Shown in pieces: positions 1-64,000 of a stretch of 64,000 nucleotides of DNA. Positions within the stretch are counted from its first letter, which is position 1, and each line of letters begins with the position of its first letter. The translations under genes were made by a program, and so were the position numbers. Origin of the DNA: Acidobacteriota bacterium (GTDB lineage Bacteria > Acidobacteriota > Blastocatellia > Pyrinomonadales > Pyrinomonadaceae); assembly GCA_020199835.1 (NCBI GenBank), contig JAIVJV010000008.1, forward strand, positions 310,001-374,000. Direction: 5' to 3'. Below the pieces are notes generated by a model that saw only the letters and a program-made list of their open reading frames with translations, was not told where the DNA came from and made no database searches.

Positions 1-938
1 AAGCCGTACAGATAATCGCCGACGAGAATCGAGCTGCTGTGATGGTTGCGCATGTCTTTTGTGAAGTAGATCTCCTGCGCCTGACCGTCCGCTTTGATCT
101 CCACCACGCCGCCACCCGTTCCGTAGTCGGAAGAGATGAACACGCGATTGCCACGCGCAACCGGCGTCGCGACGTTAGCAGTACGATTTGAGGGCTTGCC
201 GTACTCCCACAGGAGGCGTCCGTCGTTGACGTCGAGGCCCACGGCGCGCTGGGCCGTGAAGAACACGACCTGTGTGCCGCCGTTCACCTGTAACGGAATC
301 GCTGACGAATAACCTGCTTCATCGCTCTGACTCTTCCAAATAACAGCACCGTTGTCCTTGTTGAGCGCTACGATCGACGCGTTACGGCCGCCGGCATTTA
401 CCAGCACCTTGTTTCCTAACACGAGGGGCGATTCGCTGATGCCCCACGTGATGTTCGATCCGCCAAACTCCTGCAACACATTCTTGGACCACACGATCTT
501 GCCGGTCCTGGCGTCGAGAGAAGACAAGTCACCGTTGCCCCCGAGCGCGTAAACGCGATTGCCTTCAACGGTCGGCGTACCGCGTGGACCATTGCCGCGA
601 TCGTTGCGAAACGCGCCGCCATGCGGAGTAGCCCAAGCTTCTTTTCCGTTCGCGATGTCAAACGCGATCACGTACTCGCGGTCGCCGCGCAAGCCCATCG
701 TGTACAACCGGCCATTTGCAATCGCGAATGAGGAGTAGCCGTTGCCCGCGCCACTCGATTTCCAGAGCAATGGCGGACCTTCTGCCGGCCATTGCTTGAG
801 CAGCCCCGTTTCTTTAGAGACGCCGTCGCGGTTTGGACCACGCCACTGCGGCCAGTTCGCGCCGGCCTGGGCCATCACCTGGCCGGCCAAGGCAAACAAC
901 AACACCAATCCGGATAAAATTACCCGCTTGCTTTTCAT
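1..938 (-). CDS. Secreted PQQ-like beta-propeller protein (3' end beyond window)
   Basis: An open frame enters from the left edge and starts at the ATG at 936-938, preceded by GGAGAT. About 312 residues are visible. The first 24 or so form a signal peptide (KR, then a Leu/Val/Ala core, ending MAQA), followed by the W-P-Q-W-R-G-P-N-R-D-G motif that opens most propellers in this window. The rest holds repeated blade motifs of the type 'Asp-x-x-[TN]-G-[KR]-x-x-W', as in DIANGKEAW and DARTGKIVW. The protein is probably periplasmic or surface-exposed. Its closest relative by eye is the protein at 22949-24379, which shares the same early segment (YSSFAIANGR versus FASFAIADGR). The family is often annotated PQQ-binding-like or BamB-like; I see no evidence that PQQ is bound. 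The C-terminus lies outside the window. Confidence 0.88.
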   Translation of the reverse strand, partial: MKSKRVILSGLVLLFALAGQVMAQAGANWPQWRGPNRDGVSKETGLLKQWPAEGPPLLWKSSGAGNGYSSFAIANGRLYTMGLRGDREYVIAFDIANGKEAWATPHGGAFRNDRGNGPRGTPTVEGNRVYALGGNGDLSSLDARTGKIVWSKNVLQEFGGSNITWGISESPLVLGNKVLVNAGGRNASIVALNKDNGAVIWKSQSDEAGYSSAIPLQVNGGTQVVFFTAQRAVGLDVNDGRLLWEYGKPSNRTANVATPVARGNRVFISSDYGTGGGVVEIKADGQAQEIYFTKDMRNHHSSSILVGDYLYG

Positions 939-994
939 GTTTCAGATCTCCTTCGTGTTTTTTCGAACGTCGGCGGGGAGACACGAAAGAACCA

Positions 995-1444
995 CTACGA
1001 TTGTGGTTTGAAATAAAGTACCAATCCGCCACCCACCGCCGCGAGCACAAAACCGAGATACAGCAGTGGATTCGGCGAAGTCTTCGGCGGATGAAGCCAC
1101 ATCGAATAGAGCACGTTGACGAGTGGCGCTCCGGCGAATACCAGCGGCATTACATACGTCGGCAGTCCGCCTGAACGGAAAGCGAAGATGATGCAGACGG
1201 CGCCCGCTGCGCCCAGCATTCCTGCGATCGTCGCGCCGACCGAGCCTTTCATCGAGAAGCCGTTCAACTGGCCCTGCGATGAAAGTGTGATCACGGGCAC
1301 CAGCACGCCGATCAAAAAATAAGCGACACCCACACACAACAAGGCACGCATTGGATTACCGAGCTCTACTTGTCCGCGGTGCAAAGCAGGGCCGTAAAGT
1401 CCCCACGACAAAGCGGCGCCGAGAGCAAAAAGGATCCAGAGCAT
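995..1444 (-). CDS. Small multispanning membrane protein, DMT-transporter-like half
   Basis: The product has 149 residues. The ATG at 1444 follows a strong GGAGGT ribosome site. Hydrophobic stretches at about residues 2-20, 33-52, 70-88, 95-112 and 124-143 predict five membrane helices. The pattern of small residues and the Leu-Gly-x-x-Leu-Ala-x-x-Gly-Gly ending resemble one repeat of the drug/metabolite (EamA-like) transporter superfamily, whose full members have ten helices. The protein could therefore work as a dimer of halves, but the substrate cannot be inferred. The gene lies downstream of nothing obvious on its strand and 56 bp upstream of the truncated propeller gene, with which it may be co-transcribed. 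Confidence 0.75.
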   Translation of the reverse strand: MLWILFALGAALSWGLYGPALHRGQVELGNPMRALLCVGVAYFLIGVLVPVITLSSQGQLNGFSMKGSVGATIAGMLGAAGAVCIIFAFRSGGLPTYVMPLVFAGAPLVNVLYSMWLHPPKTSPNPLLYLGFVLAAVGGGLVLYFKPQS

Positions 1445-1652
1445 TAAGACCTCCGAAGGTGATCTATCTACGGTTTTAGCTGAAACTCCGAAAACTGTTT
1501 TTCCGTACTTCCAACAACTCTTTGAATCCGGGCATTCTAGCAGTCAGTTTCCAAATTTGAATAGACAATTAGCATAATAGAAAACGATTTGCTAAGGTCT
1601 GCGAAATCACGCACCGGTTTTCTACAAAATTCCGAACCAGGAGTCTTGAATC

Positions 1653-4600
1653 TTGAAGTCGAACCATCGAGTCCTCTTCGTAATCGCTCTGTCACTGTTG
1701 TTCACCGTGCCCGCGTTGGCCCAAACGTATCGCGCTTCGATCCGCGGAATTGTTTACGACCCGAATCAGGCGACGGTCGCGGGCGCCACCATTATGTTGA
1801 AGAACCGGGAGACCGGCGAGACGCGCACCACCATCAGTGCGGACGATGGGTCTTATGCAATCACGTCCATTCCGCCTGGTCAGTATACGCTTCATATCGA
1901 GCGGACGAGCTTCAAGGCAAGCATGAAGTCGATCAAGCTGCTGGTGAACGAAGAGCGTCGTGAAGACGTGACGCTTGACATCGGCAGCCCGGATGTCATG
2001 GTAAGTAATGTGGATATCGAAGCGGAGGGGTTGAAAAAAGAAGCTGCTTCGCTTGGTACAGTGATCGAAAACCGTCACGTGACGGAACTGCCGCTCGATG
2101 GCCGAAACTTTTACGAACTCAGTTTGCTGGTTCCAGGTGCTGTGCCACCGGCGCAAGGTTCGGCTGGTTCGGCGCGCGGTGATTTTTCGTTCAGCGTCAA
2201 CGGCGCGCGTGAAGACGCAAATAATTTCCTTCTCGATGGCGTTTACAACATCGATCCCAAACTCAACACGTTTGGCGTGCGTCCTTCAGTTGATGCGATT
2301 CGCGAGTTTGAAATGTTGACCAGCACTTACGACGCATCGTTTGGACGCAATCCGGGCGCGCAGATCAACGTCATCCTCAACTCGGGTTCAAACGACGTCC
2401 ACGGTGCGGTGTTTGGATTTCATCGCAACGCTGCGTTTGATGCGCGCAACTTCTTCGCACCTGCCGGCGAGGGGAAACCTAAATACATTCGCAACCAGTA
2501 TGGTGGCGCGATTGGTGGACCAATCGTGCGCGATCGCACGTTCTTCTTTGCCGATTACGAGGGCACGCGCTCCCGCGAAGGAATTACGCGCATCACCAAC
2601 GTTCCGACTGCGGCAGAACGCGAAGGTGATTTCTCACAAAGTGTTTTTGGTGTTCCGACTAACCCGTTTACAGGCCAGCCGTTCGAGGGCGGTGTGATTC
2701 CGTCGTTCTTTATCAACCCGGTCGGACGTGCGATTGCTGCGCTTTATCCACTTCCAAATCGCGATGTGCCGTTTCAGAACTTTGTTTCGTCGCCGACGCA
2801 ACGGGATGACAACGACAGCTTTGACGCGCGTATCGATCACCGGCTGAACGACAAGGCGGATCTGACGTTCAGATACAGTTTTGGGGATCGCAATCTGTTT
2901 GAGCCGTTTACCGGCGCCGCGTTTTCGCTCGTGCCGGGTTTTGGCGATACCGTCAAGCGGCGCAGTCAGAACGGCATGGGCGCCTTCACGCTCGTGCTCA
3001 CGCCAAATCTGGTGAACGAAACGCGCGTTGCCTTTAGTCGCGTAGCGGCTTCAGTGACGCAGGAGGCGAGTGTTCTTAATTCGCAAGTCGGACTGCCAAC
3101 GATCTCGCCGCGCGAGCGTGATCTCGGGTTGAGCTTCATCACCGTGACCGGCTTTTCGCCGTTGGGCGACGAGGGCAATAATCCGCAAAAGAGTGTGACC
3201 AACGTTTACCAGGTGCTGAACAACGCGAGTTATGTTCACGGAGATCACATCATCAAGTTCGGTCTCGATTTTCGTTTCTCGCAACAGAACGCCTTTCGTG
3301 ATGTTGAGTCACGCGGACGTTTGCAGTTCTCGCCATTCTTAACGCTCACGAACAACGCGCTTGCTGATTTGTTGCTCGGCTTTCCGTTGCTCACGAGTGT
3401 CGCGCGGGTTGATAATCCGCAGCAGATTCGCACTGAGAGTTACAACTTCTTCATCAACGACAGTTTTCGGGTGACACCGCGGCTGACGCTGATCGGCGGA
3501 TTGCGTTATGAGTACAACTCGCCGCCGGTGGATAAAGACGATCGCGCGAATGTTTATGATGTGACGACGCGTTCCCTCGTGCAGGTGGGAACAAATGGCG
3601 TCCCGCGCAGTGGATTTGAGGCCGACAAGAACAACTTCGCGCCGCGTGTTGGGGTTGCATGGACCATCGGCGATGATCAGTTGACAGTCCTGCGTGGCGG
3701 CTACGGTGTTTACTACGATCAGTCGCCGCTCGCGCCCGCTGAAGCGCTCTACTTCAACTCGCCGTTTTTCGACAACAACATCTTCTTCTCGCTTCCGGGA
3801 TTGCCGCTGACGTTGAACGATCCGTTCCCGTCGTTTTTCCCGTTCCCGCTGCCTGATTCGGCGCTCGCGATTCAACGAGATCTGCGCACCGGTTATATGC
3901 AGCACTGGAATCTCAACGTCCAACGCCAACTTGGTGAGCGAGGCGTGATCGAGCTCGCGTACGTTGGTTCGAAGGGAACAAAGCTTTTGACCGCGCGAGA
4001 CATCAATCAGCCGCAGCCGAGTGTGTTGCCGCCCGGATTGCCATTCGCGCCGCGGCCGGATCCGCGGTTTGATGATATCGACTTGCTGGAATCGCGGGCC
4101 AACTCGAATTACAACGCACTGCAAGCGCGTTTTCAGCAGCGGCTCGCACGTGGCTTTACGGCGCTCGCTTCGTACACGTGGTCCAAGTCGCTTGACGACG
4201 CTTCGAATTTCTTCAGCAGCGCCGGTGATCCGAACTTTCCGCAAAACAGTTACAACGCGGCGGCTGAGCGGGGTCGCTCGAACTTTGATGTGCGGCATCG
4301 GTTGTCGGTGAGTTACACGTATGCGCTGCCGTTTGGCAGGGGACGGCAGTTTCTCGATGGCGACAACTGGGGTTCGGTGCTTTTAAGTGGATGGGAAACG
4401 GCCGGCATCATCACCGTTCAATCCGGCAGACCGTTCACGGTGGCGCTGTTGCCTGAGATCGACAACAGCGGTACCGGTAGATCGATTCTCGGTTTTGGCG
4501 CTAACGATCGTCCGAATCTTGTCGGTAATCCGGAGCTTTCGAATCCGACGACGGGCCAATGGTTCAACACGGGTGCGTTCGCGTTTCCAGCACCGGGCAC

Positions 4601-4844
4601 GTTTGGCAATGCGGGGCGCAACATTCTTGATGGGCCCGGTTTTCAGAACGTGAACGTCTCGTTGATGAAGAACACGCCGCTGGGCGAACGGGTGAATCTT
4701 CAGTTCCGCGTCGAGGCGTTTAATCTCTTCAACCATCCGAACTTTAACTTGCCGGACAACTTTCTCGGCTCGCCAACGTTCGGACGGATCACCTCCGCCC
4801 GCGACCCACGGCATATACAGTTTGGGTTAAAGCTGCTGTTTTGA
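1653..4844 (+). CDS. TonB-dependent receptor, Oar-like, with carboxypeptidase-regulatory domain
   Basis: A 1063-residue outer-membrane protein. The chosen start is TTG at 1653, with AGGAG at 1639-1643; no ATG gives a signal peptide. Residues 1-23 form the signal peptide (ends ALAQ). Residues about 27-110 are a CarboxypepD_reg beta-sandwich ([17 protein letters not shown]). A plug domain follows (about 125-235, with [11 protein letters not shown] and [14 protein letters not shown]), then a long beta-barrel ending in the terminal phenylalanine of an outer-membrane beta-barrel (LKLLF). This architecture is typical of the Oar/SusC-like receptors of Acidobacteriota, which import large substrates such as oligosaccharides or peptides using TonB energy. 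It stands alone here, with no SusD-like partner beside it, so the substrate is unknown. Confidence 0.93.
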
Positions 4845-4853
4845 GGATTAGAC

Positions 4854-4887
4854 CGAAGGCCCCTAAGAGGGGCCGTTTCGGCCTTCG
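4854..4887. terminator. Nested inverted repeat between convergent genes
   Basis: CGAAGGCC at 4854-4861 pairs with GGCCTTCG at 4880-4887. An alternative inner hairpin pairs GGCCCC (4858-4863) with GGGGCC (4869-4874). It sits just after the stop of the TonB receptor and contains the stop codon of the convergent coiled-coil gene. There is no T-run on the plus side. A bidirectional terminator is likely but not proven. Confidence 0.5.
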
Positions 4888-5402
4888 ATGATGATGTCGA
4901 TGAGGGCGCTTACTCGTTCGTCAGCGTGAGCCTGCGCCACGGCAAGGGCGCTTACTCGTTCGTCAGCGTGAGCCTGCGTCACGGCAAGGGCGCTTACTCG
5001 TTCGTCAGCGTGAGCCTGCGTCACGGCAAGGGCGCTTACTCGTTCGTCAGCGTGAGCCTGCGTCACGGCAAGGGCGCTTACTCGTTCGTCAGCGTGGGCT
5101 CGCGCTTCCTCTGCGCGGGCCTGCGCTTCGGCAAGATGAGCCATACTTGCTTCCAGAGCTGCACTTTTCGTCTCGAGCGCGGTGCTCCTGGTCTCGAGTG
5201 CGGTAACTCTGAACTCTCCGTTGTCCATTCGTTCTTCAGCGATTCTCGCTAGCTCAACTAAGTCCTTAAAGGACTGTCGCAGCTCGGCGAGCCGTGGCTG
5301 ATTTCGAATTCGCTCTTCTTGAAGTTGCTCTAGGTGAGCAGTCATCCGGGCCTGCTGCTGGAGAATGAAATCCATTGTGCGTTGTCGTTCTTCGTTGGTC
5401 AT
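4863..5402 (-). CDS. Coiled-coil protein with 14-residue tandem repeats
   Basis: The product has 179 residues. ATG at 5402 is chosen because GGGAG lies just upstream; an in-frame start at 5450 would add 16 residues without a site. There is no signal peptide or membrane segment, so it is probably cytoplasmic. The N-terminal half is charged and predicted helical (residues 1-60). It is followed by short heptad-like units (TALETRSTALETKSAALE) and then five near-identical copies of a 14-residue block, ADERVSALAVTQAH, ending IDIIIEGRNGPS. The whole protein should form an elongated coiled coil. I do not recognise a named family. The repeat block is encoded by a DNA minisatellite, so length may vary between strains. 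Confidence 0.78.
   Translation of the reverse strand: MTNEERQRTMDFILQQQARMTAHLEQLQEERIRNQPRLAELRQSFKDLVELARIAEERMDNGEFRVTALETRSTALETKSAALEASMAHLAEAQARAEEARAHADERVSALAVTQAHADERVSALAVTQAHADERVSALAVTQAHADERVSALAVAQAHADERVSALIDIIIEGRNGPS
4906..5097. repeat. 42-bp minisatellite, four full units plus a partial fifth
   Basis: Units begin at 4906, 4948, 4990, 5032 and 5074; the fifth is cut at about 5097. Units 2-4 appear identical and unit 1 differs by a single base (C for T). The 42-bp period equals 14 codons, so copy-number change keeps the minus-strand gene in frame. Confidence 0.95.
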
Positions 5403-5481
5403 TATGCGCTCCCAAGTGTGAGGTTGAACTGCTTGAGCGCATACTACCACAACGCACGGTATTTTAAAGGGACGGCACAGA

Positions 5482-6846
5482 TTAATCGGCGCCGTCCGTT
5501 TGAACCTGTGAGCGGTCGTCGAAGGAGTTGTATTTCGCAGTTAACAGCAGCTCCGACTCTTCACCCGTCGGCATCTGCGGCACGAGCGTTCCATCGAGCT
5601 GCTCGTAAAGCGGTGGCGGAATTTCAGCAAACTCCGACATCGGCCCATACACGGCATCAACGCCTTCCTTGAACACGTCGCCGATCAGCAAGTTGATGAT
5701 GTGGAATCGCTCGTCAGGATACTTCCGCAGAAATCCCGAAAAGCTGAACCCGTCGTTGTAGAACGCATAGACCAGCTTGCGCATCGACTCAATTCCGCGA
5801 TCGAGTTTCGTCTGATACTGTCCAAGCCTCGCAGCGGAAAAGTCGTCATGCTGGAAGGCATCGTGAATCGCATCCGTTGCCAACTCCGCCATCTTCAACG
5901 CCAGCAACACGCCTGACGAGTAGATCGGATCGAGAAACCCGTAAGCGTCGCCGATGATGATGAAACCGTTACCCGCGTTGTGTTTTGAACGATACGAGTA
6001 ATCGAGAATCGAGTAGATCTTGTCAACGCGTTCACCACCCGCAACGCGCTTCGCACACGGTGGACACTTTGCGATCTCCTCCTCGAAGATCTTCGCGAGA
6101 TCCTGGCCGCGACCTTTCAGCAAGTAATCGGGATTCGCAACGATACCGACACTCGTAATGTCGTCTTCGAGCGGAATGTACCAGAACCAACCGCCGCTAC
6201 CGTGTTCAGTGCGCAGCACGAGCGTGGCGCCGCCATTAAGATCCGGTTCGCGGTGCGCGCCTTTGAAGTACGAATACAGCACCGCTTTCTTGAGCTTCGG
6301 ATCGCGCACGCGCCAGCGAAACTTGTTTGACAGCATCGCCATCTGGCCGGTCGCGTCAACCACGACTTTCGCGTAGAACTTCTCGCGCGAACCGTCCTGC
6401 ATCTGGACTTCTACTCCTATGGCGCGATCACCTTCAAACAACACCTGCTTGACGAGCACACCCTGATGGACCGTCGCGCCTTGGTCGGCCGCATGATCGA
6501 TCAGCAGATGATCAAACTTCGCCCGCGTCACCTGCCACGTAACCGCGCTCTCGTGATGCACAGCCTCAAAGAAATAGAACGGGCGCGACTCCTTACCCGC
6601 AGCGTTCGCAAACTGCACGCTGTACTTCCGCACAAACGGACTGTCCGTGAGCTTCTCGAGAATGCCCATGCGCCGGAAGGTCCAGTAAGTGTCGGTCATC
6701 AGCGATTCGCCGATGTGATGACGGGGAAAGATTTCTTTTTCAAACAGGATGACTTGACGCCCTTCGCGCGCCAGCATACTGGCCACCGAACTTCCGGCAG
6801 GCCCACCACCCATTACTATCACGTCGTAAGTATTATTTGTGCTCAT
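5482..6846 (-). CDS. FAD-dependent oxidoreductase, flavin-halogenase-like
   Basis: A 454-residue flavoprotein. The dinucleotide-binding motif G-G-G-P-A-G-S lies at residues 13-19, followed by the FPRHHIGES segment (40-48) and GD at 299-300 near the C-terminal FAD contact. Residues 220-225 read W-F-W-Y-I-P, matching the W-x-W-x-I-P signature of flavin-dependent halogenases. Lys74, in VRKYSVQF, is placed where the catalytic lysine of that family might fall; this last point is my inference. The family also contains hydroxylases and geranylgeranyl-reductase-like enzymes, so halogenation is only one possibility. The start overlaps the stop of the upstream radical-SAM gene by 4 bp (ATGA), so the two are translationally coupled and probably act on one substrate. 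Confidence 0.85.
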   Translation of the reverse strand: MSTNNTYDVIVMGGGPAGSSVASMLAREGRQVILFEKEIFPRHHIGESLMTDTYWTFRRMGILEKLTDSPFVRKYSVQFANAAGKESRPFYFFEAVHHESAVTWQVTRAKFDHLLIDHAADQGATVHQGVLVKQVLFEGDRAIGVEVQMQDGSREKFYAKVVVDATGQMAMLSNKFRWRVRDPKLKKAVLYSYFKGAHREPDLNGGATLVLRTEHGSGGWFWYIPLEDDITSVGIVANPDYLLKGRGQDLAKIFEEEIAKCPPCAKRVAGGERVDKIYSILDYSYRSKHNAGNGFIIIGDAYGFLDPIYSSGVLLALKMAELATDAIHDAFQHDDFSAARLGQYQTKLDRGIESMRKLVYAFYNDGFSFSGFLRKYPDERFHIINLLIGDVFKEGVDAVYGPMSEFAEIPPPLYEQLDGTLVPQMPTGEESELLLTAKYNSFDDRSQVQTDGAD

Positions 6847-8156
6847 GCGTAGCGTACGGTTCTCAATTCAGGTTCAAAAAACTCCAGCAGGAAATGATCG
6901 ACTTCCAACAGCCCGCGTCGTGTCAAACGAATCGTTCCATTGTCGCGTTGCAAAACGCTCTTGTCTTCGAGGTCTTCATAAACTGGTCGAAACTCTTCCC
7001 AAACGTCAACGCCAAACTTCCTGCGAAAATAACCAGTGTCGAGTATTCCAGTTTTCAGTTGCAGCACCATCTCGCGAATCAATCGCTGTTTTGGCGTCAG
7101 CGAGACGGCCCGATAAATCGGCAGGCGGTCTTCGTTAAGGATGCGCACATAGTCCTCGAAGTTGTGTGCGTTCTGAAAATTAACGCCGGAAAAGTGCGAA
7201 AATGACGAAACACCGATCCCGATCATGTCGCCGCCGTGCCACAGCGCGTCGCGGTAAATAAACCGGCAGGTCTTCTTTTTCGTGGCGACAATGTCAGTGC
7301 CCGCGATTTCGTAGCCGCGCGCCAAAAACTGCTCGAAAGCATAATTCAGCCACCCGCGTTTCGTGGGCCAGTCGGCGATTGGCGACGTGATGCCCTTCTT
7401 CAATATGTCCTGCGAAATGACGGTGTTATAGGGCAACTCCATCTGATAGATCGTGACCGAATCCGGCTCGAGTTCAACCGCACGGCGCACAGTCTCGCGC
7501 CACTTTTCTTCAGTCTCGCCAATCATTCCCGCGATCAGATCGATATTGATCTGCGGAAAATCGACTTCGCGCGCCCACTGATATGCACGATAAATTTCCG
7601 GCGACAGATGCGCGCGTCCATTCGCGGCGAGAACCTCATCGTCGAAGTGTTCGATACCAAGACTCAGGCGGGTGACGCCGATGTCTTTCAGCGTCTCAAG
7701 CTTGTTTTTGTTCAGCGTACCGGGCTCGCACTCAAACGTGACTTCTTCTGCGTTAGCCCAACTCACGTGACGATTCAAACCCTCGACGAGATAACGCAGT
7801 TGCTTCTCACTGATATAGGAGGGAGTGCCGCCGCCGAAGTAAGCAAACCGCAGTTGTCGTCCCTGAAAAGCAGCGGTGCGGCTGTAGAGTTCGTTCTCTT
7901 TGATCAGCGTGTCGAGATAGACCTCGATCTCTGAAGATTTCTTGTCGGTGTAGACTTTGAAATAACAGAAGTGACAACGCTTGCGACAGAACGGTATGTG
8001 AAGGTATAGACCCAGCGGATCTTCTACGCGCGCAGGTTGCGCCAACGCATCGAGGGCTTGGGAAACATACTCGGCTTTCCACTGGGAGAACGGTGGGTAA
8101 TTCGAGACAAAATAATTTCCGACTTCAGTTCTGGTTTGCGAAACTTCTACAGTCAT
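6843..8156 (-). CDS. HemN/HemW-like radical SAM protein
   Basis: The product has 437 residues. The cluster-binding motif C-x3-C-x2-C is at Cys57, Cys61 and Cys64 (HIPFCRKRCHFC), and the SAM-binding GGGTP is at 108-112. The C-terminal part (about 340-430) resembles the HemN C-domain. The residue after the third cysteine is Tyr-Phe, unlike the Cys-x-Cys of true coproporphyrinogen dehydrogenase, so haem synthesis is not assured. Related proteins include HemW haem chaperones and class C radical-SAM methylases of natural-product pathways. The first gene of a two-gene operon, it overlaps the halogenase-like gene by 4 bp and diverges from the antiporter gene with 85 bp between. Confidence 0.88.
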   Translation of the reverse strand: MTVEVSQTRTEVGNYFVSNYPPFSQWKAEYVSQALDALAQPARVEDPLGLYLHIPFCRKRCHFCYFKVYTDKKSSEIEVYLDTLIKENELYSRTAAFQGRQLRFAYFGGGTPSYISEKQLRYLVEGLNRHVSWANAEEVTFECEPGTLNKNKLETLKDIGVTRLSLGIEHFDDEVLAANGRAHLSPEIYRAYQWAREVDFPQINIDLIAGMIGETEEKWRETVRRAVELEPDSVTIYQMELPYNTVISQDILKKGITSPIADWPTKRGWLNYAFEQFLARGYEIAGTDIVATKKKTCRFIYRDALWHGGDMIGIGVSSFSHFSGVNFQNAHNFEDYVRILNEDRLPIYRAVSLTPKQRLIREMVLQLKTGILDTGYFRRKFGVDVWEEFRPVYEDLEDKSVLQRDNGTIRLTRRGLLEVDHFLLEFFEPELRTVRYA

Positions 8157-8203
8157 GAATTAAGCAAATTAGCATCATCCGCGCCGGATCAGCAATTGGG
8201 CTG

Positions 8204-8209
8204 TATAAT
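8204..8209 (+). promoter_or_regulatory. Possible -10 element for the antiporter gene
   Basis: A perfect TATAAT lies 32 bp before the proposed start codon at 8242, within the 85-bp divergent gap. No good -35 hexamer is seen 16-18 bp upstream, so the assignment rests on the -10 alone. Confidence 0.35.
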
Positions 8210-8241
8210 CTCTCGGTACTACGCGCGGATCAATTCCTGGG

Positions 8242-9648
8242 TTGCACATGCCGTCAGGCTTCAGTTTTTCGGATCGCAAGCACTATTTCATCTACGTTCT
8301 CATGCTGCTGTTCTTCTTGGCCGCAGTACCGCTAATTCTCTGGCTGGGACCCACGTCCCCACAGACAGACGCCGGCACTTCTGGATCTTCTTTGACGACC
8401 GTCCTGTGGCAAAACTTCCGTTCCCCGTTCGGCATTCTGCTTGTGCAGATCGTGGTGATACTCCTCGTGGCGGGAGCGTTCAGTCGCCTGTTCAGAAAAA
8501 TTGGCCAGCCGCCAGTGATGGGCGAGATGGTAGCCGGCATCATCCTCGGTCCGTCGGTGCTGGGATTCTTCTTTCCGGAGGCCATGTCGTTTGTGTTCCC
8601 TGCTCCGTCGTTGGAAACACTGCGGCTCCTGAGCCAGATCGGCGTCGTGCTCTTCATGTTTGTCGTGGGAATGGAACTGAACGTCAGGCACGTAAAGGAG
8701 AAGGGTTCGGCCGCGGTGATGATCAGTCACGCGAGCATCGTCGTGCCTTTTGTTCTCGGCACGGCGCTGTCGTTGTTTCTGTATCGCGATCTCGCGCCGC
8801 CGGGAACCTCGTTCACTGCCTTTGCGTTATTCATCGGGGTCGCGATGAGCATCACCGCCTTTCCGGTGCTCGCCCGGATTTTGGAAGACCGCAATCTCAC
8901 GCAAACGGATCTGGGTTCGATCGCACTGACATGCGCAGCGGTTGACGACGTCACCGCGTGGTGCATCCTGGCCCTCGTAATCGCACTCGTTCAGGCGAGC
9001 GGTGTCGCCGTTTCGTTGGTCACTCTCGTTTTCACGATCCTGTTTGCCGCGGCGATGATCTTTTTAATACGCCCGCAGTTGCGCCGCTTGGTGAAACAGG
9101 CGACCGGTTCGCACGTTCACACACGGCGAGTGATAGCTGGCGTCCTCGCGTTTGTATTAATGTCGGCGCTGATCACGGAGACGATCGGGATTCACGCACT
9201 ATTCGGCGCTTTTATCGCCGGCGTTGTTATGCCACCATCAGCGGATTTCCGGATGTTTCTTCGGGAGAAGCTGGAAGCGTTTAGTGCGGCGGCGCTGCTG
9301 CCACTGTTCTTTGCGTTCACGGGCTTACGGACGCAGATCAGTTTATTGAACGATTGGCAGAGTTGGGCGCTCTGCGGTGTAATTATCTTAGTGGCGATCG
9401 CCGGCAAGCTCGGCGGCAGCATGCTGATGAGCCGCGTGACCGGCATGAACTGGTCGCGATCATTTTCGATTGGCGTGTTAATGAACACGCGTGGATTAGT
9501 TGAACTGGTCGTGCTGAATATTGGCTACGATCTTGGTATTCTCTCGGGACGCATCTTTGCAATGATGGTGTTGATGGCGCTGGTCACAACCTTTATGACC
9601 GGACCGTTGCTCTCGCTGGTCAACATTCGAGCAAAAGGAACTACTTAA
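8242..9648 (+). CDS. Kef-type cation:proton antiporter (CPA2)
   Basis: A 468-residue integral membrane protein. The start is TTG at 8242 or ATG at 8248 (M-H-M); neither has a clear ribosome site. About thirteen hydrophobic segments span residues 12-460. The conserved segments VMGEMVAGIILGPS (about 93-106) and FVVGMELN (about 138-145) match the Na+/H+ exchanger domain (PF00999) of the CPA2 family. No C-terminal TrkA-N domain follows, so regulation by NAD or glutathione adducts as in KefB/KefC is not expected. Its likely role is monovalent-cation/proton exchange at the inner membrane. The secreted-protein gene follows 14 bp later and is probably co-transcribed. Confidence 0.9.
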   Translation: MHMPSGFSFSDRKHYFIYVLMLLFFLAAVPLILWLGPTSPQTDAGTSGSSLTTVLWQNFRSPFGILLVQIVVILLVAGAFSRLFRKIGQPPVMGEMVAGIILGPSVLGFFFPEAMSFVFPAPSLETLRLLSQIGVVLFMFVVGMELNVRHVKEKGSAAVMISHASIVVPFVLGTALSLFLYRDLAPPGTSFTAFALFIGVAMSITAFPVLARILEDRNLTQTDLGSIALTCAAVDDVTAWCILALVIALVQASGVAVSLVTLVFTILFAAAMIFLIRPQLRRLVKQATGSHVHTRRVIAGVLAFVLMSALITETIGIHALFGAFIAGVVMPPSADFRMFLREKLEAFSAAALLPLFFAFTGLRTQISLLNDWQSWALCGVIILVAIAGKLGGSMLMSRVTGMNWSRSFSIGVLMNTRGLVELVVLNIGYDLGILSGRIFAMMVLMALVTTFMTGPLLSLVNIRAKGTT

Positions 9649-9662
9649 TAAGGAGAACTGCA

Positions 9663-10181
9663 ATGGCGAAGAAACTGTTGCCGGCGTTTGCCGCAATCAT
9701 GGCTGTATCGATGCTCGTATTAGCCGCCACCACGAAACCAAACTTCAGCGGCACCTGGAACCTGGATCGCGCACGCAGCTTCGGCATGCCGCCGGACATG
9801 ACGCAAGTGCTCACGATCACTCACAAAGACGATCAGATCGAGGTGGAGACGAAAGTTATCCAGCCAAACAACGAACGGACGATCAAAGACACGTTCGTGC
9901 TGGACGGCAAAGAGCGCGAGTTCACACCGCCGGCGCCTCCGACCCTACCGAACCAACCGGCCCCACCGCCCGCAAAAGGCAAACGAACGGCGGCGTGGTT
10001 ACCGGGAGAGATCGGAATCAGCGTGACTGACGTGACCACGGCGCAGACGCCGAATGGTGAAACCACGACTCAGAACGTGCGGAAGTGGACCATCAATGCG
10101 CAGGGTGAACTGGTAGTCGACACATACTTCGACGGTCCGAGAGGTTCCTTCGAAGCAAAGCGGATTTTCAAGAAGCAGTAA
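9663..10181 (+). CDS. Secreted lipocalin-like hypothetical protein
   Basis: The product has 172 residues. ATG at 9663 follows AAGGAG. Residues 1-23 form a signal peptide (MAKK, then an Ala/Val core). The mature part opens with FSGTWNLDRARS, the start of a small beta-barrel family common in Acidobacteriota, and has a proline-rich loop at about residues 85-105 (PPAPPTLPNQPAPPP). The end VDTYFDGPRGSFEAKRIFKK fits a repeated beta-hairpin. It is presumably periplasmic and of unknown role. Position just after the antiporter gene suggests a shared transcript. Confidence 0.75.
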   Translation: MAKKLLPAFAAIMAVSMLVLAATTKPNFSGTWNLDRARSFGMPPDMTQVLTITHKDDQIEVETKVIQPNNERTIKDTFVLDGKEREFTPPAPPTLPNQPAPPPAKGKRTAAWLPGEIGISVTDVTTAQTPNGETTTQNVRKWTINAQGELVVDTYFDGPRGSFEAKRIFKKQ

Positions 10182-10507
10182 TCAATTCGGAAGTACGAAC
10201 AGAGGTTGTCTTCGTTGCTGAGGCGCCGGGGCTACAGCCGCACGTCGCTTTCTGCACAAGGTAACTGGTGTTTGCGAGGCACGGCGTCTGTGCCTTGTGC
10301 GCCCTTGTGTTACCCGCACACCGTGATTCCCTTGCCCTCACCTTGCTTGTTCTCCAGAGCTATGCCGGGTTTCGGCGCTTGAAAAGGTTCAGTGCCAGAA
10401 CGATGACGGCTGCTACTGAGCACTCAGATCTCGCGGACTGCGAGTATTACCGTGTAGTGAAAGACGAGTTCGAGCGGTTACTGGGATAGTCCTCCTCGTT
10501 TCTCCTG
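10182..10507. other. Gap with no supported gene
   Basis: A short plus-strand frame ending at 10489 has a plausible, charged C-terminus (DCEYYRVVKDEFERLLG) but no credible start or ribosome site, and its upstream part looks random. It may be the tail of a decayed gene. No promoter or terminator stands out. Confidence 0.4.
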
Positions 10508-11026
10508 TCAATTGCCGACCGGTATCCGTTGAAAACGCATCTTACCCTGCGGATCCTCCCACGAAATATCTAATGCATAAGGGTTAGCCTGGCCTGCTAT
10601 GAGCTTGAGTCGTTCCATCTGATCGTGATCCCCGTCAGCCGGCCTTCCATTAATCCAGGTTCGGTGAGATAGAACTGTCTCCTGTCCTGGTTGCATAGAC
10701 TTTACCCCGTCGAATCGAATATGAGCGTGTGAAGGACCACCGCCGGAAGTTTCCTTATACTGCAGAAAAACAGTCAGAATCTGGATGGATTTGACCGTGT
10801 CCTCGCTGGCATTCGTTAACTCCACGACAGTCTTTGGTGGCGCATCTATGAATCTGAAGTTAAAAGTTTTCTTCATGCTGCTATCAGGCGGTCCTGATTG
10901 TTCTTTCTGTAGCGATGAGGCGGATTCCGTCAGTCTCATCCAAGCGGCCGTTGCAATAGTTCGCCGCACTCGTGAAAGAAGACTCGCAACTTTGGCAGGT
11001 TGGGCGATGTGTACAACCTTCAGCAT
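10508..11026 (-). CDS. Hypothetical protein with immunoglobulin-like beta-sandwich
   Basis: The frame has 172 residues. From about residue 50 onward it reads like a real small beta protein (FNFRFIDAPPKTVVELTN, then KSIQILTVFLQYKE, ending DISWEDPQGKMRFQRIPVGN), with the alternating hydrophobic pattern of an immunoglobulin-like fold. The first 45-50 residues are less convincing: no standard signal peptide and no ribosome site before ATG 11026. The true start may therefore be internal (Met at residue 30 or 51), or the 5' end may be damaged. Neighbouring DNA upstream appears empty. I do not recognise the family by name. Confidence 0.55.
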   Translation of the reverse strand: MLKVVHIAQPAKVASLLSRVRRTIATAAWMRLTESASSLQKEQSGPPDSSMKKTFNFRFIDAPPKTVVELTNASEDTVKSIQILTVFLQYKETSGGGPSHAHIRFDGVKSMQPGQETVLSHRTWINGRPADGDHDQMERLKLIAGQANPYALDISWEDPQGKMRFQRIPVGN

Positions 11027-11954
11027 TTTTCAATGCCGTCGCGAGTTTCGTGGACATCCTCGACTACCAGAACGATCGGATTCGCGCTGTTTTTGTTCCG
11101 CATCAAGTCTCTCTCGAAACCTTTAGCAACGCGTGACTGCTCGGCCTGCCAAAAACTTGAACCCCAACATACAACTCGCGACGCTGTCCATCCGTGCGCC
11201 AACACACATATGTAAGTAAGTCTTGCAGTCCGATTTCTGCTCACACACTACTAACAACCCGTCGGTAAGTGGCCTAACGCACAGACGCCCGCCCTTGAAG
11301 TGGTAAGAATTCTTCCTATGAGTGATATCTTTGCCATGCAACGCGAACGGTGATGTGTTTGCGCTTGACCATCACGGTCGGTGTTGCGTGCAACTATTTC
11401 ATAGCAACATGACCGCTCGTTTGCGAAACGGGGACATGCTGCTCTTCAAACCTTCTATGAGCGACAAGGCATCGAACAACTCTCTGACACACGCGCCGTT
11501 TGATCCGACACGCTGGGCGCTTGCAAATCCGTGGCTCTCAGAAGGTCAGGCCGATGACAGAACTCCGATGAACGGTGCTGTAGAAAAGAGTGATCGAGCA
11601 CCCTCATCTCACCGTGCATTCGCCCGGCGGTCTCGCCAGTTGATGTTCAAAAAATGGTCACAGGAGAGGCACGATTGACGACATGGATGGGCCGTGATTC
11701 CGAGAGTAATTGTATATGCGGAATATATGTCAGGTTTGACAATTACACGTAGCGGGCATAAGGTCGACTAGAAACGAGTGTTGCTTACTCCCTTCTCAAC
11801 TCCCCCGGAATTTGAACCTAGCGGGAGTTACGCACATAGATTCGGCCGGGCTCGACGCGTTGGCAAAATTTGCGAGCCATCGGCCTAGTACCGATGCATC
11901 CTCGTACGGTTACAACGTTCTTAAGGAACAAACCAACAGCAGAAGGAAAGTGAA
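11027..11954. other. Long stretch without a supported gene
   Basis: About 930 bp of sequence where every frame is short and lacks a ribosome site. The longest plus frame (11322-11678) has odd composition and no recognisable motif. TTGACA near 11740 followed after 15 bp by CATAAG could be a weak promoter reading toward the gene at 11955, with a leader of nearly 190 bases. The region looks like decayed coding DNA. Confidence 0.4.
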
Positions 11955-12209
11955 ATGATTATTTGCGACTTCTGTCTGCTTCGCTCACCAGAAGGCACAT
12001 GCCGCCTCGGCCTGAACATCCCGAAAACAATGAAGTGCCGCGAGTTTTCTCCTGGCATAGAGCAATTCTGCGCTAAGCGCTCGGACTTCGTAAGTCCAAA
12101 TCAAATCATCGAAATGGCGAGATTTTTTGGCATAGAAAGAACGGAACTCAAAAAGGTCAAGATAATCGCGGAACAACGAGTCGACGTTCCTGTTGCGAAA
12201 TCCTCATAG
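11955..12209 (+). CDS. Small cysteine-containing protein of unknown function
   Basis: An 84-residue protein. ATG 11955 is preceded by AAGGAAAGTGAA, a good ribosome site. Four cysteines in the first half (Cys4, Cys7, Cys15, Cys27, in the pattern C-x2-C-x7-C-x11-C) and one at Cys38 could bind a metal. The C-terminal part is helical (IIEMARFFGIERTELKKVKIIAE). There is no signal peptide, so it is probably cytoplasmic. Its final third is duplicated, at 87 percent nucleotide identity, at 22293-22338. I do not recognise the family. The strong ribosome site, cysteine spacing and conserved duplicate argue that it is real. Confidence 0.65.
   Translation: MIICDFCLLRSPEGTCRLGLNIPKTMKCREFSPGIEQFCAKRSDFVSPNQIIEMARFFGIERTELKKVKIIAEQRVDVPVAKSS
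12138..12183 (+). repeat. 46-bp direct repeat, left copy
   Basis: This part of the small cysteine protein gene matches 22293-22338 at 40 of 46 positions, in the same orientation. The two copies bracket a 10-kb block. Confidence 0.85.
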
Positions 12210-12300
12210 CAGTAGCTGCAACAGAAGTTACAGTCTTCAGAAGCGAGCAAAATCAGTCCGAGGATGTCCTACGCCGCCAATGTCGTTAGCGGAAACCTAT

Positions 12301-13704
12301 CTACTGGAACACGTGAACAGACTTTCCACTGGGCACGCGAGCTGGAATGAGCTTGCGCAGGTCGTGCGCATTCGCTTTTGGATCGAGAAGTCCAGTACGG
12401 AGAAAAGCGATGAGTTGACGAAATTCCTCCGTCGACAACGTGACTGGTGTCGCCAGGGCGGGATCAATACGCGCTAAAACCGGCGCAATAGGTCCTTGCA
12501 GGCCTTGCAGGTCAGCATCGACACCAGCTGTGATCGGGTTGTAACCCTGCGCTGCGCCGATTGCATTCAAGTGGTAACGCACTGCGTCGTCCAGTTTGGT
12601 AAAGCAACCGTTGTGAAAGAACGTCGGCTGCAAGGCTAGATTTCGCAGCGGCGAGGTTCTGAAGGCATAGCGATCATTTGGGTTCCCGGTGACCTGCTCC
12701 AAACCAAAATCCTCGTTCGCTCCAGGACCATCAAACATGACGTTTCCAACAGCAGGTGCGATCTGCGGAATACCGGCAACGTGCTGACGGAAGTCGCTGA
12801 ACATCTCATTCGACTCCCCTGAGACCGCGTGACAGCTAACGCAGTTGCCCGACCCAAAGAAGATCAAGGCACCGCGTTTCTCATCTTCGGTCATGGCATT
12901 CTTCTGCCCGCGAGCAAATTTATCAACCGGTGCGTCTGCAAAGACGAGCGTGAATTCGAACTCAGCGATCGCGCGGGCGAGCATCTCGTAAGTGATCGGT
13001 CCGCCTGACTTCACCTCTGGGAAGTTTTTGCCGAACAACTTTCGATATTCAGCATTCGCATTTAACCGTTCCACAACTGCTGCACGAATGCCGTCGTTAG
13101 TTCCGGGGACTGACGGATGAAATCCAGTCATCTCAGGCTTCTCGGTCGTGGGAATGAAAGCCTGCGCTGTGAGGAGATGAGGCAGGCCGGAGAGCGAGAA
13201 GCCTTCCGGCAGCGGAAACTGAAATCCAGCAATGTTGTCGAACGGATTGCCGGAGACTGAACTAAACCGCGAGTTCCACATCAGCGCCGGGTAAAAAACG
13301 TTATTCAGAATGAGCGGCGTGCGCCGTTGATTCCGCGGACCAGTGCGATCAGGACCAACTATATTGTTATTCCCGATCCCGATCGCAATTGATTGCGAGT
13401 CGCCGAAGCCCAAAGGCGCCGAGTGGCAACCTGAACATGAGTTGTCGTCGTTCAAACCGAGCAAGCTGTCATGAAAGGTAAGCCTGCCTAAGTCGGCAAG
13501 TTTGGTGTCGATTTTTCGGCCTAGCCTCTGTTCCAGACTTAATCCGACTCTGCCAGTAAACCCGTGTCGGCTCAGCATCGCAGACAACTGTTCATTCAGT
13601 ACGTCATCCGTACTGTTAGCCGAAGCTCTGGGCGATAGAACGACTGCTCCTACACACACCAGCGCCGCGATTACGACTGATAGTTTGTATTGTCGGATAC
13701 ACAT
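12301..13704 (-). CDS. Di-haem cytochrome c peroxidase (CcpA/MauG family)
   Basis: A 467-residue exported protein. ATG 13704 is chosen because AAGGA lies about 10 bases upstream and a signal peptide (residues 6-30, ending SPRASANS) follows; the frame is open for 49 codons further without such features. Two haem c attachment sites are visible: CSGCH at 90-94 and CVSCH at 288-292. Bacterial di-haem peroxidases reduce H2O2 in the periplasm, and MauG relatives oxidise protein or small-molecule partners. The protein is longer than classical CcpA (about 320 residues), as in acidobacterial MauG-like proteins. It is the last gene of a minus-strand operon with the mddA-like methyltransferase and a small exported protein. 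Confidence 0.9.
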   Translation of the reverse strand: MCIRQYKLSVVIAALVCVGAVVLSPRASANSTDDVLNEQLSAMLSRHGFTGRVGLSLEQRLGRKIDTKLADLGRLTFHDSLLGLNDDNSCSGCHSAPLGFGDSQSIAIGIGNNNIVGPDRTGPRNQRRTPLILNNVFYPALMWNSRFSSVSGNPFDNIAGFQFPLPEGFSLSGLPHLLTAQAFIPTTEKPEMTGFHPSVPGTNDGIRAAVVERLNANAEYRKLFGKNFPEVKSGGPITYEMLARAIAEFEFTLVFADAPVDKFARGQKNAMTEDEKRGALIFFGSGNCVSCHAVSGESNEMFSDFRQHVAGIPQIAPAVGNVMFDGPGANEDFGLEQVTGNPNDRYAFRTSPLRNLALQPTFFHNGCFTKLDDAVRYHLNAIGAAQGYNPITAGVDADLQGLQGPIAPVLARIDPALATPVTLSTEEFRQLIAFLRTGLLDPKANAHDLRKLIPARVPSGKSVHVFQ

Positions 13705-13733
13705 GAAACTTATGTCCTTCGGCCATTCCCCGA

Positions 13734-14255
13734 CTATGGGCATTGCGTTCGTACGCGTGGGTTGTGCTCTTCGAACATACCTTCGGGGTTGGGTAGCCAG
13801 AGCGCGGCTCTCAACGCCCAGATAGGCAGGCCTTCCGCCATAAACTCCCATTCATCGGCGTCACCCGTGAACCCCTCTGGCGGTGTGGCTGTGCAGGCAG
13901 TCGGCACGACATACTCGACGCCCACAAGTCGCAGGCCGTTCCCTTCCTCGATGTAGTGAAGTGCTTCCGGATGCTCGATATCGAAGGTACAGTCAACGAT
14001 GGACCAATTCACGTACTCGAATCCCTCGCCTGGCACACAATGTAAAAATTCGTACCCCTCAGCGTCCGCGCGATCGAAGTCGTGATACTTAGCAGTCGCC
14101 TTGCGAGCTCGTGCTAATTCGGCGTTGGTAACAGGAGACAAATTATCAACTGGCGGCTTTGCAGCAGCAGAAGTGGTGCTGGTCGTTGTCGGCGAGCTCC
14201 CAATGATTACACAGCAGATCGCGACGAAGATTAGAAATGGTAGAACTCTTTTCAT
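13734..14255 (-). CDS. Small exported protein of unknown function
   Basis: The product has 173 residues. ATG 14255 overlaps the stop of the upstream methyltransferase by 4 bp and follows an excellent GGAGGTAAC site. Residues 1-20 are a signal peptide, with a possible lipoprotein-like Cys at 14-15 that lacks a good lipobox. A Ser/Thr/Ala-rich linker spans about 21-40. The mature domain contains EGYEFLHCVPGEGFEYVN and HPEALHYIEEGNGLRLVGVEYVVP, with three cysteines that could form a disulphide or bind metal. Similar domains occur beside haem peroxidases in other genomes, as I recall; I cannot name the family. It lies 29 bp before the di-haem peroxidase gene and is presumably its periplasmic partner. 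Confidence 0.75.
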   Translation of the reverse strand: MKRVLPFLIFVAICCVIIGSSPTTTSTTSAAAKPPVDNLSPVTNAELARARKATAKYHDFDRADAEGYEFLHCVPGEGFEYVNWSIVDCTFDIEHPEALHYIEEGNGLRLVGVEYVVPTACTATPPEGFTGDADEWEFMAEGLPIWALRAALWLPNPEGMFEEHNPRVRTQCP

Positions 14256-15043
14256 ATGTTACCTCCAGTGTGTTTAGGTGCTATGACGCGTTCCGCCGGC
14301 GGCGAATCCTGACGGCGGCGAAAAAAGGGAATAAGCATCGGCACTGAACGGCGGTAGGTCTCGTAAGAATCACCGTGCTCGCGCACCAGGTCGCGTTCCT
14401 CTAATTGAATTGCGATCAGGATGTAAGCAGTCGTGGCAACCGAGAAGAGAAAGTGTGCCAGCGTCATCGTCGGCGTGCTCCAGAATGCGAACAGCCAACC
14501 GACGTATAATGGGTGTCGAACGAGCCGGTATGGTCCAGGCGTCCCAAACCGTAGCGCTGTGTAAGGCCGATCAAGCAGATATAACCAGACTTGACGCATG
14601 CCGAACAGATCGAAGTGATTGATCAGGAATGTGGACACAAGCACCAATCCCCATCCGAATGCAAACAAGCCGCGCAGGACGACCTGTGCCAGCGGATCTT
14701 TGATGGTCCACACGACACCGCCCAACGGTTGCCACTGCCAGAACAACAGAATCAGAGCAAGACTCGAAAAGAGCACGTAGGTAGATCGTTCGAGCGGCTT
14801 TGGCACGATGCGAGTCCACCAGTCCTTGAACCACTTTCGCGCCATGATGCTGTGTTGCAGCGCGAAGAGACCGAGTAATCCGACATCGATGGCTAAGGCC
14901 ACTCCAACTGGTCGAGACGGAACGCCGTCCAGCGTTGTTGGCACGCCAAAATTGCCGATGAAACCGATCGCATACAAGAACGTGCCGAGAAAGATCAGAT
15001 AACTGAGAGTTCCATAGATGAAGGATCCGATTCGCTTAAACAT
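14252..15043 (-). CDS. mddA: MddA-like methanethiol S-methyltransferase
   Basis: The product has 263 residues from ATG 15043 (AAGG five bases upstream). A GTG at 15106 with GGGAAGAG upstream would add 21 residues and is also possible. Six or so hydrophobic segments make it an inner-membrane protein. The C-terminal PYRLVRHPLYVGWLFAFWSTPTM and the closing EERDLVREHGDSYETYRRSV match the ICMT/NnrU-like membrane methyltransferase fold, and the RHPLYVGW-FW-TPTMT combination is that of MddA, which methylates methanethiol to dimethyl sulphide using S-adenosylmethionine. Isoprenylcysteine-methyltransferase-like enzymes of other specificity are the alternative. It is the first gene of the operon ending in a MauG-type peroxidase. 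Confidence 0.78.
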   Translation of the reverse strand: MFKRIGSFIYGTLSYLIFLGTFLYAIGFIGNFGVPTTLDGVPSRPVGVALAIDVGLLGLFALQHSIMARKWFKDWWTRIVPKPLERSTYVLFSSLALILLFWQWQPLGGVVWTIKDPLAQVVLRGLFAFGWGLVLVSTFLINHFDLFGMRQVWLYLLDRPYTALRFGTPGPYRLVRHPLYVGWLFAFWSTPTMTLAHFLFSVATTAYILIAIQLEERDLVREHGDSYETYRRSVPMLIPFFRRRQDSPPAERVIAPKHTGGNI

Positions 15044-15111
15044 AGCCTTGACTCCATGATGAGGCTGGCCTCCCGAGTTGACTATGGGCGTTTCGTCCCG
15101 GTTCACATACT

Positions 15112-15157
15112 CTTCCCGTAACGAGTCTGGGACTTTAGTCCCGTTCGGTAACGGAAG
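15112..15157. promoter_or_regulatory. Cluster of dyads between divergent genes
   Basis: GGGAC-TTTA-GTCCC at 15129-15142 and CCGTT-CGGT-AACGG at 15141-15154 overlap by two bases. An imperfect outer pair (CTTCCCGTAACG at 15112, CGGTAACGGAAG at 15146) encloses them. The position between the mddA-like gene and the wHTH regulator suggests an operator or attenuator. Confidence 0.35.
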
Positions 15158-15307
15158 TAACGATCAACGCCCGATTGATGAGGGCTGAGGCTGCTGATAA
15201 AATCCGCTCTCCCCAACCTTTATCGCCAGCCGTGGCAAGTTACATGACGAGCAGTCGATAAATCGCGAAAAAACCCTGAGGAAGTTCAGAGGAAGTTATT
15301 AGTAGTC

Positions 15308-17008
15308 ATGCCTTCGGTCATTAATCACTTTTATCGGTTCGGAGAGTTCATCGTTGATGCGGACCAAAAAGTGCTGCTGCGCCACGGCAAGCCTTTGCTT
15401 TTGGCGCCGAAGGTTCTTGAAACTCTTCTGACATTGGTTCAAAACGGCGGACGGATCATTGAGAAGGAAGAGTTGATGAGGCGGCTCTGGCCGGATACTT
15501 TTGTCGAAGAGTCGAATTTAACCTACTGTATCGTGCAACTGAGGAAGACTCTCGGTGACGAAGCCCGCCACCCGCGCTACATCGAAACCATTCCAAAGCG
15601 CGGCTACCGCTTCATCGTGGACGTGGAAGAAGTCTTGAGCGATATAGGCATCGTGAGCGATAAGGTGCCGCGGCGGATCAACACGCAGGTCGTGGAATCG
15701 CAAGCTGCCACTAACCCATCGTCGGAGCGAGTTGCCTCGATAGCCGTTCTGCCCTTCCTGGATTTGAGTCCGGAGCGGGACCAGGATTATTTTTGCGAAG
15801 GTCTCGCCGACGAGCTAATCAATACGCTCGCCAGCTTGCCTAACCTGCACGTTGCTTCCAGAACGTCGTCCTTCAGATTTAAGTCGACGACACTGGATAT
15901 CCGCGAGGTGGGCCAACGATTAAACGTGAACACGGTGCTTGAAGGAAGCGTCAGAAAAGCCGGCAGCAACTTCCGCATCACGACCCAACTGGTTAGTACA
16001 GTCGACGGTTACCAACTATGGTCACGAACATACGACCGCAGACTGGAAGACATTTTTGCGGTCCAGGAAGACATTGCACAAAGCACGGTGAAGGCTCTTA
16101 AAGTACTGCTAAGCTCGGATGATCAACGCGCCTTGCAAAGAATACGGACGACCGTCATAGAAGCCTACGAATGCTACCTGCGCGGACGGCAACTCTTCCA
16201 CCACATGCGACGAAGGAGCCTCGAATCCGCCAGACAGATGTTCCTGAGAGTGATCGAAATGGATAGTCACTTTGGTCCCGCCTATGCAGGCATAGCCGAC
16301 TGTTGCTCTTTTCTGTATATGGATTGGGGAGGGCTTGAGTCAGACCTCGTAGACGCCGATCGTGCGAGTTCTAAAGCGGTCGAGATCGATCCAAATTTGT
16401 CACAAGGTCACGCCTCAAGGGGAATCGTCCTTGCACTCAGTGGCCAGTATTCGGAAGCAGAACGAGAGTTTGAGACTGCGCTCCGCCTGAATCCGAAGCT
16501 CTATGAGGCCTATTACTATTACGCACGAGCATGTTTCTCGCAGGGAAAACTCGAGCAGGCAGCTGTGTTGTTAGAGGAAGCTACAGCAGTTCGACCCGAG
16601 AGCATCGATGCGTTGTCAATGTTAGGAGGCATATACCGGGGGCAGAAGCGAGAACAGTTGAAGAAGGAAACATTCAAGAAGTGTCTCGCCGCTGCCCAAA
16701 ATCATCTTGAGTTTTACCCCGGTGATATCAGGCCACTTCTTTTGGGAGCCATTGCGCTCATAGATCTCGGGGACACGAAGCGCGGGCTGGAGTGGACGCG
16801 GCGAGCACTCGAACTGGAGTCGGAAGACCCGAATGTTCTGTACAACGCCGCGTGCGCATTCTGCATATCCGGTGAACTTGAAGAAGCATTAACCTGCCTG
16901 GAGAAGTCGCTCCCGTTTTGCGCCGATCGAAAATGGCTCGAGTACGACAGCTACCTGGATCCGTTCCGAAGTCTCCCCAGATTTCAAGCACTGTTGCGGT
17001 CCCCTTAA
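15308..17008 (+). CDS. Winged-helix / TolB-like / TPR transcriptional regulator
   Basis: A 566-residue protein. ATG 15308 follows GAGGAAG. Residues about 8-105 form an OmpR/CadC-type winged helix (FGEFIVDADQKVLLRHG, then RYIETIPKRGYRF). Residues about 143-270 are the adenylate-cyclase/TolB-like domain (SIAVLPFLDLSPERDQDYFCEGLADELI, then LNVNTVLEGSVRKAG). Residues about 320-560 are tetratricopeptide repeats. There is no membrane helix, so this is a soluble relative of CadC-like sensors. Such proteins are abundant in Acidobacteriota; their ligands are unknown. The ECF sigma factor begins 17 bp downstream on the same strand, so the regulator and sigma factor are probably one transcription unit. 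Confidence 0.92.
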   Translation: MPSVINHFYRFGEFIVDADQKVLLRHGKPLLLAPKVLETLLTLVQNGGRIIEKEELMRRLWPDTFVEESNLTYCIVQLRKTLGDEARHPRYIETIPKRGYRFIVDVEEVLSDIGIVSDKVPRRINTQVVESQAATNPSSERVASIAVLPFLDLSPERDQDYFCEGLADELINTLASLPNLHVASRTSSFRFKSTTLDIREVGQRLNVNTVLEGSVRKAGSNFRITTQLVSTVDGYQLWSRTYDRRLEDIFAVQEDIAQSTVKALKVLLSSDDQRALQRIRTTVIEAYECYLRGRQLFHHMRRRSLESARQMFLRVIEMDSHFGPAYAGIADCCSFLYMDWGGLESDLVDADRASSKAVEIDPNLSQGHASRGIVLALSGQYSEAEREFETALRLNPKLYEAYYYYARACFSQGKLEQAAVLLEEATAVRPESIDALSMLGGIYRGQKREQLKKETFKKCLAAAQNHLEFYPGDIRPLLLGAIALIDLGDTKRGLEWTRRALELESEDPNVLYNAACAFCISGELEEALTCLEKSLPFCADRKWLEYDSYLDPFRSLPRFQALLRSP

Positions 17009-17025
17009 TCAGCACATCCGTCGTC

Positions 17026-18291
17026 ATGTCCGAGCGTTCCACTGAGCAGATACGCGAATTGCTCGACTCCCTTTATCGCGTGGATTCGGGACGAATCCTC
17101 GCGACTCTGATCCGCTTGATCGGTGATTTCGATCTTGCCGAGGAGGCGATGCACGAAGCCTTTGCGGCTGCGCTCAGCTTATGGCCCAGGAGTGGAGTAC
17201 CCGGTAACCCGCGACCATGGTTGATTTCGACGGCGCGATTCAAAGCCATCGATACTCTGCGTCGACGTGCAAGGTTTGACGCGTCTCAAGATGAGCTCGT
17301 GCGACATCTCGAAGCGCAATTGAGTTCGGCGGAACGATCCACAAAGGACAGCGTTGATGACGGCCTTGAAGATGACCGCCTGCGTCTGATTTTTACGTGC
17401 TGTCATCCATCTCTTGCGCCGGAAGCGCGCGTTGCGCTCACCTTGCGTGAGGTGTGCGGACTGACAACCGAGGAGATCGCGAAGGCCTTCCTCATCACTC
17501 CGCGTACCCTCGCGCAGCGCATTGTCCGCGCAAAGGCAAAGATTCGAGAAACACCGATTCCATACGAGGTGCCGGCGCCGGAGGAATTGCCAGAACGACT
17601 CGGGGCGGTGCTTCAGGTCATCTATCTCGTCTTTAACGAGGGTTATTCGGCTGCGGCGGGCGCGGAGGTAACGAGGGCCGAGCTAACCTGCGAGGCGATT
17701 CGACTGGGCCGGTTGCTGACGGAACTCCAGCCAGAGCCCGAAGTCATTGGGCTGCTTTCTCTGATGTTGCTACAGGAATCCCGTCGCGCCGCGAGAACCT
17801 CTCCTACTGGAGAGCTGATTTTGCTCGAGAACCAGGATCGCTCGCTCTGGAACCGAGAGCAGATCGCGGAGGGAGTCGAGTTGCTGGAGAACGCCCTGAA
17901 GTCCCATCGCTTCGGCGCTTACACACTGCAGGCTGCGATTGCTGCCGTTCACGCGGAGGCGAAATCGGTCGACGCGACGGACTGGCGGCAGATTGTTGCG
18001 CTTTACGACCGATTGTTACGAATTCAGCCTTCGCCGGTGGTCCAACTAAATCGTGCTGTGGCAATCGCAATGCGCGATGGTCCAGAGGCCGGTCTGACCC
18101 TTATCGACGCGGTGTTGGAGCATGGCGAATTGGCAAATTATTACCTGGCGCATTCAGCCCGTGCGGATATGTACCGGAGGCTCGGCAGGATAGCTGAGGC
18201 TCGGTCCGCTTATGAGAAAGCTCTGGCGCTGACGCAACAGAAACCAGAGCGGCAATTCCTGCAAGAGCGGATTCGGCAGTTGAAAAATTAG
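17026..18291 (+). CDS. ECF42-type RNA polymerase sigma factor (DUF6596)
   Basis: The product has 421 residues from ATG 17026; the frame is open further upstream inside the preceding gene. Sigma region 2 is at about 10-75 (LIGDFDLAEEAMHEAFAAAL, NPRPWLISTARFKAIDTLRR) and region 4 at about 120-175 (LTTEEIAKAFLITPRTLAQRI). A long C-terminal extension (about 180-420) with FNEGYSAAAG and helical TPR-like repeats is the mark of the ECF42 group. That group has no anti-sigma factor and is typically encoded beside DGPF/YciI proteins; a YciI gene indeed lies at 21594. The C-terminal extension is thought to control activity. Targets here are unknown. Confidence 0.92.
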   Translation: MSERSTEQIRELLDSLYRVDSGRILATLIRLIGDFDLAEEAMHEAFAAALSLWPRSGVPGNPRPWLISTARFKAIDTLRRRARFDASQDELVRHLEAQLSSAERSTKDSVDDGLEDDRLRLIFTCCHPSLAPEARVALTLREVCGLTTEEIAKAFLITPRTLAQRIVRAKAKIRETPIPYEVPAPEELPERLGAVLQVIYLVFNEGYSAAAGAEVTRAELTCEAIRLGRLLTELQPEPEVIGLLSLMLLQESRRAARTSPTGELILLENQDRSLWNREQIAEGVELLENALKSHRFGAYTLQAAIAAVHAEAKSVDATDWRQIVALYDRLLRIQPSPVVQLNRAVAIAMRDGPEAGLTLIDAVLEHGELANYYLAHSARADMYRRLGRIAEARSAYEKALALTQQKPERQFLQERIRQLKN

Positions 18292-18513
18292 TTGAAGTAG
18301 AGACTTCGCCTCACGATTAATCTGTTTGTGGGCTTGTTGCGCGATTGACATCGAACTCAGAGTCCCTTGATACTCCTCCCAGCGCGCTTACAGGGCGCCA
18401 CCAACCCGCGGCAAGGGAACACTCCCACCTGTTTGGTCTGAGTCGTGTGCGTTTTGCACCTTCTTTCAGCCTGGTTTCAGCGGGGCACAGGCGATTCATG
18501 AAAGGAGGTCGCA

Positions 18514-20160
18514 ATGACCACTTCGAAGTCTCTTCCGCCTCGTCCTTCTCTCGAGTCTCTCCGTAAACAGGCAAAAAAACTCGCGCGCGATATTGATGCC
18601 CGTGATATCGACGCTATCGCACGTGCGCGGCTGCAACTCCCAAATATTGAGCTCCCTCTCACGCAGCGCAACGCGCAATTAGTGATCGCGCGTGAGTACG
18701 GTTTCGCCGGTTGGCACGACCTAACGGCCGAAGTGAGAAAACGTCTCGGTAACGATTTGGAACGAGCAGCAGCGCACGCTCAAGCCGCTATTCATAAGAA
18801 CGACGTCGAACGTCTAAAGCAACTGTTAACCGAATATCCCGCGTTGCTTTCCTGGCATGATGTCGGTGCTGAGCGCGGTCTGTTGGGACTCGCGACGGGC
18901 TCTTATGGCGATAGCTTCAACTCGCTCAGCGAACAACACTTCACCCGCGCGGACTGCGCAGAGTTGCTGATCAATGCCGGCGCAGTCGTGATTCCATCCG
19001 TGTGTGATGAAATTCTCCGTTCCCGCGCCAGGGGACTGCTGCAGCTGTTTCAGCGAAAAGGTTTGCTGCCGCGCACTCTCAACTTCTTTGCGGCACTTGG
19101 CGATACGGACGCGGTCCGCACAGCGCTCGATGAGAACGAGAACGATCGACCCGCGGTCACTGAAGCGTTCACGATCGCCTGCAACTTCGAGCATGAGTCG
19201 ATCGCATCTCTCTTGCTCGACGAAGCCATTGCGCACGAGCCAGAGCTTGGCGCACTCATCGACGCAAACGTAGGACGACTCGCCTTCGTGCAGTACTTCA
19301 TCGACAAGCGCCCCAGGCACGCTACCGGCGTCGGGCTCTGGAAGGCGTTTGTTATGGAGCAGGTCAGCCGCGCACTCTATTCGTGGAGCGGCAGCGAGAC
19401 CTCGCTGAAGGATCCACGCGGAGACAGCGACCTGCCCACGTTCGTTAGTCTTTTACGTCGTGAGCAGTGGCTCCTCGGTGAGGCCTTCGTGGAGTTTCAA
19501 ACGCAAATCATCGAGCGGGCAGCGCTGCAGGGTCGCGCCGAATTCCTCACTGCCTTGCTCGACCTGAATCCCGCGATGCTACAGCGTCAGCCGCCGCCGA
19601 GATCGCAGGCGATTGAGTTTGCGTTTACCTACGCGAACGCACACGTCATTCCCGACCTCAAACGCATTTGGCCAGTGCCGGACGATCTACCGCATGCGGC
19701 TGGCATGGGCGATCTCTCACGGGTGAAGGAGTGGTTCGACGACGCGGGAGCGCCTGCACTCGGTGGAATTGAGCATCACTATCCCTCGAGTCCTTACATG
19801 CCCGAAGGTCGCGTCGCGGAATACTCACGCCAATGGGGCCCGCCGAGCCGGCAGCGTGTGCTCGATGTAGCGCTCGCCTGGTCCGTCATCAACAGTCACC
19901 TCGACGTTGCCGACTTCCTGCTTCAACACGGAGCGGATATCAACACGACCTGGAGTTCCCATGAGCCGGCAAGCATCCTGCACGAACTCGTCTGGCACCG
20001 AAACTATGAGGCGATGCAATTCCTCATCGACCGCGGCATTGATATGACCATCAAAGACCACCGCTGGAATAGTACTGCGCAAGGCTGGGCGCGTTACGCT
20101 GCAAATGACGAGAAGATGGCCCAGTGGTTGGAAGAAGCCGAACGGCGGCAGGAACGGTGA
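18514..20160 (+). CDS. Ankyrin-repeat protein
   Basis: The product has 548 residues. ATG 18514 follows AAAGGAGG. The N-terminal part (SLESLRKQAKKLARDI, then AREYGFAGWHDL at about 62-73) is the leader seen in a family of bacterial ankyrin proteins. Weak ankyrin units are spread through the middle and clearer ones near the C-terminus (HLDVADFLLQHGADINTTW and NYEAMQFLIDRGIDMTIKD, about 455-520). There is no signal peptide, so it is cytoplasmic. It probably mediates protein contacts; the partner is unknown. It lies 222 bp after the sigma factor gene in the same direction and may be part of its regulon. Confidence 0.88.
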   Translation: MTTSKSLPPRPSLESLRKQAKKLARDIDARDIDAIARARLQLPNIELPLTQRNAQLVIAREYGFAGWHDLTAEVRKRLGNDLERAAAHAQAAIHKNDVERLKQLLTEYPALLSWHDVGAERGLLGLATGSYGDSFNSLSEQHFTRADCAELLINAGAVVIPSVCDEILRSRARGLLQLFQRKGLLPRTLNFFAALGDTDAVRTALDENENDRPAVTEAFTIACNFEHESIASLLLDEAIAHEPELGALIDANVGRLAFVQYFIDKRPRHATGVGLWKAFVMEQVSRALYSWSGSETSLKDPRGDSDLPTFVSLLRREQWLLGEAFVEFQTQIIERAALQGRAEFLTALLDLNPAMLQRQPPPRSQAIEFAFTYANAHVIPDLKRIWPVPDDLPHAAGMGDLSRVKEWFDDAGAPALGGIEHHYPSSPYMPEGRVAEYSRQWGPPSRQRVLDVALAWSVINSHLDVADFLLQHGADINTTWSSHEPASILHELVWHRNYEAMQFLIDRGIDMTIKDHRWNSTAQGWARYAANDEKMAQWLEEAERRQER

Positions 20161-20349
20161 GTGTCAGCAAAAAATTTCTGGGATAGCTGTCGATTTTCCG
20201 TCTCCCCAACGACTATAGGACAAAAGAACGATGAGCTACGGTTTCCTGAGGGACAGGAAATGCGTCAGCCGAAAACAGGCGACAGGAAACAAACCACAGA
20301 AAACAAGGAGAAAAGTAATGCCACAGTATCTGCTCGAAGGAACTCAGTC

Positions 20350-20952
20350 ATGAGAAAAATTATTGTGCTTGAACACATCTCCCTTGACGGCGTCATACAA
20401 GCCCCAGGCGGGCCGGAGGAAGATACCAGCAACGGCTTTGCGTATGGCGGATGGTCAGCGCCGTATTCTGACGAGACTATCGGAACGGCGCTGGCAAAGA
20501 AGATGAATATGCCGTTCGACCTGCTGTTAGGACGCAAGACCTTTGAGATTTGGGCGGGGTTCTGGCCGCGACATGCGGACGAATGGCCGGGCGTCAACCC
20601 GGCGACCAAATACGTCGCCTCGAATACCATGACTTCGCACGAATGGCAGCCGTCAGTGTTTTTGAACGGAGATATTTCAGAAAAAGTCGCGAAGCTCAAG
20701 CGAGAGCAAGGGCCGGATCTACACGTTTGGGGAAGTGGCAATCTCCTTCAGACGCTTATCAAGCACGATTTGGTCGATGTGTTCTGGCTGATGATATATC
20801 CGATCACGTTGGGCGCTGGAAAGCGGTTGTTTGCTGATGGCACGATCCCGGCGGCCTTCAAGGTGACGGAAACCATAGTCGGCCCTAATGGCGTCATTCT
20901 CGTGAATTACGAGCGAGCAGGCGCGATCACAACCGGAACCGCAAGTCTATAA
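20350..20952 (+). CDS. RibD C-terminal / dihydrofolate-reductase-like protein (1)
   Basis: The product has 200 residues. ATG 20350 is preceded by AAGGA and starts the conserved [21 protein letters not shown]. The upstream in-frame 63 codons are not typical of the family and are excluded. Further motifs are [15 protein letters not shown] and [20 protein letters not shown]. This is the RibD_C fold (PF01872), which binds NADPH. Stand-alone members of this group are widespread but their substrate is mostly undefined; they need not be true dihydrofolate reductases. A second paralogue follows 32 bp downstream, so the two may form a hetero- or homodimer. Confidence 0.88.
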
Positions 20953-20984
20953 ACATTCGCGTCGTGTTGGGGGAGGACACTCAA

Positions 20985-21539
20985 ATGAGAAATTTAATCT
21001 TCGCAATCAACATTACCCTGGATGGCTGCTGCGACCACACCAAGCAAGTTGCTGATGACGAGACCCATGAATATTTTACGAATCTCCTGCGTGGGGTTGA
21101 CCTGCTTGTCTATGGGCGCAAGACCTATCAATTGATGGTTCCTTTCTGGCCTGAAGTCGCAAGAAACCTGTCGATGACAAAAGCGTCGAACGAATTCGCT
21201 AAAGCATTTGAAGCCATCAACAAAATTGTTTTCTCACGAACATTGGACAGCGCTGAAGATAAAAATACGAGAATTATTCGTACGAACCTGCGCGACGAAA
21301 TACTTAAATTGAAACAAGAAGAAGGCAGACATATCTTAACCGGTGGCGTAAGTATTCCTTCACAACTTATCGAGCTTGGTCTGGTTGATGAATATCTTTT
21401 CGTCGTTGGCCCAATCGTTGCCGGAGAAGGAAGACGGTTATCGGAGGGCGTTAAGCTGCCGGAGACATTGCAATTAAGACTTGTTGAGTCAAAGATTTTT
21501 AAATCCGGATGTGTCGCGCTTCGTTACTCGAAACAGTGA
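20985..21539 (+). CDS. RibD C-terminal / dihydrofolate-reductase-like protein (2)
   Basis: The product has 184 residues. ATG 20985 follows GGGGGAGG, an unusually strong ribosome site; the frame opens seven codons earlier at a GTG. Motifs NLIFAINITLDGCCDH, LLVYGRKTYQLMVPFWPE and HILTGGVSIPSQLIELGLVDE identify the RibD_C fold. It is clearly related to its upstream neighbour but diverged (LDGCCDH instead of LDGVIQA). The DNA here is more AT-rich than in neighbouring genes (many Lys, Asn and Ile codons such as AAA, AAT, ATT), which hints at a separate origin. It is likely a cytoplasmic NADPH-dependent reductase of unknown substrate. Confidence 0.88.
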   Translation: MRNLIFAINITLDGCCDHTKQVADDETHEYFTNLLRGVDLLVYGRKTYQLMVPFWPEVARNLSMTKASNEFAKAFEAINKIVFSRTLDSAEDKNTRIIRTNLRDEILKLKQEEGRHILTGGVSIPSQLIELGLVDEYLFVVGPIVAGEGRRLSEGVKLPETLQLRLVESKIFKSGCVALRYSKQ

Positions 21540-21593
21540 CAGAAAAATCTGCGACAGCTGTGCTGCTGGCTACCACGGAGGCGGAGAAGAACA

Positions 21594-21998
21594 ATGAAAT
21601 ACATCTGTTTGGGATACATCGAGCCAGGAAAATTCGAAGGGATGACCGAGGACGAGCTACACGCAACGCTCGACGATTGCTTTGAGTACAACGACCATCT
21701 CCGCGCCAACGGACATCTTGTTGCCGAAGTACCTCTTCAGCCTCCGGAGACTGCGTTAACCCTGTACTGGAAAAACGGCAAAGTCGCGACGACAGACGGC
21801 CCCTATGCGGAAACCAAGGAACAGCTCGGCGGCATTCACATCCTTGAGGCGCGAGACCTCAATCATGCCGTTCAGCTTATCTCAGCGCTTCCAGGCTTTA
21901 AGTATGGACTTGGACCGGTTGAGATACGGCCGGTTGCGGATATAAGCGAAATGATCAAGGAGAGCGAGCAGCGGCGACGAAAGGATGCGTCGCGATGA
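21594..21998 (+). CDS. YciI/DGPF-family protein
   Basis: The product has 134 residues. ATG 21594 follows GGAGGCGGAG. MKYICLGYIEPGKFEGMTEDE and TTDGPYAETKEQLGGIHILEA (D-G-P-Y in place of the DGPF motif) identify the YCII-related ferredoxin-like fold. Its enzymatic role is unclear; proposed active-site residues of the YciI fold are a conserved His/Asp pair. Genes of this family are the characteristic companions of ECF42 sigma factors, in agreement with the sigma gene at 17026. The last codons abut the remnant region that begins just after the stop codon. Confidence 0.92.
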   Translation: MKYICLGYIEPGKFEGMTEDELHATLDDCFEYNDHLRANGHLVAEVPLQPPETALTLYWKNGKVATTDGPYAETKEQLGGIHILEARDLNHAVQLISALPGFKYGLGPVEIRPVADISEMIKESEQRRRKDASR

Positions 21999-22019
21999 GA
22001 GCGCCCACGACGGAAACGA

Positions 22020-22088
22020 GTGTTGACAGTATTCCCAAACGTTTTGAGCACGCTGGCGAACCTGAGCCCTGATCTGTGCACTGATCAT
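22020..22088 (-). pseudogene. 5' remnant of an HNH-endonuclease-like gene
   Basis: Reading from ATG 22088, the first 23 or so codons give MISAQIRAQVRQRAQNVWEYC, which matches the start of small HNH nucleases (typically QVRxRAGNxCEYC). After the Cys-Gln-His the reading ceases to look like the family and runs toward the YciI gene, with no His-Asn-His motif. The Cys usually before Glu-Tyr-Cys is Trp here. The ATG overlaps the stop of the frameshifted upstream gene (ATGA), the normal arrangement of this two-gene cassette. The gene is truncated and cannot be a nuclease. Confidence 0.65.
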
Positions 22089-22281
22089 CTATGACGTGAG
22101 TTGGTGATCTGCTGCGCTTGTCGTTTGAGAATGGCGACAAACTTGTTCGCGCGCACGTAACCTGCGTATTCGGCGCGTTCGTCTTCCGTGAGCTCGCCTT
22201 CCGTCGATTTTCGGGCGAGTTCTTCGATGCGAGCTTGCAGTCAGGATCGGCTTGAAAACTGATTACTGCGTCAGGCGACAT
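22085..22281 (-). pseudogene. Frameshifted small gene usually paired with HNH nuclease
   Basis: ATG 22281 has GAGGAAAAA upstream. The first frame gives MSPDAVISFQADPD, and then one base appears missing near 22239. In the next frame the protein continues LQARIEELARKSTEGELTED and ERAEYAGYVRANKFVAIL to TGA at 22085-22087. The E-G-x-L-T-x-x-E-x-A-E-Y motif is a family I know as the usual upstream partner of HNH genes. A one-base deletion, either real or a sequencing error, separates the two parts. Confidence 0.7.
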
Positions 22282-22292
22282 TTTTTCCTCGA

Positions 22293-22412
22293 AGAACGGA
22301 ACTTAAAAAGGTCAGGATAATCGCAGAAAGAAGAGTCGCCGATGAGCCTTGTAAACTGTCCGGACTGCCTTTTTCGTACTTGGTATTAGGCGGGTTATTG
22401 CTCTCTGACTAG
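22293..22412 (+). pseudogene. 3' remnant duplicating the small cysteine-protein gene
   Basis: Positions 22293-22338 encode RTELKKVRIIAERRV, matching RTELKKVKIIAEQRV at the end of the gene at 11955-12209 (40 of 46 bases). The frame then continues with unrelated residues to TAG at 22410-22412. There is no start and no cysteine-containing N-terminal half, so this is a fragment left by duplication or recombination. Confidence 0.8.
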
Positions 22413-22709
22413 AATCACATCCCATGCCCACCGACCCATTTGAGCGTCTTTATCGGCTTTGACTTTAGCGCGGTACTTGAATTCATTGCCGTGTCTGTCA
22501 GTTCGCTTCGACTGCTTGTATTGCAACTCAATTGTTTTAAGGCCCAAGCCTTCAACCTTGTGTAGTTCGCTTTGCTCAGAGACACCATTATGGTTCGTGT
22601 CTTGCCACAGTCGCAGTGAAAGAAAAATTGCGTCGTGGTTGCTGATAATACCGTCCCCTGAACCTAGCGGATTAAGTCCTTCAAGCCTTGTGCGACGCCT
22701 GAGAAACAA
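22395..22709 (-). pseudogene. C-terminal remnant of a large calcium-binding-type secreted protein
   Basis: The frame reads GDGIISNHDAIFLSLRLWQD, TNHNGVSEQSELH, then a closing segment with RTDRHGNEFKYRAKV. The D-x-N-x-N-G-x-x-x-x-x-E pattern (DTNHNGVSEQSE) is an EF-hand or dockerin-like calcium loop. In my experience this is the standard C-terminus of much larger repeat-rich secreted proteins. No signal peptide or repeat body is found upstream, and the Leu-Arg-Arg-Arg region before it does not fit. It is therefore a 5'-truncated remnant, probably not translated. Confidence 0.65.
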
Positions 22710-22948
22710 CTCGCATTACGGACGGTGAATGTGAATTACTTTCTGGCGACCGCGACGGGCAATCACACAAACGTGCCGCTGCCCCTGTTCATCATGCTGG
22801 TCGCGGCCAAGCTGAGGGCTGAGCTGTGTGAGATGGAAAGTTTCACGACGGTTTCGATCGCCAATGAAAGTGAGATGAGTGGTGGTGCGCCGAAGGGCGG
22901 AGTCGAACCCGCCCATCATTTCAGACAACAAATTTTAAGTCCGGCGCT

Positions 22949-24379
22949 TTACTTCGGCGAGATGTCATACGCGGCCATCTCGTTTGCGTTACGCACGAGC
23001 AGGCGGCCGTCGGCGATCGCGGGGTAGTTCCATGTCTTGCCTTGCAACGCCGAGAAGCGTGCGACTTCAGTGTATTGCGCTGGCGTCGCCTTCACTAACG
23101 CCACATCGCCCGCATCACTGCTCACGATCAAGTGACCGCTCGCGAGTATGACCTGGCCGTAGCCGTAGCGCCCGCCTTTCCACTTGCGCTCGCCGGTGTT
23201 CACGTCAAGACACGTGAGGATTCCTTCATCAAGCCCGTAAACGTGGCCGTTATGAAGAACAGAGCTGTTGAACTTGTTCTTCATATTGATGTTTTCCCAA
23301 ATCGTCGTTGCGGTGAAGTTGCTCCCGCTTCCCTTCACTGCGACGAGCGCGGCGCCCTTGCCGTAGCCCGACGAGATAAAGAAGCGGTTCCTGTCGACCA
23401 TCACCGGTAGCGAAGCGTTGATTCCCATGTCGGTATCCCATGGATAATTCCAAAGCAACGCTCCGTTCTCAGGCGCGAGTCCGACAACTCGTGACGCGCT
23501 AACGACCACGATCTGCCGCCGGCCCGCGAGCTCAACGAGCATCGGTGAAACGTACGCCTGCCTGTCATTCAGCACTTTCCAAACCGGCGCGCCCGTCATC
23601 TTGTTGTACGCAACGACTGATTTGCCATTCGTACCACCGGGTAGAACGATTACTTTGTCATCCACGATGAGCGGTGACGCAGCCATGGCCCATTGAAGAT
23701 TCTCTGCCTGATTGTCGGTGAGAATGTTTTTACCCCAGATGACGGAGCCGTTGTTTGCGTCGATACAGCGCAATTCGCCAGTCGCGCCGAGCGCGTAGAC
23801 GCGACCCTGATCCCACGTCGGAGTCGAGCGTGGTCCATCACCCGTCGAATCGTTGTACTCCGCGTTCCATGCCTGCTTCCAGAGTTCGCGACCAGTGCCA
23901 ATGTCGTAGGCCGCGACGACTTCCTGACCACGGCGTTGTTCGATCGTGTAAGCACGGCCGTCAGCAATGGCAAACGACGCGAAACCGAGACCGATCGGTT
24001 GTTTCCAGATCGGAGACAAGCCGCCCGCAGGCCAACTCGTCAGGACGGGTGTAGCTTCGTAATTACCGTCGCGCTTCGGTCCGCGAAAAGTAGTCCAGTA
24101 GTTTCTGCCGGTGGACGCAGTCGGGGCCGCCGCGCCGGGACTCGGCGACACAGTGGGACTTGCTTCAGCAACAGGCGTAGCAGTCGCGGCAGGCGCCGCT
24201 GCCGGCGCCTGCGCTGCTTGTTGTTGGCGGTGCTGTTCGAGCGCCGCGTAGTGCGAATCGTTGGAACCGGAGCGGAAATAAAGGAAAGCCCCCACCGCTG
24301 CAAGCACAACCGCCGCCAGTACACCAATCATGACTATGGTGGACCTGTACCAGGGTCCACGGTTCTCTTGTTGAAACAT
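22949..24379 (-). CDS. Membrane-anchored PQQ-like beta-propeller protein
   Basis: The product has 476 residues. Instead of a cleaved signal it has a hydrophobic anchor at about 13-32 (STIVMIGVLAAVVLAAVG), then an Ala/Pro/Thr-rich linker at about 50-88, so the propeller should face the periplasm. The propeller starts with YWTTFRGPKRDG (about 94-105). Blades carry motifs such as DIGTGRELW, DANNGSVIW, NKMTGAPVW and DVNTGERKW. It is closest to the truncated propeller gene at the left edge. It is the last gene of the ankyrin-propeller-propeller-propeller arm and starts 44 bp after the preceding gene ends. No catalytic residues of PQQ dehydrogenases are recognised; binding of a cofactor is unproven. 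Confidence 0.9.
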   Translation of the reverse strand: MFQQENRGPWYRSTIVMIGVLAAVVLAAVGAFLYFRSGSNDSHYAALEQHRQQQAAQAPAAAPAATATPVAEASPTVSPSPGAAAPTASTGRNYWTTFRGPKRDGNYEATPVLTSWPAGGLSPIWKQPIGLGFASFAIADGRAYTIEQRRGQEVVAAYDIGTGRELWKQAWNAEYNDSTGDGPRSTPTWDQGRVYALGATGELRCIDANNGSVIWGKNILTDNQAENLQWAMAASPLIVDDKVIVLPGGTNGKSVVAYNKMTGAPVWKVLNDRQAYVSPMLVELAGRRQIVVVSASRVVGLAPENGALLWNYPWDTDMGINASLPVMVDRNRFFISSGYGKGAALVAVKGSGSNFTATTIWENINMKNKFNSSVLHNGHVYGLDEGILTCLDVNTGERKWKGGRYGYGQVILASGHLIVSSDAGDVALVKATPAQYTEVARFSALQGKTWNYPAIADGRLLVRNANEMAAYDISPK

Positions 24380-24423
24380 AGATAACTCTTAGACGCCGGT
24401 GAAGCGGAAATGTTTCACACTAA

Positions 24424-25749
24424 CTAACTACCGATTGAATAAAGGTTCTTCTCACCGCGAATGTAAATGTGGCCATCGGCGATTGCCGGCGACGCATAAA
24501 CTGCTTCGCCAAGCGAGTTTGTGCCGAGGATCTCGTGCTTCGGTCCGGCCTTCACGATAAACGTGTCGCCGTCTTCGCTGGTCATCAAAATCTTTCCTTC
24601 AAACGCCACGGGCGATGCCGTAAACGTTGCCGGAATCGGAATGCGGCCGCCTTCGTACTTGATCGCGCCGGTCTTCGCATCGAGAGCAGTCAGAATCCCG
24701 CGATCGGTCGTCAGGTAAAGATAGTCGCCGTAGAGAATCGGTGACGGGACGTAAGCCGTGCCCTTCGTATATTTCCACGGCACGTTGGGCGTGCCGGTCA
24801 GATCGCCACTGCCGCCAAGCTTGATGGCCATCGCGAGCTTCGCCGGGTAACCAGCCACGAGATATACCATTTCACTATTGGCGACCGGCGACGGAATCGC
24901 ATTGCTCTCGAGGCCTTTGTGACGCCACAACTCTTTGCCCGTAGCCGGATCGTAAGAGATCACGTGCTCGGTACCGCTTGCGATCAACTCCGCGCGTTTG
25001 GGCGTGCGCACCAGCAACGGAGTGGACCAACTCACCTGTATCTTTGTGCGCGGCGTCCGCCACGCTTCTTTGCCCGTCTTCTTATTGAGTGCAACGATGA
25101 ACGACGCGTCTCCATTGTCCTCGTCACACTGAACGATCACGAGGTTCTCATAGACAATCGGCGAAGCGGCGGTACCCATTCCGAGCGTCGCGAGATTTCC
25201 GAGTTGTGCTTTCCACGCGAGCTTGCCTTTGTAGTCGTACGCGTAAAGTCCTTCTGTGCCGAAGAACGCGTAAACCATTTTGCCGTCGGTCGCAGGTGTC
25301 GAAGCAGCGTAGGAACTCTTGCGGTGGCGGTTGTCGTAAGGCGTTCCTTCCCACGCAACCGATTCCCAAAGGATCTTGCCGGAGTCGCGATCCAGCGCGA
25401 CTACTTTGAACGTGTGTTTACGATCGGCGCCGACGCTGTCGGGGTGAACAAACTCCTTGTCGCCAATTTTGTGCTTGGCAGCTTTTGCTCCCGGTACCGG
25501 TTCACCTTCAATTGCGGTCGTGACGAATATGTATTTGCCCCACACGATCGGTGACGAGTGTCCGCGGCCGGCGATCGGTGTTTTCCACTTGATGTTTTTG
25601 CTCGGACTCCATTCGGCGGGAAGGTTCTTTTCATTCGAGATTCCGGAACCATCCGGCCCGCGCCATTGTGGCCAATTAGCGGCGGATCCGACTGTTGTAA
25701 GCGATAAAAATACGAGAAGAGCGAGACTGGTTATACGCGACACCTTCAC
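24424..25749 (-). CDS. Secreted PQQ-like beta-propeller protein
   Basis: The product has 441 residues. GTG 25749 overlaps the stop of the upstream propeller gene (GTGA). A signal peptide of about 23 residues (ends VGSAA) is followed by NWPQWRGPDGSGISNEKNLP. Blade motifs DRDSGKILW, NKKTGKEAW, DPATGKELW and DAKTGAIKY recur at 45-55 residue spacing, consistent with a seven- or eight-bladed propeller. It is probably periplasmic. It resembles its upstream neighbour over the full length (for example ELWRHKGLESNAIPSPVANSE versus ELWKLGPMSEITTPTPFVAHD), so the pair arose by tandem duplication. Enzymatic function is unknown. Confidence 0.92.
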   Translation of the reverse strand: MKVSRITSLALLVFLSLTTVGSAANWPQWRGPDGSGISNEKNLPAEWSPSKNIKWKTPIAGRGHSSPIVWGKYIFVTTAIEGEPVPGAKAAKHKIGDKEFVHPDSVGADRKHTFKVVALDRDSGKILWESVAWEGTPYDNRHRKSSYAASTPATDGKMVYAFFGTEGLYAYDYKGKLAWKAQLGNLATLGMGTAASPIVYENLVIVQCDEDNGDASFIVALNKKTGKEAWRTPRTKIQVSWSTPLLVRTPKRAELIASGTEHVISYDPATGKELWRHKGLESNAIPSPVANSEMVYLVAGYPAKLAMAIKLGGSGDLTGTPNVPWKYTKGTAYVPSPILYGDYLYLTTDRGILTALDAKTGAIKYEGGRIPIPATFTASPVAFEGKILMTSEDGDTFIVKAGPKHEILGTNSLGEAVYASPAIADGHIYIRGEKNLYSIGS

Positions 25750-27140
25750 TTGTTTGATCCTTTGCTGTTCGATTGTTGTTCTGTGGATCCAAAGGCGTAC
25801 AAATGAGACACCGTACGCACGATCAGGAGGCCATCAGAGATCGCGGGCGTGGCCATCATGACTTCACCCACCGGATTCTTCGAGAGCAACTCATACTTTG
25901 GTCCGGCCTTGACGACAAATACATCGCCATCTTCGCTGGCCAGATAAATCTTTCCGTCTGATGCGACGGGCGAGGCAGTGAACGCGCCGCCAGTGCCGCC
26001 GAGTCGTTCCTGGTAAACACGTTCGCCGGTCTTCGCGTTGTAAGCCGTAAACACGCCCTGGTTCGAGCACGTGTAAAGCAGATCGCCGTAGACGATCGGC
26101 GTCGGCATGTATGGCCCACCGCGCTGCTTACTCCAGGCGATAAACTCGCTCGACTCCTTGCCGTCTTTGAGCGAAAGGTCGCCGCTGCCGCCGGGACGAA
26201 TCGCGTAGATCGGCTGAACCGGCGCATAACCGCTCGTCACGAAGATCAGATCGTGCGCAACGAACGGAGTCGGCGTGGTGATCTCAGACATCGGACCGAG
26301 TTTCCACAGCTCTTTTCCGGTCGCGGGATCGTAAGTGCGAATCGCTTTGGGACCGACCGTGATTAACTCGGCGCGCGTTTTCCCTTCGTAAACAGTCGGC
26401 GTCCCCCACGAAGGAAGTTCCTCGCGCGGCGTCTTCCACGCGAGTTTGCCGGTTTTAATATCGTAGGCGGCGATGAAGGAGTTCTTCTGAAGGTCCGCCT
26501 GAACGATGACGAAGTTCTTGTAGATGATCGGTGAGCTGCCGTACTCCCACTGATAATCAGGGTCGTAGAACCAACCCGCATCGAGCACGCCGAGATCCTG
26601 TTTCCAAAGCTGCTTGCCGTTCATGTCGAAGGCATAGAGACCTTCGGAACCAAACATCGCGATCACGTATTTGCCGTCCGTTACCGGCGTCGAGTCAGCG
26701 TGAGTGGATTTCGGATGGCGTTTGACCTTTGGAATACCTTCGGAAACGATACGTTCCCAAAGTATCGTGCCTTTGTTTTTGTCGATCGCGTAGACCTTCC
26801 ACGTGTGCTTGGGGTCATTCTTAACAGGAGCGACGTCGCCGTAGAGGCCGAACCGGGTTTCATCCTTGGCGCTGTTGACGGCCGTCGTCACGAAAATCTT
26901 GTTGCCCCAAACAACCGGACTCGAATGGGCCAGACCCGGAATCGCGAGTTTCCAGCGGACGTTTTGGGCGGCGGTGGCGTCCCACTTCACTGGTTGGCCG
27001 GGACTCTCGACAACGCCCGTTGCCAGCGGACCACGAAACTGCGGCCAGTTCTGCGCCGGCGTTTTCTGTGCGGGAACCGTCGCGGCGATCACAGCGATAA
27101 GGACGATAGATAAGGGCAATCGTTTCATCAGGCGTTTCAT
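25746..27140 (-). CDS. Secreted PQQ-like beta-propeller protein
   Basis: The product has 464 residues. ATG 27140 follows GAGGTCACAA. The signal peptide spans about 1-25 (MKRLMKRLPLSIVLIAVIAA, cut after PAQ). The mature part opens NWPQFRGPLATGVVESPGQP. Blade motifs include DKNKGTILW, DIKTGKLAW, DPATGKELW and NAKTGERVY. The C-terminus has a short Gln/Ser/Asn-rich tail (STEQQSNSKGSNK). It starts 17 bp after the ankyrin gene and overlaps the next propeller by 4 bp, so the three are co-translated. It is expected to be periplasmic or secreted; no role can be assigned from sequence alone. Confidence 0.92.
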   Translation of the reverse strand: MKRLMKRLPLSIVLIAVIAATVPAQKTPAQNWPQFRGPLATGVVESPGQPVKWDATAAQNVRWKLAIPGLAHSSPVVWGNKIFVTTAVNSAKDETRFGLYGDVAPVKNDPKHTWKVYAIDKNKGTILWERIVSEGIPKVKRHPKSTHADSTPVTDGKYVIAMFGSEGLYAFDMNGKQLWKQDLGVLDAGWFYDPDYQWEYGSSPIIYKNFVIVQADLQKNSFIAAYDIKTGKLAWKTPREELPSWGTPTVYEGKTRAELITVGPKAIRTYDPATGKELWKLGPMSEITTPTPFVAHDLIFVTSGYAPVQPIYAIRPGGSGDLSLKDGKESSEFIAWSKQRGGPYMPTPIVYGDLLYTCSNQGVFTAYNAKTGERVYQERLGGTGGAFTASPVASDGKIYLASEDGDVFVVKAGPKYELLSKNPVGEVMMATPAISDGLLIVRTVSHLYAFGSTEQQSNSKGSNK

Positions 27141-27157
27141 TTGTGACCTCTGAATTT

Positions 27158-27961
27158 TTACTCGATGCGCTTCAACTGGGTAGTGTTTTGACCCTGCTTC
27201 ATGGTCATTCCCACTACTTTGTCAGCTTCAAGATTGAACGTGAGAGTCAATCCGCCGAAACCTAACGGCCGGAACGTGGTTTTATCAATCGCCATTAACG
27301 TTTGACCATCGCGGCCGAGGGACGCAAACAGTTTCCCGTCCTTCATCGTCACGGAAATCTCGGGCCCCGGCTCGCCTTTATATTTTCCAACGTATGACTG
27401 AAGGACGGCTGGCTCAACTACTATCGGTGGCACAGCACCCGCCTTCTTCAACATATCAACTATAACCGCGTTCTTTTCATTGCCTTCTGACGTCGCCAGC
27501 CCAAGCGTCATCGTCTCCGGTTTGACACGGCCACTGTCGAGCGCCATCTTCACCAGGTCCGCTTTACTCGCGCGCGTGCCGGCCATCAACACGTCGTCAG
27601 CGCCGTCCGCGCCCTTCTGAAGCAACAAGTTCACGATGTCGAAATGATCGTTGTCGAGGGCCCACGTCATCGCGGTCGCCCCGTAAAACGTGTCTTTCAC
27701 TTTCACATCGGCGCCACGGTCGAGCAGTACCTTCGCGACCTCGGTGTTGCCGCGTTCAGCGGCTTTGAACAATGCTGTAGCACCGTAGCGAAACTTCGCG
27801 TTCACGTCAGCGCCGCGATCGAGTGCTGCGGTAACTGCGGCAACGTCGCCCTTGCGCACGGCCTCATAAAGCTGGTCGTTTAATTCCTGTTTCGAGTTCG
27901 TTGCCGCCTGTAATGGCAGCAGTGCCAGAAGCGAAAAGAGGAAGAGCTTATGTAGCACCAT
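27158..27961 (-). CDS. Exported ankyrin-repeat protein
   Basis: The product has 267 residues. ATG 27961 is chosen because AGGAG lies eight bases upstream and a signal peptide follows (HKLFLFSLLALLPLQAA); the frame begins six codons earlier without either. Residues about 30-150 are four ankyrin units (VAAVTAALDRGADVNAKFRY, NTEVAKVLLDRGADVKVKD, HFDIVNLLLQKGADGADD). Residues about 180-267 form a separate beta domain (LQSYVGKYKGEPGPEISVTM, ending TTQLKRIE) like the C-terminal domain found after many beta-lactamase-type hydrolases. It heads the minus-strand propeller operon and is probably a periplasmic binding partner of the propellers. Confidence 0.9.
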   Translation of the reverse strand: MVLHKLFLFSLLALLPLQAATNSKQELNDQLYEAVRKGDVAAVTAALDRGADVNAKFRYGATALFKAAERGNTEVAKVLLDRGADVKVKDTFYGATAMTWALDNDHFDIVNLLLQKGADGADDVLMAGTRASKADLVKMALDSGRVKPETMTLGLATSEGNEKNAVIVDMLKKAGAVPPIVVEPAVLQSYVGKYKGEPGPEISVTMKDGKLFASLGRDGQTLMAIDKTTFRPLGFGGLTLTFNLEADKVVGMTMKQGQNTTQLKRIE

Positions 27962-28129
27962 GATTTCTCCTGCTGACAAGACTTAACTAACGCCAGATTA
28001 ACGGATGAGGCGGAACCTGTTAGAATTACCGGAAAAAAATGTAACGCAGCAACGTGAGCTTACGTATTCTACATCCTTAGGGTTGCAAGCGAAAACATAG
28101 TTCATCCTAAATCCGTGATGGTCTGAAAA

Positions 28130-30328
28130 ATGATTAAGCTGATCTCCATTTATTTGAACCTGTGCCTCGCATTCTCGGTCGCAATGGCGAATGATTGGGC
28201 CGAGTGGCGTGGTCCCGCACGCGACGGAGTCTCAACGGAAAAGAATTTGCCGGAGAAATGGTCGCCCGCCGGCGAGAATCTCGCATGGAAAGCTCCATAC
28301 GGCGGACGCTCTGCGCCGATTGTGATGGGCGATCGCGTTTACCTGCAAAACTCAGCCGGACAAGGCGAGAATTTACAGGAACGGATCATGTCCTTCAACG
28401 CCGACACCGGCAAACTCCTCTGGGAACATCGTTTCAATATCTATCTCAGCGATGTGCCACCGCATCGCGTCGGATGGGCCTCGCCGGTTGGCGATCCCAC
28501 GACGGGAAATGTTTACGTGTTCGGCGGCGGCGGCCACCTGCTCGGATTGAACCGTGATGGAAAAGTCTTGTGGGAACGCTCGCTCGGTGAGGATTTTGGT
28601 TTGCTCACCACGCACGGCGGCCGCACAGTATCGCCGATCATCGATGGCGATCTCGTAATCGTGAGCGGCGTCACGTTTCAGTGGGGCCAGCATGGACGGG
28701 GCGCGCACCGCTTCATGGCTTTCGATAAAAAGACCGGCGAAACTGTTTACGTGAGCGCTCCAGGCGGACGGCCGTACGACACGACCTACGCGCCGCCGAT
28801 CATCGCTAACATCAACGGCACACGGCTGCTGATCCAGGGCGCAAGCGACGGCGTGGTCCACGCGATCAAACCACAAACCGGTGAACCGGTTTGGAAGTAC
28901 GAGATCAGCAAACGCGGACTCAACACCGGCGTCGTCGTCAAAGGCACTACCGCAATCCTCACGCACAGCGAAGAAAATCTCGACTCCAACGAAATGGGAA
29001 TGATCGTCGCTGTCGATGCGACTGCCAAAGGCGACGTTAAAAAAGAACAGGTTAAATGGAGAGTTTATGGTTGGCAGGGTGGCTTCTCTTCTCCGGTAAT
29101 CGATGGCGATCGACTTTACCAGTTGGACAACGGCTCCAACATCGCCGCGTTTGACGTAAACAGCGGCAAGCAACTCTGGCTACAAAACCTCGGCACGATT
29201 CAAAAAGCGTCGCCGGTGCTCGCGGACGGCAAACTCTACGTCGGCACTGAAAACGGAAAGTTTTTTATTCTGAAACCTGGTCCAACCGGCGCTGAGGTTC
29301 TCGATCAGGATCAACTCGGTACCGAAGCGCGTCCCGAAGCGATCATCGGCTCGGTAGCGGTCTCAAATGGACGCGTGTTCGTGGTCAGTGATTCAAATCT
29401 TTATTGCATCGGCAAGAAGACGAGCGGCAACTCATCACAGGCAGCGGCTTCTCCCGTTGGTTCCAATGTTAGTTCTCCGGCGGCTGGTAGTTCTCAGGCC
29501 GCGACCTACGTTCAGGTCGTGCCGACGGAACTAATTCTGAAGCCCGGCGATAAAGTCAATTTTCGTGCTCGGCTGTTTGACGCGCAGGGCAACTTCATCC
29601 GCGAAGAATCAGCAGCTCAATGGTCGCTGGACCAATTGAAAGGTGCGATTGCCAACGGACAGTTCACCGCGGAAGGCGACACTGCTCAGGCCGGCCTGGT
29701 AAAGGCGACGGTGAATGGTATTACCGGTTCGGCCGGCGTACGCGTCTTCCCGCCATTGCCGTGGAGCGAAAACTTCGACGCGATGGCGCCAAACTCCGTG
29801 CCGCCAACGTGGAACAACATGACCTTGAAGTTTGCGGTGCGCGATCAGAACGGCAATAAAGTACTCGCGAAGTTGACTGAGGGTTCGTCACTGCTGAGTC
29901 GCTCGCGGGCTTACATTGGACCGTCTGATTGGTCCAACTATACGGTCGAAGCTGATGCCTCAGCGACAACGAAGCGCCGCCAGCAGGGCGACGCAGGCGT
30001 GATCGCGCAACGTTACGTGTTGACGCTTTACGGTAACAGTCAAGTGCTTAATCTGGAACCGTGGCAACCGGAAACGAAACGCACTGTCAGTATTCCTTAC
30101 GCGTGGAAGCCCGACACGTGGTACCGCCTGAAACTTCAGGTGGAAAACCTGCCCGACGGCAAGACGCGCGCGCGCGGAAAAGTTTGGCCAGCGGGGGAGG
30201 CGGAACCCGCAGCCTGGATGATCGAACGTGTCGATCCGATTCCCAACCGCCAGGGAGCTCCCGGAATTTTCGGCAACGGCCTCGCCGAACTCTACTTTGA
30301 CAACATAAAGGTGTACGCGAACAAATGA
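28130..30328 (+). CDS. Secreted beta-propeller with C-terminal lectin-like domain
   Basis: The product has 732 residues and is the first gene of the plus-strand arm. The signal peptide covers about 1-21 (MIKLISIYLNLCLAFSVAMA), followed by DWAEWRGPARDGVSTEKNLP. Residues about 22-430 form the propeller (NADTGKLLW, DKKTGETVY, KPQTGEPVW, DVNSGKQLW). A Ser/Ala-rich linker (about 432-460) leads to a short immunoglobulin-like segment (VVPTELILKPGDKVNFRARL, about 463-540). The last part (about 545-732) looks like a concanavalin-type jelly roll (LPWSENFDAMAPNSVPPTWN, ELYFDNIKVYANK), the fold used in glycan binding and in sugar hydrolases of DUF1080 type. The extra domains set it apart from its paralogues and suggest attachment to a polymer. 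Confidence 0.9.
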   Translation: MIKLISIYLNLCLAFSVAMANDWAEWRGPARDGVSTEKNLPEKWSPAGENLAWKAPYGGRSAPIVMGDRVYLQNSAGQGENLQERIMSFNADTGKLLWEHRFNIYLSDVPPHRVGWASPVGDPTTGNVYVFGGGGHLLGLNRDGKVLWERSLGEDFGLLTTHGGRTVSPIIDGDLVIVSGVTFQWGQHGRGAHRFMAFDKKTGETVYVSAPGGRPYDTTYAPPIIANINGTRLLIQGASDGVVHAIKPQTGEPVWKYEISKRGLNTGVVVKGTTAILTHSEENLDSNEMGMIVAVDATAKGDVKKEQVKWRVYGWQGGFSSPVIDGDRLYQLDNGSNIAAFDVNSGKQLWLQNLGTIQKASPVLADGKLYVGTENGKFFILKPGPTGAEVLDQDQLGTEARPEAIIGSVAVSNGRVFVVSDSNLYCIGKKTSGNSSQAAASPVGSNVSSPAAGSSQAATYVQVVPTELILKPGDKVNFRARLFDAQGNFIREESAAQWSLDQLKGAIANGQFTAEGDTAQAGLVKATVNGITGSAGVRVFPPLPWSENFDAMAPNSVPPTWNNMTLKFAVRDQNGNKVLAKLTEGSSLLSRSRAYIGPSDWSNYTVEADASATTKRRQQGDAGVIAQRYVLTLYGNSQVLNLEPWQPETKRTVSIPYAWKPDTWYRLKLQVENLPDGKTRARGKVWPAGEAEPAAWMIERVDPIPNRQGAPGIFGNGLAELYFDNIKVYANK

Positions 30329-31929
30329 GAGTTAAAAATCTGTTCATTCTTATCGCATTGATCCTCGGCGTAGGCATTTACTTTCTCGCGCCCGCCAGCT
30401 CCGCTTCCGATCCTGGGTCCGGCGATTGGCCGATGTGGGGCGGCACTCCCGATCGCAACATGATCTCCAACATGAAAGGCTTGCCGACCAGTTGGGACGT
30501 CAAGTCCAAGAAAAACGTCAAGTGGGTGGCCCAACTGGGCTCACAGACTTACGGCAACGTGGTCGTTGCGGGCGGTATGGTCTTCGTCGGCACAAACAAT
30601 GAAGGAGTGCGCGATCCGAAGATAACCGGCGACAAAGGCGTCGTGATGGCGTTTCGCGAGTCTGACGGTCAGTTCATGTGGCAGATGATCCATGACAAAC
30701 TCGCAGCCGGACGCGTCAACGACTGGCCGTACCAGGGCGTCGCGTCGTCGCCGTTGGTCGAAGGAGACCGCCTGTATTACGTCTCAAACCGCGCTGAGTT
30801 GATGTGTGTTGACACGCAGGGTTTTCGCGACAAAGAGAACGATGGTCCAGTCACCGACGAGAAGTTGACCGGTGAAACGAATGGCGACATCGTGTGGCGG
30901 TACGACATGATTGAGGAAGTCGGCGCGTTGCCGCATAACCTCGCAAACTCGTCGCCCGTTGCTCACGGCGATCTAATCTTCGTCAGCACGTCAAACGGCC
31001 AGGACGAAAGTCACGTCAACGTTCCTTCACCGAAAGCGCCGGCAATTATCGCCGTCAACAAAAAAACCGGGAAACTCCAATGGGAAGATAATTCGGTTGG
31101 CGAACGCATTCTGCACGGCCAATGGGCTTCAGCGACGGTCGGCACGATCGGCGGCGTGGTCCAGGTGATTCACGGGCAGGGCGACGGCTGGATTCGTGGT
31201 TACGAAGCACTTACCGGTAAGAAACTTTGGGAGTTTGATACGAACCCGAAAGACTCCGTCTGGCCCAAGACACGCAACGAGGTGATCAGCACTGCGGTCG
31301 TTTACCAGGATCGCGTGTACATTTCGAACGGGCAGGATCCCGAGCACGGCGAAGGCGTGGGCCACATGTACTGCATCGACGCGACCAAGCGCGGCGATAT
31401 CACGCAAAGCGGAATGGTGTGGCACTACGACAAGATTCGGCGCTCCATCTCCACGCCCGCGATCAAGGACGGCATTCTTTACCAGGCTGATTTCAGCGGT
31501 TTTCTGCACGCACTCGACGCAAAGACCGGTCAGGTCTACTGGGTACACGATGTGTTCGCCGCGGTTTGGGGATCGCCGATGCTCATCGATGGCAAGGTCT
31601 ATCTCGGTGACGAAGACGGCGACGTCGTGATGATGCAGGAAGGAAAGGTGAAGAAGGTCCTCGCCGAGGTCAACATGGGCAGTTCCGTGTATTCGACTCC
31701 GGTGCCCGCGAACGGTGCGCTTTACATCTCGAATCGCAACCAGCTTTACGCCCTGAGTGAAACGCCGGGCGCGAAGCCCGCAACCGATGGAGCTGCTGCG
31801 GCAACGCCGTCGGCGAGCCCGACGAAACCCGCCGCCGATGCGGCGAAACCAGCTCCTGCATCAACGAAGCCGGCTGCTGCAGCGACGAAACCTGCGGCTG
31901 CGGCGGCCAAACCGCCGACCAAGAACTAA
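30325..31929 (+). CDS. PQQ-like beta-propeller with Ala/Lys/Pro-rich tail
   Basis: The product has 534 residues. ATG overlaps the stop of the previous gene by 4 bp (ATGA). An N-terminal hydrophobic segment (FILIALILGVGIYFLAPA, about 5-22) is a signal or anchor. DWPMWGGTPDRNMISNMKGL follows: the W-x-x-W motif is kept but Arg is replaced by Gly. The body has blade motifs (NKKTGKLQW, EALTGKKLW, DAKTGQVYW) and includes HGQGDGWIRGYEALTG. The C-terminal 50 or so residues are low-complexity Ala/Lys/Pro/Thr (AAKPAPASTKPAAAATKPAA), like cell-wall or DNA-associated linkers. It is probably exported. It ends seven bases before the alcohol dehydrogenase gene. Confidence 0.9.
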   Translation: MRVKNLFILIALILGVGIYFLAPASSASDPGSGDWPMWGGTPDRNMISNMKGLPTSWDVKSKKNVKWVAQLGSQTYGNVVVAGGMVFVGTNNEGVRDPKITGDKGVVMAFRESDGQFMWQMIHDKLAAGRVNDWPYQGVASSPLVEGDRLYYVSNRAELMCVDTQGFRDKENDGPVTDEKLTGETNGDIVWRYDMIEEVGALPHNLANSSPVAHGDLIFVSTSNGQDESHVNVPSPKAPAIIAVNKKTGKLQWEDNSVGERILHGQWASATVGTIGGVVQVIHGQGDGWIRGYEALTGKKLWEFDTNPKDSVWPKTRNEVISTAVVYQDRVYISNGQDPEHGEGVGHMYCIDATKRGDITQSGMVWHYDKIRRSISTPAIKDGILYQADFSGFLHALDAKTGQVYWVHDVFAAVWGSPMLIDGKVYLGDEDGDVVMMQEGKVKKVLAEVNMGSSVYSTPVPANGALYISNRNQLYALSETPGAKPATDGAAAATPSASPTKPAADAAKPAPASTKPAAAATKPAAAAAKPPTKN

Positions 31930-31936
31930 AGCCGCG

Positions 31937-33085
31937 ATGAACAGTTTTGATTTTCAGCCGCGGACTCGTCTGATCTTCGGCGCGGGCGCCATCGGCGAAC
32001 TCGGCACAATCGCGCGGGAGCTCGGCTTTCGTCGCACGCTGCTGGTTGCCGATCATGGACTCGTCGCGTCGGGACACGTCGATGAAGCGGTCACGCCTTT
32101 ACAACAAGCCGGAATCGAAGTCGTTCGTTTTCACGATTTCGAAGTTAACCCCGACACGCGCATGGTCGAAGCGGGAACTGCTTTCGTCGCAACGCAAAAC
32201 ATCGATTCGATCATCGGACTCGGCGGCGGCAGTTCCATGGACTGCGCCAAAGGCATCAACTTCCTGCTGACCAACGGCGGCCGCATTGCCGACTATCGCG
32301 GTTACGGCAAAGCGACGAAACCGATGTTGCCGATGATCGCGATTCCCACCACCGCCGGCACGGGTAGTGAAGCACAAAGTTACGCGCTGATCTCCGACGC
32401 AGAGACGCACGTGAAGATGGCGTGCGGCGATTCGAAAGCGGCGTTTCGCGTCGCGTTGCTCGATCCTGCTTTAACTCTTTCACAACCGCGCAGCATCACC
32501 GCAACGTCCGGCTTTGACGCGATTGCGCACGCAGTCGAGACTTACGTCACTACCAAACGCACGCCCGTGTCTGAGATCTTTTCTCGCGAAGCGTGGGCGT
32601 TGCTCGAACACAATTACGAACGTGTGCTGACGCAACCGGACGATCTGGAAGCTCGCGGCGCGATGCAGTTGGGCGCGTTCTACGCCGGCGTGGCGATTGA
32701 AAACTCTATGCTCGGCGCGACGCACGCGTGCGCGAATCCGTTGACCGCGCGTTACGGAACGGCGCACGGCGCCGCGATCGCGATGTTGTTGCCGTCAGTA
32801 GTGCGTTGGAACGAACGCGCCGTCGGGGATCGTTACGCGACGCTGCTCAATTCTTCTTCTGTCGCCAACAAGAACCCCGATTCAACTCCAACTGAAGCAC
32901 TCGCCAGGCGGCTCGAGGAATTAACTCAGGCTGGTGGGTTGCGAAGCGAGTTAAGCACCGCCGGCATCAACAAGAACGATCTCGCGGCACTCGCTGCCGA
33001 AGCAGCCGAGCAATGGACCGGCACTTTCAATCCGCGTCCATTCAGTAAAGAAGGCGCGATGGAGGTTTATTCGTGCGCATATTGA
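31937..33085 (+). CDS. Iron-containing alcohol dehydrogenase
   Basis: The product has 382 residues from ATG 31937; the frame is open further upstream only inside the neighbour's tail. The Fe-ADH fold shows the NAD-binding GGGSSMDCAKGINF (about 92-105) and TTAGTGSEAQSYALISD. The metal-site region is GFDAIAHAVETYVT (His in DAIAHAVE), GATHACANPLTA and GTAHGAAIA, supplying the three histidines, with an Asp in LLDPALTLS. It has no signal peptide and is cytoplasmic, the only recognisable enzyme with redox chemistry among the exported propellers. It probably oxidises an alcohol or reduces an aldehyde with NAD(P). Its last 13 bp overlap the start of the next propeller gene, so expression is coupled. 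Confidence 0.93.
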   Translation: MNSFDFQPRTRLIFGAGAIGELGTIARELGFRRTLLVADHGLVASGHVDEAVTPLQQAGIEVVRFHDFEVNPDTRMVEAGTAFVATQNIDSIIGLGGGSSMDCAKGINFLLTNGGRIADYRGYGKATKPMLPMIAIPTTAGTGSEAQSYALISDAETHVKMACGDSKAAFRVALLDPALTLSQPRSITATSGFDAIAHAVETYVTTKRTPVSEIFSREAWALLEHNYERVLTQPDDLEARGAMQLGAFYAGVAIENSMLGATHACANPLTARYGTAHGAAIAMLLPSVVRWNERAVGDRYATLLNSSSVANKNPDSTPTEALARRLEELTQAGGLRSELSTAGINKNDLAALAAEAAEQWTGTFNPRPFSKEGAMEVYSCAY

Positions 33086-34176
33086 GTATTCTCGCCTCTC
33101 TGTTTTTGTTCGCTTTTGCCGTCAACGCTCAGGAAGCGCCGGCCAACAACTGGTCGCAGTTTCGCGGCAATCATGAGTTGACCGGAGTGTCGCAGTCGAA
33201 CGTTCCCACTTCGCTGAAACCACTGTGGACTTATGAAGCTGGCGACGCGATCGAATCGTCGGCCGCGATCGTCGGTAGCACCGTGTTCGTCGGCTCGCAA
33301 AAAGGTGAACTCGTCGCGCTGAGTCTCGAAAACGGATCGGTCTACTGGAAATTCAATACGGGAAACGCGATCGGTGAATCGTCGCCGGCTTACGGCAACG
33401 GCGCCGTCTACATCGGCGACCTTGGCGGCTGGATCAACGCGCTGAACGCGTCTGACGGAAGAAAACTCTGGGCCTTCAAAACCAACGGTGAAATCAAATC
33501 ATCGCCGGTTGTGGTTGGCGATCGAGTCTTGATCGGCTCCTATGACGAACACCTTTATTGCCTCTCGGCGCGCAACGGTTCATTGATCTGGAAGTTCAAG
33601 ACGAATGGACCAGTGCACGCAACTCCCGGCATTTCCGGCGGCATGGCTTTCATCGCTGGTTGCGACGAACTGTTTCGGGCGATTCGGATCTCGGATGGTA
33701 AAGAAGTTTTCACCGTCTCTTCCGGGGCTTACACCGGCGCTTCACCAGCGTTGCTTGGTGGCTCAGCGTTCTACGGCACCTTCGACAACGAAGTGCTCGG
33801 AGTCAGCCTGACGGACCGCAAGATCTCCTGGCGTTACCAACATCCGCAACGACAGTTTCCGTTCTACTCGTCTGCCGCCGTGACGTCTTCGCGAGTCGTA
33901 CTCGGCGGCCGTGACAAGCTGGTCCATGGATTAACTCTCGCTGGAAAATCCGCCTGGACTTTCACGACGCGTGCACGCGTCGAATCGTCGCCCGCGATCG
34001 CCGGCGGACGCGTGTTTGTCGGTTCCAACGACGGACGCTTTTACGTTTTGAATCTCGCTAGCGGGGCCAAGCTCTGGGAATTTGAGGCGGGCGCCCCGCT
34101 ATCCGCATCCCCCGCAATCGCAAACGGACGCATCGTCATCGGCTCTCAAGACGGTCGTCTCTATTGCTTCGGCTAG
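33073..34176 (+). CDS. Secreted PQQ-like beta-propeller (BamB-like)
   Basis: The product has 367 residues. GTG 33073 follows GGAGG at 33061-33065, inside the end of the dehydrogenase gene. The signal peptide is residues 1-19 (MRILSILASLFLFAFAVNAQ). The mature start NWSQFRGNHELTGVSQSN is a variant of the motif shared by the family. Blade motifs are very regular: SLENGSVYWKFNTG, NASDGRKLWAFKTN, SARNGSLIWKFKTN, NLASGAKLWEFEAG. This is the shortest and most regular propeller of the cluster and the most BamB-like, but a BamB role in outer-membrane protein assembly is only a family resemblance. It closes the propeller arm before the hydrolase gene. Confidence 0.92.
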   Translation: MRILSILASLFLFAFAVNAQEAPANNWSQFRGNHELTGVSQSNVPTSLKPLWTYEAGDAIESSAAIVGSTVFVGSQKGELVALSLENGSVYWKFNTGNAIGESSPAYGNGAVYIGDLGGWINALNASDGRKLWAFKTNGEIKSSPVVVGDRVLIGSYDEHLYCLSARNGSLIWKFKTNGPVHATPGISGGMAFIAGCDELFRAIRISDGKEVFTVSSGAYTGASPALLGGSAFYGTFDNEVLGVSLTDRKISWRYQHPQRQFPFYSSAAVTSSRVVLGGRDKLVHGLTLAGKSAWTFTTRARVESSPAIAGGRVFVGSNDGRFYVLNLASGAKLWEFEAGAPLSASPAIANGRIVIGSQDGRLYCFG

Positions 34177-34218
34177 CCAACTAATCAGCCAACTAGCCGC
34201 CCACAAAAGGAGGAACTC

Positions 34219-35049
34219 ATGCCTAAGGTCCAAGCCAATGGCATTACTCTGAACTACGAACAGCAGGGTAGCGGCGAGCCGCTCATCCTGATTCCCTACC
34301 TCTCCGCTGACAATGCCTGCTACGCGTTTCAGGTCGCGGAATACGCGAAACACTTCACCTGCATCTCCGTCGATCTGCGCGGCACGGGCGAGAGCGATAA
34401 ACCCGATGGCGTGTTCTCCACTGAATTGTATGCAGAGGACGTGGCTGCATTGATGCAGGCACTCGGAATCGAGCGAGCGCACGTCTCAGGTTTGTCGTTC
34501 GGCGGTGCAATCGGCATGTGGTTGGCCGCGAGACATCCCGAGAGAGTCAAGTCGTTATCGCTGCACGGTGCTTGGACCAAAACCGATGCTTACGTCAGGA
34601 CAGTAGTGGAAGGCTGGCAGGTAATGGCTAAAGCTTTCAATAGCATTCCTGAGCTGGTGGTTCGAGGCATCTTTCCGTGGTGTTTCACGCCAGGCTTGTA
34701 CGCCACAAAGTACGACTACATCGAGTCGTTAGCCGCTTTCGTTCGGAGCCGTCCGCCAATGTCGGTCGATGCGTTTATGCAACAGTCTGACGCAGTGATT
34801 GCGCACGACGTTGAGGCGCAGCTCGCACGGATCACCGCGCCCACGCAGATTACTTTTGGCCGTCATGACCAGGTGACTTCAGTGCGTTTCGCCGAGCCCC
34901 TGACCAGCGCCATCAAAGGTTCGGAATTAGTAATTTTCGAGGAGGCTTCACACGCACCCATCTACGAGAGTGTGGACGAGTTCAACCAGAAGACGCTGGC
35001 GTTTCTCCAGCATCACGCGCAGAAAGCGTCAGGCTCTGTGGCTACTTGA
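34219..35049 (+). CDS. Alpha/beta hydrolase
   Basis: The product has 276 residues. ATG 34219 follows AAAGGAGGAACTC. The nucleophile elbow is G-L-S-F-G-G with Ser93. The oxyanion region contains LILIPYLSAD, where the usual His-Gly is absent (IPYLS), a variation seen in some members. The acid is probably the Asp in FGRHDQ (about 217) and the base the His in EASHAP (about 252). There is no signal peptide. The fold covers esterases, lactonases and haloalkane-type enzymes; nothing in the sequence fixes the substrate. Its stop overlaps the convergent RidA gene by 8 bp. It may belong to the propeller operon, 42 bp downstream of the last propeller. Confidence 0.88.
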   Translation: MPKVQANGITLNYEQQGSGEPLILIPYLSADNACYAFQVAEYAKHFTCISVDLRGTGESDKPDGVFSTELYAEDVAALMQALGIERAHVSGLSFGGAIGMWLAARHPERVKSLSLHGAWTKTDAYVRTVVEGWQVMAKAFNSIPELVVRGIFPWCFTPGLYATKYDYIESLAAFVRSRPPMSVDAFMQQSDAVIAHDVEAQLARITAPTQITFGRHDQVTSVRFAEPLTSAIKGSELVIFEEASHAPIYESVDEFNQKTLAFLQHHAQKASGSVAT

Positions 35050-35482
35050 GGACCGCGACGACCTCGATCTCGATGCGCGCATCGCGCGGCAAACGTGCGA
35101 CCTGCACGGTTGAGCGAGCGGGTGGATCGCCTTTGAATTTTTTGCGGTAAAGTTCGTTCATCGTGTTGTAGTCGTTCATGTCCGCGAGAAACACAGTGGC
35201 CTTCACGACATGATCGATACTGCTGCCCGAAGCTTCAAGCACCGCGGTGAGATTGCGAAACACCTGCTCGAGCTGCGCCTCGATCCCGCCCGCCGGGAAC
35301 TGTCCGGTCTTGGGGTCGAGGCCGATCTGTCCGGAAGTGAAAACGAGATCGCCCACGACGATCGCGGGCGAGAAGATGCCGTTTGGCGTTCCGGTCTGCA
35401 CGACCTTGCGCTTTGATGTTTGCGCCTCAGCGTAGCCACTCAAAGAAACGATCGCTACGACTACCAGAATCAATCTCTTCAT
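35042..35482 (-). CDS. Exported RidA-family protein
   Basis: The product has 146 residues. ATG 35482 overlaps the symporter stop by 4 bp (ATGA), with GGTGG upstream. Unlike cytoplasmic RidA, it carries a signal peptide ([21 protein letters not shown]). The mature domain has the YjgF/RidA pattern: [60 protein letters not shown]. The Arg in PARSTV, which in true RidA binds the carboxylate of the imine, is present. RidA enzymes hydrolyse reactive enamines and imines; exported variants are poorly characterised. Coupling to a sodium:solute symporter suggests a shared nitrogenous substrate. Confidence 0.9.
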
Positions 35483-37107
35483 TGGTTTCCACCTCCGAAA
35501 TATCTGGCCAGCGTGCTTTGCGCCGGCTTCCGTGTAACCAGCGAAACTAACCACATCAACAATGCGGAGCCCAGCACCATCGGTACGACCGGAAGAAAAC
35601 CAAAGACAGCAGTGCCCCCCGGCGTACGCGACAATGCTTCACTCCCGCCAACTGACCAGATCACTGTCGATGGTCCAGGCGCGGGAGCCGGTACAACTTC
35701 CTGGAAGATCGCAACCGCGGCGACGGTTAGCGCCACCCAGACAGTCACTGCCAGCGCGCCCCATTTCGTACTTCCCTTCCAAAACAGCGCGGCAATCAGC
35801 AGCGGTGACATTGCCGCGAAACCGGAAAATCCGTATTGGATAGCCAGTTCAAAAATAGACTCGGGCGCCTGCAACGCAATCGTGTAGGCAAAGAGCGTAA
35901 TGAGAACGATGAAGATACGTCCGGTTAACACTTGCACCGTTTCACCAAAACGCCGCTTGCCGCCGTAGAAGGCAAAGACGTCCTCCGTAAACATCGTCGA
36001 AAGAGCGAGTATTTGCGAATCGCTCGCCATCACTGCCGCCATGATGCCTGCGCCTAGCAGGCCCGCCAGCCACAACGGCGCATATCGTTGCAGCAGCAAC
36101 ATGATCACGTCGTCGCCGGCCGCCTGGTCACGCAGTTGGTCCCGCTGTTCAGGCTCCATGTTACGGCCCTGTGTAGCCAACGTTCGGCGTGCTTCCTGCT
36201 TCGCACGAATCTGCGGCACGTCGGCGACACGGTTGGCCATTACGCCTAGAAACACGCAGGGTAACCAGATCGCGAGAATACAGACCGGGTAGAAGATGAC
36301 TGTCTTCTTGAACTGCGCCATTTTTTTCGCGGTCAGACAGAAGATCACGATATGCGGAAATGCGATCGCGGAGAGCGGAATGAACGTGTAGCTAAAGAAG
36401 TAGTAGGGCGAGATTCGCTCGCGCGTCAACAAATACGACAAGGGCGAGTTTTGCATTGCCTGCGCCGCGCTGCCAAAGCCACCCATTCCGTAGCCAATTA
36501 CCACGAGGGCAATCACGCCAAAGCACAAAAAGAGCACGGTCTGAAATGTGTTGACCCAGGCCGTACCACGCATGCCGCCAAAGAAGACGTAACTCATTAC
36601 GACCATCGCGACGATAGCGCCGCCAAACCAAAACGGCACTCTGCCGCCACTGATCGCGCTAAGCGTCGTACCGCCGCCCATGATGCCAATGATGATGTAG
36701 GGAACAAGCAGCACCGCCTGGACCGCGAAGATCATCGTGCCGATGTGACTGCACTCCCAGCGATCGCGAAACATCTGCACTGGCGTCATGAAGCCGTATT
36801 TCTTTCCCAACGCCCACATGCGTGTGCCAATCAGGAAGATCGTCAACGGAATGACGAGTCCCGACGACGACGCCATCAGGCCAAACGTGACGATGCCGTT
36901 GTTGAACGCGTGCCCCGACGAGCCGAGGATCGCGAACGCCGTCATGTTCGTGCCAAAGAGTGAAAACAGAAATACGAATGGCCCAAGCGAGCGGCCGGCG
37001 AGAAAGTAGTCTTCAGCTTTCTCTTTTCCGCCTGTACGCCGAAACGCAAAAATACCGATGTAGAGAACTACCCCGAGGTAAAGGAATACAACTGTCGCGG
37101 GAATCAA
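35479..37107 (-). CDS. Sodium:solute symporter (SSS family)
   Basis: The product has 542 residues with about thirteen membrane helices. Family hallmarks are the early [22 protein letters not shown] (about 32-53), the [25 protein letters not shown] stretch, and [26 protein letters not shown] in the helical-core region. It imports an unidentified organic solute with sodium; related acetate, proline, pantothenate and sugar carriers all share the fold. The start overlaps the stop of the DUF3311 gene by 4 bp and its end overlaps the RidA gene by 4 bp, giving a three-gene coupled operon. A hydrophilic loop (about 300-332, [20 protein letters not shown]) is longer than usual. Confidence 0.92.
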
Positions 37108-37340
37108 GCGCGCTCGTCCTCCCCGGGCTTCGTTTGTTCAATTTCACGTTCGAGGTGAGAAGGCCAGGCGAAGGTGACCAGCAGCCACATCAACAGCGAC
37201 GCGGCGACGGAAAACATTCCTTGATAGAAGAGTCCGATCGGAATGAAACCAAAAACCAGATAGGAACTCCGCCAGAACCAGATGTCCTGATGAAGGATGT
37301 ATAGGGCAGCGACCGCTATGACAAGCAGGGTGCTTTTCAT
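37104..37340 (-). CDS. DUF3311 small membrane protein, symporter partner
   Basis: The product has 78 residues and two membrane helices (about 3-20 and 34-58), with a charged C-terminus ([15 protein letters not shown]). The motif [11 protein letters not shown] matches the DUF3311 family (usually H-[NQ]-D), whose genes lie directly upstream of SSS symporters and appear to be a small accessory subunit. The start is ATG 37340, and the end overlaps the symporter start by 4 bp. Confidence 0.88.
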
Positions 37341-37403
37341 GCTGAGTGGTCGCTGACCCTAACAAAGCGGTTTGGGCCGTGTCAAGGCCCCAGATTTTCG
37401 TAC

Positions 37404-38492
37404 TTAGGCCGCCACCGCTTCGATGACGCTGTAAGGCGACTTCGTCGGAACGATACGCGTCATGTTTAAACCGGCGCGCGCGAAGAGTTCACGGTATTCA
37501 TTCGCGGTTCTCTCCTTGCCGCCCGGCGAAACAAGCATCTCGATGTCGAGCAACTTGCCGAAGTCCTGGTTGTTTCCATCAGCGATGATCGCTTCGACCA
37601 ACAGCACGCGGCCGCCTGGCTTCATCGCTCGCTTGATGTTCTTCAGGATCGTCAGCGCTCGCTCGTCGTCCCAATCATGAATGATGTGCTTCATGATGTA
37701 AGCGTCGCCGCCCTCCGGCACTTCTGCAAAGAAGTCGCCGTCTACAAACTCGACGCGCTCCGCTGCTTTACTCGCAGCGACTTGCTCACGCGCGCCCGCG
37801 ATCACGTGCGGAAGGTCAAACAAAACTCCCCGCACTTTCGGATTTGCTTCCAGAATTCCCGTAAGCATGCGGCCGTGACCGCCGGCGATATCAACCAGAG
37901 TTTCGATTCCGCCGAAGTCGTAAGCTTCGATAACGGCAGCAGTGGCGACGCTTGAAAAACTGCTCATTGCGCGGTTGAAGACCTGCGCGGCTTCCGGATT
38001 CTTCTCGAAGAACGAAAACACTTCTTCGCCGTGCGTCTGCCCCCAAGCGGATTTGCCGGTGCGGACGCTGTAGAGAATCTTGCCCCAAACGTCCCAGTGC
38101 CAATCTTCGCCCCAGAAAATCGCGACGTCGCGCAGTGAATCAGGCACGTCGGAGCGCAACGGTTCGGCGGTCGGAGTCAGGGCAAACTTGCGACCGTCCT
38201 GTTCGGTAAAGACGCCGAGTGAAGCGAGCGCGCGCAACACGCGATAAAGCGAAGGCGCGTCGGTGTCGGTGGCTTTGGCGAGATCTTCGACTGATTTCGG
38301 TCCGTCGACGAGGTGATCTGCGATGCCGAGCTTCGCCGCGACGTAAAGCGTTTGCGAGGCGAGGCTGCCGAGCAGGATTTGTGTCAGGAAAGCAGCCGGA
38401 GGAGGAGAGGCTTCGGTGCTGACTGACGATTGTTCCCCAAGGTTAACTGAATGGTTATTCGGATTTTCACCTTCAAAGACCGCTGTGGACAT
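37404..38492 (-). CDS. SAM-dependent O-methyltransferase (methyltransferase family 2)
   Basis: The product has 362 residues. ATG 38492 follows AGGAGAAAAG; ten upstream codons are excluded. Residues about 32-120 form the dimerisation winged helix (LLGSLASQTLYVAAKLGIADHL, LYRVLRALASLGVFTEQDG). The Rossmann part has VDIAGGHGRMLTGIL (SAM motif I) and HIIHDWDDERALTIL with the usual catalytic His-Asp. The family includes acetylserotonin-, hydroxyneurosporene- and polyketide-O-methyltransferases; the substrate here is unknown. It starts 88 bp after the NtrC-like gene on the same strand and may be under its control. Confidence 0.9.
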   Translation of the reverse strand: MSTAVFEGENPNNHSVNLGEQSSVSTEASPPPAAFLTQILLGSLASQTLYVAAKLGIADHLVDGPKSVEDLAKATDTDAPSLYRVLRALASLGVFTEQDGRKFALTPTAEPLRSDVPDSLRDVAIFWGEDWHWDVWGKILYSVRTGKSAWGQTHGEEVFSFFEKNPEAAQVFNRAMSSFSSVATAAVIEAYDFGGIETLVDIAGGHGRMLTGILEANPKVRGVLFDLPHVIAGAREQVAASKAAERVEFVDGDFFAEVPEGGDAYIMKHIIHDWDDERALTILKNIKRAMKPGGRVLLVEAIIADGNNQDFGKLLDIEMLVSPGGKERTANEYRELFARAGLNMTRIVPTKSPYSVIEAVAA

Positions 38493-38580
38493 CTTTTCTC
38501 CTGTATGAATTAACTTGTTCAATGGTGCGCGTTTCGCACCACTGAATAACGCGTAATTCGGTGAGAAAAGAGGCCAATGA

Positions 38581-39429
38581 TTACCGGTAGGCGCGGCGCA
38601 CTCTTTCGGAGTCGATGTGGTGGCGTTTGATCATGCGATCGAGTGTTTTGCGATCGACTGCGAGGACGCGGGCGGCGGCTTGTTTGTTGCCGCGTGTGTG
38701 CTCCAATACTTGCGCCACGTACCGTCCTTCAATCGTCGATAACGGAACCCACTCCTCCTGCGACGTTTCGGTCGAGTGACCGTTAGTTTCCGCAGCACTC
38801 TGCGAATAATTGAGCGCACGCAACGGCGGCAATGCGATCGACACGGAGTTCAAACAATTCAACAGGTCGCGGTGAAACCTTCCAGCAGCGACTTCCTGAT
38901 CCACGTTCCGGTCGGTCGCGGCGATCACACGCACGTTCACTCTTTGTGTCTGGCTAGAACCGGCGCGACAAATCTCACCCGTCTGCAACGTCCGCAGCAA
39001 GTGCGCCTGAAACGAAGGGGTCGTTTCCGTGATCTCACTGAAAAAGATCGTTCCCCCATCGGCTTTTTCCCATTGCTCGAGTTCGTCGCGATCCGCACTG
39101 CACTTCACGGTGACAAACGGTTTATCAGAGCGGCTGCTGCGCTGGTGAATCGCTGCTGCGACCAACTCTGTCCCCGTTCTTGATTTTCCCGTGAGCAACA
39201 CCGGCAAATCAGTATTGGCAACGCGTTCAACGTGCTTCATGACCTCTAAGAACGCCTGGCTGCGTCCCACTAGATCTTTGTCTGAGTGGTACGCAGCCAT
39301 GCGTGTCGTGGGGGAGGACCCTTGGAACCGTTCTGACAACTGTTCACTGAACGCTATCAGCTCGCGCACTTGCGGCTTGTCGTCGATTACCACCGTCTGA
39401 AAATTTCCGTCAATCGCCCTGTCGCTCAT
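38581..39429 (-). CDS. ATPase-dead NtrC-like regulator with Fis-type HTH
   Basis: The product has 282 residues from ATG 39429, with GGAGGAAC about ten bases upstream. Residues about 52-205 align with the AAA+ domain of sigma-54 activators, but every catalytic element is broken: Walker A reads GKSRTGTE (81-88) where GESGTGKE is normal; Walker B reads GGTIFFSEI (125-133) with Ser for Asp; the GAFTGA loop that touches sigma-54 is deleted (only about 14 residues lie between VKCSA and GGT); and the arginine-finger segment reads FHRDLLNCLN. The Fis-type helix-turn-helix at about 235-272 (GNKQAAARVLAVDRKTLDRM) is intact. It therefore probably binds DNA but cannot remodel sigma-54. No receiver domain is present. 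Confidence 0.85.
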   Translation of the reverse strand: MSDRAIDGNFQTVVIDDKPQVRELIAFSEQLSERFQGSSPTTRMAAYHSDKDLVGRSQAFLEVMKHVERVANTDLPVLLTGKSRTGTELVAAAIHQRSSRSDKPFVTVKCSADRDELEQWEKADGGTIFFSEITETTPSFQAHLLRTLQTGEICRAGSSQTQRVNVRVIAATDRNVDQEVAAGRFHRDLLNCLNSVSIALPPLRALNYSQSAAETNGHSTETSQEEWVPLSTIEGRYVAQVLEHTRGNKQAAARVLAVDRKTLDRMIKRHHIDSERVRRAYR

Positions 39430-39935
39430 CACCGATGTTCCTCCCACATTTTGTTACTTCAAACATTGGCTTAGAAGTGGACCCTGAACGAACCCACGTT
39501 GGTTCCGATCGCGACTGCTTTTGTTATGAAAGGCCGCTGCCGGTATGGCTCAAGCGTGTAGCGGCTTTGCAGGTGGGGAACGGCGACCTCGCCCTGGCCA
39601 CCGTTCCCCTGCACGCGCGAGGGACTGTTCGAGACTCTGCGCGCGTATCTCTAAATCTCAATGCACTGCCGCTTGGGATTCGTCACCGATCTCCCTGTGC
39701 CTGTCGGGTCCTCGTTTGCGGTTCATAGCCGTTGACCCGATTGCGTGAGGTGTAAAGACTCGGCGTGTTCCACGCATCAACTGAGTGTGGGCTATGCTCA
39801 AAAATCGCACGGCTAGGCTAAGCTGTATGTAAATAGCATGCAATGAGGAGAATCCTGAACAGACATCAGTTAATTCCTGAGGACAAAAGGTTTAATCAAT
39901 AAAAGCACTCCCCGGTGGACCGATTCGTCTAGTTG
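39430..39935. other. Intergenic region, no supported gene
   Basis: About 500 bp between the NtrC-like gene and the NarL-type regulator, both reading minus. Short frames are present but none has a ribosome site and a convincing protein. No GG-N10-GC sigma-54 promoter was found by eye. The right end, after the regulator stop, is AT-rich. Confidence 0.4.
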
Positions 39936-40583
39936 CTATTCGACTTCAATGAGGCCGACGATGATCGCGTAACGCACGAGCCCGGCGACGTCGTGAATGC
40001 CGAGGCGCTCCATGAGTTGGGCCCGGTGCGTTTCCACGGTTTTCACGCTAATTTCCAACTCCTGCGCGATCTGCTTGGTGGTCCGCCCCTCGGCTATCAG
40101 TCGCAACACTTCACGCTGCCGCGGGCTTAGTGTTTCCAGTAAATCTCGTTTTGTAACCCCTTTTCCGTACTCAATAAGCGTTTTCCGTGAGGTTTCCGGC
40201 GAGATATAGACCTCGCCGTTCATCACTGTATGAATTGCCTGTTCAAGCTCCGTGCTGGCCGCGCTTTTCGGGAGGAAGCCGGCGGCGCCTTCACGTAAGG
40301 CGCGGATAGCGTATTCACCGGCTTCGTGGACGGTGAGGACAATGACGCGAATCGTCGAAAACTTTTTCTGCACATGTTGCAGGACATCGAAACCGCTGCC
40401 GTCCGGCATGGTGATGTCGAGCAAGACCAGATCAGGCACGAGTTCGTTGATCAGGTCGATGGCTTCACTGCCCTTGCCAGCCTCACCGACGACCGTCACG
40501 CCCGTGATTTTCTCCACCAGTGCTCGAATCCCGGCTCGAACCAGCGCGTGGTCGTCAGCTATGAGTGTCCGCACAGATTTCAT
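39936..40583 (-). CDS. NarL/LuxR-family response regulator
   Basis: The product has 215 residues from ATG 40583 (a GTG one codon earlier is possible). The receiver domain at about 1-120 has the acidic pocket DDH (10-12), phosphoacceptor Asp56 (LVLLDITMP), Thr84 region (VLTVHEAG) and Lys106 (LPKSAA). The LuxR-type helix-turn-helix at about 148-210 has LSPRQREVLRLIAEGRTTKQIA and VETHRAQLMERLGI. It is the cognate regulator of the histidine kinase 46 bp upstream on the same strand, as usual for NarX/NarL-type pairs. Targets are unknown; the NtrC-like gene, O-methyltransferase and symporter downstream on the same strand are candidates. Confidence 0.94.
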   Translation of the reverse strand: MKSVRTLIADDHALVRAGIRALVEKITGVTVVGEAGKGSEAIDLINELVPDLVLLDITMPDGSGFDVLQHVQKKFSTIRVIVLTVHEAGEYAIRALREGAAGFLPKSAASTELEQAIHTVMNGEVYISPETSRKTLIEYGKGVTKRDLLETLSPRQREVLRLIAEGRTTKQIAQELEISVKTVETHRAQLMERLGIHDVAGLVRYAIIVGLIEVE

Positions 40584-40632
40584 CACTTGTCTTTGACAAA
40601 GGCATAATTGCAGGAACCACCTGATCCAACAA

Positions 40633-42567
40633 TCAGGAATTACCTGAGACGGCAGCTACCTGAACTTGTAGTTCTTCGATAGTCACAGGGAAACTGGCAC
40701 AAACCTGTGTACCAAGACCCGGCGCGGAGTCGATTGTGAGTGTGCCGCCGACCGCCTGGGCACGTTCTTCCATCCCGCGCAGACCCAATGTGGGCGCGCC
40801 TGAGGCACTGCGCATCTGCTTCACGTCGAACCCGCTGCCGTTGTCGCCGATGACTAGCAACAGCTCCGAGCCGGTCCTTTCCAGCCCGACCACGAGACGT
40901 GTCGCGCGCGCGTGGCGAATGATGTTCGTGACTCCCTCCTGCATGATGCGGAAGCAGGCAGTCTCGAGCGCTGCGGGAAAACGGTCGTCGTCAGTGAGCG
41001 AGTGGCTCGAAAATTCTACTGCCACGCCGCTGTTCCTGGCCTGACGGTCCAGGTACCAGCGCACCGCTACCACCAGACCAAAATCGTCGAGCAGTAACGG
41101 ACGCAAATCGACGGAAAGATCCCTGACCTGGTCCACTGCTTCGTCGATCACGTTGAGGTTCTCTTCGATCGACGTGAGAAATTCCGGTGAGTTATACGCC
41201 TTGCGCAACGCGTGCAGGTTCATCTTCACAGCGGTGAGGATCTGTCCGACCTGGTCATGTAACTCGAGCGAGATGCGTCTGCGCTCTGCTTCCTGCGCCT
41301 CGAGCAATCGCCGTGAGTAAGTGCGTGAGGCTTCGTGAGCTTTCTTTCGTTCGGAAATGTCGTGCAGACAGCCCTGCACGCCAACCGGCAAACCGTTCTC
41401 GATGATCAGACGGCTGCTTACTTCGACCGGAATGCGCTCGCCTTGTTTTGTGATCAACTCCACTTCGTACGTCGTTTCGCCGGATGCGTGAAGTTTGCGG
41501 CACAACTGCTCGCGAACGTGACGTGCGTATTCGGGTGACACAAGACTGGAGAAGTGTCTCCCAATGAGTTCCTGGCGGGTGTAGCCAGACAACTGCTCGG
41601 CAGCGCGATTCACAGACGTGTATTGGCCACTCATGTCGTGGACGTAAATCGCGTCTTTCGAGTTTTCGAACAGTTCGCGATAACGCTCTTCGCTTTCGCG
41701 GAGAGCCTTCTGCGCGCGCCGAGCTTCGGTGATGTCGCGCGCAATGCCGCGTACGATTGGCGTGTCGACTCCCTCCGTGCGAAGAGAGTTGTAGTACTCG
41801 AGCATGCGTCGTTCGCCGCTGCTTGTCTGCACGAGCATCGTGCCGCTCGTTGCGCCCTCGCGGCAGATGCGTTTCATGTAATCGTCAAACTGGGCGCGCA
41901 TTTCCGGAACGAGCAGATCGCGTATGTTCTTCTGATGGACCAGCGCACTCGGTTCGTAGCCAAACAGTTCGGCGGCTGCTCGATTGACTGAAAGGAGCTT
42001 TCCGCTGAGGTCGTGAGTGCAGATCAACTCGCGGCTGTTTTCGACGAGATCGCGATATTGCTCCTCGCTGCCGCGCAGTGCTCGTTCGGCTTCTTTGCGT
42101 TCGGAGATGTCGTTTGTGAGTGTAACGAGGTGCGTAGGCCGTCCTCTTTCATCTCGAATCACGCAAACGCTGTTTTCGACCCAGACGAGGCTGCCGTCAT
42201 GGCGCAGGTAACGCTCTTCAGTGGTGAACGCCGGAATTTCTTCGGACTTCAATGCCTGTAGCTTTTCTTCGTGAACGGCTAGATCGTCTGGGTGAATTAA
42301 CCTTTTGAGATCAGCGGCGTGGAGTTCGGCTTCCGTGTAACCCGTGATCGCGCTGTATGCGGGGTTGACGGCGAGTAAGCGGTCTTCGAGGTCGGTAATG
42401 GAAAAGCCGATGCTTGCATGTTCGAAGCACGCTTTAAAAAGGTCATCAGTCTTTACAGCGGCCTCGGCGGGAGCGTCGGACTTTTCTGTTAGCCTATTGC
42501 TGCTGCGGGCTGATATGTCGTCTTCGAGTGAACGCGCGGAAGCGCTCGGTGTTTGCCTGTCTCTCAT
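40633..42567 (-). CDS. Three-PAS sensor histidine kinase (NarL-pair type)
   Basis: The product has 644 residues with no membrane helix, so it is a soluble sensor. Three PAS domains lie at about 43-160, 170-285 and 295-410; each ends with the typical DISERK-like or DITEAR segment. The HisKA_3 dimerisation domain carries the phosphorylated His437 (RISLELHDQVGQ). The HATPase domain (about 540-632) has DNGSGFD and the GLRGMEERAQAVGG loop. PAS domains may bind haem, flavin or a small molecule, but no diagnostic residue is clear. It precedes its response regulator by 46 bp and is the first gene of the minus-strand series. The start ATG 42567 has only weak upstream purines. Confidence 0.92.
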   Translation of the reverse strand: MRDRQTPSASARSLEDDISARSSNRLTEKSDAPAEAAVKTDDLFKACFEHASIGFSITDLEDRLLAVNPAYSAITGYTEAELHAADLKRLIHPDDLAVHEEKLQALKSEEIPAFTTEERYLRHDGSLVWVENSVCVIRDERGRPTHLVTLTNDISERKEAERALRGSEEQYRDLVENSRELICTHDLSGKLLSVNRAAAELFGYEPSALVHQKNIRDLLVPEMRAQFDDYMKRICREGATSGTMLVQTSSGERRMLEYYNSLRTEGVDTPIVRGIARDITEARRAQKALRESEERYRELFENSKDAIYVHDMSGQYTSVNRAAEQLSGYTRQELIGRHFSSLVSPEYARHVREQLCRKLHASGETTYEVELITKQGERIPVEVSSRLIIENGLPVGVQGCLHDISERKKAHEASRTYSRRLLEAQEAERRRISLELHDQVGQILTAVKMNLHALRKAYNSPEFLTSIEENLNVIDEAVDQVRDLSVDLRPLLLDDFGLVVAVRWYLDRQARNSGVAVEFSSHSLTDDDRFPAALETACFRIMQEGVTNIIRHARATRLVVGLERTGSELLLVIGDNGSGFDVKQMRSASGAPTLGLRGMEERAQAVGGTLTIDSAPGLGTQVCASFPVTIEELQVQVAAVSGNS

Positions 42568-42889
42568 CCTTGGAACCCCCAGGAGTCAAGGTGCCGTTAG
42601 AGAAGGGCCGCGACCCGCAGATTACCAGCCAACTGGGCGTCGCTGGAGGCACTGCGGCACAATCAAACTTTCACAGGCCAAGAGCAATTTTGAAGAGGTG
42701 GATCGGTCGCGTGGAACGGGGCGATCGTGGAAGAACTCCACGCGGGATCGGTTAGACGACCTCTGTCTGCGTGGATTCTAATGCCGAACCTACGACCGCG
42801 CAACGTTTTTATCTCTCATTTTTCGTCACAAAAGACGTTTCACGGTGTTTCTATTTTGAAAGCCAATAAGTCTTCCCTGGAGGTTTGTC
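42568..42889. other. Divergent promoter region
   Basis: About 320 bp between the histidine kinase (minus) and the repeat protein (plus). It should hold promoters for both. CTGGAGG lies just before ATG 42890. The stretch 42808-42860 is AT-rich and likely contains the plus-strand promoter, but no clear hexamers were found. Confidence 0.4.
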
Positions 42890-43816
42890 ATGTCAAAACT
42901 GTGGATGCGCGTTGTTGTTAGCCTGGCCGTGGTTGCGGGTATGGTGATCGTCGGTTGGGCGGCGGTTTCTAATGTTGAAGCCCAAAGCTCGGTAACTGGA
43001 ACGTGGACAGCCTCCGTCTCAAAAGACGGGAAAGACACCTCGAAAATCAATCTCAACCTCGAGCGGCGCAGCAAGAACAGCCGCAATCAGATGGGTCAGA
43101 CGTACGATTTCTCTGACTTGCAGGGGCTAACCCGCGAACAGGCACTCAGCGGCGGGCCGGTCAATTTCAGTCTCATACGCGAAGCGGGCCGCATCGATTG
43201 CGAAGGCGGTTTTCAGGACGGCAAAGGCTCGGGAACGTTTCGTTTCACTGGCAACGCTGCATTTGTATCCGCGATGAAGAGCCGCGGTTTTGATTTTGAC
43301 GAAGACCAAAACGCGAATGACGACAATCATCGCGGTGAAAACAAGCTGTTTGCGGCAACGACGCTGAACGTCACGACGGCACTCGCGGATGATCTCGTGG
43401 CCGCTGGTTTCAACAATCTGCGCACCGAGGATCTTTTCAAAGCCGCGATTTTCAAGATCGACTCGAAGTTTGCGCGCGAAATGAAGGCGAGTGGATTTGA
43501 AAATCTCGGGATGGAAGAGCTGGTCAAAGCGCGAATCTTCAAGATCGACGCCGAGTTTGTGAGACAAGTAAGTCAGATGGGTTTCGAGAAAGAACCGTTT
43601 GAGAGTCTCGTGAAGATGCAGATCTTCAAAGTGACGCCGGAGTTCATCACCGAAGTGCGCAACGAAGGTCTGACGAATCTTAAGGTCGAAGAGGTTGTGA
43701 AACTGCGCATCTTCAAGATCGACGCCGACTTCATTCGCCAGGCGAAATCCGAAGGCGTGCCGCTGGAAGTCGAACGACTCGTGCAGCGAAAAATCGGCGT
43801 CGCCCGCGTCCGGTAA
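42890..43816 (+). CDS. Exported protein with five 29-residue repeats
   Basis: The product has 308 residues. ATG 42890 follows CTGGAGG. The signal peptide covers residues 1-31 (VVVSLAVVAGMVIVGWAAVS, then EAQ). Residues 34-125 form a small beta domain (SVTGTWTASVSKDGKDTSKI, then CEGGFQDGKGSGTFRFTGNA). From about 155 to 300 there are five tandem repeats of roughly 29 residues, of the pattern 'IDxxFxxxxxxxGFxNLxxEELVKxRIFK'. Similar helical repeats are known in M56/BlaR1-like and anti-sigma-type membrane proteins, where their role is undefined; here they occur without a protease domain. The protein is probably periplasmic and alpha-helical at its C-terminus. Confidence 0.85.
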   Translation: MSKLWMRVVVSLAVVAGMVIVGWAAVSNVEAQSSVTGTWTASVSKDGKDTSKINLNLERRSKNSRNQMGQTYDFSDLQGLTREQALSGGPVNFSLIREAGRIDCEGGFQDGKGSGTFRFTGNAAFVSAMKSRGFDFDEDQNANDDNHRGENKLFAATTLNVTTALADDLVAAGFNNLRTEDLFKAAIFKIDSKFAREMKASGFENLGMEELVKARIFKIDAEFVRQVSQMGFEKEPFESLVKMQIFKVTPEFITEVRNEGLTNLKVEEVVKLRIFKIDADFIRQAKSEGVPLEVERLVQRKIGVARVR

Positions 43817-43989
43817 ACTCCGAAGGAGTTGGCAATTCCAGCCCAGGGTTTCCAACCCTGGGACTTGGAGAAACCGCGTATTCAACTCTGAAAGAGTTGG
43901 CCAACGCCTTAAGAGTTCAGTTATCTTTCGGGGCTTCGGTTTCCCAGGGTATGAACCCTGGGCTGCAATTAGTAAACGCCTTCGGCGTT
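43816..43989. repeat. Inverted pair of REP-like elements (REPIN-like)
   Basis: The left element has two hairpins: AACTCC-GAA-GGAGTT (43816-43830) and CCCAGGGT-TTCCA-ACCCTGGG (43842-43862). The right element is the same design inverted: CCCAGGGT-ATGA-ACCCTGGG (43943-43962) and AACGCC-TTC-GGCGTT (43975-43989). A further hairpin CAACTCT-GAA-AGAGTTG (43883-43899) lies between. It spans the gap before mtnB and may also terminate transcription. Confidence 0.8.
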
Positions 43990-44072
43990 GATACTGGTTC
44001 AGTTTGAAATCCAGGGCATGTCGGCGTTCAAGAACTTGCGCGAAAGACACGTTTGGTAGCATCCTTTGCTGC

Positions 44073-44708
44073 GTGTCTGAAAACAATTCCGCACAACTCG
44101 CAGCCAACCTCGCGTCGATCGCCAAAAGCTTTCACGCACGAGGTTGGCTGCTCGGCACTAGCGGCAACCTCAGCGCGGTCGTGCAACGCGAACCGCTGCG
44201 TCTTGCAATGAGCCCGAGCGGCGTCGACAAAGGCGAACTCACCGCGCAGCAACTACTAACCATCGACGACAACGCTCGCGTAATCAGCGATCCGACAGTT
44301 AAACCTTCTGATGAAAGTCTGCTGCACATCCGCATCGTTAAGGAACGCAACGCCGGCGCGGTGCTGCACACTCATTCCGTGTGGAACACGATGCTCTCCG
44401 ATCTCTACGCCCACGAAAACGGTATTAACATCGAAGGCTACGAGATGTTAAAAGGATTGCAGGGCGTGCGTTCGCACGAGCACAACGAGTGGCTGCCGAT
44501 TATCAAAAACTCGCAAGACATGCCCGCACTCGCGAACACGATCGGCGAGACACTCAAAAACCACCGCGCGATTCACGGTTTTCTGCTCGAACGTCACGGA
44601 CTCTACTCCTGGGGTGACAATCTCTCCCAGGCCAAACGACATATCGAGATTCTGGAATTTTTACTTGAAACACTCGGAAGAACGCTGTTATTGAAAGCAG
44701 AGGTCTGA
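44073..44708 (+). CDS. mtnB: Methylthioribulose-1-phosphate dehydratase
   Basis: The product has 211 residues. GTG 44073 is chosen because family members start with 'MSENNSAQLAA'; the frame opens earlier at 44004, overlapping a repeat region. There is no clear ribosome site. A class II aldolase fold is evident: WLLGTSGNLSAVV near the N-terminus, zinc-binding VLHTHSVWNTML, and the later HGFLLERHGLYSWGDNL. It dehydrates methylthioribulose-1-phosphate in the methionine salvage pathway. The next gene, mtnD, begins four bases after its stop, and mtnC overlaps that, so the three form an operon. mtnA and the other steps are not in the window. Confidence 0.92.
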   Translation: MSENNSAQLAANLASIAKSFHARGWLLGTSGNLSAVVQREPLRLAMSPSGVDKGELTAQQLLTIDDNARVISDPTVKPSDESLLHIRIVKERNAGAVLHTHSVWNTMLSDLYAHENGINIEGYEMLKGLQGVRSHEHNEWLPIIKNSQDMPALANTIGETLKNHRAIHGFLLERHGLYSWGDNLSQAKRHIEILEFLLETLGRTLLLKAEV

Positions 44709-44712
44709 ACAC

Positions 44713-45291
44713 ATGGCCCTATTAACAATCGCCACGATCGGCGGCGAAAACAAAACCGTAAGCACCGAAGCAGAGATCACTGCCCTGCTCGCAACTTACG
44801 GCATCGACTACGAACGTTGGAACCCGGCACACCAGGTGGCGGACGACGCGCCGCCCGAAGAGATCCTTCGCGCCTACGCCCGCGAGATCGACGAACTCAA
44901 ACAGCGTGGCGGTTACGTCACCGCCGACGTGATCGACGTCGATCCCAACACCACCGGGCTCGAGGCCATGCTGGCAAAGTTCAGCCGCGAACACTGGCAC
45001 GATGAAGACGAAGTGCGTTTTATCATCGCCGGTCACGGACTCTTTCACATCCACACGGCCGCTGGACCAGTGCTGGCAATCGAAGTTGAAGCGGGCGATC
45101 TGATTCGCGTGCCACGCGGCACGTTGCACTGGTTCAACCTGTGCGCGGATCGACGCATTCGCACCATTCGCCTGTTTCAGGACACATCCGGCTGGTCGCC
45201 GCATTACACCGACAGCCGTGTTGATGAACGATTTCTGCCAGTTTGTTTCAGTCTTTCACACCTCGCGCAACAACGCTCGACGACGTCGTGA
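44713..45291 (+). CDS. mtnD: Acireductone dioxygenase
   Basis: The product has 192 residues. ATG 44713 lies four bases after the mtnB stop. The cupin metal site is complete: His94, His96 and Glu100 in EHWHDEDEVRF, and His139 in GTLHWFNL. Acireductone dioxygenase splits dihydroxy-ketomethylthiopentene; an iron centre returns the methionine precursor, a nickel centre gives the off-pathway products, and sequence alone does not tell which metal is used. Size is typical (about 180 residues). The stop overlaps the GTG of mtnC (GTGA). Confidence 0.95.
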   Translation: MALLTIATIGGENKTVSTEAEITALLATYGIDYERWNPAHQVADDAPPEEILRAYAREIDELKQRGGYVTADVIDVDPNTTGLEAMLAKFSREHWHDEDEVRFIIAGHGLFHIHTAAGPVLAIEVEAGDLIRVPRGTLHWFNLCADRRIRTIRLFQDTSGWSPHYTDSRVDERFLPVCFSLSHLAQQRSTTS

Positions 45292-46040
45292 CCACGCCCG
45301 TTTCCATTGCAGGTGTTGGTGGCGTTCTGCTCGATATCGAGGGCACGACCACGCCGATCGCATTTGTTCACGACGTGCTTTTCTCCTACGCAAAGACGCA
45401 CGTTGCAGACTATCTCGCGAAACATTCCCACACTGAAGACGTTCGCAAGGACATTCAACTCCTGCGCCAAGAGCACGGCGTAGACGAACGCGAAGGCAAA
45501 CAACCACCGCTTTTGGCGGAAACTGGATCACCGAACGAGATCGAGTCGATCACGAATTACGTTCACTGGCTCGTCGGTCTCGATCGCAAATCAACTGGAT
45601 TGAAATCGTTGCAAGGAAAGATCTGGCGCGAGGGTTATTCGGAAGGCAGTTTGCGTTCGCAAGTTTATCCTGATGTTGCGCCCGTGCTCGCGCGTTGGCG
45701 AAACGCAGGCTTAAACGTCAGCATCTTTTCGTCGGGCAGCGTACTGGCCCAACAACTCCTGTTTGCACACACAGAAGCCGGCGATCTTACGCCGTTCATC
45801 AACAACTATTTTGACACCAGCACCGGCCCAAAAGCCGACGCGCAAAGCTATCGCCGCATAGCTGAAAAGTTGAACCTAAAACCCGGCGAGGTTCTTTTCA
45901 TTTCTGACGTTGTTAGTGAACTCGCGGCCGCGCGTGAGGCGGGTATGAAAACGGTGCTCTCAATCAGACCGGGCAATCAACCACAGGACTTCGCGGATGA
46001 ATACCCGCTGATTCACTCCTTCAACGAGCTTGCACCTTAA
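45288..46040 (+). CDS. mtnC: Enolase-phosphatase E1
   Basis: The product has 250 residues from GTG 45288, which overlaps the mtnD stop; an in-frame upstream start at 45243 lies within mtnD and is less likely. This is a HAD-superfamily enzyme with Asp16 and Glu18 in LLDIEGTTTP, serine in IFSSGSV, the lysine of GPKADAQSY and the acidic FISDVVSELAAAR. It converts the diketo-sugar phosphate to acireductone in methionine salvage, and so provides the substrate of MtnD. It is the last gene of the mtn operon and converges on the TPR gene with only 4 bp between. Confidence 0.94.
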   Translation: MTTPVSIAGVGGVLLDIEGTTTPIAFVHDVLFSYAKTHVADYLAKHSHTEDVRKDIQLLRQEHGVDEREGKQPPLLAETGSPNEIESITNYVHWLVGLDRKSTGLKSLQGKIWREGYSEGSLRSQVYPDVAPVLARWRNAGLNVSIFSSGSVLAQQLLFAHTEAGDLTPFINNYFDTSTGPKADAQSYRRIAEKLNLKPGEVLFISDVVSELAAAREAGMKTVLSIRPGNQPQDFADEYPLIHSFNELAP

Positions 46041-46044
46041 TTGA

Positions 46045-47070
46045 TTATTTAATCGCGTCGTACAACTGCTTCGCCATTTCCGCGTCGATGCCCTTGAGCG
46101 TTTCATACTGGGCCAGGGCCGCGGGTTTGTCGTCGATGGCATGGTAAGTCAGTGCGAGGTTGAAGTAGGCCTGGGCCAGTTGCGGCCGCAGCTTGATGAC
46201 TTCCTTGTACGACTCGATGGCTTCCGAATAGCGTCCGGCAGTGTAAAGCGTCAACCCGAGATTGAAATGCGCCGACGCGTTCTTCGGCTGGATCTCCGCG
46301 GCTTTCTTCAACGCGTTCGCCGCTTCGTCATAACGCTTCAAACCACTGTACGCATTGCCGAGATTCTTGTAAGCGTATGAACGAATCTCGTTTCTTTCCT
46401 GAAAGCCAAGTTTGTAAGCCTCACCGGTCTCGCCAAGCAACTTGATTGCCTTCTCGCTCGCGTCCACCGCTTCCCGGTAACGGTCGCTATGGTTGTAGGC
46501 AAAGCTGAGATTGTTGTAGACGTCCGGACTGTTCGGATCGAACTTCAACGTTTGTTGATAAACCTCGATCGACTCCGGATAGCGGTTCAGTCGCGCGAGT
46601 GAAAACGCGAGCGGCAAATACGCACTGGAATAGTCAGGTTTGACTTTGATCGCCTGCTGGTAAGCCTTCACGGCTTCGGCAAACTTGCCCTGGTCCACAT
46701 AAACATTGCCGAGACCGGCAAACGCACGCGCATCGTCGGGAGCGATCTGCGCGGCGAGTTGATACTGTCGTTCAGCTTCATCGTAACGTGGCAGTGGTGC
46801 ACTGCGAGCGGCGTTTGCTTTCGCGATGATCGAATCCTGTTGCCGCACAGAATGCCTGGGTGTGGTCCGACCCTTAATGCGACCGCCGCCGGCAGCCTGT
46901 CCGCCTCCGGAGGCGTGGACCGTCGGATTTTGCGGAGTGCGAAAGACGAGTGCGGCGCCGCCGGTGATATCGCGCACGACGCTGCCACCACCCGTAATGT
47001 CCTGGGCCGCGACGCTTGCGACGGCCAGCCCAATAACTACCAAAACGAGAGGGAAAAGGGGATTTTTCAT
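46045..47070 (-). CDS. Exported tetratricopeptide-repeat protein
   Basis: The product has 341 residues. The signal peptide is about 1-22 (MKNPLFPLVLVVIGLAVASVAAQ). A Gly/Thr-rich stretch follows (about 24-75, with duplicated DITGGGSVVRDITGGA). Residues about 95-340 hold seven TPR units (AEAVKAYQQAIKVKPDYSSA, AANALKKAAEIQPKNASAH, AIESYKEVIKLRPQLAQAY). It is presumably a periplasmic scaffold. A GAGGAG lies about 12 bases upstream of ATG 47070. It ends 4 bp from the convergent mtnC gene and starts 97 bp downstream of the ExbD-like gene on the same strand, so the two may be co-transcribed. Confidence 0.9.
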   Translation of the reverse strand: MKNPLFPLVLVVIGLAVASVAAQDITGGGSVVRDITGGAALVFRTPQNPTVHASGGGQAAGGGRIKGRTTPRHSVRQQDSIIAKANAARSAPLPRYDEAERQYQLAAQIAPDDARAFAGLGNVYVDQGKFAEAVKAYQQAIKVKPDYSSAYLPLAFSLARLNRYPESIEVYQQTLKFDPNSPDVYNNLSFAYNHSDRYREAVDASEKAIKLLGETGEAYKLGFQERNEIRSYAYKNLGNAYSGLKRYDEAANALKKAAEIQPKNASAHFNLGLTLYTAGRYSEAIESYKEVIKLRPQLAQAYFNLALTYHAIDDKPAALAQYETLKGIDAEMAKQLYDAIK

Positions 47071-47167
47071 GCTAACTACGTCTCCTCACCAGCAGATTAC
47101 AACCGATTCCACCCACAGACACAAGGCTGCGGCAGCCGCGGCGTAAAAGGTGCGACGAGTAGAGTAG

Positions 47168-47650
47168 CTACGGGAGCGCGTCGAGTTGCAAACCGATCGG
47201 CGCAGCGCCTGTGGCCTTCAGGCCATCCATCACCTTCATCACTTCACCGTAAGGAAGGTTGCGAGGCGCTTTGATGAACACCGTCTTCTCGATCCTGAAC
47301 TGCTCTGGTACGTCCAGCCGATCAACCATCTCGGTTCGATAAACCCGATTACGCGTCCGTTCGTCAAAAAGCGAGATCAGCCTCGCGCTTAGCTTCGAGA
47401 CATCATTGACGCTGCCCATGTCCGTGAGGGAGTTCAGTCGTAGAGTGCGGTCAGGCTCGATAGTCACTACGAGAGTCTTGATGTTTGGTGTCAGGGGCAG
47501 ATCAGGCTGCGGTTCTGCCGGAACTCTCGCCGTGAACTGGTGAGGTTTCAGAGGCGCCGCTACCATGAAAATAATGAGCAGCACGAGAAGAACATCGATA
47601 AGTGGGGTGACGTTGATATTCGGCGCAGTCGAGGTGGTTGTCTTCGTCAT
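47168..47650 (-). CDS. exbD: ExbD/TolR-family energy-transduction protein
   Basis: The product has 160 residues. One membrane helix (about 17-34, VTPLIDVLLVLLIIFMVAAP) contains the essential Asp19 of the ExbD/TolR proton channel. The periplasmic part follows with the C-terminal half FIKAPRNLPYGEVMKVMDGLKATGA typical of ExbD. It normally works with ExbB and TonB to power TonB-dependent receptors, three of which are in this window, but no exbB or tonB is adjacent. The ribosome site is weak. Neighbours are a beta-lactamase-like gene upstream and a TPR gene downstream. Confidence 0.9.
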   Translation of the reverse strand: MTKTTTSTAPNINVTPLIDVLLVLLIIFMVAAPLKPHQFTARVPAEPQPDLPLTPNIKTLVVTIEPDRTLRLNSLTDMGSVNDVSKLSARLISLFDERTRNRVYRTEMVDRLDVPEQFRIEKTVFIKAPRNLPYGEVMKVMDGLKATGAAPIGLQLDALP

Positions 47651-47688
47651 GCCGACTTAGACAATGGCACCGCCGAAAAGTTCCCGCC

Positions 47689-48624
47689 TTATTTGATTGA
47701 CGCCAGCCCCTCCATAACGGCGCGAGCGACCGTCGGAATGATGTCGCGCTCGTTTGAGTGCCCGGTCGTGAAGGTCGCCAGTACGAACTTTTGACCATCA
47801 GGCATCTCGATGTAAGCAACGTCGTGACGCGTGGTGCTGGTCCAACCCGCCTTAGACCACAGCCGTGCGCCCGCAACACCCTTTAGCGCAATTCCCGTAA
47901 AGCCGTGTCCCTGGTCGTCGGCGTCATTGGTTGAGCCGCTGTAGTCGCGTTTCAAAAGATCCATCATCATCGCCGTACGCTCGCGCGTCGCTGCTTTGCC
48001 GGTCACGATCTCCATCAGCAAACGCGCGGTGGCATCGGTCGTAAGCTTGTTTCGATTCTCGCCGTTGGGTCCGCGTGAAACGCTTTCGCGGCCGTATGCG
48101 TCTTCGCAAAAGGTCTTCTGGTTCACGTTGATGTTGGTGTAGCCAAGTCCGGAGAAATAGCGGTTCATCGCGTTTCGTTTGTACTGCCACTCTTCCATTT
48201 CTTTCGCGGGCAGCTCGTAGCCGGAAGTTGTGTGAGTCAACACATCAACGACGTACTGCGTCGCTTCGTTTGAGGAATCGACGACCATGTCCCGCAGCGC
48301 GCGCGTCAGCTCCGGCGTTAACTCGATCTTCTTGTCTTCCAGCCAGCGATGAGCCGCGACGAGGTAAAACAATTTCACTACGCTCGCGGGATAGACGCGT
48401 TCGTTCCCGCGAAAGCTCGCGGTGACCGGATGCTGCGGATCGCGCAGGTCGATCAAGGTGACGGAAAGCTGCTTCTCTTCCAGTTTCTTGTCAGCGAAAC
48501 GTTCGAGCGTGGTTTTGACCGCGCGATCGACAACGTCCTGTAGCGAAGGCTTCGGTTGTTGGGCTACAGCACACACGGAGAGAAGTAGAAGTGTGCAAAG
48601 AGCGGCTGCTGGTTTGCGTATCAT
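47689..48624 (-). CDS. Class A beta-lactamase-like serine hydrolase
   Basis: The product has 311 residues from ATG 48624 (GGAG five bases upstream); ATG 48627 is adjacent. The signal peptide is about 1-21 (AALCTLLLLSVCAVAQ). The Ser-x-x-Lys motif is Ser81-Val-Val-Lys84. The second motif reads Ser117-Ser118-Asn119 where class A enzymes have Ser-Asp-Asn. The third reads Lys-Ala-Gly (SKAGWTSTTRHDVAY) in place of Lys-Thr-Gly. It thus keeps the penicillin-interactive fold, but the altered motifs make an antibiotic-hydrolysing role uncertain; an endogenous peptidase or esterase is as likely. Its start lies 28 bp from the divergent permease gene. Confidence 0.85.
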   Translation of the reverse strand: MIRKPAAALCTLLLLSVCAVAQQPKPSLQDVVDRAVKTTLERFADKKLEEKQLSVTLIDLRDPQHPVTASFRGNERVYPASVVKLFYLVAAHRWLEDKKIELTPELTRALRDMVVDSSNEATQYVVDVLTHTTSGYELPAKEMEEWQYKRNAMNRYFSGLGYTNINVNQKTFCEDAYGRESVSRGPNGENRNKLTTDATARLLMEIVTGKAATRERTAMMMDLLKRDYSGSTNDADDQGHGFTGIALKGVAGARLWSKAGWTSTTRHDVAYIEMPDGQKFVLATFTTGHSNERDIIPTVARAVMEGLASIK

Positions 48625-48652
48625 CATAGCTCCACTATAAGCTGTCGTCCCT

Positions 48653-49951
48653 GTGCAGAACCAGACTGACGAGGGCCTGGTCCGCGGCATCCGCCGCTGG
48701 GACCTGGTCGCAATTGCAATCAACGGCATCATCGGCGCGGGAATATTTGGACTCCCTTCCAAAGTCTTTTCCCTGCTCGGCCCGTACAGCATCATCGCCT
48801 TCATCGCGTGTGCGGTTTTCGTCGCGCTGATCATCCTGTGTTTCGCGGAGGTCGGCAGTCGTTTCGACGATACCGGTGGACCATATCTCTACGCTCGCGA
48901 GGCGTTCAATCCGGCCGTAGCCTTTGAGATCGGTTGGTTGATCTGGCTCGCGCGCGTGACGGCGTTCGCCGCGAATGCGAATCTGCTAATCAACTACGTC
49001 GGTTACTTCTGGACCTCAGCTACGGATACCTTCTGGCGCGCGTCCGTGATCGTCGCTGTCGTGGCGGTGCTCGCGGCCATTAATCTACTCGGCATCCGGC
49101 AGGCGGCCATCGTCAGCAACGTTTTCACGATCGGCAAGCTTGTTCCGATCATTATTTTCATCGGCGCGGGATTATTTTTTCTCAATCCACAAGCGTTCAC
49201 GCCGGGTGCGAGTCCCGACACTGGCGCGTTCTCGCAATCAGTGCTGCTGCTGGTTTATGCGTTCACCGGATTTGAGATGGCGACGATCCCAGCGGGCGAA
49301 GTGCGGGATCCGAAACGAAACCTGCCGCGCGCGCTGATTATCGCGATTCTCCTCGTTGCCGTGCTTTACATCCTGATCCAGATCGTCTGCGTTGGAACTC
49401 TGCCCGGCCTGGGCCAATCGCAGAAGCCCCTCGCTGATGCGGGTACGCAGTTTCTCGGCACCGCCGGCGGCGCGATCATTTCGGCGGGCGCGATCATTTC
49501 GATCACGGGAAACCTGAACATCCTGATGTTGTCCGGTTCGCGACTGCCGTTTGCAATGGCCGAACAGAAACAGTTACCGGCGTTCGTTGGCAGCGTACAC
49601 CGATCGTTTTTCACGCCCTACGTCGCGATTTTGCTAACAGCGGGATTGATGCTGTTTCTGACGTTGAAGAGTTCGTTTGTCGCCGCCCTCACGATCAGCA
49701 CGATTGCACGACTGGTTACTTACGGCGCGACTTGCATTGCGCTGCCGATCCTCCGCCGTCGTAAAGACGGACCAGCGGCGGCTTTTCGCTTACCCGGTGG
49801 AACGATCATCGCGATGTTATCGCTCGCGCTGATCGTTTGGCTCCTACTGCACAGCACGTTGCAGGAAGCAAAAGCGGCCGCACTCGCAGGCGCTGTCGGT
49901 CTCGCGATCTACCTGGCTTACTGGCTCTACTCGCGCTCGCGTTCTTCGTAA
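48653..49951 (+). CDS. APC-family amino acid permease
   Basis: The product has 432 residues and twelve membrane helices. GTG 48653 begins [18 protein letters not shown]; the following [16 protein letters not shown] is the substrate-binding unwound helix 1 of the APC superfamily. It is an inner-membrane importer or exchanger of amino acids; specificity is not evident. Its end overlaps the convergent amidohydrolase gene by 25 bp. TATAAG at 48636-48641 sits only 11 bp before the start codon, so the mRNA may be nearly leaderless. Confidence 0.92.
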
Positions 49952-51621
49952 ACCACGCGCCCGTCAACCATCGTCAACACGACCTTCACGTTCTCGATCT
50001 CTTCCGGCTCTATCTTGAAGATGTCACGCGAGAGCAGCACGAGATCCGCAAGTTTGCCGGTGGTGATACTTCCTTTTATGTGGTCCTGAAACTCAGCGTA
50101 AGCCGAACCGACCGTGTAGGCACGCACAGTCTCATCAACCGAGATCTTCTGTTTCGGCACCCAGCCTTTTGGGTTCTTGCCGTCGATGGTGCGTCGCGTA
50201 ACAGCGGCGTAGATCGTCAAGATAGGATTGAGCGGCGCCACCGTCCAGTCAGTGCCAAACGCGAGCGTCACGCCGGCGTCGAGCAGCGAACGAAACGCGT
50301 AGGTCGTCTTCGCGCGCTCCTTGCCGATGCGTTTTTCAGCCCAACGACCATCATCGATCGCGTGATACGGCTGCATCGACGCGATAACACTGTTACGAGC
50401 GAAACGCGGAATGTCCTGCGATCGCAAATGCTGCGCGTGCTCGATGCGAAAACGTCGATCGCGTTTGCCGTTCTCGCGTTCGACCTGCTCGAAAGTACTC
50501 AGGATCGCGTCGTTCGCACGATCCCCGATTGCGTGAATCATTATTTGCAAACCCGCGCGATCCGCTTCGAGCACGCGTTTGAGCATCGCGCCTTCGGGAT
50601 ACATCTCATCGCCTGCGATGCCGCTCGTCGATGGATCGTCGCGATACGGTTCGTAAAAGAGCGCGGTGGTCGAGCCCAAACTCCCGTCTGAAAAACCTTT
50701 CAAACCGCCGACGCGAAGCATTTCGCTGCCGAAGTGCGCGCGCACGCCGGTGTTAGCCAAACGTTCCCATGCGGGTAACGGCGCCACCGCGTAAATGCGC
50801 GTCTTCAACTCACCACGGTCCAACAACGTCTGGTAAACGCCGACGTCGGTTCCGGCCGACACATCCTGCACGCTCGTGACGCCGAGTTTCGCCGCGTAGT
50901 TCGTGGCTGCGCGCGCAGCGGCGAGTCTTTCATCAAACGTCGCGGGCGGGATCACTTTCCACACAAAACTCTGCGCCGCGTCTTTCAACACACCCGTGGG
51001 CTCGCCCGATTTGTCGCGCACAATCACACCGCCGGGCGGATCGACAGTCTGGCGTGTGACACCGGCCAGCTTGAGCGCAAGACTGTTAGCCAGCGCCATG
51101 TGACCGTCCAATCTATTTACGAATACGGGCGTCTCTGGAGTGAAGCTGTCGATCAGTTCTTTCGCCGGCAGCTTTGCGTCAGACCAGCGTTCGTGGTCCC
51201 AATCACCACCGGTGATCCAGCGTCCCTTAGGCGTCTTCGCGGCAAACGCTTTGATGCGTTCGGCAAACTCCTGCGGCGAATTCGCGTCACGCAGATCGAC
51301 ACTCGAGAGTTGAAAACCGCCGCTCAGGAAGTGCGTGTGCGCGTCGTTGAAACCGGGTAACAGCAAACGCTTCTTCGCATCGAGCGTGCGCGTGTTTGGA
51401 CCAGCGAGTTTACTGATGTCTCTACTCGAACCGACCGCGACAATCCGGTTCGCGTAGATCGCCACGGCTTCCGCGGTGGGCTGCGCTGTATCCATCGTGT
51501 GAATAACGGCGTTGACGATGATCGTGTCGGCGACAAGCGCCGGTTTTTCAGCTTGAACAGGAAGGTTCATAAGACACAGCACGAGCAACAGGATCGAAAT
51601 CAGCCGGGGTGTGGTTTTCAT
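49927..51621 (-). CDS. Exported amidohydrolase, YtcJ/long-chain type
   Basis: The product has 564 residues from ATG 51621. The signal peptide is about 1-23 ([22 protein letters not shown]). Metal ligands are visible in [16 protein letters not shown] (His-x-His) and in [14 protein letters not shown] and [15 protein letters not shown]; the catalytic Asp is in [12 protein letters not shown]. The extended N-terminal segment ([13 protein letters not shown]) is the small beta-sandwich of the amidohydrolase superfamily. YtcJ-like members act on diverse amides; exported ones are common in soil bacteria. Its gene diverges from the glycolate-oxidase-like operon with 34 bp between. Confidence 0.9.
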
Positions 51622-51655
51622 CAGCGGTAGATTGTACACTGTCAAACAATCTCGT

Positions 51656-54145
51656 GTGGATCAACTAACCGACAAACTAATCGATAACCTGGGCGCTATC
51701 GTCGGCCGCGAAAACGTTCTTTCCAAAGCAGACGAACTGCTGGTGTACGAGTGCGACGGGTTGCCGCATCACAAGCATCGCCCGCGGGCGGTCGTCTTTC
51801 CGTCTTCAACTGAAGAGACCTCGGCGATTATGCGCGAGCTCGCGCGTGCGAAGGTTTCGTTTACGCCGCGTGGAGCAGGAACGGGTCTCTCGGGTGGCGC
51901 GCTCGCGCTCGACTCAGGCGTGGTGATCGAGTTTGCGCGAATGCGCAAGATACTGCGCATCGACGTCGAGAATCGTCTGGCTGTTGTGCAGCCGGGCGTG
52001 GTGAATCTTCACGTCTCGCGGGCAGTGTTGCCATACGATTTGTACTACGTGCCCGATCCCTCGAGCCAGCCGAGTTGCACGATCGGCGGCAACATCGCCG
52101 AGAGTGCGGGCGGCATTCATTGTTTGAAGTACGGCACTACCACAGATCACGTGCTCGGCTGTCGCGTGGTGCTGGCAGGCGGCGAGATCGTCGATCTCAG
52201 CGCCGAATATAACGGATACGATCTGCTCGGCACGTATGTTGGTTCGGAAGGAACGTTTGGTATTACTACTGAAGCCACACTGAGGCTGAGCCAGGTTCCG
52301 CCCGCGGTGCGCACGCTGCTCGCGGAGTTTGCCGAAGTTGACGATGCGAGTCATGCCGTTTCGGCGATCATCGCGGCGGGCGTGATGCCTGCCGCGCTGG
52401 AGATGATGGACCGTGAGATCATTCGCGCGGTCGAAGCGAGTGTGTTTGCGGCCGGACTACCGCCGGACGCGGGCGCGGCTTTGCTGATCGAACTCGACGG
52501 CATTGAAGCGGGACTCGACGACGAAGCGCGCAAAGTGACAGGCATCTGCATGGAATACGGCGCGCGCAATTGCCGGCTCGCGCGTGATGAAACCGAACGC
52601 AAGAAGCTTTGGGCCGCACGCAAGGGAGCGTTTGGCGCAATTGGCCGCATCTCGCCCGATTCGATGATCCAGGACGCGGTTGTGCCGCGTTCCCGTCTGC
52701 CCGAAGTGTTGCATGCGGCGTATGACATCGCTGCTCGACATCAGTTGCGCATTGCGAATGTGTTTCATGCGGGTGATGGCAACCTGCATCCGTTGATCTG
52801 CTTCGATTCGCGTTCCGCAGACCAGGTGCGGCGTGTCAAAGAAGCGGGACGCGAGCTGATGGAAGTTTGTGTCGCCGCGGGCGGCACGATCACAGGCGAG
52901 CATGGGGTCGGTTTGGATAAACGGGATCTGTTACCGCTTGTGTTTTCGGAAGCAGACATGAACGCGATGCTGAGTGTGCGTGCCGCGTTCGATCCCCTCG
53001 GCCTGTGCAACCCCGGCAAAATCATTCCCATGCTGCGCGGCTGCGGCGAAGCTCGGGCTATATCCGCGGAAACTAATGCAGTGCCTCTCGCAACCAAGCT
53101 CCAATCCGCTGTCCCTCCACCTGACTCCATCGAGGAACTCTCGGAAATAGTTAAACGCGCAGCAGCCCAAGGTTTGACGATCACGCCCGCTGGCGGAAGA
53201 ACATTACTTAACACGAATCCGGCAACAAACCTGATCGTCGAGATGAGTCGTTTCAATAAAATCATCGAACACGAACCAGCGGATCTGATCGCAGTCGCAC
53301 AGGCCGGCGTCCCACTCACAACTTTCAACCAAAAACTCGCCGAAAACGGCCAATGGCTCCCACTCGATCCACCCGACAACGGCCACGCTACCCTCGGCGG
53401 CATCATCGCAACCGGTCTCGGTGGTCCACAACAATTCGGTTACGGCCGCCCACGCGGCTCTGTAATCGGAATGACCGTCGTGCTCGCCGACGGCAGCATC
53501 GTTAAAGCCGGCGGTCGCGTCGTAAAGAACGTCGCGGGTTACGACTTGTGCAAGTTATTTACCGGAAGCTACGGAACGCTCGGCATCATCACTGAACTCA
53601 TTTTCAAGCTGCGTCCGCGACCCGCGCGCGAAGCGACCGTCGTCGCCAACGGCTCGATCCCCGAACTCCTTGCCGCCGCCCGCGGCGTGTTGGACGCGCG
53701 GCTCTTTCCAGTAGGGGTGGAGTTGCTATCATCATCACTCGCAAGCCGCATCGGCATTGAAGTCGACTCGGCAGCGTTGTTGATTCGTTTTGCGGGAAAC
53801 GAAAAAGGCGTCGCGTATCAAGTCGAGCAAGCGTTGCTGCATCTGAAAAATGCGTCGATTGAGGAAACGGGCGTTGCTTCAGACGATTCCTGGATTTGGC
53901 AGAATCTTGCCGCTGTGCCGGTACGAGAAGCGCCTTCTTTCGCAACACATGTGTTACCAACGAAGTTGGCAGACACTTCGCTCGATAGTCACTCTTTGTG
54001 GCAAGTGGGAGTTGCAGACGGCCGGGTAAGAACATTTAAGCACGTGCAACCTAACACGTCACTTGACCCGCTTAGCCAACGCGTGAAGCACAATTTAGAT
54101 CCCCTCAACTTGTTTAGAGGACACGACTATGAACACGCTGCGTAG
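51656..54145 (+). CDS. glcDE: Fused GlcD-GlcE glycolate-oxidase-like flavoprotein
   Basis: The product has 829 residues. GTG 51656 is chosen over GTG 51611, which would overlap the divergent amidohydrolase start. Residues about 1-465 are GlcD: FAD-binding ([41 protein letters not shown]) and FAD-oxidase C-terminal parts ([33 protein letters not shown]). From about 480 on it is GlcE: a second FAD-binding-4 domain ([50 protein letters not shown]). In E. coli these are two subunits that, with the iron-sulphur subunit GlcF, oxidise glycolate and pass electrons to quinone. GlcF is encoded at 55854, one gene away. Lactate or another 2-hydroxyacid is a possible substrate. Confidence 0.9.
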
Positions 54146-55850
54146 ACTCGGACCCATATTTTTAATTGTAGTTTTTATCAACGCATCTGTGGCTCCGATC
54201 GCGGCACGCGAACCGGTGCGCGGCCGTCGCGGCATGGTCGCCTCCACGAATGAAGTCGCGTCGCGTGTCGGCGTCGACATCATGAAGCGTGGCGGCAACG
54301 CCGTCGACGCGGCGATCGCGGTCGCGTTCGCACTGGCTGTCACACATCCTGCCGCCGGCAATCTCGGCGGCGGCGGCTTTATGATGATCCGTTTAAAAGA
54401 CGGCCACAGCACGGCGATCGACTATCGCGAGATGGCGCCCGCCGCTGCGCACCGCGACGTATACCTCGACAAGAACGGCAACCTCATCGAAGGGGAAGGC
54501 GGTTCACTCATCGGCTATCGCGCTGTGGGCGTACCTGGCACGGTGCGCGGAATGGATTTGGCGCTGAAAAAGTATGGCTCCGGGAAATTCACCTGGAACC
54601 AACTCGTCGAACCCGCGCGCAGGCTTGCAGCGACTGGTTTCACAGTGACGCATTCACTCGCACGTTCACTCAAGAGCAATGACGAATACCTTTCGAAGTA
54701 TGCCGAAACAAAGCGGATCTATTTGCGTAACGGCAACTTCTACCGGGAAGGTGAGATCTTCCGTCAACCCGAGCTCGCCGCTACGTTTGCGCGCCTGCAG
54801 CGTTTTGGTCCCAACGAGTTTTATGAAGGTGAAACTGCGCGGCTGATCGTTGCCGACATGAAACGAAACAACGGTTTAATGACGCTCGAGGATTTGCGTG
54901 ATTACGTCGCGAAAGAGCGCACTCCGTTGCGCGGCAACTATCGCGGGCACGAGATCATTTCGATGCCGCCTCCGTCTTCCGGCGGCGCCGTACTGATCCA
55001 GATGCTTAACATTCTCGAAGGCTACGATCTCAGCAAGCTCGAAGCATCGTCGTCGGATCGTTACCACCTCATGACCGAGGCGATGCGCCGGGCGTTTGCG
55101 GACCGCGCCGAGTACATGGGCGACACCGATTTTGTGAAGGTGCCGATTGCCGGGCTAATCGATAAGGCGTACGCGACGAAGCTGCGTGCGACGATCAATA
55201 CCGAGCGCGCGTCGACTAGTGCCGAAGTGCGGGCCGGTCGTCCGGCAGGTTATGAATCCGAAGATACGACTCACTTCACCGTGGTGGATGCGGACGGTAA
55301 CGCAGTCGCAAACACTTACACGTTGAATAATTCGTATGGCTCGGCAGCAATGGCGAAAGGCACCGGCATCCTGCTCAATGACGAGATGGACGACTTCGCC
55401 GCTAAGCCGGGAACACCGAACCTGTACGGTTTGATTCAGGGCGAGCGCAACGCGGTCGCGCCGAAGAAGCGCCCACTCTCGGCGATGACGCCGACGATCG
55501 TTCTGCGCAAGGACGGGAGCTTGTGGTTTACGGTCGGGAGTCCGGGTGGCCCAACGATTATCAACACGGTGCTCTGCATTATCACAAACGTCATCGATTA
55601 CGAAATGAACATTCAACAAGCGATCGACGCGCCGCGCATTCATCATCAGTGGCTGCCGGATGAACTCGTCGGCGAACCGTTTGGTTTGTCAGGCGATACG
55701 GTGCGCGCGTTGACGTCGCGCGGGCACACAGTCGCGGAGAAACGACGCTATCTGGGCGACGCTGAGGGCATCATGATCGAAGAGAAGACCGGCATCCGTC
55801 TCGGCGCTACCGACCCGCGCCGCAGCGACGGACCCGCAGTGGGATATTGA
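54129..55850 (+). CDS. ggt: Gamma-glutamyltransferase
   Basis: The product has 573 residues. ATG 54129 lies within the last 17 bp of glcDE and follows AGAGGA. The signal peptide is about 1-26. The large subunit has MKRGGNAVDAAIAVAFALAV and GNLGGGGFMM. Autocleavage is expected before Thr380 (DTTHFTVVD), which becomes the nucleophile of the small subunit; PLSAMTPTIVLRKDGS and GSPGGPTIINTV are the usual active-site segments. The periplasmic enzyme breaks the gamma-glutamyl bond of glutathione and related peptides. It is inserted between glcDE and glcF, with three bases to the glcF start. Confidence 0.94.
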   Translation: MNTLRRLGPIFLIVVFINASVAPIAAREPVRGRRGMVASTNEVASRVGVDIMKRGGNAVDAAIAVAFALAVTHPAAGNLGGGGFMMIRLKDGHSTAIDYREMAPAAAHRDVYLDKNGNLIEGEGGSLIGYRAVGVPGTVRGMDLALKKYGSGKFTWNQLVEPARRLAATGFTVTHSLARSLKSNDEYLSKYAETKRIYLRNGNFYREGEIFRQPELAATFARLQRFGPNEFYEGETARLIVADMKRNNGLMTLEDLRDYVAKERTPLRGNYRGHEIISMPPPSSGGAVLIQMLNILEGYDLSKLEASSSDRYHLMTEAMRRAFADRAEYMGDTDFVKVPIAGLIDKAYATKLRATINTERASTSAEVRAGRPAGYESEDTTHFTVVDADGNAVANTYTLNNSYGSAAMAKGTGILLNDEMDDFAAKPGTPNLYGLIQGERNAVAPKKRPLSAMTPTIVLRKDGSLWFTVGSPGGPTIINTVLCIITNVIDYEMNIQQAIDAPRIHHQWLPDELVGEPFGLSGDTVRALTSRGHTVAEKRRYLGDAEGIMIEEKTGIRLGATDPRRSDGPAVGY

Positions 55851-55853
55851 TTT

Positions 55854-57200
55854 TTGTCTGAGCAATTTTCATCGATAGTTTTGGCCCAGCAAGGAGAGAA
55901 ACTTCTCGCTTGTATTCACTGTGGCCTGTGTCTCGAGGCGTGTCCGACGTATGTGATCACGGGCGACGAGAATGATGGACCACGCGGGCGGCTGTACCTG
56001 ATGCGCGCCGTCGCTGAAGGACGGCTTGAGAATACGTCCGACGCGTTTCGCACGCATATCGATCGTTGTCTCGGTTGTCGTGCGTGTGAGCAAGTGTGTC
56101 CGGCGGGTGTTGAGTACGGGCAACTGCTGGAGGCGAGCCGTGAAGAGTTGTCGCGCGCGCAGCCGAAGTCGGATTTTACAGACAAAGTTTTGCGGTTTGT
56201 GTTGAAGCACGTGTGGCTGTCGCGGACGCGCTTGCGGTTATTCTTCGGCAGCGCACGTGTGTTTCGCGATCTTGGGCTGCCGCGGTTCTTGCTAAAAACA
56301 GGACTCGCACGATTGTTCTCGCAACGCGCGCATTTTGCGCTCGCGCTGCTCGAAAACTCCCGGACTATATTCCACACCTCCGGAAAATCCGTTCCGAGCG
56401 CGTCGCAAACCGACGGGCAATCCCCGCCCGTATTGTTGTTCGCGGGCTGCGTCGGTGGGGGTCTTTTTGCTCGCGTGAACCGTGCGACCGAGCGCGTGTT
56501 GTTCGCGAATGGTTTTAAGGTAAGCGCGCCGGAAGACCAGGTTTGTTGCGGCGCGTTGCACGCGCACGCCGGCGATCTCGATGGCGCCCGTGAGCTGGCG
56601 CGAAAGAATATCGCGGCTTTCAAGTCCGGCGAGCCGATCGTCACGAATGCCGGTGGGTGCGGCGCAATGTTGGCTTCCTATGGACATCTGCTGGCAAACG
56701 ACGCGAGCGTCGCTGAAGCCGCCGCGCAGTTCAGCAGTCGCGTACGCGACGTAAGTCAACAGCTTCAGACCGTCGAAGCCGAGGCTGCGCCGCTGAATAA
56801 GAAGGCGCGATCCGTTCCGGACACGACGAATGGTAGGTGCGTGACTTACGATACGTCGTGTCATCTTTTATATGGACAGCACGCGGGCGACGCTTCACAA
56901 CAGATGTTGAGCGCGGTGGTTGGACCAAACTTCGTGCCGCTTGAGGGTTCGGAAAGGTGTTGCGGCGCGGCGGGAATCTACAACATGTTGCAACCCGAGA
57001 TGTCGGGACGCGTGTTGCAGGAGAAACTGGACCACGTGCGCGAGACGAAGGCGCAGATACTGGCGACGGGTAACCCCGGATGCCAGATGCAGATCGGCGC
57101 GGGCGCACAATTGGCGGGAATTAAGCTGCAAGTTTGCCACCCGATCGAACTGATTGATGAAGCGTACGCACAAGCCGGTGTTTATGGCGATGGAGAGTAG
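55854..57200 (+). CDS. glcF: GlcF-like iron-sulphur subunit
   Basis: The product has 448 residues. TTG 55854 starts three bases after the ggt stop. Two 4Fe-4S motifs are present: Cys20-x2-Cys23-x2-Cys26-x3-Cys30-Pro, and Cys72-x2-Cys75-x2-Cys78-x3-Cys82-Pro. The C-terminal half has two cysteine-rich (CCG) domains: FAGCVGGGLFARVN with VCCGALHAHAG, then YDTSCHLLYGQ with RCCGAAGIYN. It transfers electrons from the flavoprotein to the quinone pool at the inner membrane. With the fused glcDE it makes up a complete glycolate oxidase set; ggt lies between them. Confidence 0.93.
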   Translation: MSEQFSSIVLAQQGEKLLACIHCGLCLEACPTYVITGDENDGPRGRLYLMRAVAEGRLENTSDAFRTHIDRCLGCRACEQVCPAGVEYGQLLEASREELSRAQPKSDFTDKVLRFVLKHVWLSRTRLRLFFGSARVFRDLGLPRFLLKTGLARLFSQRAHFALALLENSRTIFHTSGKSVPSASQTDGQSPPVLLFAGCVGGGLFARVNRATERVLFANGFKVSAPEDQVCCGALHAHAGDLDGARELARKNIAAFKSGEPIVTNAGGCGAMLASYGHLLANDASVAEAAAQFSSRVRDVSQQLQTVEAEAAPLNKKARSVPDTTNGRCVTYDTSCHLLYGQHAGDASQQMLSAVVGPNFVPLEGSERCCGAAGIYNMLQPEMSGRVLQEKLDHVRETKAQILATGNPGCQMQIGAGAQLAGIKLQVCHPIELIDEAYAQAGVYGDGE

Positions 57201-57226
57201 AGCTCCATCCTCGGCCTCGCCCTTTT

Positions 57227-58405
57227 TCATTCTGGAAAACGGTCGCCGGCAATAATCGTTAGGCGGACGTTACCCTCAGAGTCGAGGGCGACGAGGTCGG
57301 CACGGTTGCCGATTTTGATGGCTCCGCAGTCGTAATGCCGGCCGAGCAGCCGCGCGGGGTTGGCCGAGGCTATTTGCGCGAGATCGATGTAAGAGACGCC
57401 GAGCGAACGCATCATGCGCACGGCGTCGAGCATCGTGATCACAGATCCGGCGATACTGCCCGAGGGATTGCTGGTACGGCCGTTCTTGACCGAGATCGTT
57501 TCGCCCCAGATCCGATAATCACCGTCCCCTTTTCCTGTCGCCGCAATCGCATCACTGATTAAGGCGAGGCCTCGCACGCCTTTGATCTTGACCAGCAACC
57601 GGAGCATGAACGGATCGAGGTGGATGCCGTCGGCGATCACGTCGCAGGTGACGTCGTCGCGAGAGAGTCCCCACGCGATCGGCCCAGGGCTGCGATGATG
57701 CAGCGGCGACATCGCGTTCATGAAGTGCGTCATGTGACGCGCGCCCGCGGCAAACGCCTGGTCCAGAAGTTCGAGAGACGCGCGCGTGTGCCCGATGGAG
57801 ATCACCCAGCGCCGGCGTTTCAGTTCCCTCACCAACTCCACTCCGCCGCTCACTTCAGGCGCGAGAGTGATCATGCGAACCGCGTCAACTTCGGGCACTG
57901 CCAAAAACTCGAGATCAAGTGGGCCGGAATAATTTTTGAAGTGCTCAACGTGGAGCGCACCGCATTGTGCGGAGTTCACAAAGGGCCCTTCATAATGAAC
58001 ACCAAGAATTCGCGCGCCCGCTGCTTCCGAACTATGCATTGCTTCCGATACTGCCGCCGCCACACTCGCATAGTTCGCATCCGACCCGGGAACCAGCGTC
58101 GGCAACCAACCCGTCACTCCCTGCAACGCTAGATAGTGAGAAACTTTCTGCAAGTCCTGCGGCGTCGCTTCCATGACATCGACGCCAACCGCGCCGTGAA
58201 TGTGAACGTCTATAAAACCCGGCAGCAGCGTCGTGCCGGAGAGATCGATCTCCTCAACAATGCTCGCGCGCGGCGCGGTCTCGGCTGAGAATATCGAGAC
58301 TATCCGGCCGCCGAGGACCAAAACCGACCCGCCGACCAGCTCGCGTTCGGGCAGCACGACCGTAGCGTTTCTCAGCAACACGTTTTTAGACGAGATGTTT
58401 TTCAT
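57227..58405 (-). CDS. nagA: N-acetylglucosamine-6-phosphate deacetylase
   Basis: The product has 392 residues from ATG 58405; ten further upstream codons are excluded. Amidohydrolase fold with FIDVHIHGAVGVDVM (His-x-His), GVHYEGPFVN (metal-binding Glu), VISIGHTRA, HMTHFMNAMSPLHH and LISDAIAATG, all standard for NagA. It deacetylates GlcNAc-6-phosphate in amino-sugar catabolism and cell-wall recycling, in the cytoplasm. It is downstream of TonB receptor 2 (58474-62079) on the same strand, 68 bp from its stop, which suggests the receptor imports a GlcNAc-containing glycan. No nagB was seen in the window. Confidence 0.95.
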   Translation of the reverse strand: MKNISSKNVLLRNATVVLPERELVGGSVLVLGGRIVSIFSAETAPRASIVEEIDLSGTTLLPGFIDVHIHGAVGVDVMEATPQDLQKVSHYLALQGVTGWLPTLVPGSDANYASVAAAVSEAMHSSEAAGARILGVHYEGPFVNSAQCGALHVEHFKNYSGPLDLEFLAVPEVDAVRMITLAPEVSGGVELVRELKRRRWVISIGHTRASLELLDQAFAAGARHMTHFMNAMSPLHHRSPGPIAWGLSRDDVTCDVIADGIHLDPFMLRLLVKIKGVRGLALISDAIAATGKGDGDYRIWGETISVKNGRTSNPSGSIAGSVITMLDAVRMMRSLGVSYIDLAQIASANPARLLGRHYDCGAIKIGNRADLVALDSEGNVRLTIIAGDRFPE

Positions 58406-58473
58406 CGACTCTACAAACCGATGCCCGCATTGCAATCGCTCGCAATGCGGGCACCGCTAATTGAACCTGACAA

Positions 58474-61400
58474 TTAGAAGTTCAGCTTCAAGCCAAACTG
58501 CATCGTGCGCGGATCACGCGTCGTCGTCACCGCGCCGAAGTTCGCCGCAGTAATGTTCGTCGAGATATTTCTAAAGTTCGTATGGTTGAAGATATTGAAC
58601 ACTTCCGCACGCAACTGCAGGTAAACCGACTCGGTGAACCGGAAGTTCTTTGATAACGTGAAATCGACGCGGTGCGTCGGTGGACCATCAATGATGCCGC
58701 GCGGCGTAGTGCCCGGCGTATTCACGACGAGAGCATCGGCCGCCGGATTGAGCTGGAAGCACTGGTTAGTTACCCACTGCACTCCATGCGGTGCGTTCTC
58801 GTTTGGATCGCACAGCAGGTTTGGACGCGCTGCCGGGTTAGCATTAATGAGACCCAAACCAGCCGGATCGAAATTCGACGTCGTCACGCTAAACGGGACG
58901 CCCGTGTAAACCGTGACGATCCCCGAAGCTTGCCAACCACCAAACGCCTTGCCGATAAAGTCGTTGCGATTGCGCAGGAGCGGTATCTCGTAAATATAGT
59001 TCAGGTTGAACACATGACGCCGATCCAGTGCGGCGCGCTGATACTCGCTGCGAATGTCGTAGCTGTTCTGCGGCGAGGTGGTGCGGTCGTTTGGACTATC
59101 CGTCAAGTTCTTGGACCAGGTGTACGCCACCTGCACTTGCGACGTGCTCCCAAAGTTGTGCTGCGCGAAGACCTGGAGTCCGTGGTAGTTGGAATTGTAA
59201 CGTGGCTGCACCATCGCGATTGACCGATATCCCTTGAACGGCCGGAGTTGATCGAGAATTAGCAGATCCGAGAAGTTCGTAGTTCCCACTCGATTGGGAT
59301 TTGCCGCCGTTGTCGTCGAGTTGCGGAATGCATAACCAGCCGGTTGGCACGTAACGAGCGCGGGCGCGGGACTCTGACCGATAGCGCCGTTGCCCGGCGC
59401 ACACAGTGAGTTTAACGCGACTCCCGGTGGAACCTCGTTGAGTTCTGTCAGACCGATTAAGTGCGTTCCCTTGGAACCGAAGTAACCGGCAGTGAACATC
59501 GTGTTGCTGGTGAGCTGGTGTTGGAAATCCAGCGACCAGTGTTGCATGTACGGTGTATGGAAGTTCGATTGCACAGCACGGAGTGACTGCACGCCAGCGC
59601 TCAACGCCACGCCGCCACCCGGATTATCCAGGTTTGTGTTCGTAGCGGTAGCGGTCTCCTGGAACGGCGGATTCAAACCGATGTTTTGCAGGTACGTTCC
59701 GACCAGCACCTGCTCGTGATAGATACCGTAGCCGGTGCGAATCGAAGTCTTGCCGGCGCCGGTTGGATCCCACGCGAGTCCGAAACGAGGCGCGAAATCT
59801 TTCTTGGAAACGTCAGTGACGTATTTGCCGTGGGGCGATTGGATTGGGGTGCAATTAAACTGCGCCGGGCCGGTGGTGAAGTTCTGCGAATTAACGATCA
59901 GGCCGTTACACCAATTCCCCGTGCCCGCGATGCGGTTACCTGCACCGGTGACTTGCGGCGCCTTTGACGGATCGTACAGCTCAGGCACGAACGTCGAGAG
60001 CCGTCCGTTCTTGTCCCAGGGCGCAGGGAAATACGAGTAGCGCACGCCGTAGTACACGGTCAGGTTTGGACGCATTTTCCACTCGTCCTGCGCAAACGCT
60101 TCGAACGCTTTCTGTCGCAGGTCAGCGGTGTAGTCAAAACGCGCCTGCGAAAATCCCTGGGCGTTGCCTACGAGGAAATTGGCCCAGCGCTGGCGGTTCT
60201 GGTTGAGCGCGTTATTTGTAACACCCGTAACGACAGTGCTGTCGAAGTTGTTGAAAATTCCTTCGTTGTTACCGGCGAGCGCGTTTTCGTTTTTGCGATA
60301 CATCGAATAAACAGCGCCGTACTTGAACGTGTGATTGCCGTGAATGGAGGTAATGTTGCCGCCGAAGTTCTGTTTCCACGAGAAGTTATCGTAGGGGCCG
60401 AAGCTGGTTAGACCGTTGAAGCCGTTAGTAGTGATCGACGGAATGCGGTCACGCTGATTCTCAAATGGCAAATTGATCGGCACCGTCGTGCGCGTCAAAG
60501 CCAGCAGACCGACGTTCTGACTGAGAATCGCGCCGAAGCCATACGTGTAACGACCTTCCAAAACTGTTGTCGGACTGAGCACGTAGGTCGTGTTGAAGGT
60601 GTGCGTTTTGCCGGGTGAATCAGTCTGGGTCACGGAAACGCCGGGCAAGCTACCACCACTCGAGAACAGCGAGTTTGCGTCGATGGTTGGAATCTTGTCT
60701 TTCTGGAAGCGGTAATAGGCCGTCCAGTTGTCACTAAACGCGTGATCGATCTTGACGATTGTCTGATCGAAGTCGGCGACGTTGGGCAAGGCAACGTTCA
60801 GATTGTACGGCGCGGTAGCCGTCGCGGCATTGGGCAACGGCAACTGATTATAGATCTGGGTGACATAGGCCTGCGCCGCGGCGCTGCGACGGTCAGCGGG
60901 AATCGGTGTGCCGGCGGGCAGAATGTTCTGGCCGCTGTTGCAGTTCTCACCCAGGTATCTGCGCGCGATACAAACGGGAACCGGAAAAATACCCTGTCTC
61001 AGCGCCGCGTCCGGAACGGTTACTGTCACGGGCGCGCTGAAACGACGGTCGCGACGGAACTCCTGCGAGAGGAAGAAGAACGTCCGATCAACCTTCTCGA
61101 ACATGTCGCCCGGCTGTCCTTCACCGAAACGGAGAAAATAAACCGGACCGCCTAGGGTCCAACCGAAATTGTTGTAGCGGAACGGAACTCGTTTGGCTTT
61201 GCCGTTTTCGTCCCTGCCAAACTGGGGATTAGTCGACGCGTTCGCAAGAAAGTTGTTCGCATTGAAGGCTTCGTTGCGAATGAACTCGAAAGCACTACCG
61301 TGAAACTCATCGGTTCCAGATCGCGTGATGACGTTGATCTGACCGCCGCCACTGCGTCCTGACTCAGCCGGGAAAAGACTACGCAGCACTTTGAACTCGC

Positions 61401-62079
61401 CAATCGAGTCAACGCTCGGATACGCCTGGATCGTGATATTCGAACCACGGTCGGTGATATCAGCGCCGTCAACCGTAAACGTGTTTTGGCTGCTGCGCGC
61501 GCCGTTAACCGAGAGATTGATCGTGTTGGCTTGTCCATCCGGGTTTGTGGTACCGACGTACACCTGGTCGTCAAGGTTGCTGCTGACGCCGGGCGCCAAC
61601 GCCACAAGCTGTACCCAGTTGCGGTTGTTCAACGAGAGTTCGCGGGCCTGTTCACCGCTAATCAGACTCGAGGCAGTGGCTGTCGACAACTCAACGGCGA
61701 CCGGATCGGCCTTCACTAGCACCGTCTCCGAAATGTTTCCGGCTTCGAGAACGACATCGATCGTTCTACGTTGGCCGATGTCGACCTTGATGTCGTTCTG
61801 AACAGTCTTTTTGAAGTTCGTTGCTTCCACTGAGATCGAGTAGATGCCCGCCTGAAGGTTGGGCACGCTGAAATCCCCTGCGTCGTTCGTTTCAAGTGTG
61901 CGCACAACTGAGTTCTTCTGAACGTCCGTGATAGTGACGGTCGCTCCTTTGACGATGGCGCCGGACGCATCCTTAACGTTTCCGGCGAGGTTGCCAGTGA
62001 TCTCCTGCCCAAGGGCGACGCCGCAGAGGGCGAAGGGCAGCACGAGCAACATAATGAAATTTTTCATGTAACGTTTCAT
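58474..62079 (-). CDS. TonB-dependent receptor, Oar-like (second)
   Basis: The product has 1201 residues from ATG 62079, with AGAGGA eight bases upstream; ATG at 62097 and 62067 are alternatives. The signal peptide ends near ALGQ (about residue 25). Residues about 28-112 are the CarboxypepD_reg domain (ITGNLAGNVKDASGAIVKGA). The plug (about 120-240) contains LSLNNRNWVQLVALAPGV and NGARSSQNTFTVDGADIT, then the barrel runs to LKLNF with a C-terminal aromatic residue. It imports a large substrate across the outer membrane. The adjacent nagA and a downstream-acting GHL10 gene point to an amino-sugar polymer or oligosaccharide, an inference from context. Confidence 0.93.
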   Translation of the reverse strand: MKRYMKNFIMLLVLPFALCGVALGQEITGNLAGNVKDASGAIVKGATVTITDVQKNSVVRTLETNDAGDFSVPNLQAGIYSISVEATNFKKTVQNDIKVDIGQRRTIDVVLEAGNISETVLVKADPVAVELSTATASSLISGEQARELSLNNRNWVQLVALAPGVSSNLDDQVYVGTTNPDGQANTINLSVNGARSSQNTFTVDGADITDRGSNITIQAYPSVDSIGEFKVLRSLFPAESGRSGGGQINVITRSGTDEFHGSAFEFIRNEAFNANNFLANASTNPQFGRDENGKAKRVPFRYNNFGWTLGGPVYFLRFGEGQPGDMFEKVDRTFFFLSQEFRRDRRFSAPVTVTVPDAALRQGIFPVPVCIARRYLGENCNSGQNILPAGTPIPADRRSAAAQAYVTQIYNQLPLPNAATATAPYNLNVALPNVADFDQTIVKIDHAFSDNWTAYYRFQKDKIPTIDANSLFSSGGSLPGVSVTQTDSPGKTHTFNTTYVLSPTTVLEGRYTYGFGAILSQNVGLLALTRTTVPINLPFENQRDRIPSITTNGFNGLTSFGPYDNFSWKQNFGGNITSIHGNHTFKYGAVYSMYRKNENALAGNNEGIFNNFDSTVVTGVTNNALNQNRQRWANFLVGNAQGFSQARFDYTADLRQKAFEAFAQDEWKMRPNLTVYYGVRYSYFPAPWDKNGRLSTFVPELYDPSKAPQVTGAGNRIAGTGNWCNGLIVNSQNFTTGPAQFNCTPIQSPHGKYVTDVSKKDFAPRFGLAWDPTGAGKTSIRTGYGIYHEQVLVGTYLQNIGLNPPFQETATATNTNLDNPGGGVALSAGVQSLRAVQSNFHTPYMQHWSLDFQHQLTSNTMFTAGYFGSKGTHLIGLTELNEVPPGVALNSLCAPGNGAIGQSPAPALVTCQPAGYAFRNSTTTAANPNRVGTTNFSDLLILDQLRPFKGYRSIAMVQPRYNSNYHGLQVFAQHNFGSTSQVQVAYTWSKNLTDSPNDRTTSPQNSYDIRSEYQRAALDRRHVFNLNYIYEIPLLRNRNDFIGKAFGGWQASGIVTVYTGVPFSVTTSNFDPAGLGLINANPAARPNLLCDPNENAPHGVQWVTNQCFQLNPAADALVVNTPGTTPRGIIDGPPTHRVDFTLSKNFRFTESVYLQLRAEVFNIFNHTNFRNISTNITAANFGAVTTTRDPRTMQFGLKLNF

Positions 62080-62271
62080 GGGGATAATCCTCTTCATGCA
62101 AATTAAGTGGAAGCTGGCCCGTCTCCGAAACGGGAGTTCGGGAGAACCTCAAGACATCTGGGTTGTCGCAAAGTTAAGTACTGCAATTGTCGTGGAAAAG
62201 AAGAAGCTGCGCTCGAATACTAAGTGCCGCTTATTCTTACATAACAGCGAGTTTATGGCAACTAAGCCGTC

Positions 62272-63495
62272 TTAAAACGCCGCGCGCCGAACGCGTTCCA
62301 GATAGGCTCCGTCGGGATTCAACTCGCTCGGGCGCGCTGTAAAGTCGTAAGAGAAAAGAATGAACCCTTCCGTATTCAGCGAACGGGCGACATTAATCTT
62401 TTCTACCGCTGACTCAGACGTGATGCGGTAAGCGCCGATACCCGCCCAAACCCGGCGATTCGCTGCCTGCGCTGTACTCGTCGCAACCTCAATGTGTTTC
62501 CTGAACACAGCCGTGTCCGTTGAGTACGCCATCGGACAAGCAACATCAAGGATTCCCATCTGCAACCAACGCCGCCAATCCTGAAAACGACGCGTGTAGG
62601 CGTTCTCATCGTTGGCGAAGACCGCGGCTGAGACGATCACCTGCGGCCGCCGCTTTTTAACTGCGCGATAGATCCGTTCGACGAGAGCTGTGACCTGTGC
62701 TCGCTGAAAATCCGCAAACTTCGGGGCAAAGGTTTCAGCAGCAGCGAGCGGATTCTCTTTGAGCTTGTCCTTTAGTTCGCGGCGTTCAGCACCAGTCAGT
62801 TGTGGCTTCAACCACTCATGAAACTGCGTGAGCGATCGGCGGCTGTAATCGAAATCGGGACTCGCGAAACGAACGTAGTCGAAGTGCAAACCATCGACCG
62901 GATAGTGCTTCAGCACGTCCATCCAGATCTTGAAAATGTGTTCTTTGACTGCGGGATTTGCCGGCCCGGTGTAGATGCCTTCCAGCTCGCCACGATTAGC
63001 CTTTGACCACTCGACTATCTTCTGCCGGTAATGCGGATCGCGCGGCGACATCCGGTAAAGTTCGGCAGCGACCGGCTTCGGCACTGCCAGCCATTCCGGA
63101 TGGCGGTTGTAGACGTGCGTTGGATCTGTCGGCAGCGCGTCGAGGTTGGCGAGCAGACTCGTATTCAGCCACGCATGGATCTTCAGTCCGCGCCCTCGTG
63201 CTTCAGCAATAGTGAATGCCAGCGGATCGAAGTCTGCGGGCTGATCTTTTAATTCCGCGGCGCGCGGCTCAACGCGCGACTTGTAATAGGCATCACCACG
63301 ACCGCGAACCTGGACGATAAGCGTGTTGAAGCCGTTGTCCGCCGCGGAGCTTACGAGTTGCCGGATCTTCTCGGGCGATGTAAGCGTCGTGCGCACCACC
63401 CACAACGCACGCACTTCATTCGGGCGCGCCGCCTGGGCCAGTGACAGCGAACAAAAGCAGAACGACCAAATTATGGTAAAGAAAAGTTTCGGCAC
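62272..63495 (-). CDS. GHL10 (DUF187) glycosidase-like exported protein
   Basis: The product has 407 residues from GTG 63495, chosen because a signal peptide follows (KLFFTIIWSFCFCSLSLAQA) and because the upstream 71 codons overlap the preceding receptor gene in another frame. Conserved GHL10 segments are VRALWVVRTTLTSPEKI, GFNTLIVQVRGRGDAYYKS, DGLHFDYVRFASPDFDYSRR (substrate-binding Asp/Tyr) and CPMAYSTDT. The TIM-barrel family is related to glycoside hydrolases acting on peptidoglycan or other glycans (YngK-like); activity is often unproven. It lies seven bases after TonB receptor 3 and is probably its operon partner. Confidence 0.92.
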   Translation of the reverse strand: MPKLFFTIIWSFCFCSLSLAQAARPNEVRALWVVRTTLTSPEKIRQLVSSAADNGFNTLIVQVRGRGDAYYKSRVEPRAAELKDQPADFDPLAFTIAEARGRGLKIHAWLNTSLLANLDALPTDPTHVYNRHPEWLAVPKPVAAELYRMSPRDPHYRQKIVEWSKANRGELEGIYTGPANPAVKEHIFKIWMDVLKHYPVDGLHFDYVRFASPDFDYSRRSLTQFHEWLKPQLTGAERRELKDKLKENPLAAAETFAPKFADFQRAQVTALVERIYRAVKKRRPQVIVSAAVFANDENAYTRRFQDWRRWLQMGILDVACPMAYSTDTAVFRKHIEVATSTAQAANRRVWAGIGAYRITSESAVEKINVARSLNTEGFILFSYDFTARPSELNPDGAYLERVRRAAF

Positions 63496-63502
63496 AGATT
63501 TA

Positions 63503-64000
63503 TCAATACTGGTAACGCAACGACACCTGGATGTTACGCGGCAAGTAAGTAACAGCCGGAACGGTAATCGCGCCAAAGTTTGTATTCGTGATCGCCGCAC
63601 TCGGAATCCCGTACTGCACGTGGTTGAACGCGTTGAAGAGATCGGCGCGGAGCGTGAGCCGGTGGCCTTCCCACGGCATCGAGAAGATCTTCGTGATGCC
63701 AAGATCAATCGTCTTCACGCCGTCGCTGAAGAAAGTGTTGCGGCCCACCAGGCTCGGGTTGTTGAAATCCGCTGAAGTCAAAGTACGAAACGCAGCACGC
63801 GGCAATGCTTCGCGTGACGTCGCCGGAAGATTGACACTGTTGCCAAGGATTGACGGATCGAGCAGCACCGGGCGGCTTTCACCGAAGCCGTCAAAGTTCA
63901 AATCGAGCGCCGTCGTGGTCACGGTGAACGGAGTTCCCTTGGCGAATCTGCCCACAGCCGAAAACTGCCAACCACCAAAAGCCTGGCCCAGCAACCCGCG
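63503..64000 (-). CDS. TonB-dependent receptor 3, C-terminal part (5' end beyond window)
   Basis: The visible frame, open to the right edge, gives about 165 residues of a TonB receptor barrel: LLGQAFGGWQFSAVGRFAKG, then LTLRADLFNAFNHVQYGIPS and the end LPRNIQVSLRYQY. The motif 'F-N-A-F-N-H' and the terminal aromatic residue match the C-termini of receptors 1 and 2 ([18 protein letters not shown]). No start codon is expected in the window. The gene is followed seven bases later by the GHL10 gene, suggesting that the receptor and exported glycosidase handle the same glycan. Confidence 0.9.
   Translation of the reverse strand, partial: RGLLGQAFGGWQFSAVGRFAKGTPFTVTTTALDLNFDGFGESRPVLLDPSILGNSVNLPATSREALPRAAFRTLTSADFNNPSLVGRNTFFSDGVKTIDLGITKIFSMPWEGHRLTLRADLFNAFNHVQYGIPSAAITNTNFGAITVPAVTYLPRNIQVSLRYQY

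Follow-up and report, generated by a model that had tools for sequence, protein, structure and literature searches.

Several regulators of the NtrC family have dispensed with the GAFTGA motif. TyrR, DhaR, HupR and the NtrC proteins of Caulobacter and Rhodobacter are without it and act on sigma-70 promoters, and it is missing from VpsR as well (PMC3162934, PMC10274813). A protein encoded in the window analysed here, a 64,000 nucleotide stretch of the genome of an Acidobacteriota bacterium, belongs to the same protein family as TyrR, DhaR, HupR, VpsR and YplP and shares with them a defective GAFTGA and the loss of sigma-54 contact (PMC3162934). It resembles the Caulobacter and Rhodobacter NtrC proteins, which act on sigma-70 promoters, in that the sigma-54 contact loop is deleted (Caulobacter NtrC has lost 8 residues and the Rhodobacter protein a longer stretch; PMC10274813); unlike it, however, these two retain a receiver, its phospho-Asp and the Walker motifs, all of which the window protein has lost together with the lid. 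A first reading of this DNA, made from the sequence only, remarked that the known GAFTGA-less relatives keep their Walker motifs, and the comparison is a fair one, as Caulobacter NtrC has no GAFTGA and requires its Walker residues (PMC10274813). Fis and NinH are likewise small proteins with a Fis/NtrC-type helix-turn-helix (HTH), and Fis is described as derived from NtrC in the passage of PMC7166090 that cites Morett and Bork 1998; the window protein differs from both in retaining an AAA+ scaffold and a receiver stub, and is an intermediate form rather than a Fis. In the open-access papers searched we found no protein that combines the loss of the receiver, of Walker A and B, of sensor I and of the arginine fingers and lid with demonstrated selection on the HTH.

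The gene and the recognisable parts of its product are as follows:
38581-39429, minus strand: degenerate NtrC-type regulator of 282 amino acids, an intact open reading frame with its ATG at 39429 and GGGAGGA ahead of it
39325-39405, minus strand: receiver-domain remnant, NFQTVVIDDKPQVRELIAFSEQLSERF, from alignment with full-length relatives
38821-39282, minus strand: remnant of the AAA+ domain, lacking both the GAFTGA loop and the lid (PF00158, PF14532 and alignment)
39166-39189, minus strand: former Walker A, GKSRTGTE, by motif comparison with relatives
39064-39102, minus strand: junction at the deleted GAFTGA loop, CSADRDELEQWEK, from alignment
39031-39057, minus strand: former Walker B, GGTIFFSEI, by motif comparison with relatives
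38851-38877, minus strand: former arginine fingers, FHRDLLNCL, by motif comparison with relatives
38614-38748, minus strand: Fis-type HTH, VPLSTIEGRYVAQVLEHTRGNKQAAARVLAVDRKTLDRMIKRHHI (Pfam HTH_8, E=2e-08; 27 of 27 family-invariant positions kept)

A second in-frame start, GTG, lies at 39447. In the alignment with full-length relatives the N-terminus, NFQTVVIDDKPQVREL, corresponds to the start of a receiver domain, the rest of which is deleted; beta1/alpha1 is fused to the end of alpha5, and the phospho-Asp, Thr and Lys fall within the deletion, so that only the first strand and helix are left of the receiver of an NtrC-type response regulator and its phospho-acceptor is gone. The AAA+ remnant still scores 130 bits against PF00158 (the sigma-54 interaction domain) and covers the whole of PF14532 (Sigma54_activ_2, a shorter version of that domain) with 87.4 bits against a curated cut-off of 25, in agreement with the first impression that the scaffold is readable, PF14532 being a domain model in which membership is by profile only and implies no function. 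In Walker A the second Gly is replaced by Arg and the Lys by Thr, in Walker B the Asp is replaced by Ser and the Glu is retained, the sensor I Asn has become Asp, and both arginine fingers are gone (the first Arg is now His, the second Cys). At GAFTGA the alignment has a gap of 21 residues, with SADRDELEQWEK directly after VKC, and the C-terminal lid of about 60 residues, sensor II included, is missing. The sequence-only reading had recognised the Walker A Lys to Thr, Walker B Asp to Ser and arginine-finger changes, all of them real against the relatives, and an intact HTH; its GAFTGA deletion is also real but smaller than the approximately 30 residues it gave, and its list of losses, correct in what it named, overlooked the lid and the receiver stub. 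The protein thus lacks the GAFTGA, Walker A and B, arginine fingers and sensor II lid of a sigma-54 activator and has the Fis-type C-terminal HTH of one. Its AlphaFold model has a mean pLDDT of 61.5 (81-93 in the HTH, mostly 60-80 in the AAA+ core), and the best PDB matches of the model are sigma-54 activators. Alignment, gene tree and synteny with the copy in the related genome G098 all indicate a shared origin with the NtrC-type response regulators of the bacterial family, and the motif losses relative to the full-length proteins uphold the earlier view of a derivative of an NtrC-type activator that is unable to work as one.

Relatives were sought among 119 genomes of the family, the window's own genome (G000) being 4.87 Mb and 83% complete. 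Ten aligned full-length relatives are about 470 codons long, with every motif present (GSFTGA or GAFTGA at the loop), and represent the ancestral type, a receiver-AAA+-HTH protein of about 470 amino acids. Short orthologues with intact frames and lesions of their own are present at the same locus in two genomes of the same genus, G099 (contig L052) and G097, between a NarL-type regulator on one side and a solute symporter on the other, and G098 has at this locus a full-length but altered copy that a contig border splits into overlapping pieces (L097 and L096). The losses are graded. The Walker A Gly/Lys positions read GGGK in the relatives and G098, GGLK in G099, GGCK in G097 and GRGT in the window protein; Walker B reads DE in the relatives, G098 and G097, NE in G099 and SE in the window protein; the sensor I Asn is retained in G098 and is D in G099, S in G097 and D in the window protein; and the arginine fingers are RR in the relatives and G098, HH in G099, PR in G097 and HC in the window protein. 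GAFTGA is GAFFGA in G098 and deleted in the other three, with different borders in each, and the G098 receiver retains its phospho-Asp but has N for the second acidic residue, Ser for Thr and Arg for Lys. Single changes in GAFTGA, chiefly of the Phe and Thr, lower and mostly abolish activation (PMC3162934), so sigma-54 activation was probably lost before the loop deletions. Species trees weakly pair G000 with the full-length G098 (AU p 0.68, 0.73 and 0.60; the alternative, a single short clade, has 0.32, 0.27 and 0.41), and the gene tree leans toward one short clade (0.85 versus 0.16). We considered parallel shortening in several lineages and did not adopt it, as its tree support is weak and the gene tree leans the other way; since neither topology is rejected, one shortening followed by separate trimming in each lineage is taken as the simpler reading of these sequences.

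Constraint on the AAA+ remnant and on the HTH is very different. All 27 HTH positions that do not vary among the ten relatives are unchanged in G000, G099, G097 and G098, versus 17-32 of 102 AAA+ scaffold positions changed or deleted across the four species (32 of 102 in the window protein, for which the comparison with the HTH gives a Fisher p of 0.00025). The ratio dN(AAA)/dN(HTH) is 3.4-4.3 in the four-species clade versus 0.46-1.1 among full-length pairs, in which the HTH is mostly the faster-evolving of the two parts; the clade values arise because the AAA+ dN has risen to about 0.26 and the HTH dN is still 0.06-0.09. The clade is represented by four species and synonymous sites are saturated, which makes the absolute dN/dS values rough.

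What remains of the AAA+ domain could in principle have become a ligand sensor that binds some other small molecule and thereby controls the HTH. FleQ and VpsR bind c-di-GMP, and the alpha/beta core is still under selection and is predicted with medium confidence, but the pocket residues differ among the three short proteins and no conserved new ligand motif was recognised in them, and we consider such a sensor unlikely. It is somewhat more improbable still that the gene is decaying, its AAA+ losses neutral and its protein without a present role. The lesions do differ by species, down to the borders of the GAFTGA deletion, and catalytic positions of the window protein have been lost faster than those of the scaffold (10 of 14 versus 32 of 102 other invariant positions, p=0.006); yet no invariant HTH residue has changed, and even within the AAA+ remnant pN is about 0.22 versus a pS of about 0.75. 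In neutral simulations with 0.5 substitutions per site none of 2000 runs was without stops, and at saturated synonymous divergence 8-11 stops are expected, whereas the frames are open in three lineages. A pN this far below pS, in frames that are open in each lineage, excludes free decay: by these sequence comparisons the window gene is not a pseudogene, and its reading frame, part of its AAA+ scaffold and its whole HTH are maintained by selection. The sequence-only reading had said that random variation in relatives would point to a plain pseudogene, which is not what is found, and had proposed a search for relatives with like deletions, intact frames and purifying selection, of which G099 and G097, with their strongly constrained HTH, are examples. 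The decoy that it suggested, or a dominant-negative partner, which would occupy the enhancers of intact NtrC-type activators or enter mixed rings with them, is very improbable. In its favour, the window's own genome (83% complete) has sigma-54 and more than 12 other NtrC-type regulators, most with full motifs; against it, among the search matches in that genome no other regulator has a similar HTH (best 38% identity over 45 residues), and the ring-building surfaces (arginine fingers, L1 and lid) of the window protein are lost.

We think it probable that a former two-component sigma-54 activator has here been reduced to a DNA-binding regulator, the receiver core, sigma-54-contacting loop, ATPase motifs and lid having been lost or altered in the clade. 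As read from its sequence the window protein most likely regulates by binding DNA, independently of ATP and of phosphorylation. It would bind DNA through its HTH as a dimer, in the manner of the HTH domains of NtrC and Fis; it would neither use ATP, nor act on sigma-54 promoters (sigma-54 is present in all four clade genomes), nor be switched by phosphorylation. At its target it would be either a repressor or a regulator of sigma-70 promoters that needs no ATP; which sign the regulation has is guesswork, and the DNA-binding repressor of the earlier reading is a live option. Its activity would be set by the amount of protein, through a sigma-70-like promoter, dyads for a NarL-type regulator and a structured leader. 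These elements and the adjoining genes are:
40633-42567, minus strand: three-PAS histidine kinase (HisKA_3; Pfam)
40633-40647, no strand: perfect dyad TCAGGAATTACCTGA, ahead of the NarL-type regulator gene and overlapping the end of the kinase gene
39936-40586, minus strand: response regulator of the NarL type, which putatively controls the degenerate gene (Pfam Response_reg, GerE)
39866-39880, minus strand: second dyad, TCAGGAATTAACTGA, from the dyad search
39844-39858, minus strand: dyad TCAGGATTCTCCTCA, putative NarL-type regulator site, abutting the -35 element
39814-39843, minus strand: putative promoter-like element TTGCAT-N17-TAGCCT, from conservation and weak by consensus
39613-39646, minus strand: leader hairpin 1, ACGCGCG ... 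CGCGCGT, whose loop varies in length, from alignment
39575-39610, minus strand: leader hairpin 2, a 14-bp stem with the invariant loop AGGGCGA, in four species and at this locus only
38518-38546, no strand: dyad TTCAGTGGTGCG-N5-CGCACCATTGAA, lying between the genes for the regulator and the O-methyltransferase
37404-38522, minus strand: O-methyltransferase (Methyltransf_2; Pfam), an inconstant neighbour

The promoter-like element is conserved across species as TTGC..-N17/18-TAGCCT abutted by a dyad, and a consensus promoter scan made no call at 39814-39843. In several genomes of the family, dyads of the form TCAGG-N5-CCTGA adjoin NarL-type regulator genes; with one mismatch they also lie ahead of the degenerate gene in G000, G098 and G097. 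Other loci of the window's own genome, 94.5 kb in all, gave four such matches. They occur in the window at 39844-39880 and 40610-40647, and in L097, L099, L101, L102 and L104. This sequence is probably the binding site of this group of NarL-type regulators, and we read the degenerate gene as being controlled by the neighbouring one.

Both leader inverted repeats lie between the promoter-like element and the gene, and the 14 bases GGCCAGGGCGAGGT of hairpin 2 are identical in all four species. In a pattern search hairpin 2 is found once in each of these species and nowhere else in the 119 genomes; a covariance model gave no further convincing copy in the family, its weak matches elsewhere proving to be other GC-rich hairpins with different loops, and an Rfam scan of the leader gave nothing near threshold. 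Counterparts of the two-hairpin element (39575-39646, minus strand) are present in L097, L098 and L052. Compared with shuffled sequences the leader folds with z of -4.0 in G000, -2.3 in G098 and, more weakly, -0.95 in G099, the stretch of G097 that was folded not reaching the 3' arm. One pair is changed on both sides, which is too little covariation to decide between an RNA and a DNA element, and the two hairpins may be an RNA leader, a small RNA or a DNA site.

The neighbours were correctly identified at the outset, the kinase and NarL-type regulator upstream and the O-methyltransferase downstream, all on the strand of the degenerate gene. The O-methyltransferase adjoins the regulator only in G000 and G098 and is absent from the locus in G099; in G097 a relic of it (the last 13 codons, TKSPYSVIKAVAA) lies directly behind the stop of the short regulator, at about 6777-6822 of L098. 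It was considered as a constant target and rejected, since the gene is missing from two of the three short-regulator loci in which the regulator is retained, and its control as a conserved role is a weak proposal on this gene order. G098 has a different dyad at the site of the 38518-38546 dyad. Its NarL-type regulator gene (L097:1784-2479) is inverted relative to the other three species, by a local inversion or an assembly fault. The full-length NtrC gene of G100, G115, G112, G044 and G116 has a NarL-type regulator gene resembling the window's at a distance of 8-24 kb, the two separated by a sensor-kinase cluster of which the last member, a REC-kinase of about 600 amino acids, directly precedes the NtrC gene; in the window the two regulator genes directly adjoin. 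This kinase type is found elsewhere in G000 and G097 with no NtrC gene alongside (63% identity to the G095 kinase).

Just downstream of the full-length gene most relatives have sigma-54-like sites, and none was found after the degenerate gene. A perfect dyad, TTTYACC-NN-GGTRAAA, also lies just downstream of the full-length ntrC-type gene (L100:2816, L103:2320, L107:4240, L108:2255). It occurs once per genome in four full-length relatives, ahead of a sigma-54-like site and also, in three or more of these genomes, of a protein-kinase gene; it has the look of an enhancer dedicated to a single target of the full-length regulator. As a candidate operator it is absent from G000, where no operator for the window protein was found; the lone near match in the window lies inside coding sequence and was discarded.

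We tentatively regard the window protein as a traceable intermediate that links NtrC-type ATPase activators with Fis-like DNA-binding proteins, a reading that we hold with rather less than even confidence, in which control would have moved from phosphorylation to NarL-type-driven synthesis, the dead AAA+ domain would be kept as a scaffold and the structured leader would be a new, clade-specific acquisition. Regulators that have lost sigma-54 contact are known as individual cases. The four congeneric species, together with their relatives, present graded stages, from GSFTGA through GAFFGA to the loss of loop, ATPase and receiver altogether, with the DNA-binding end fixed, and give a snapshot of one kind of regulator turning into another, in which switch, engine and sigma-54 contact are lost and the DNA-binding end is nearly unchanged. 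The step from an ATP-driven activator to a simple DNA-binding protein thereby becomes testable in a small group of soil acidobacteria, as do the questions of whether separation from the partner kinase came first and whether the dead AAA+ domain is left with a structural job.
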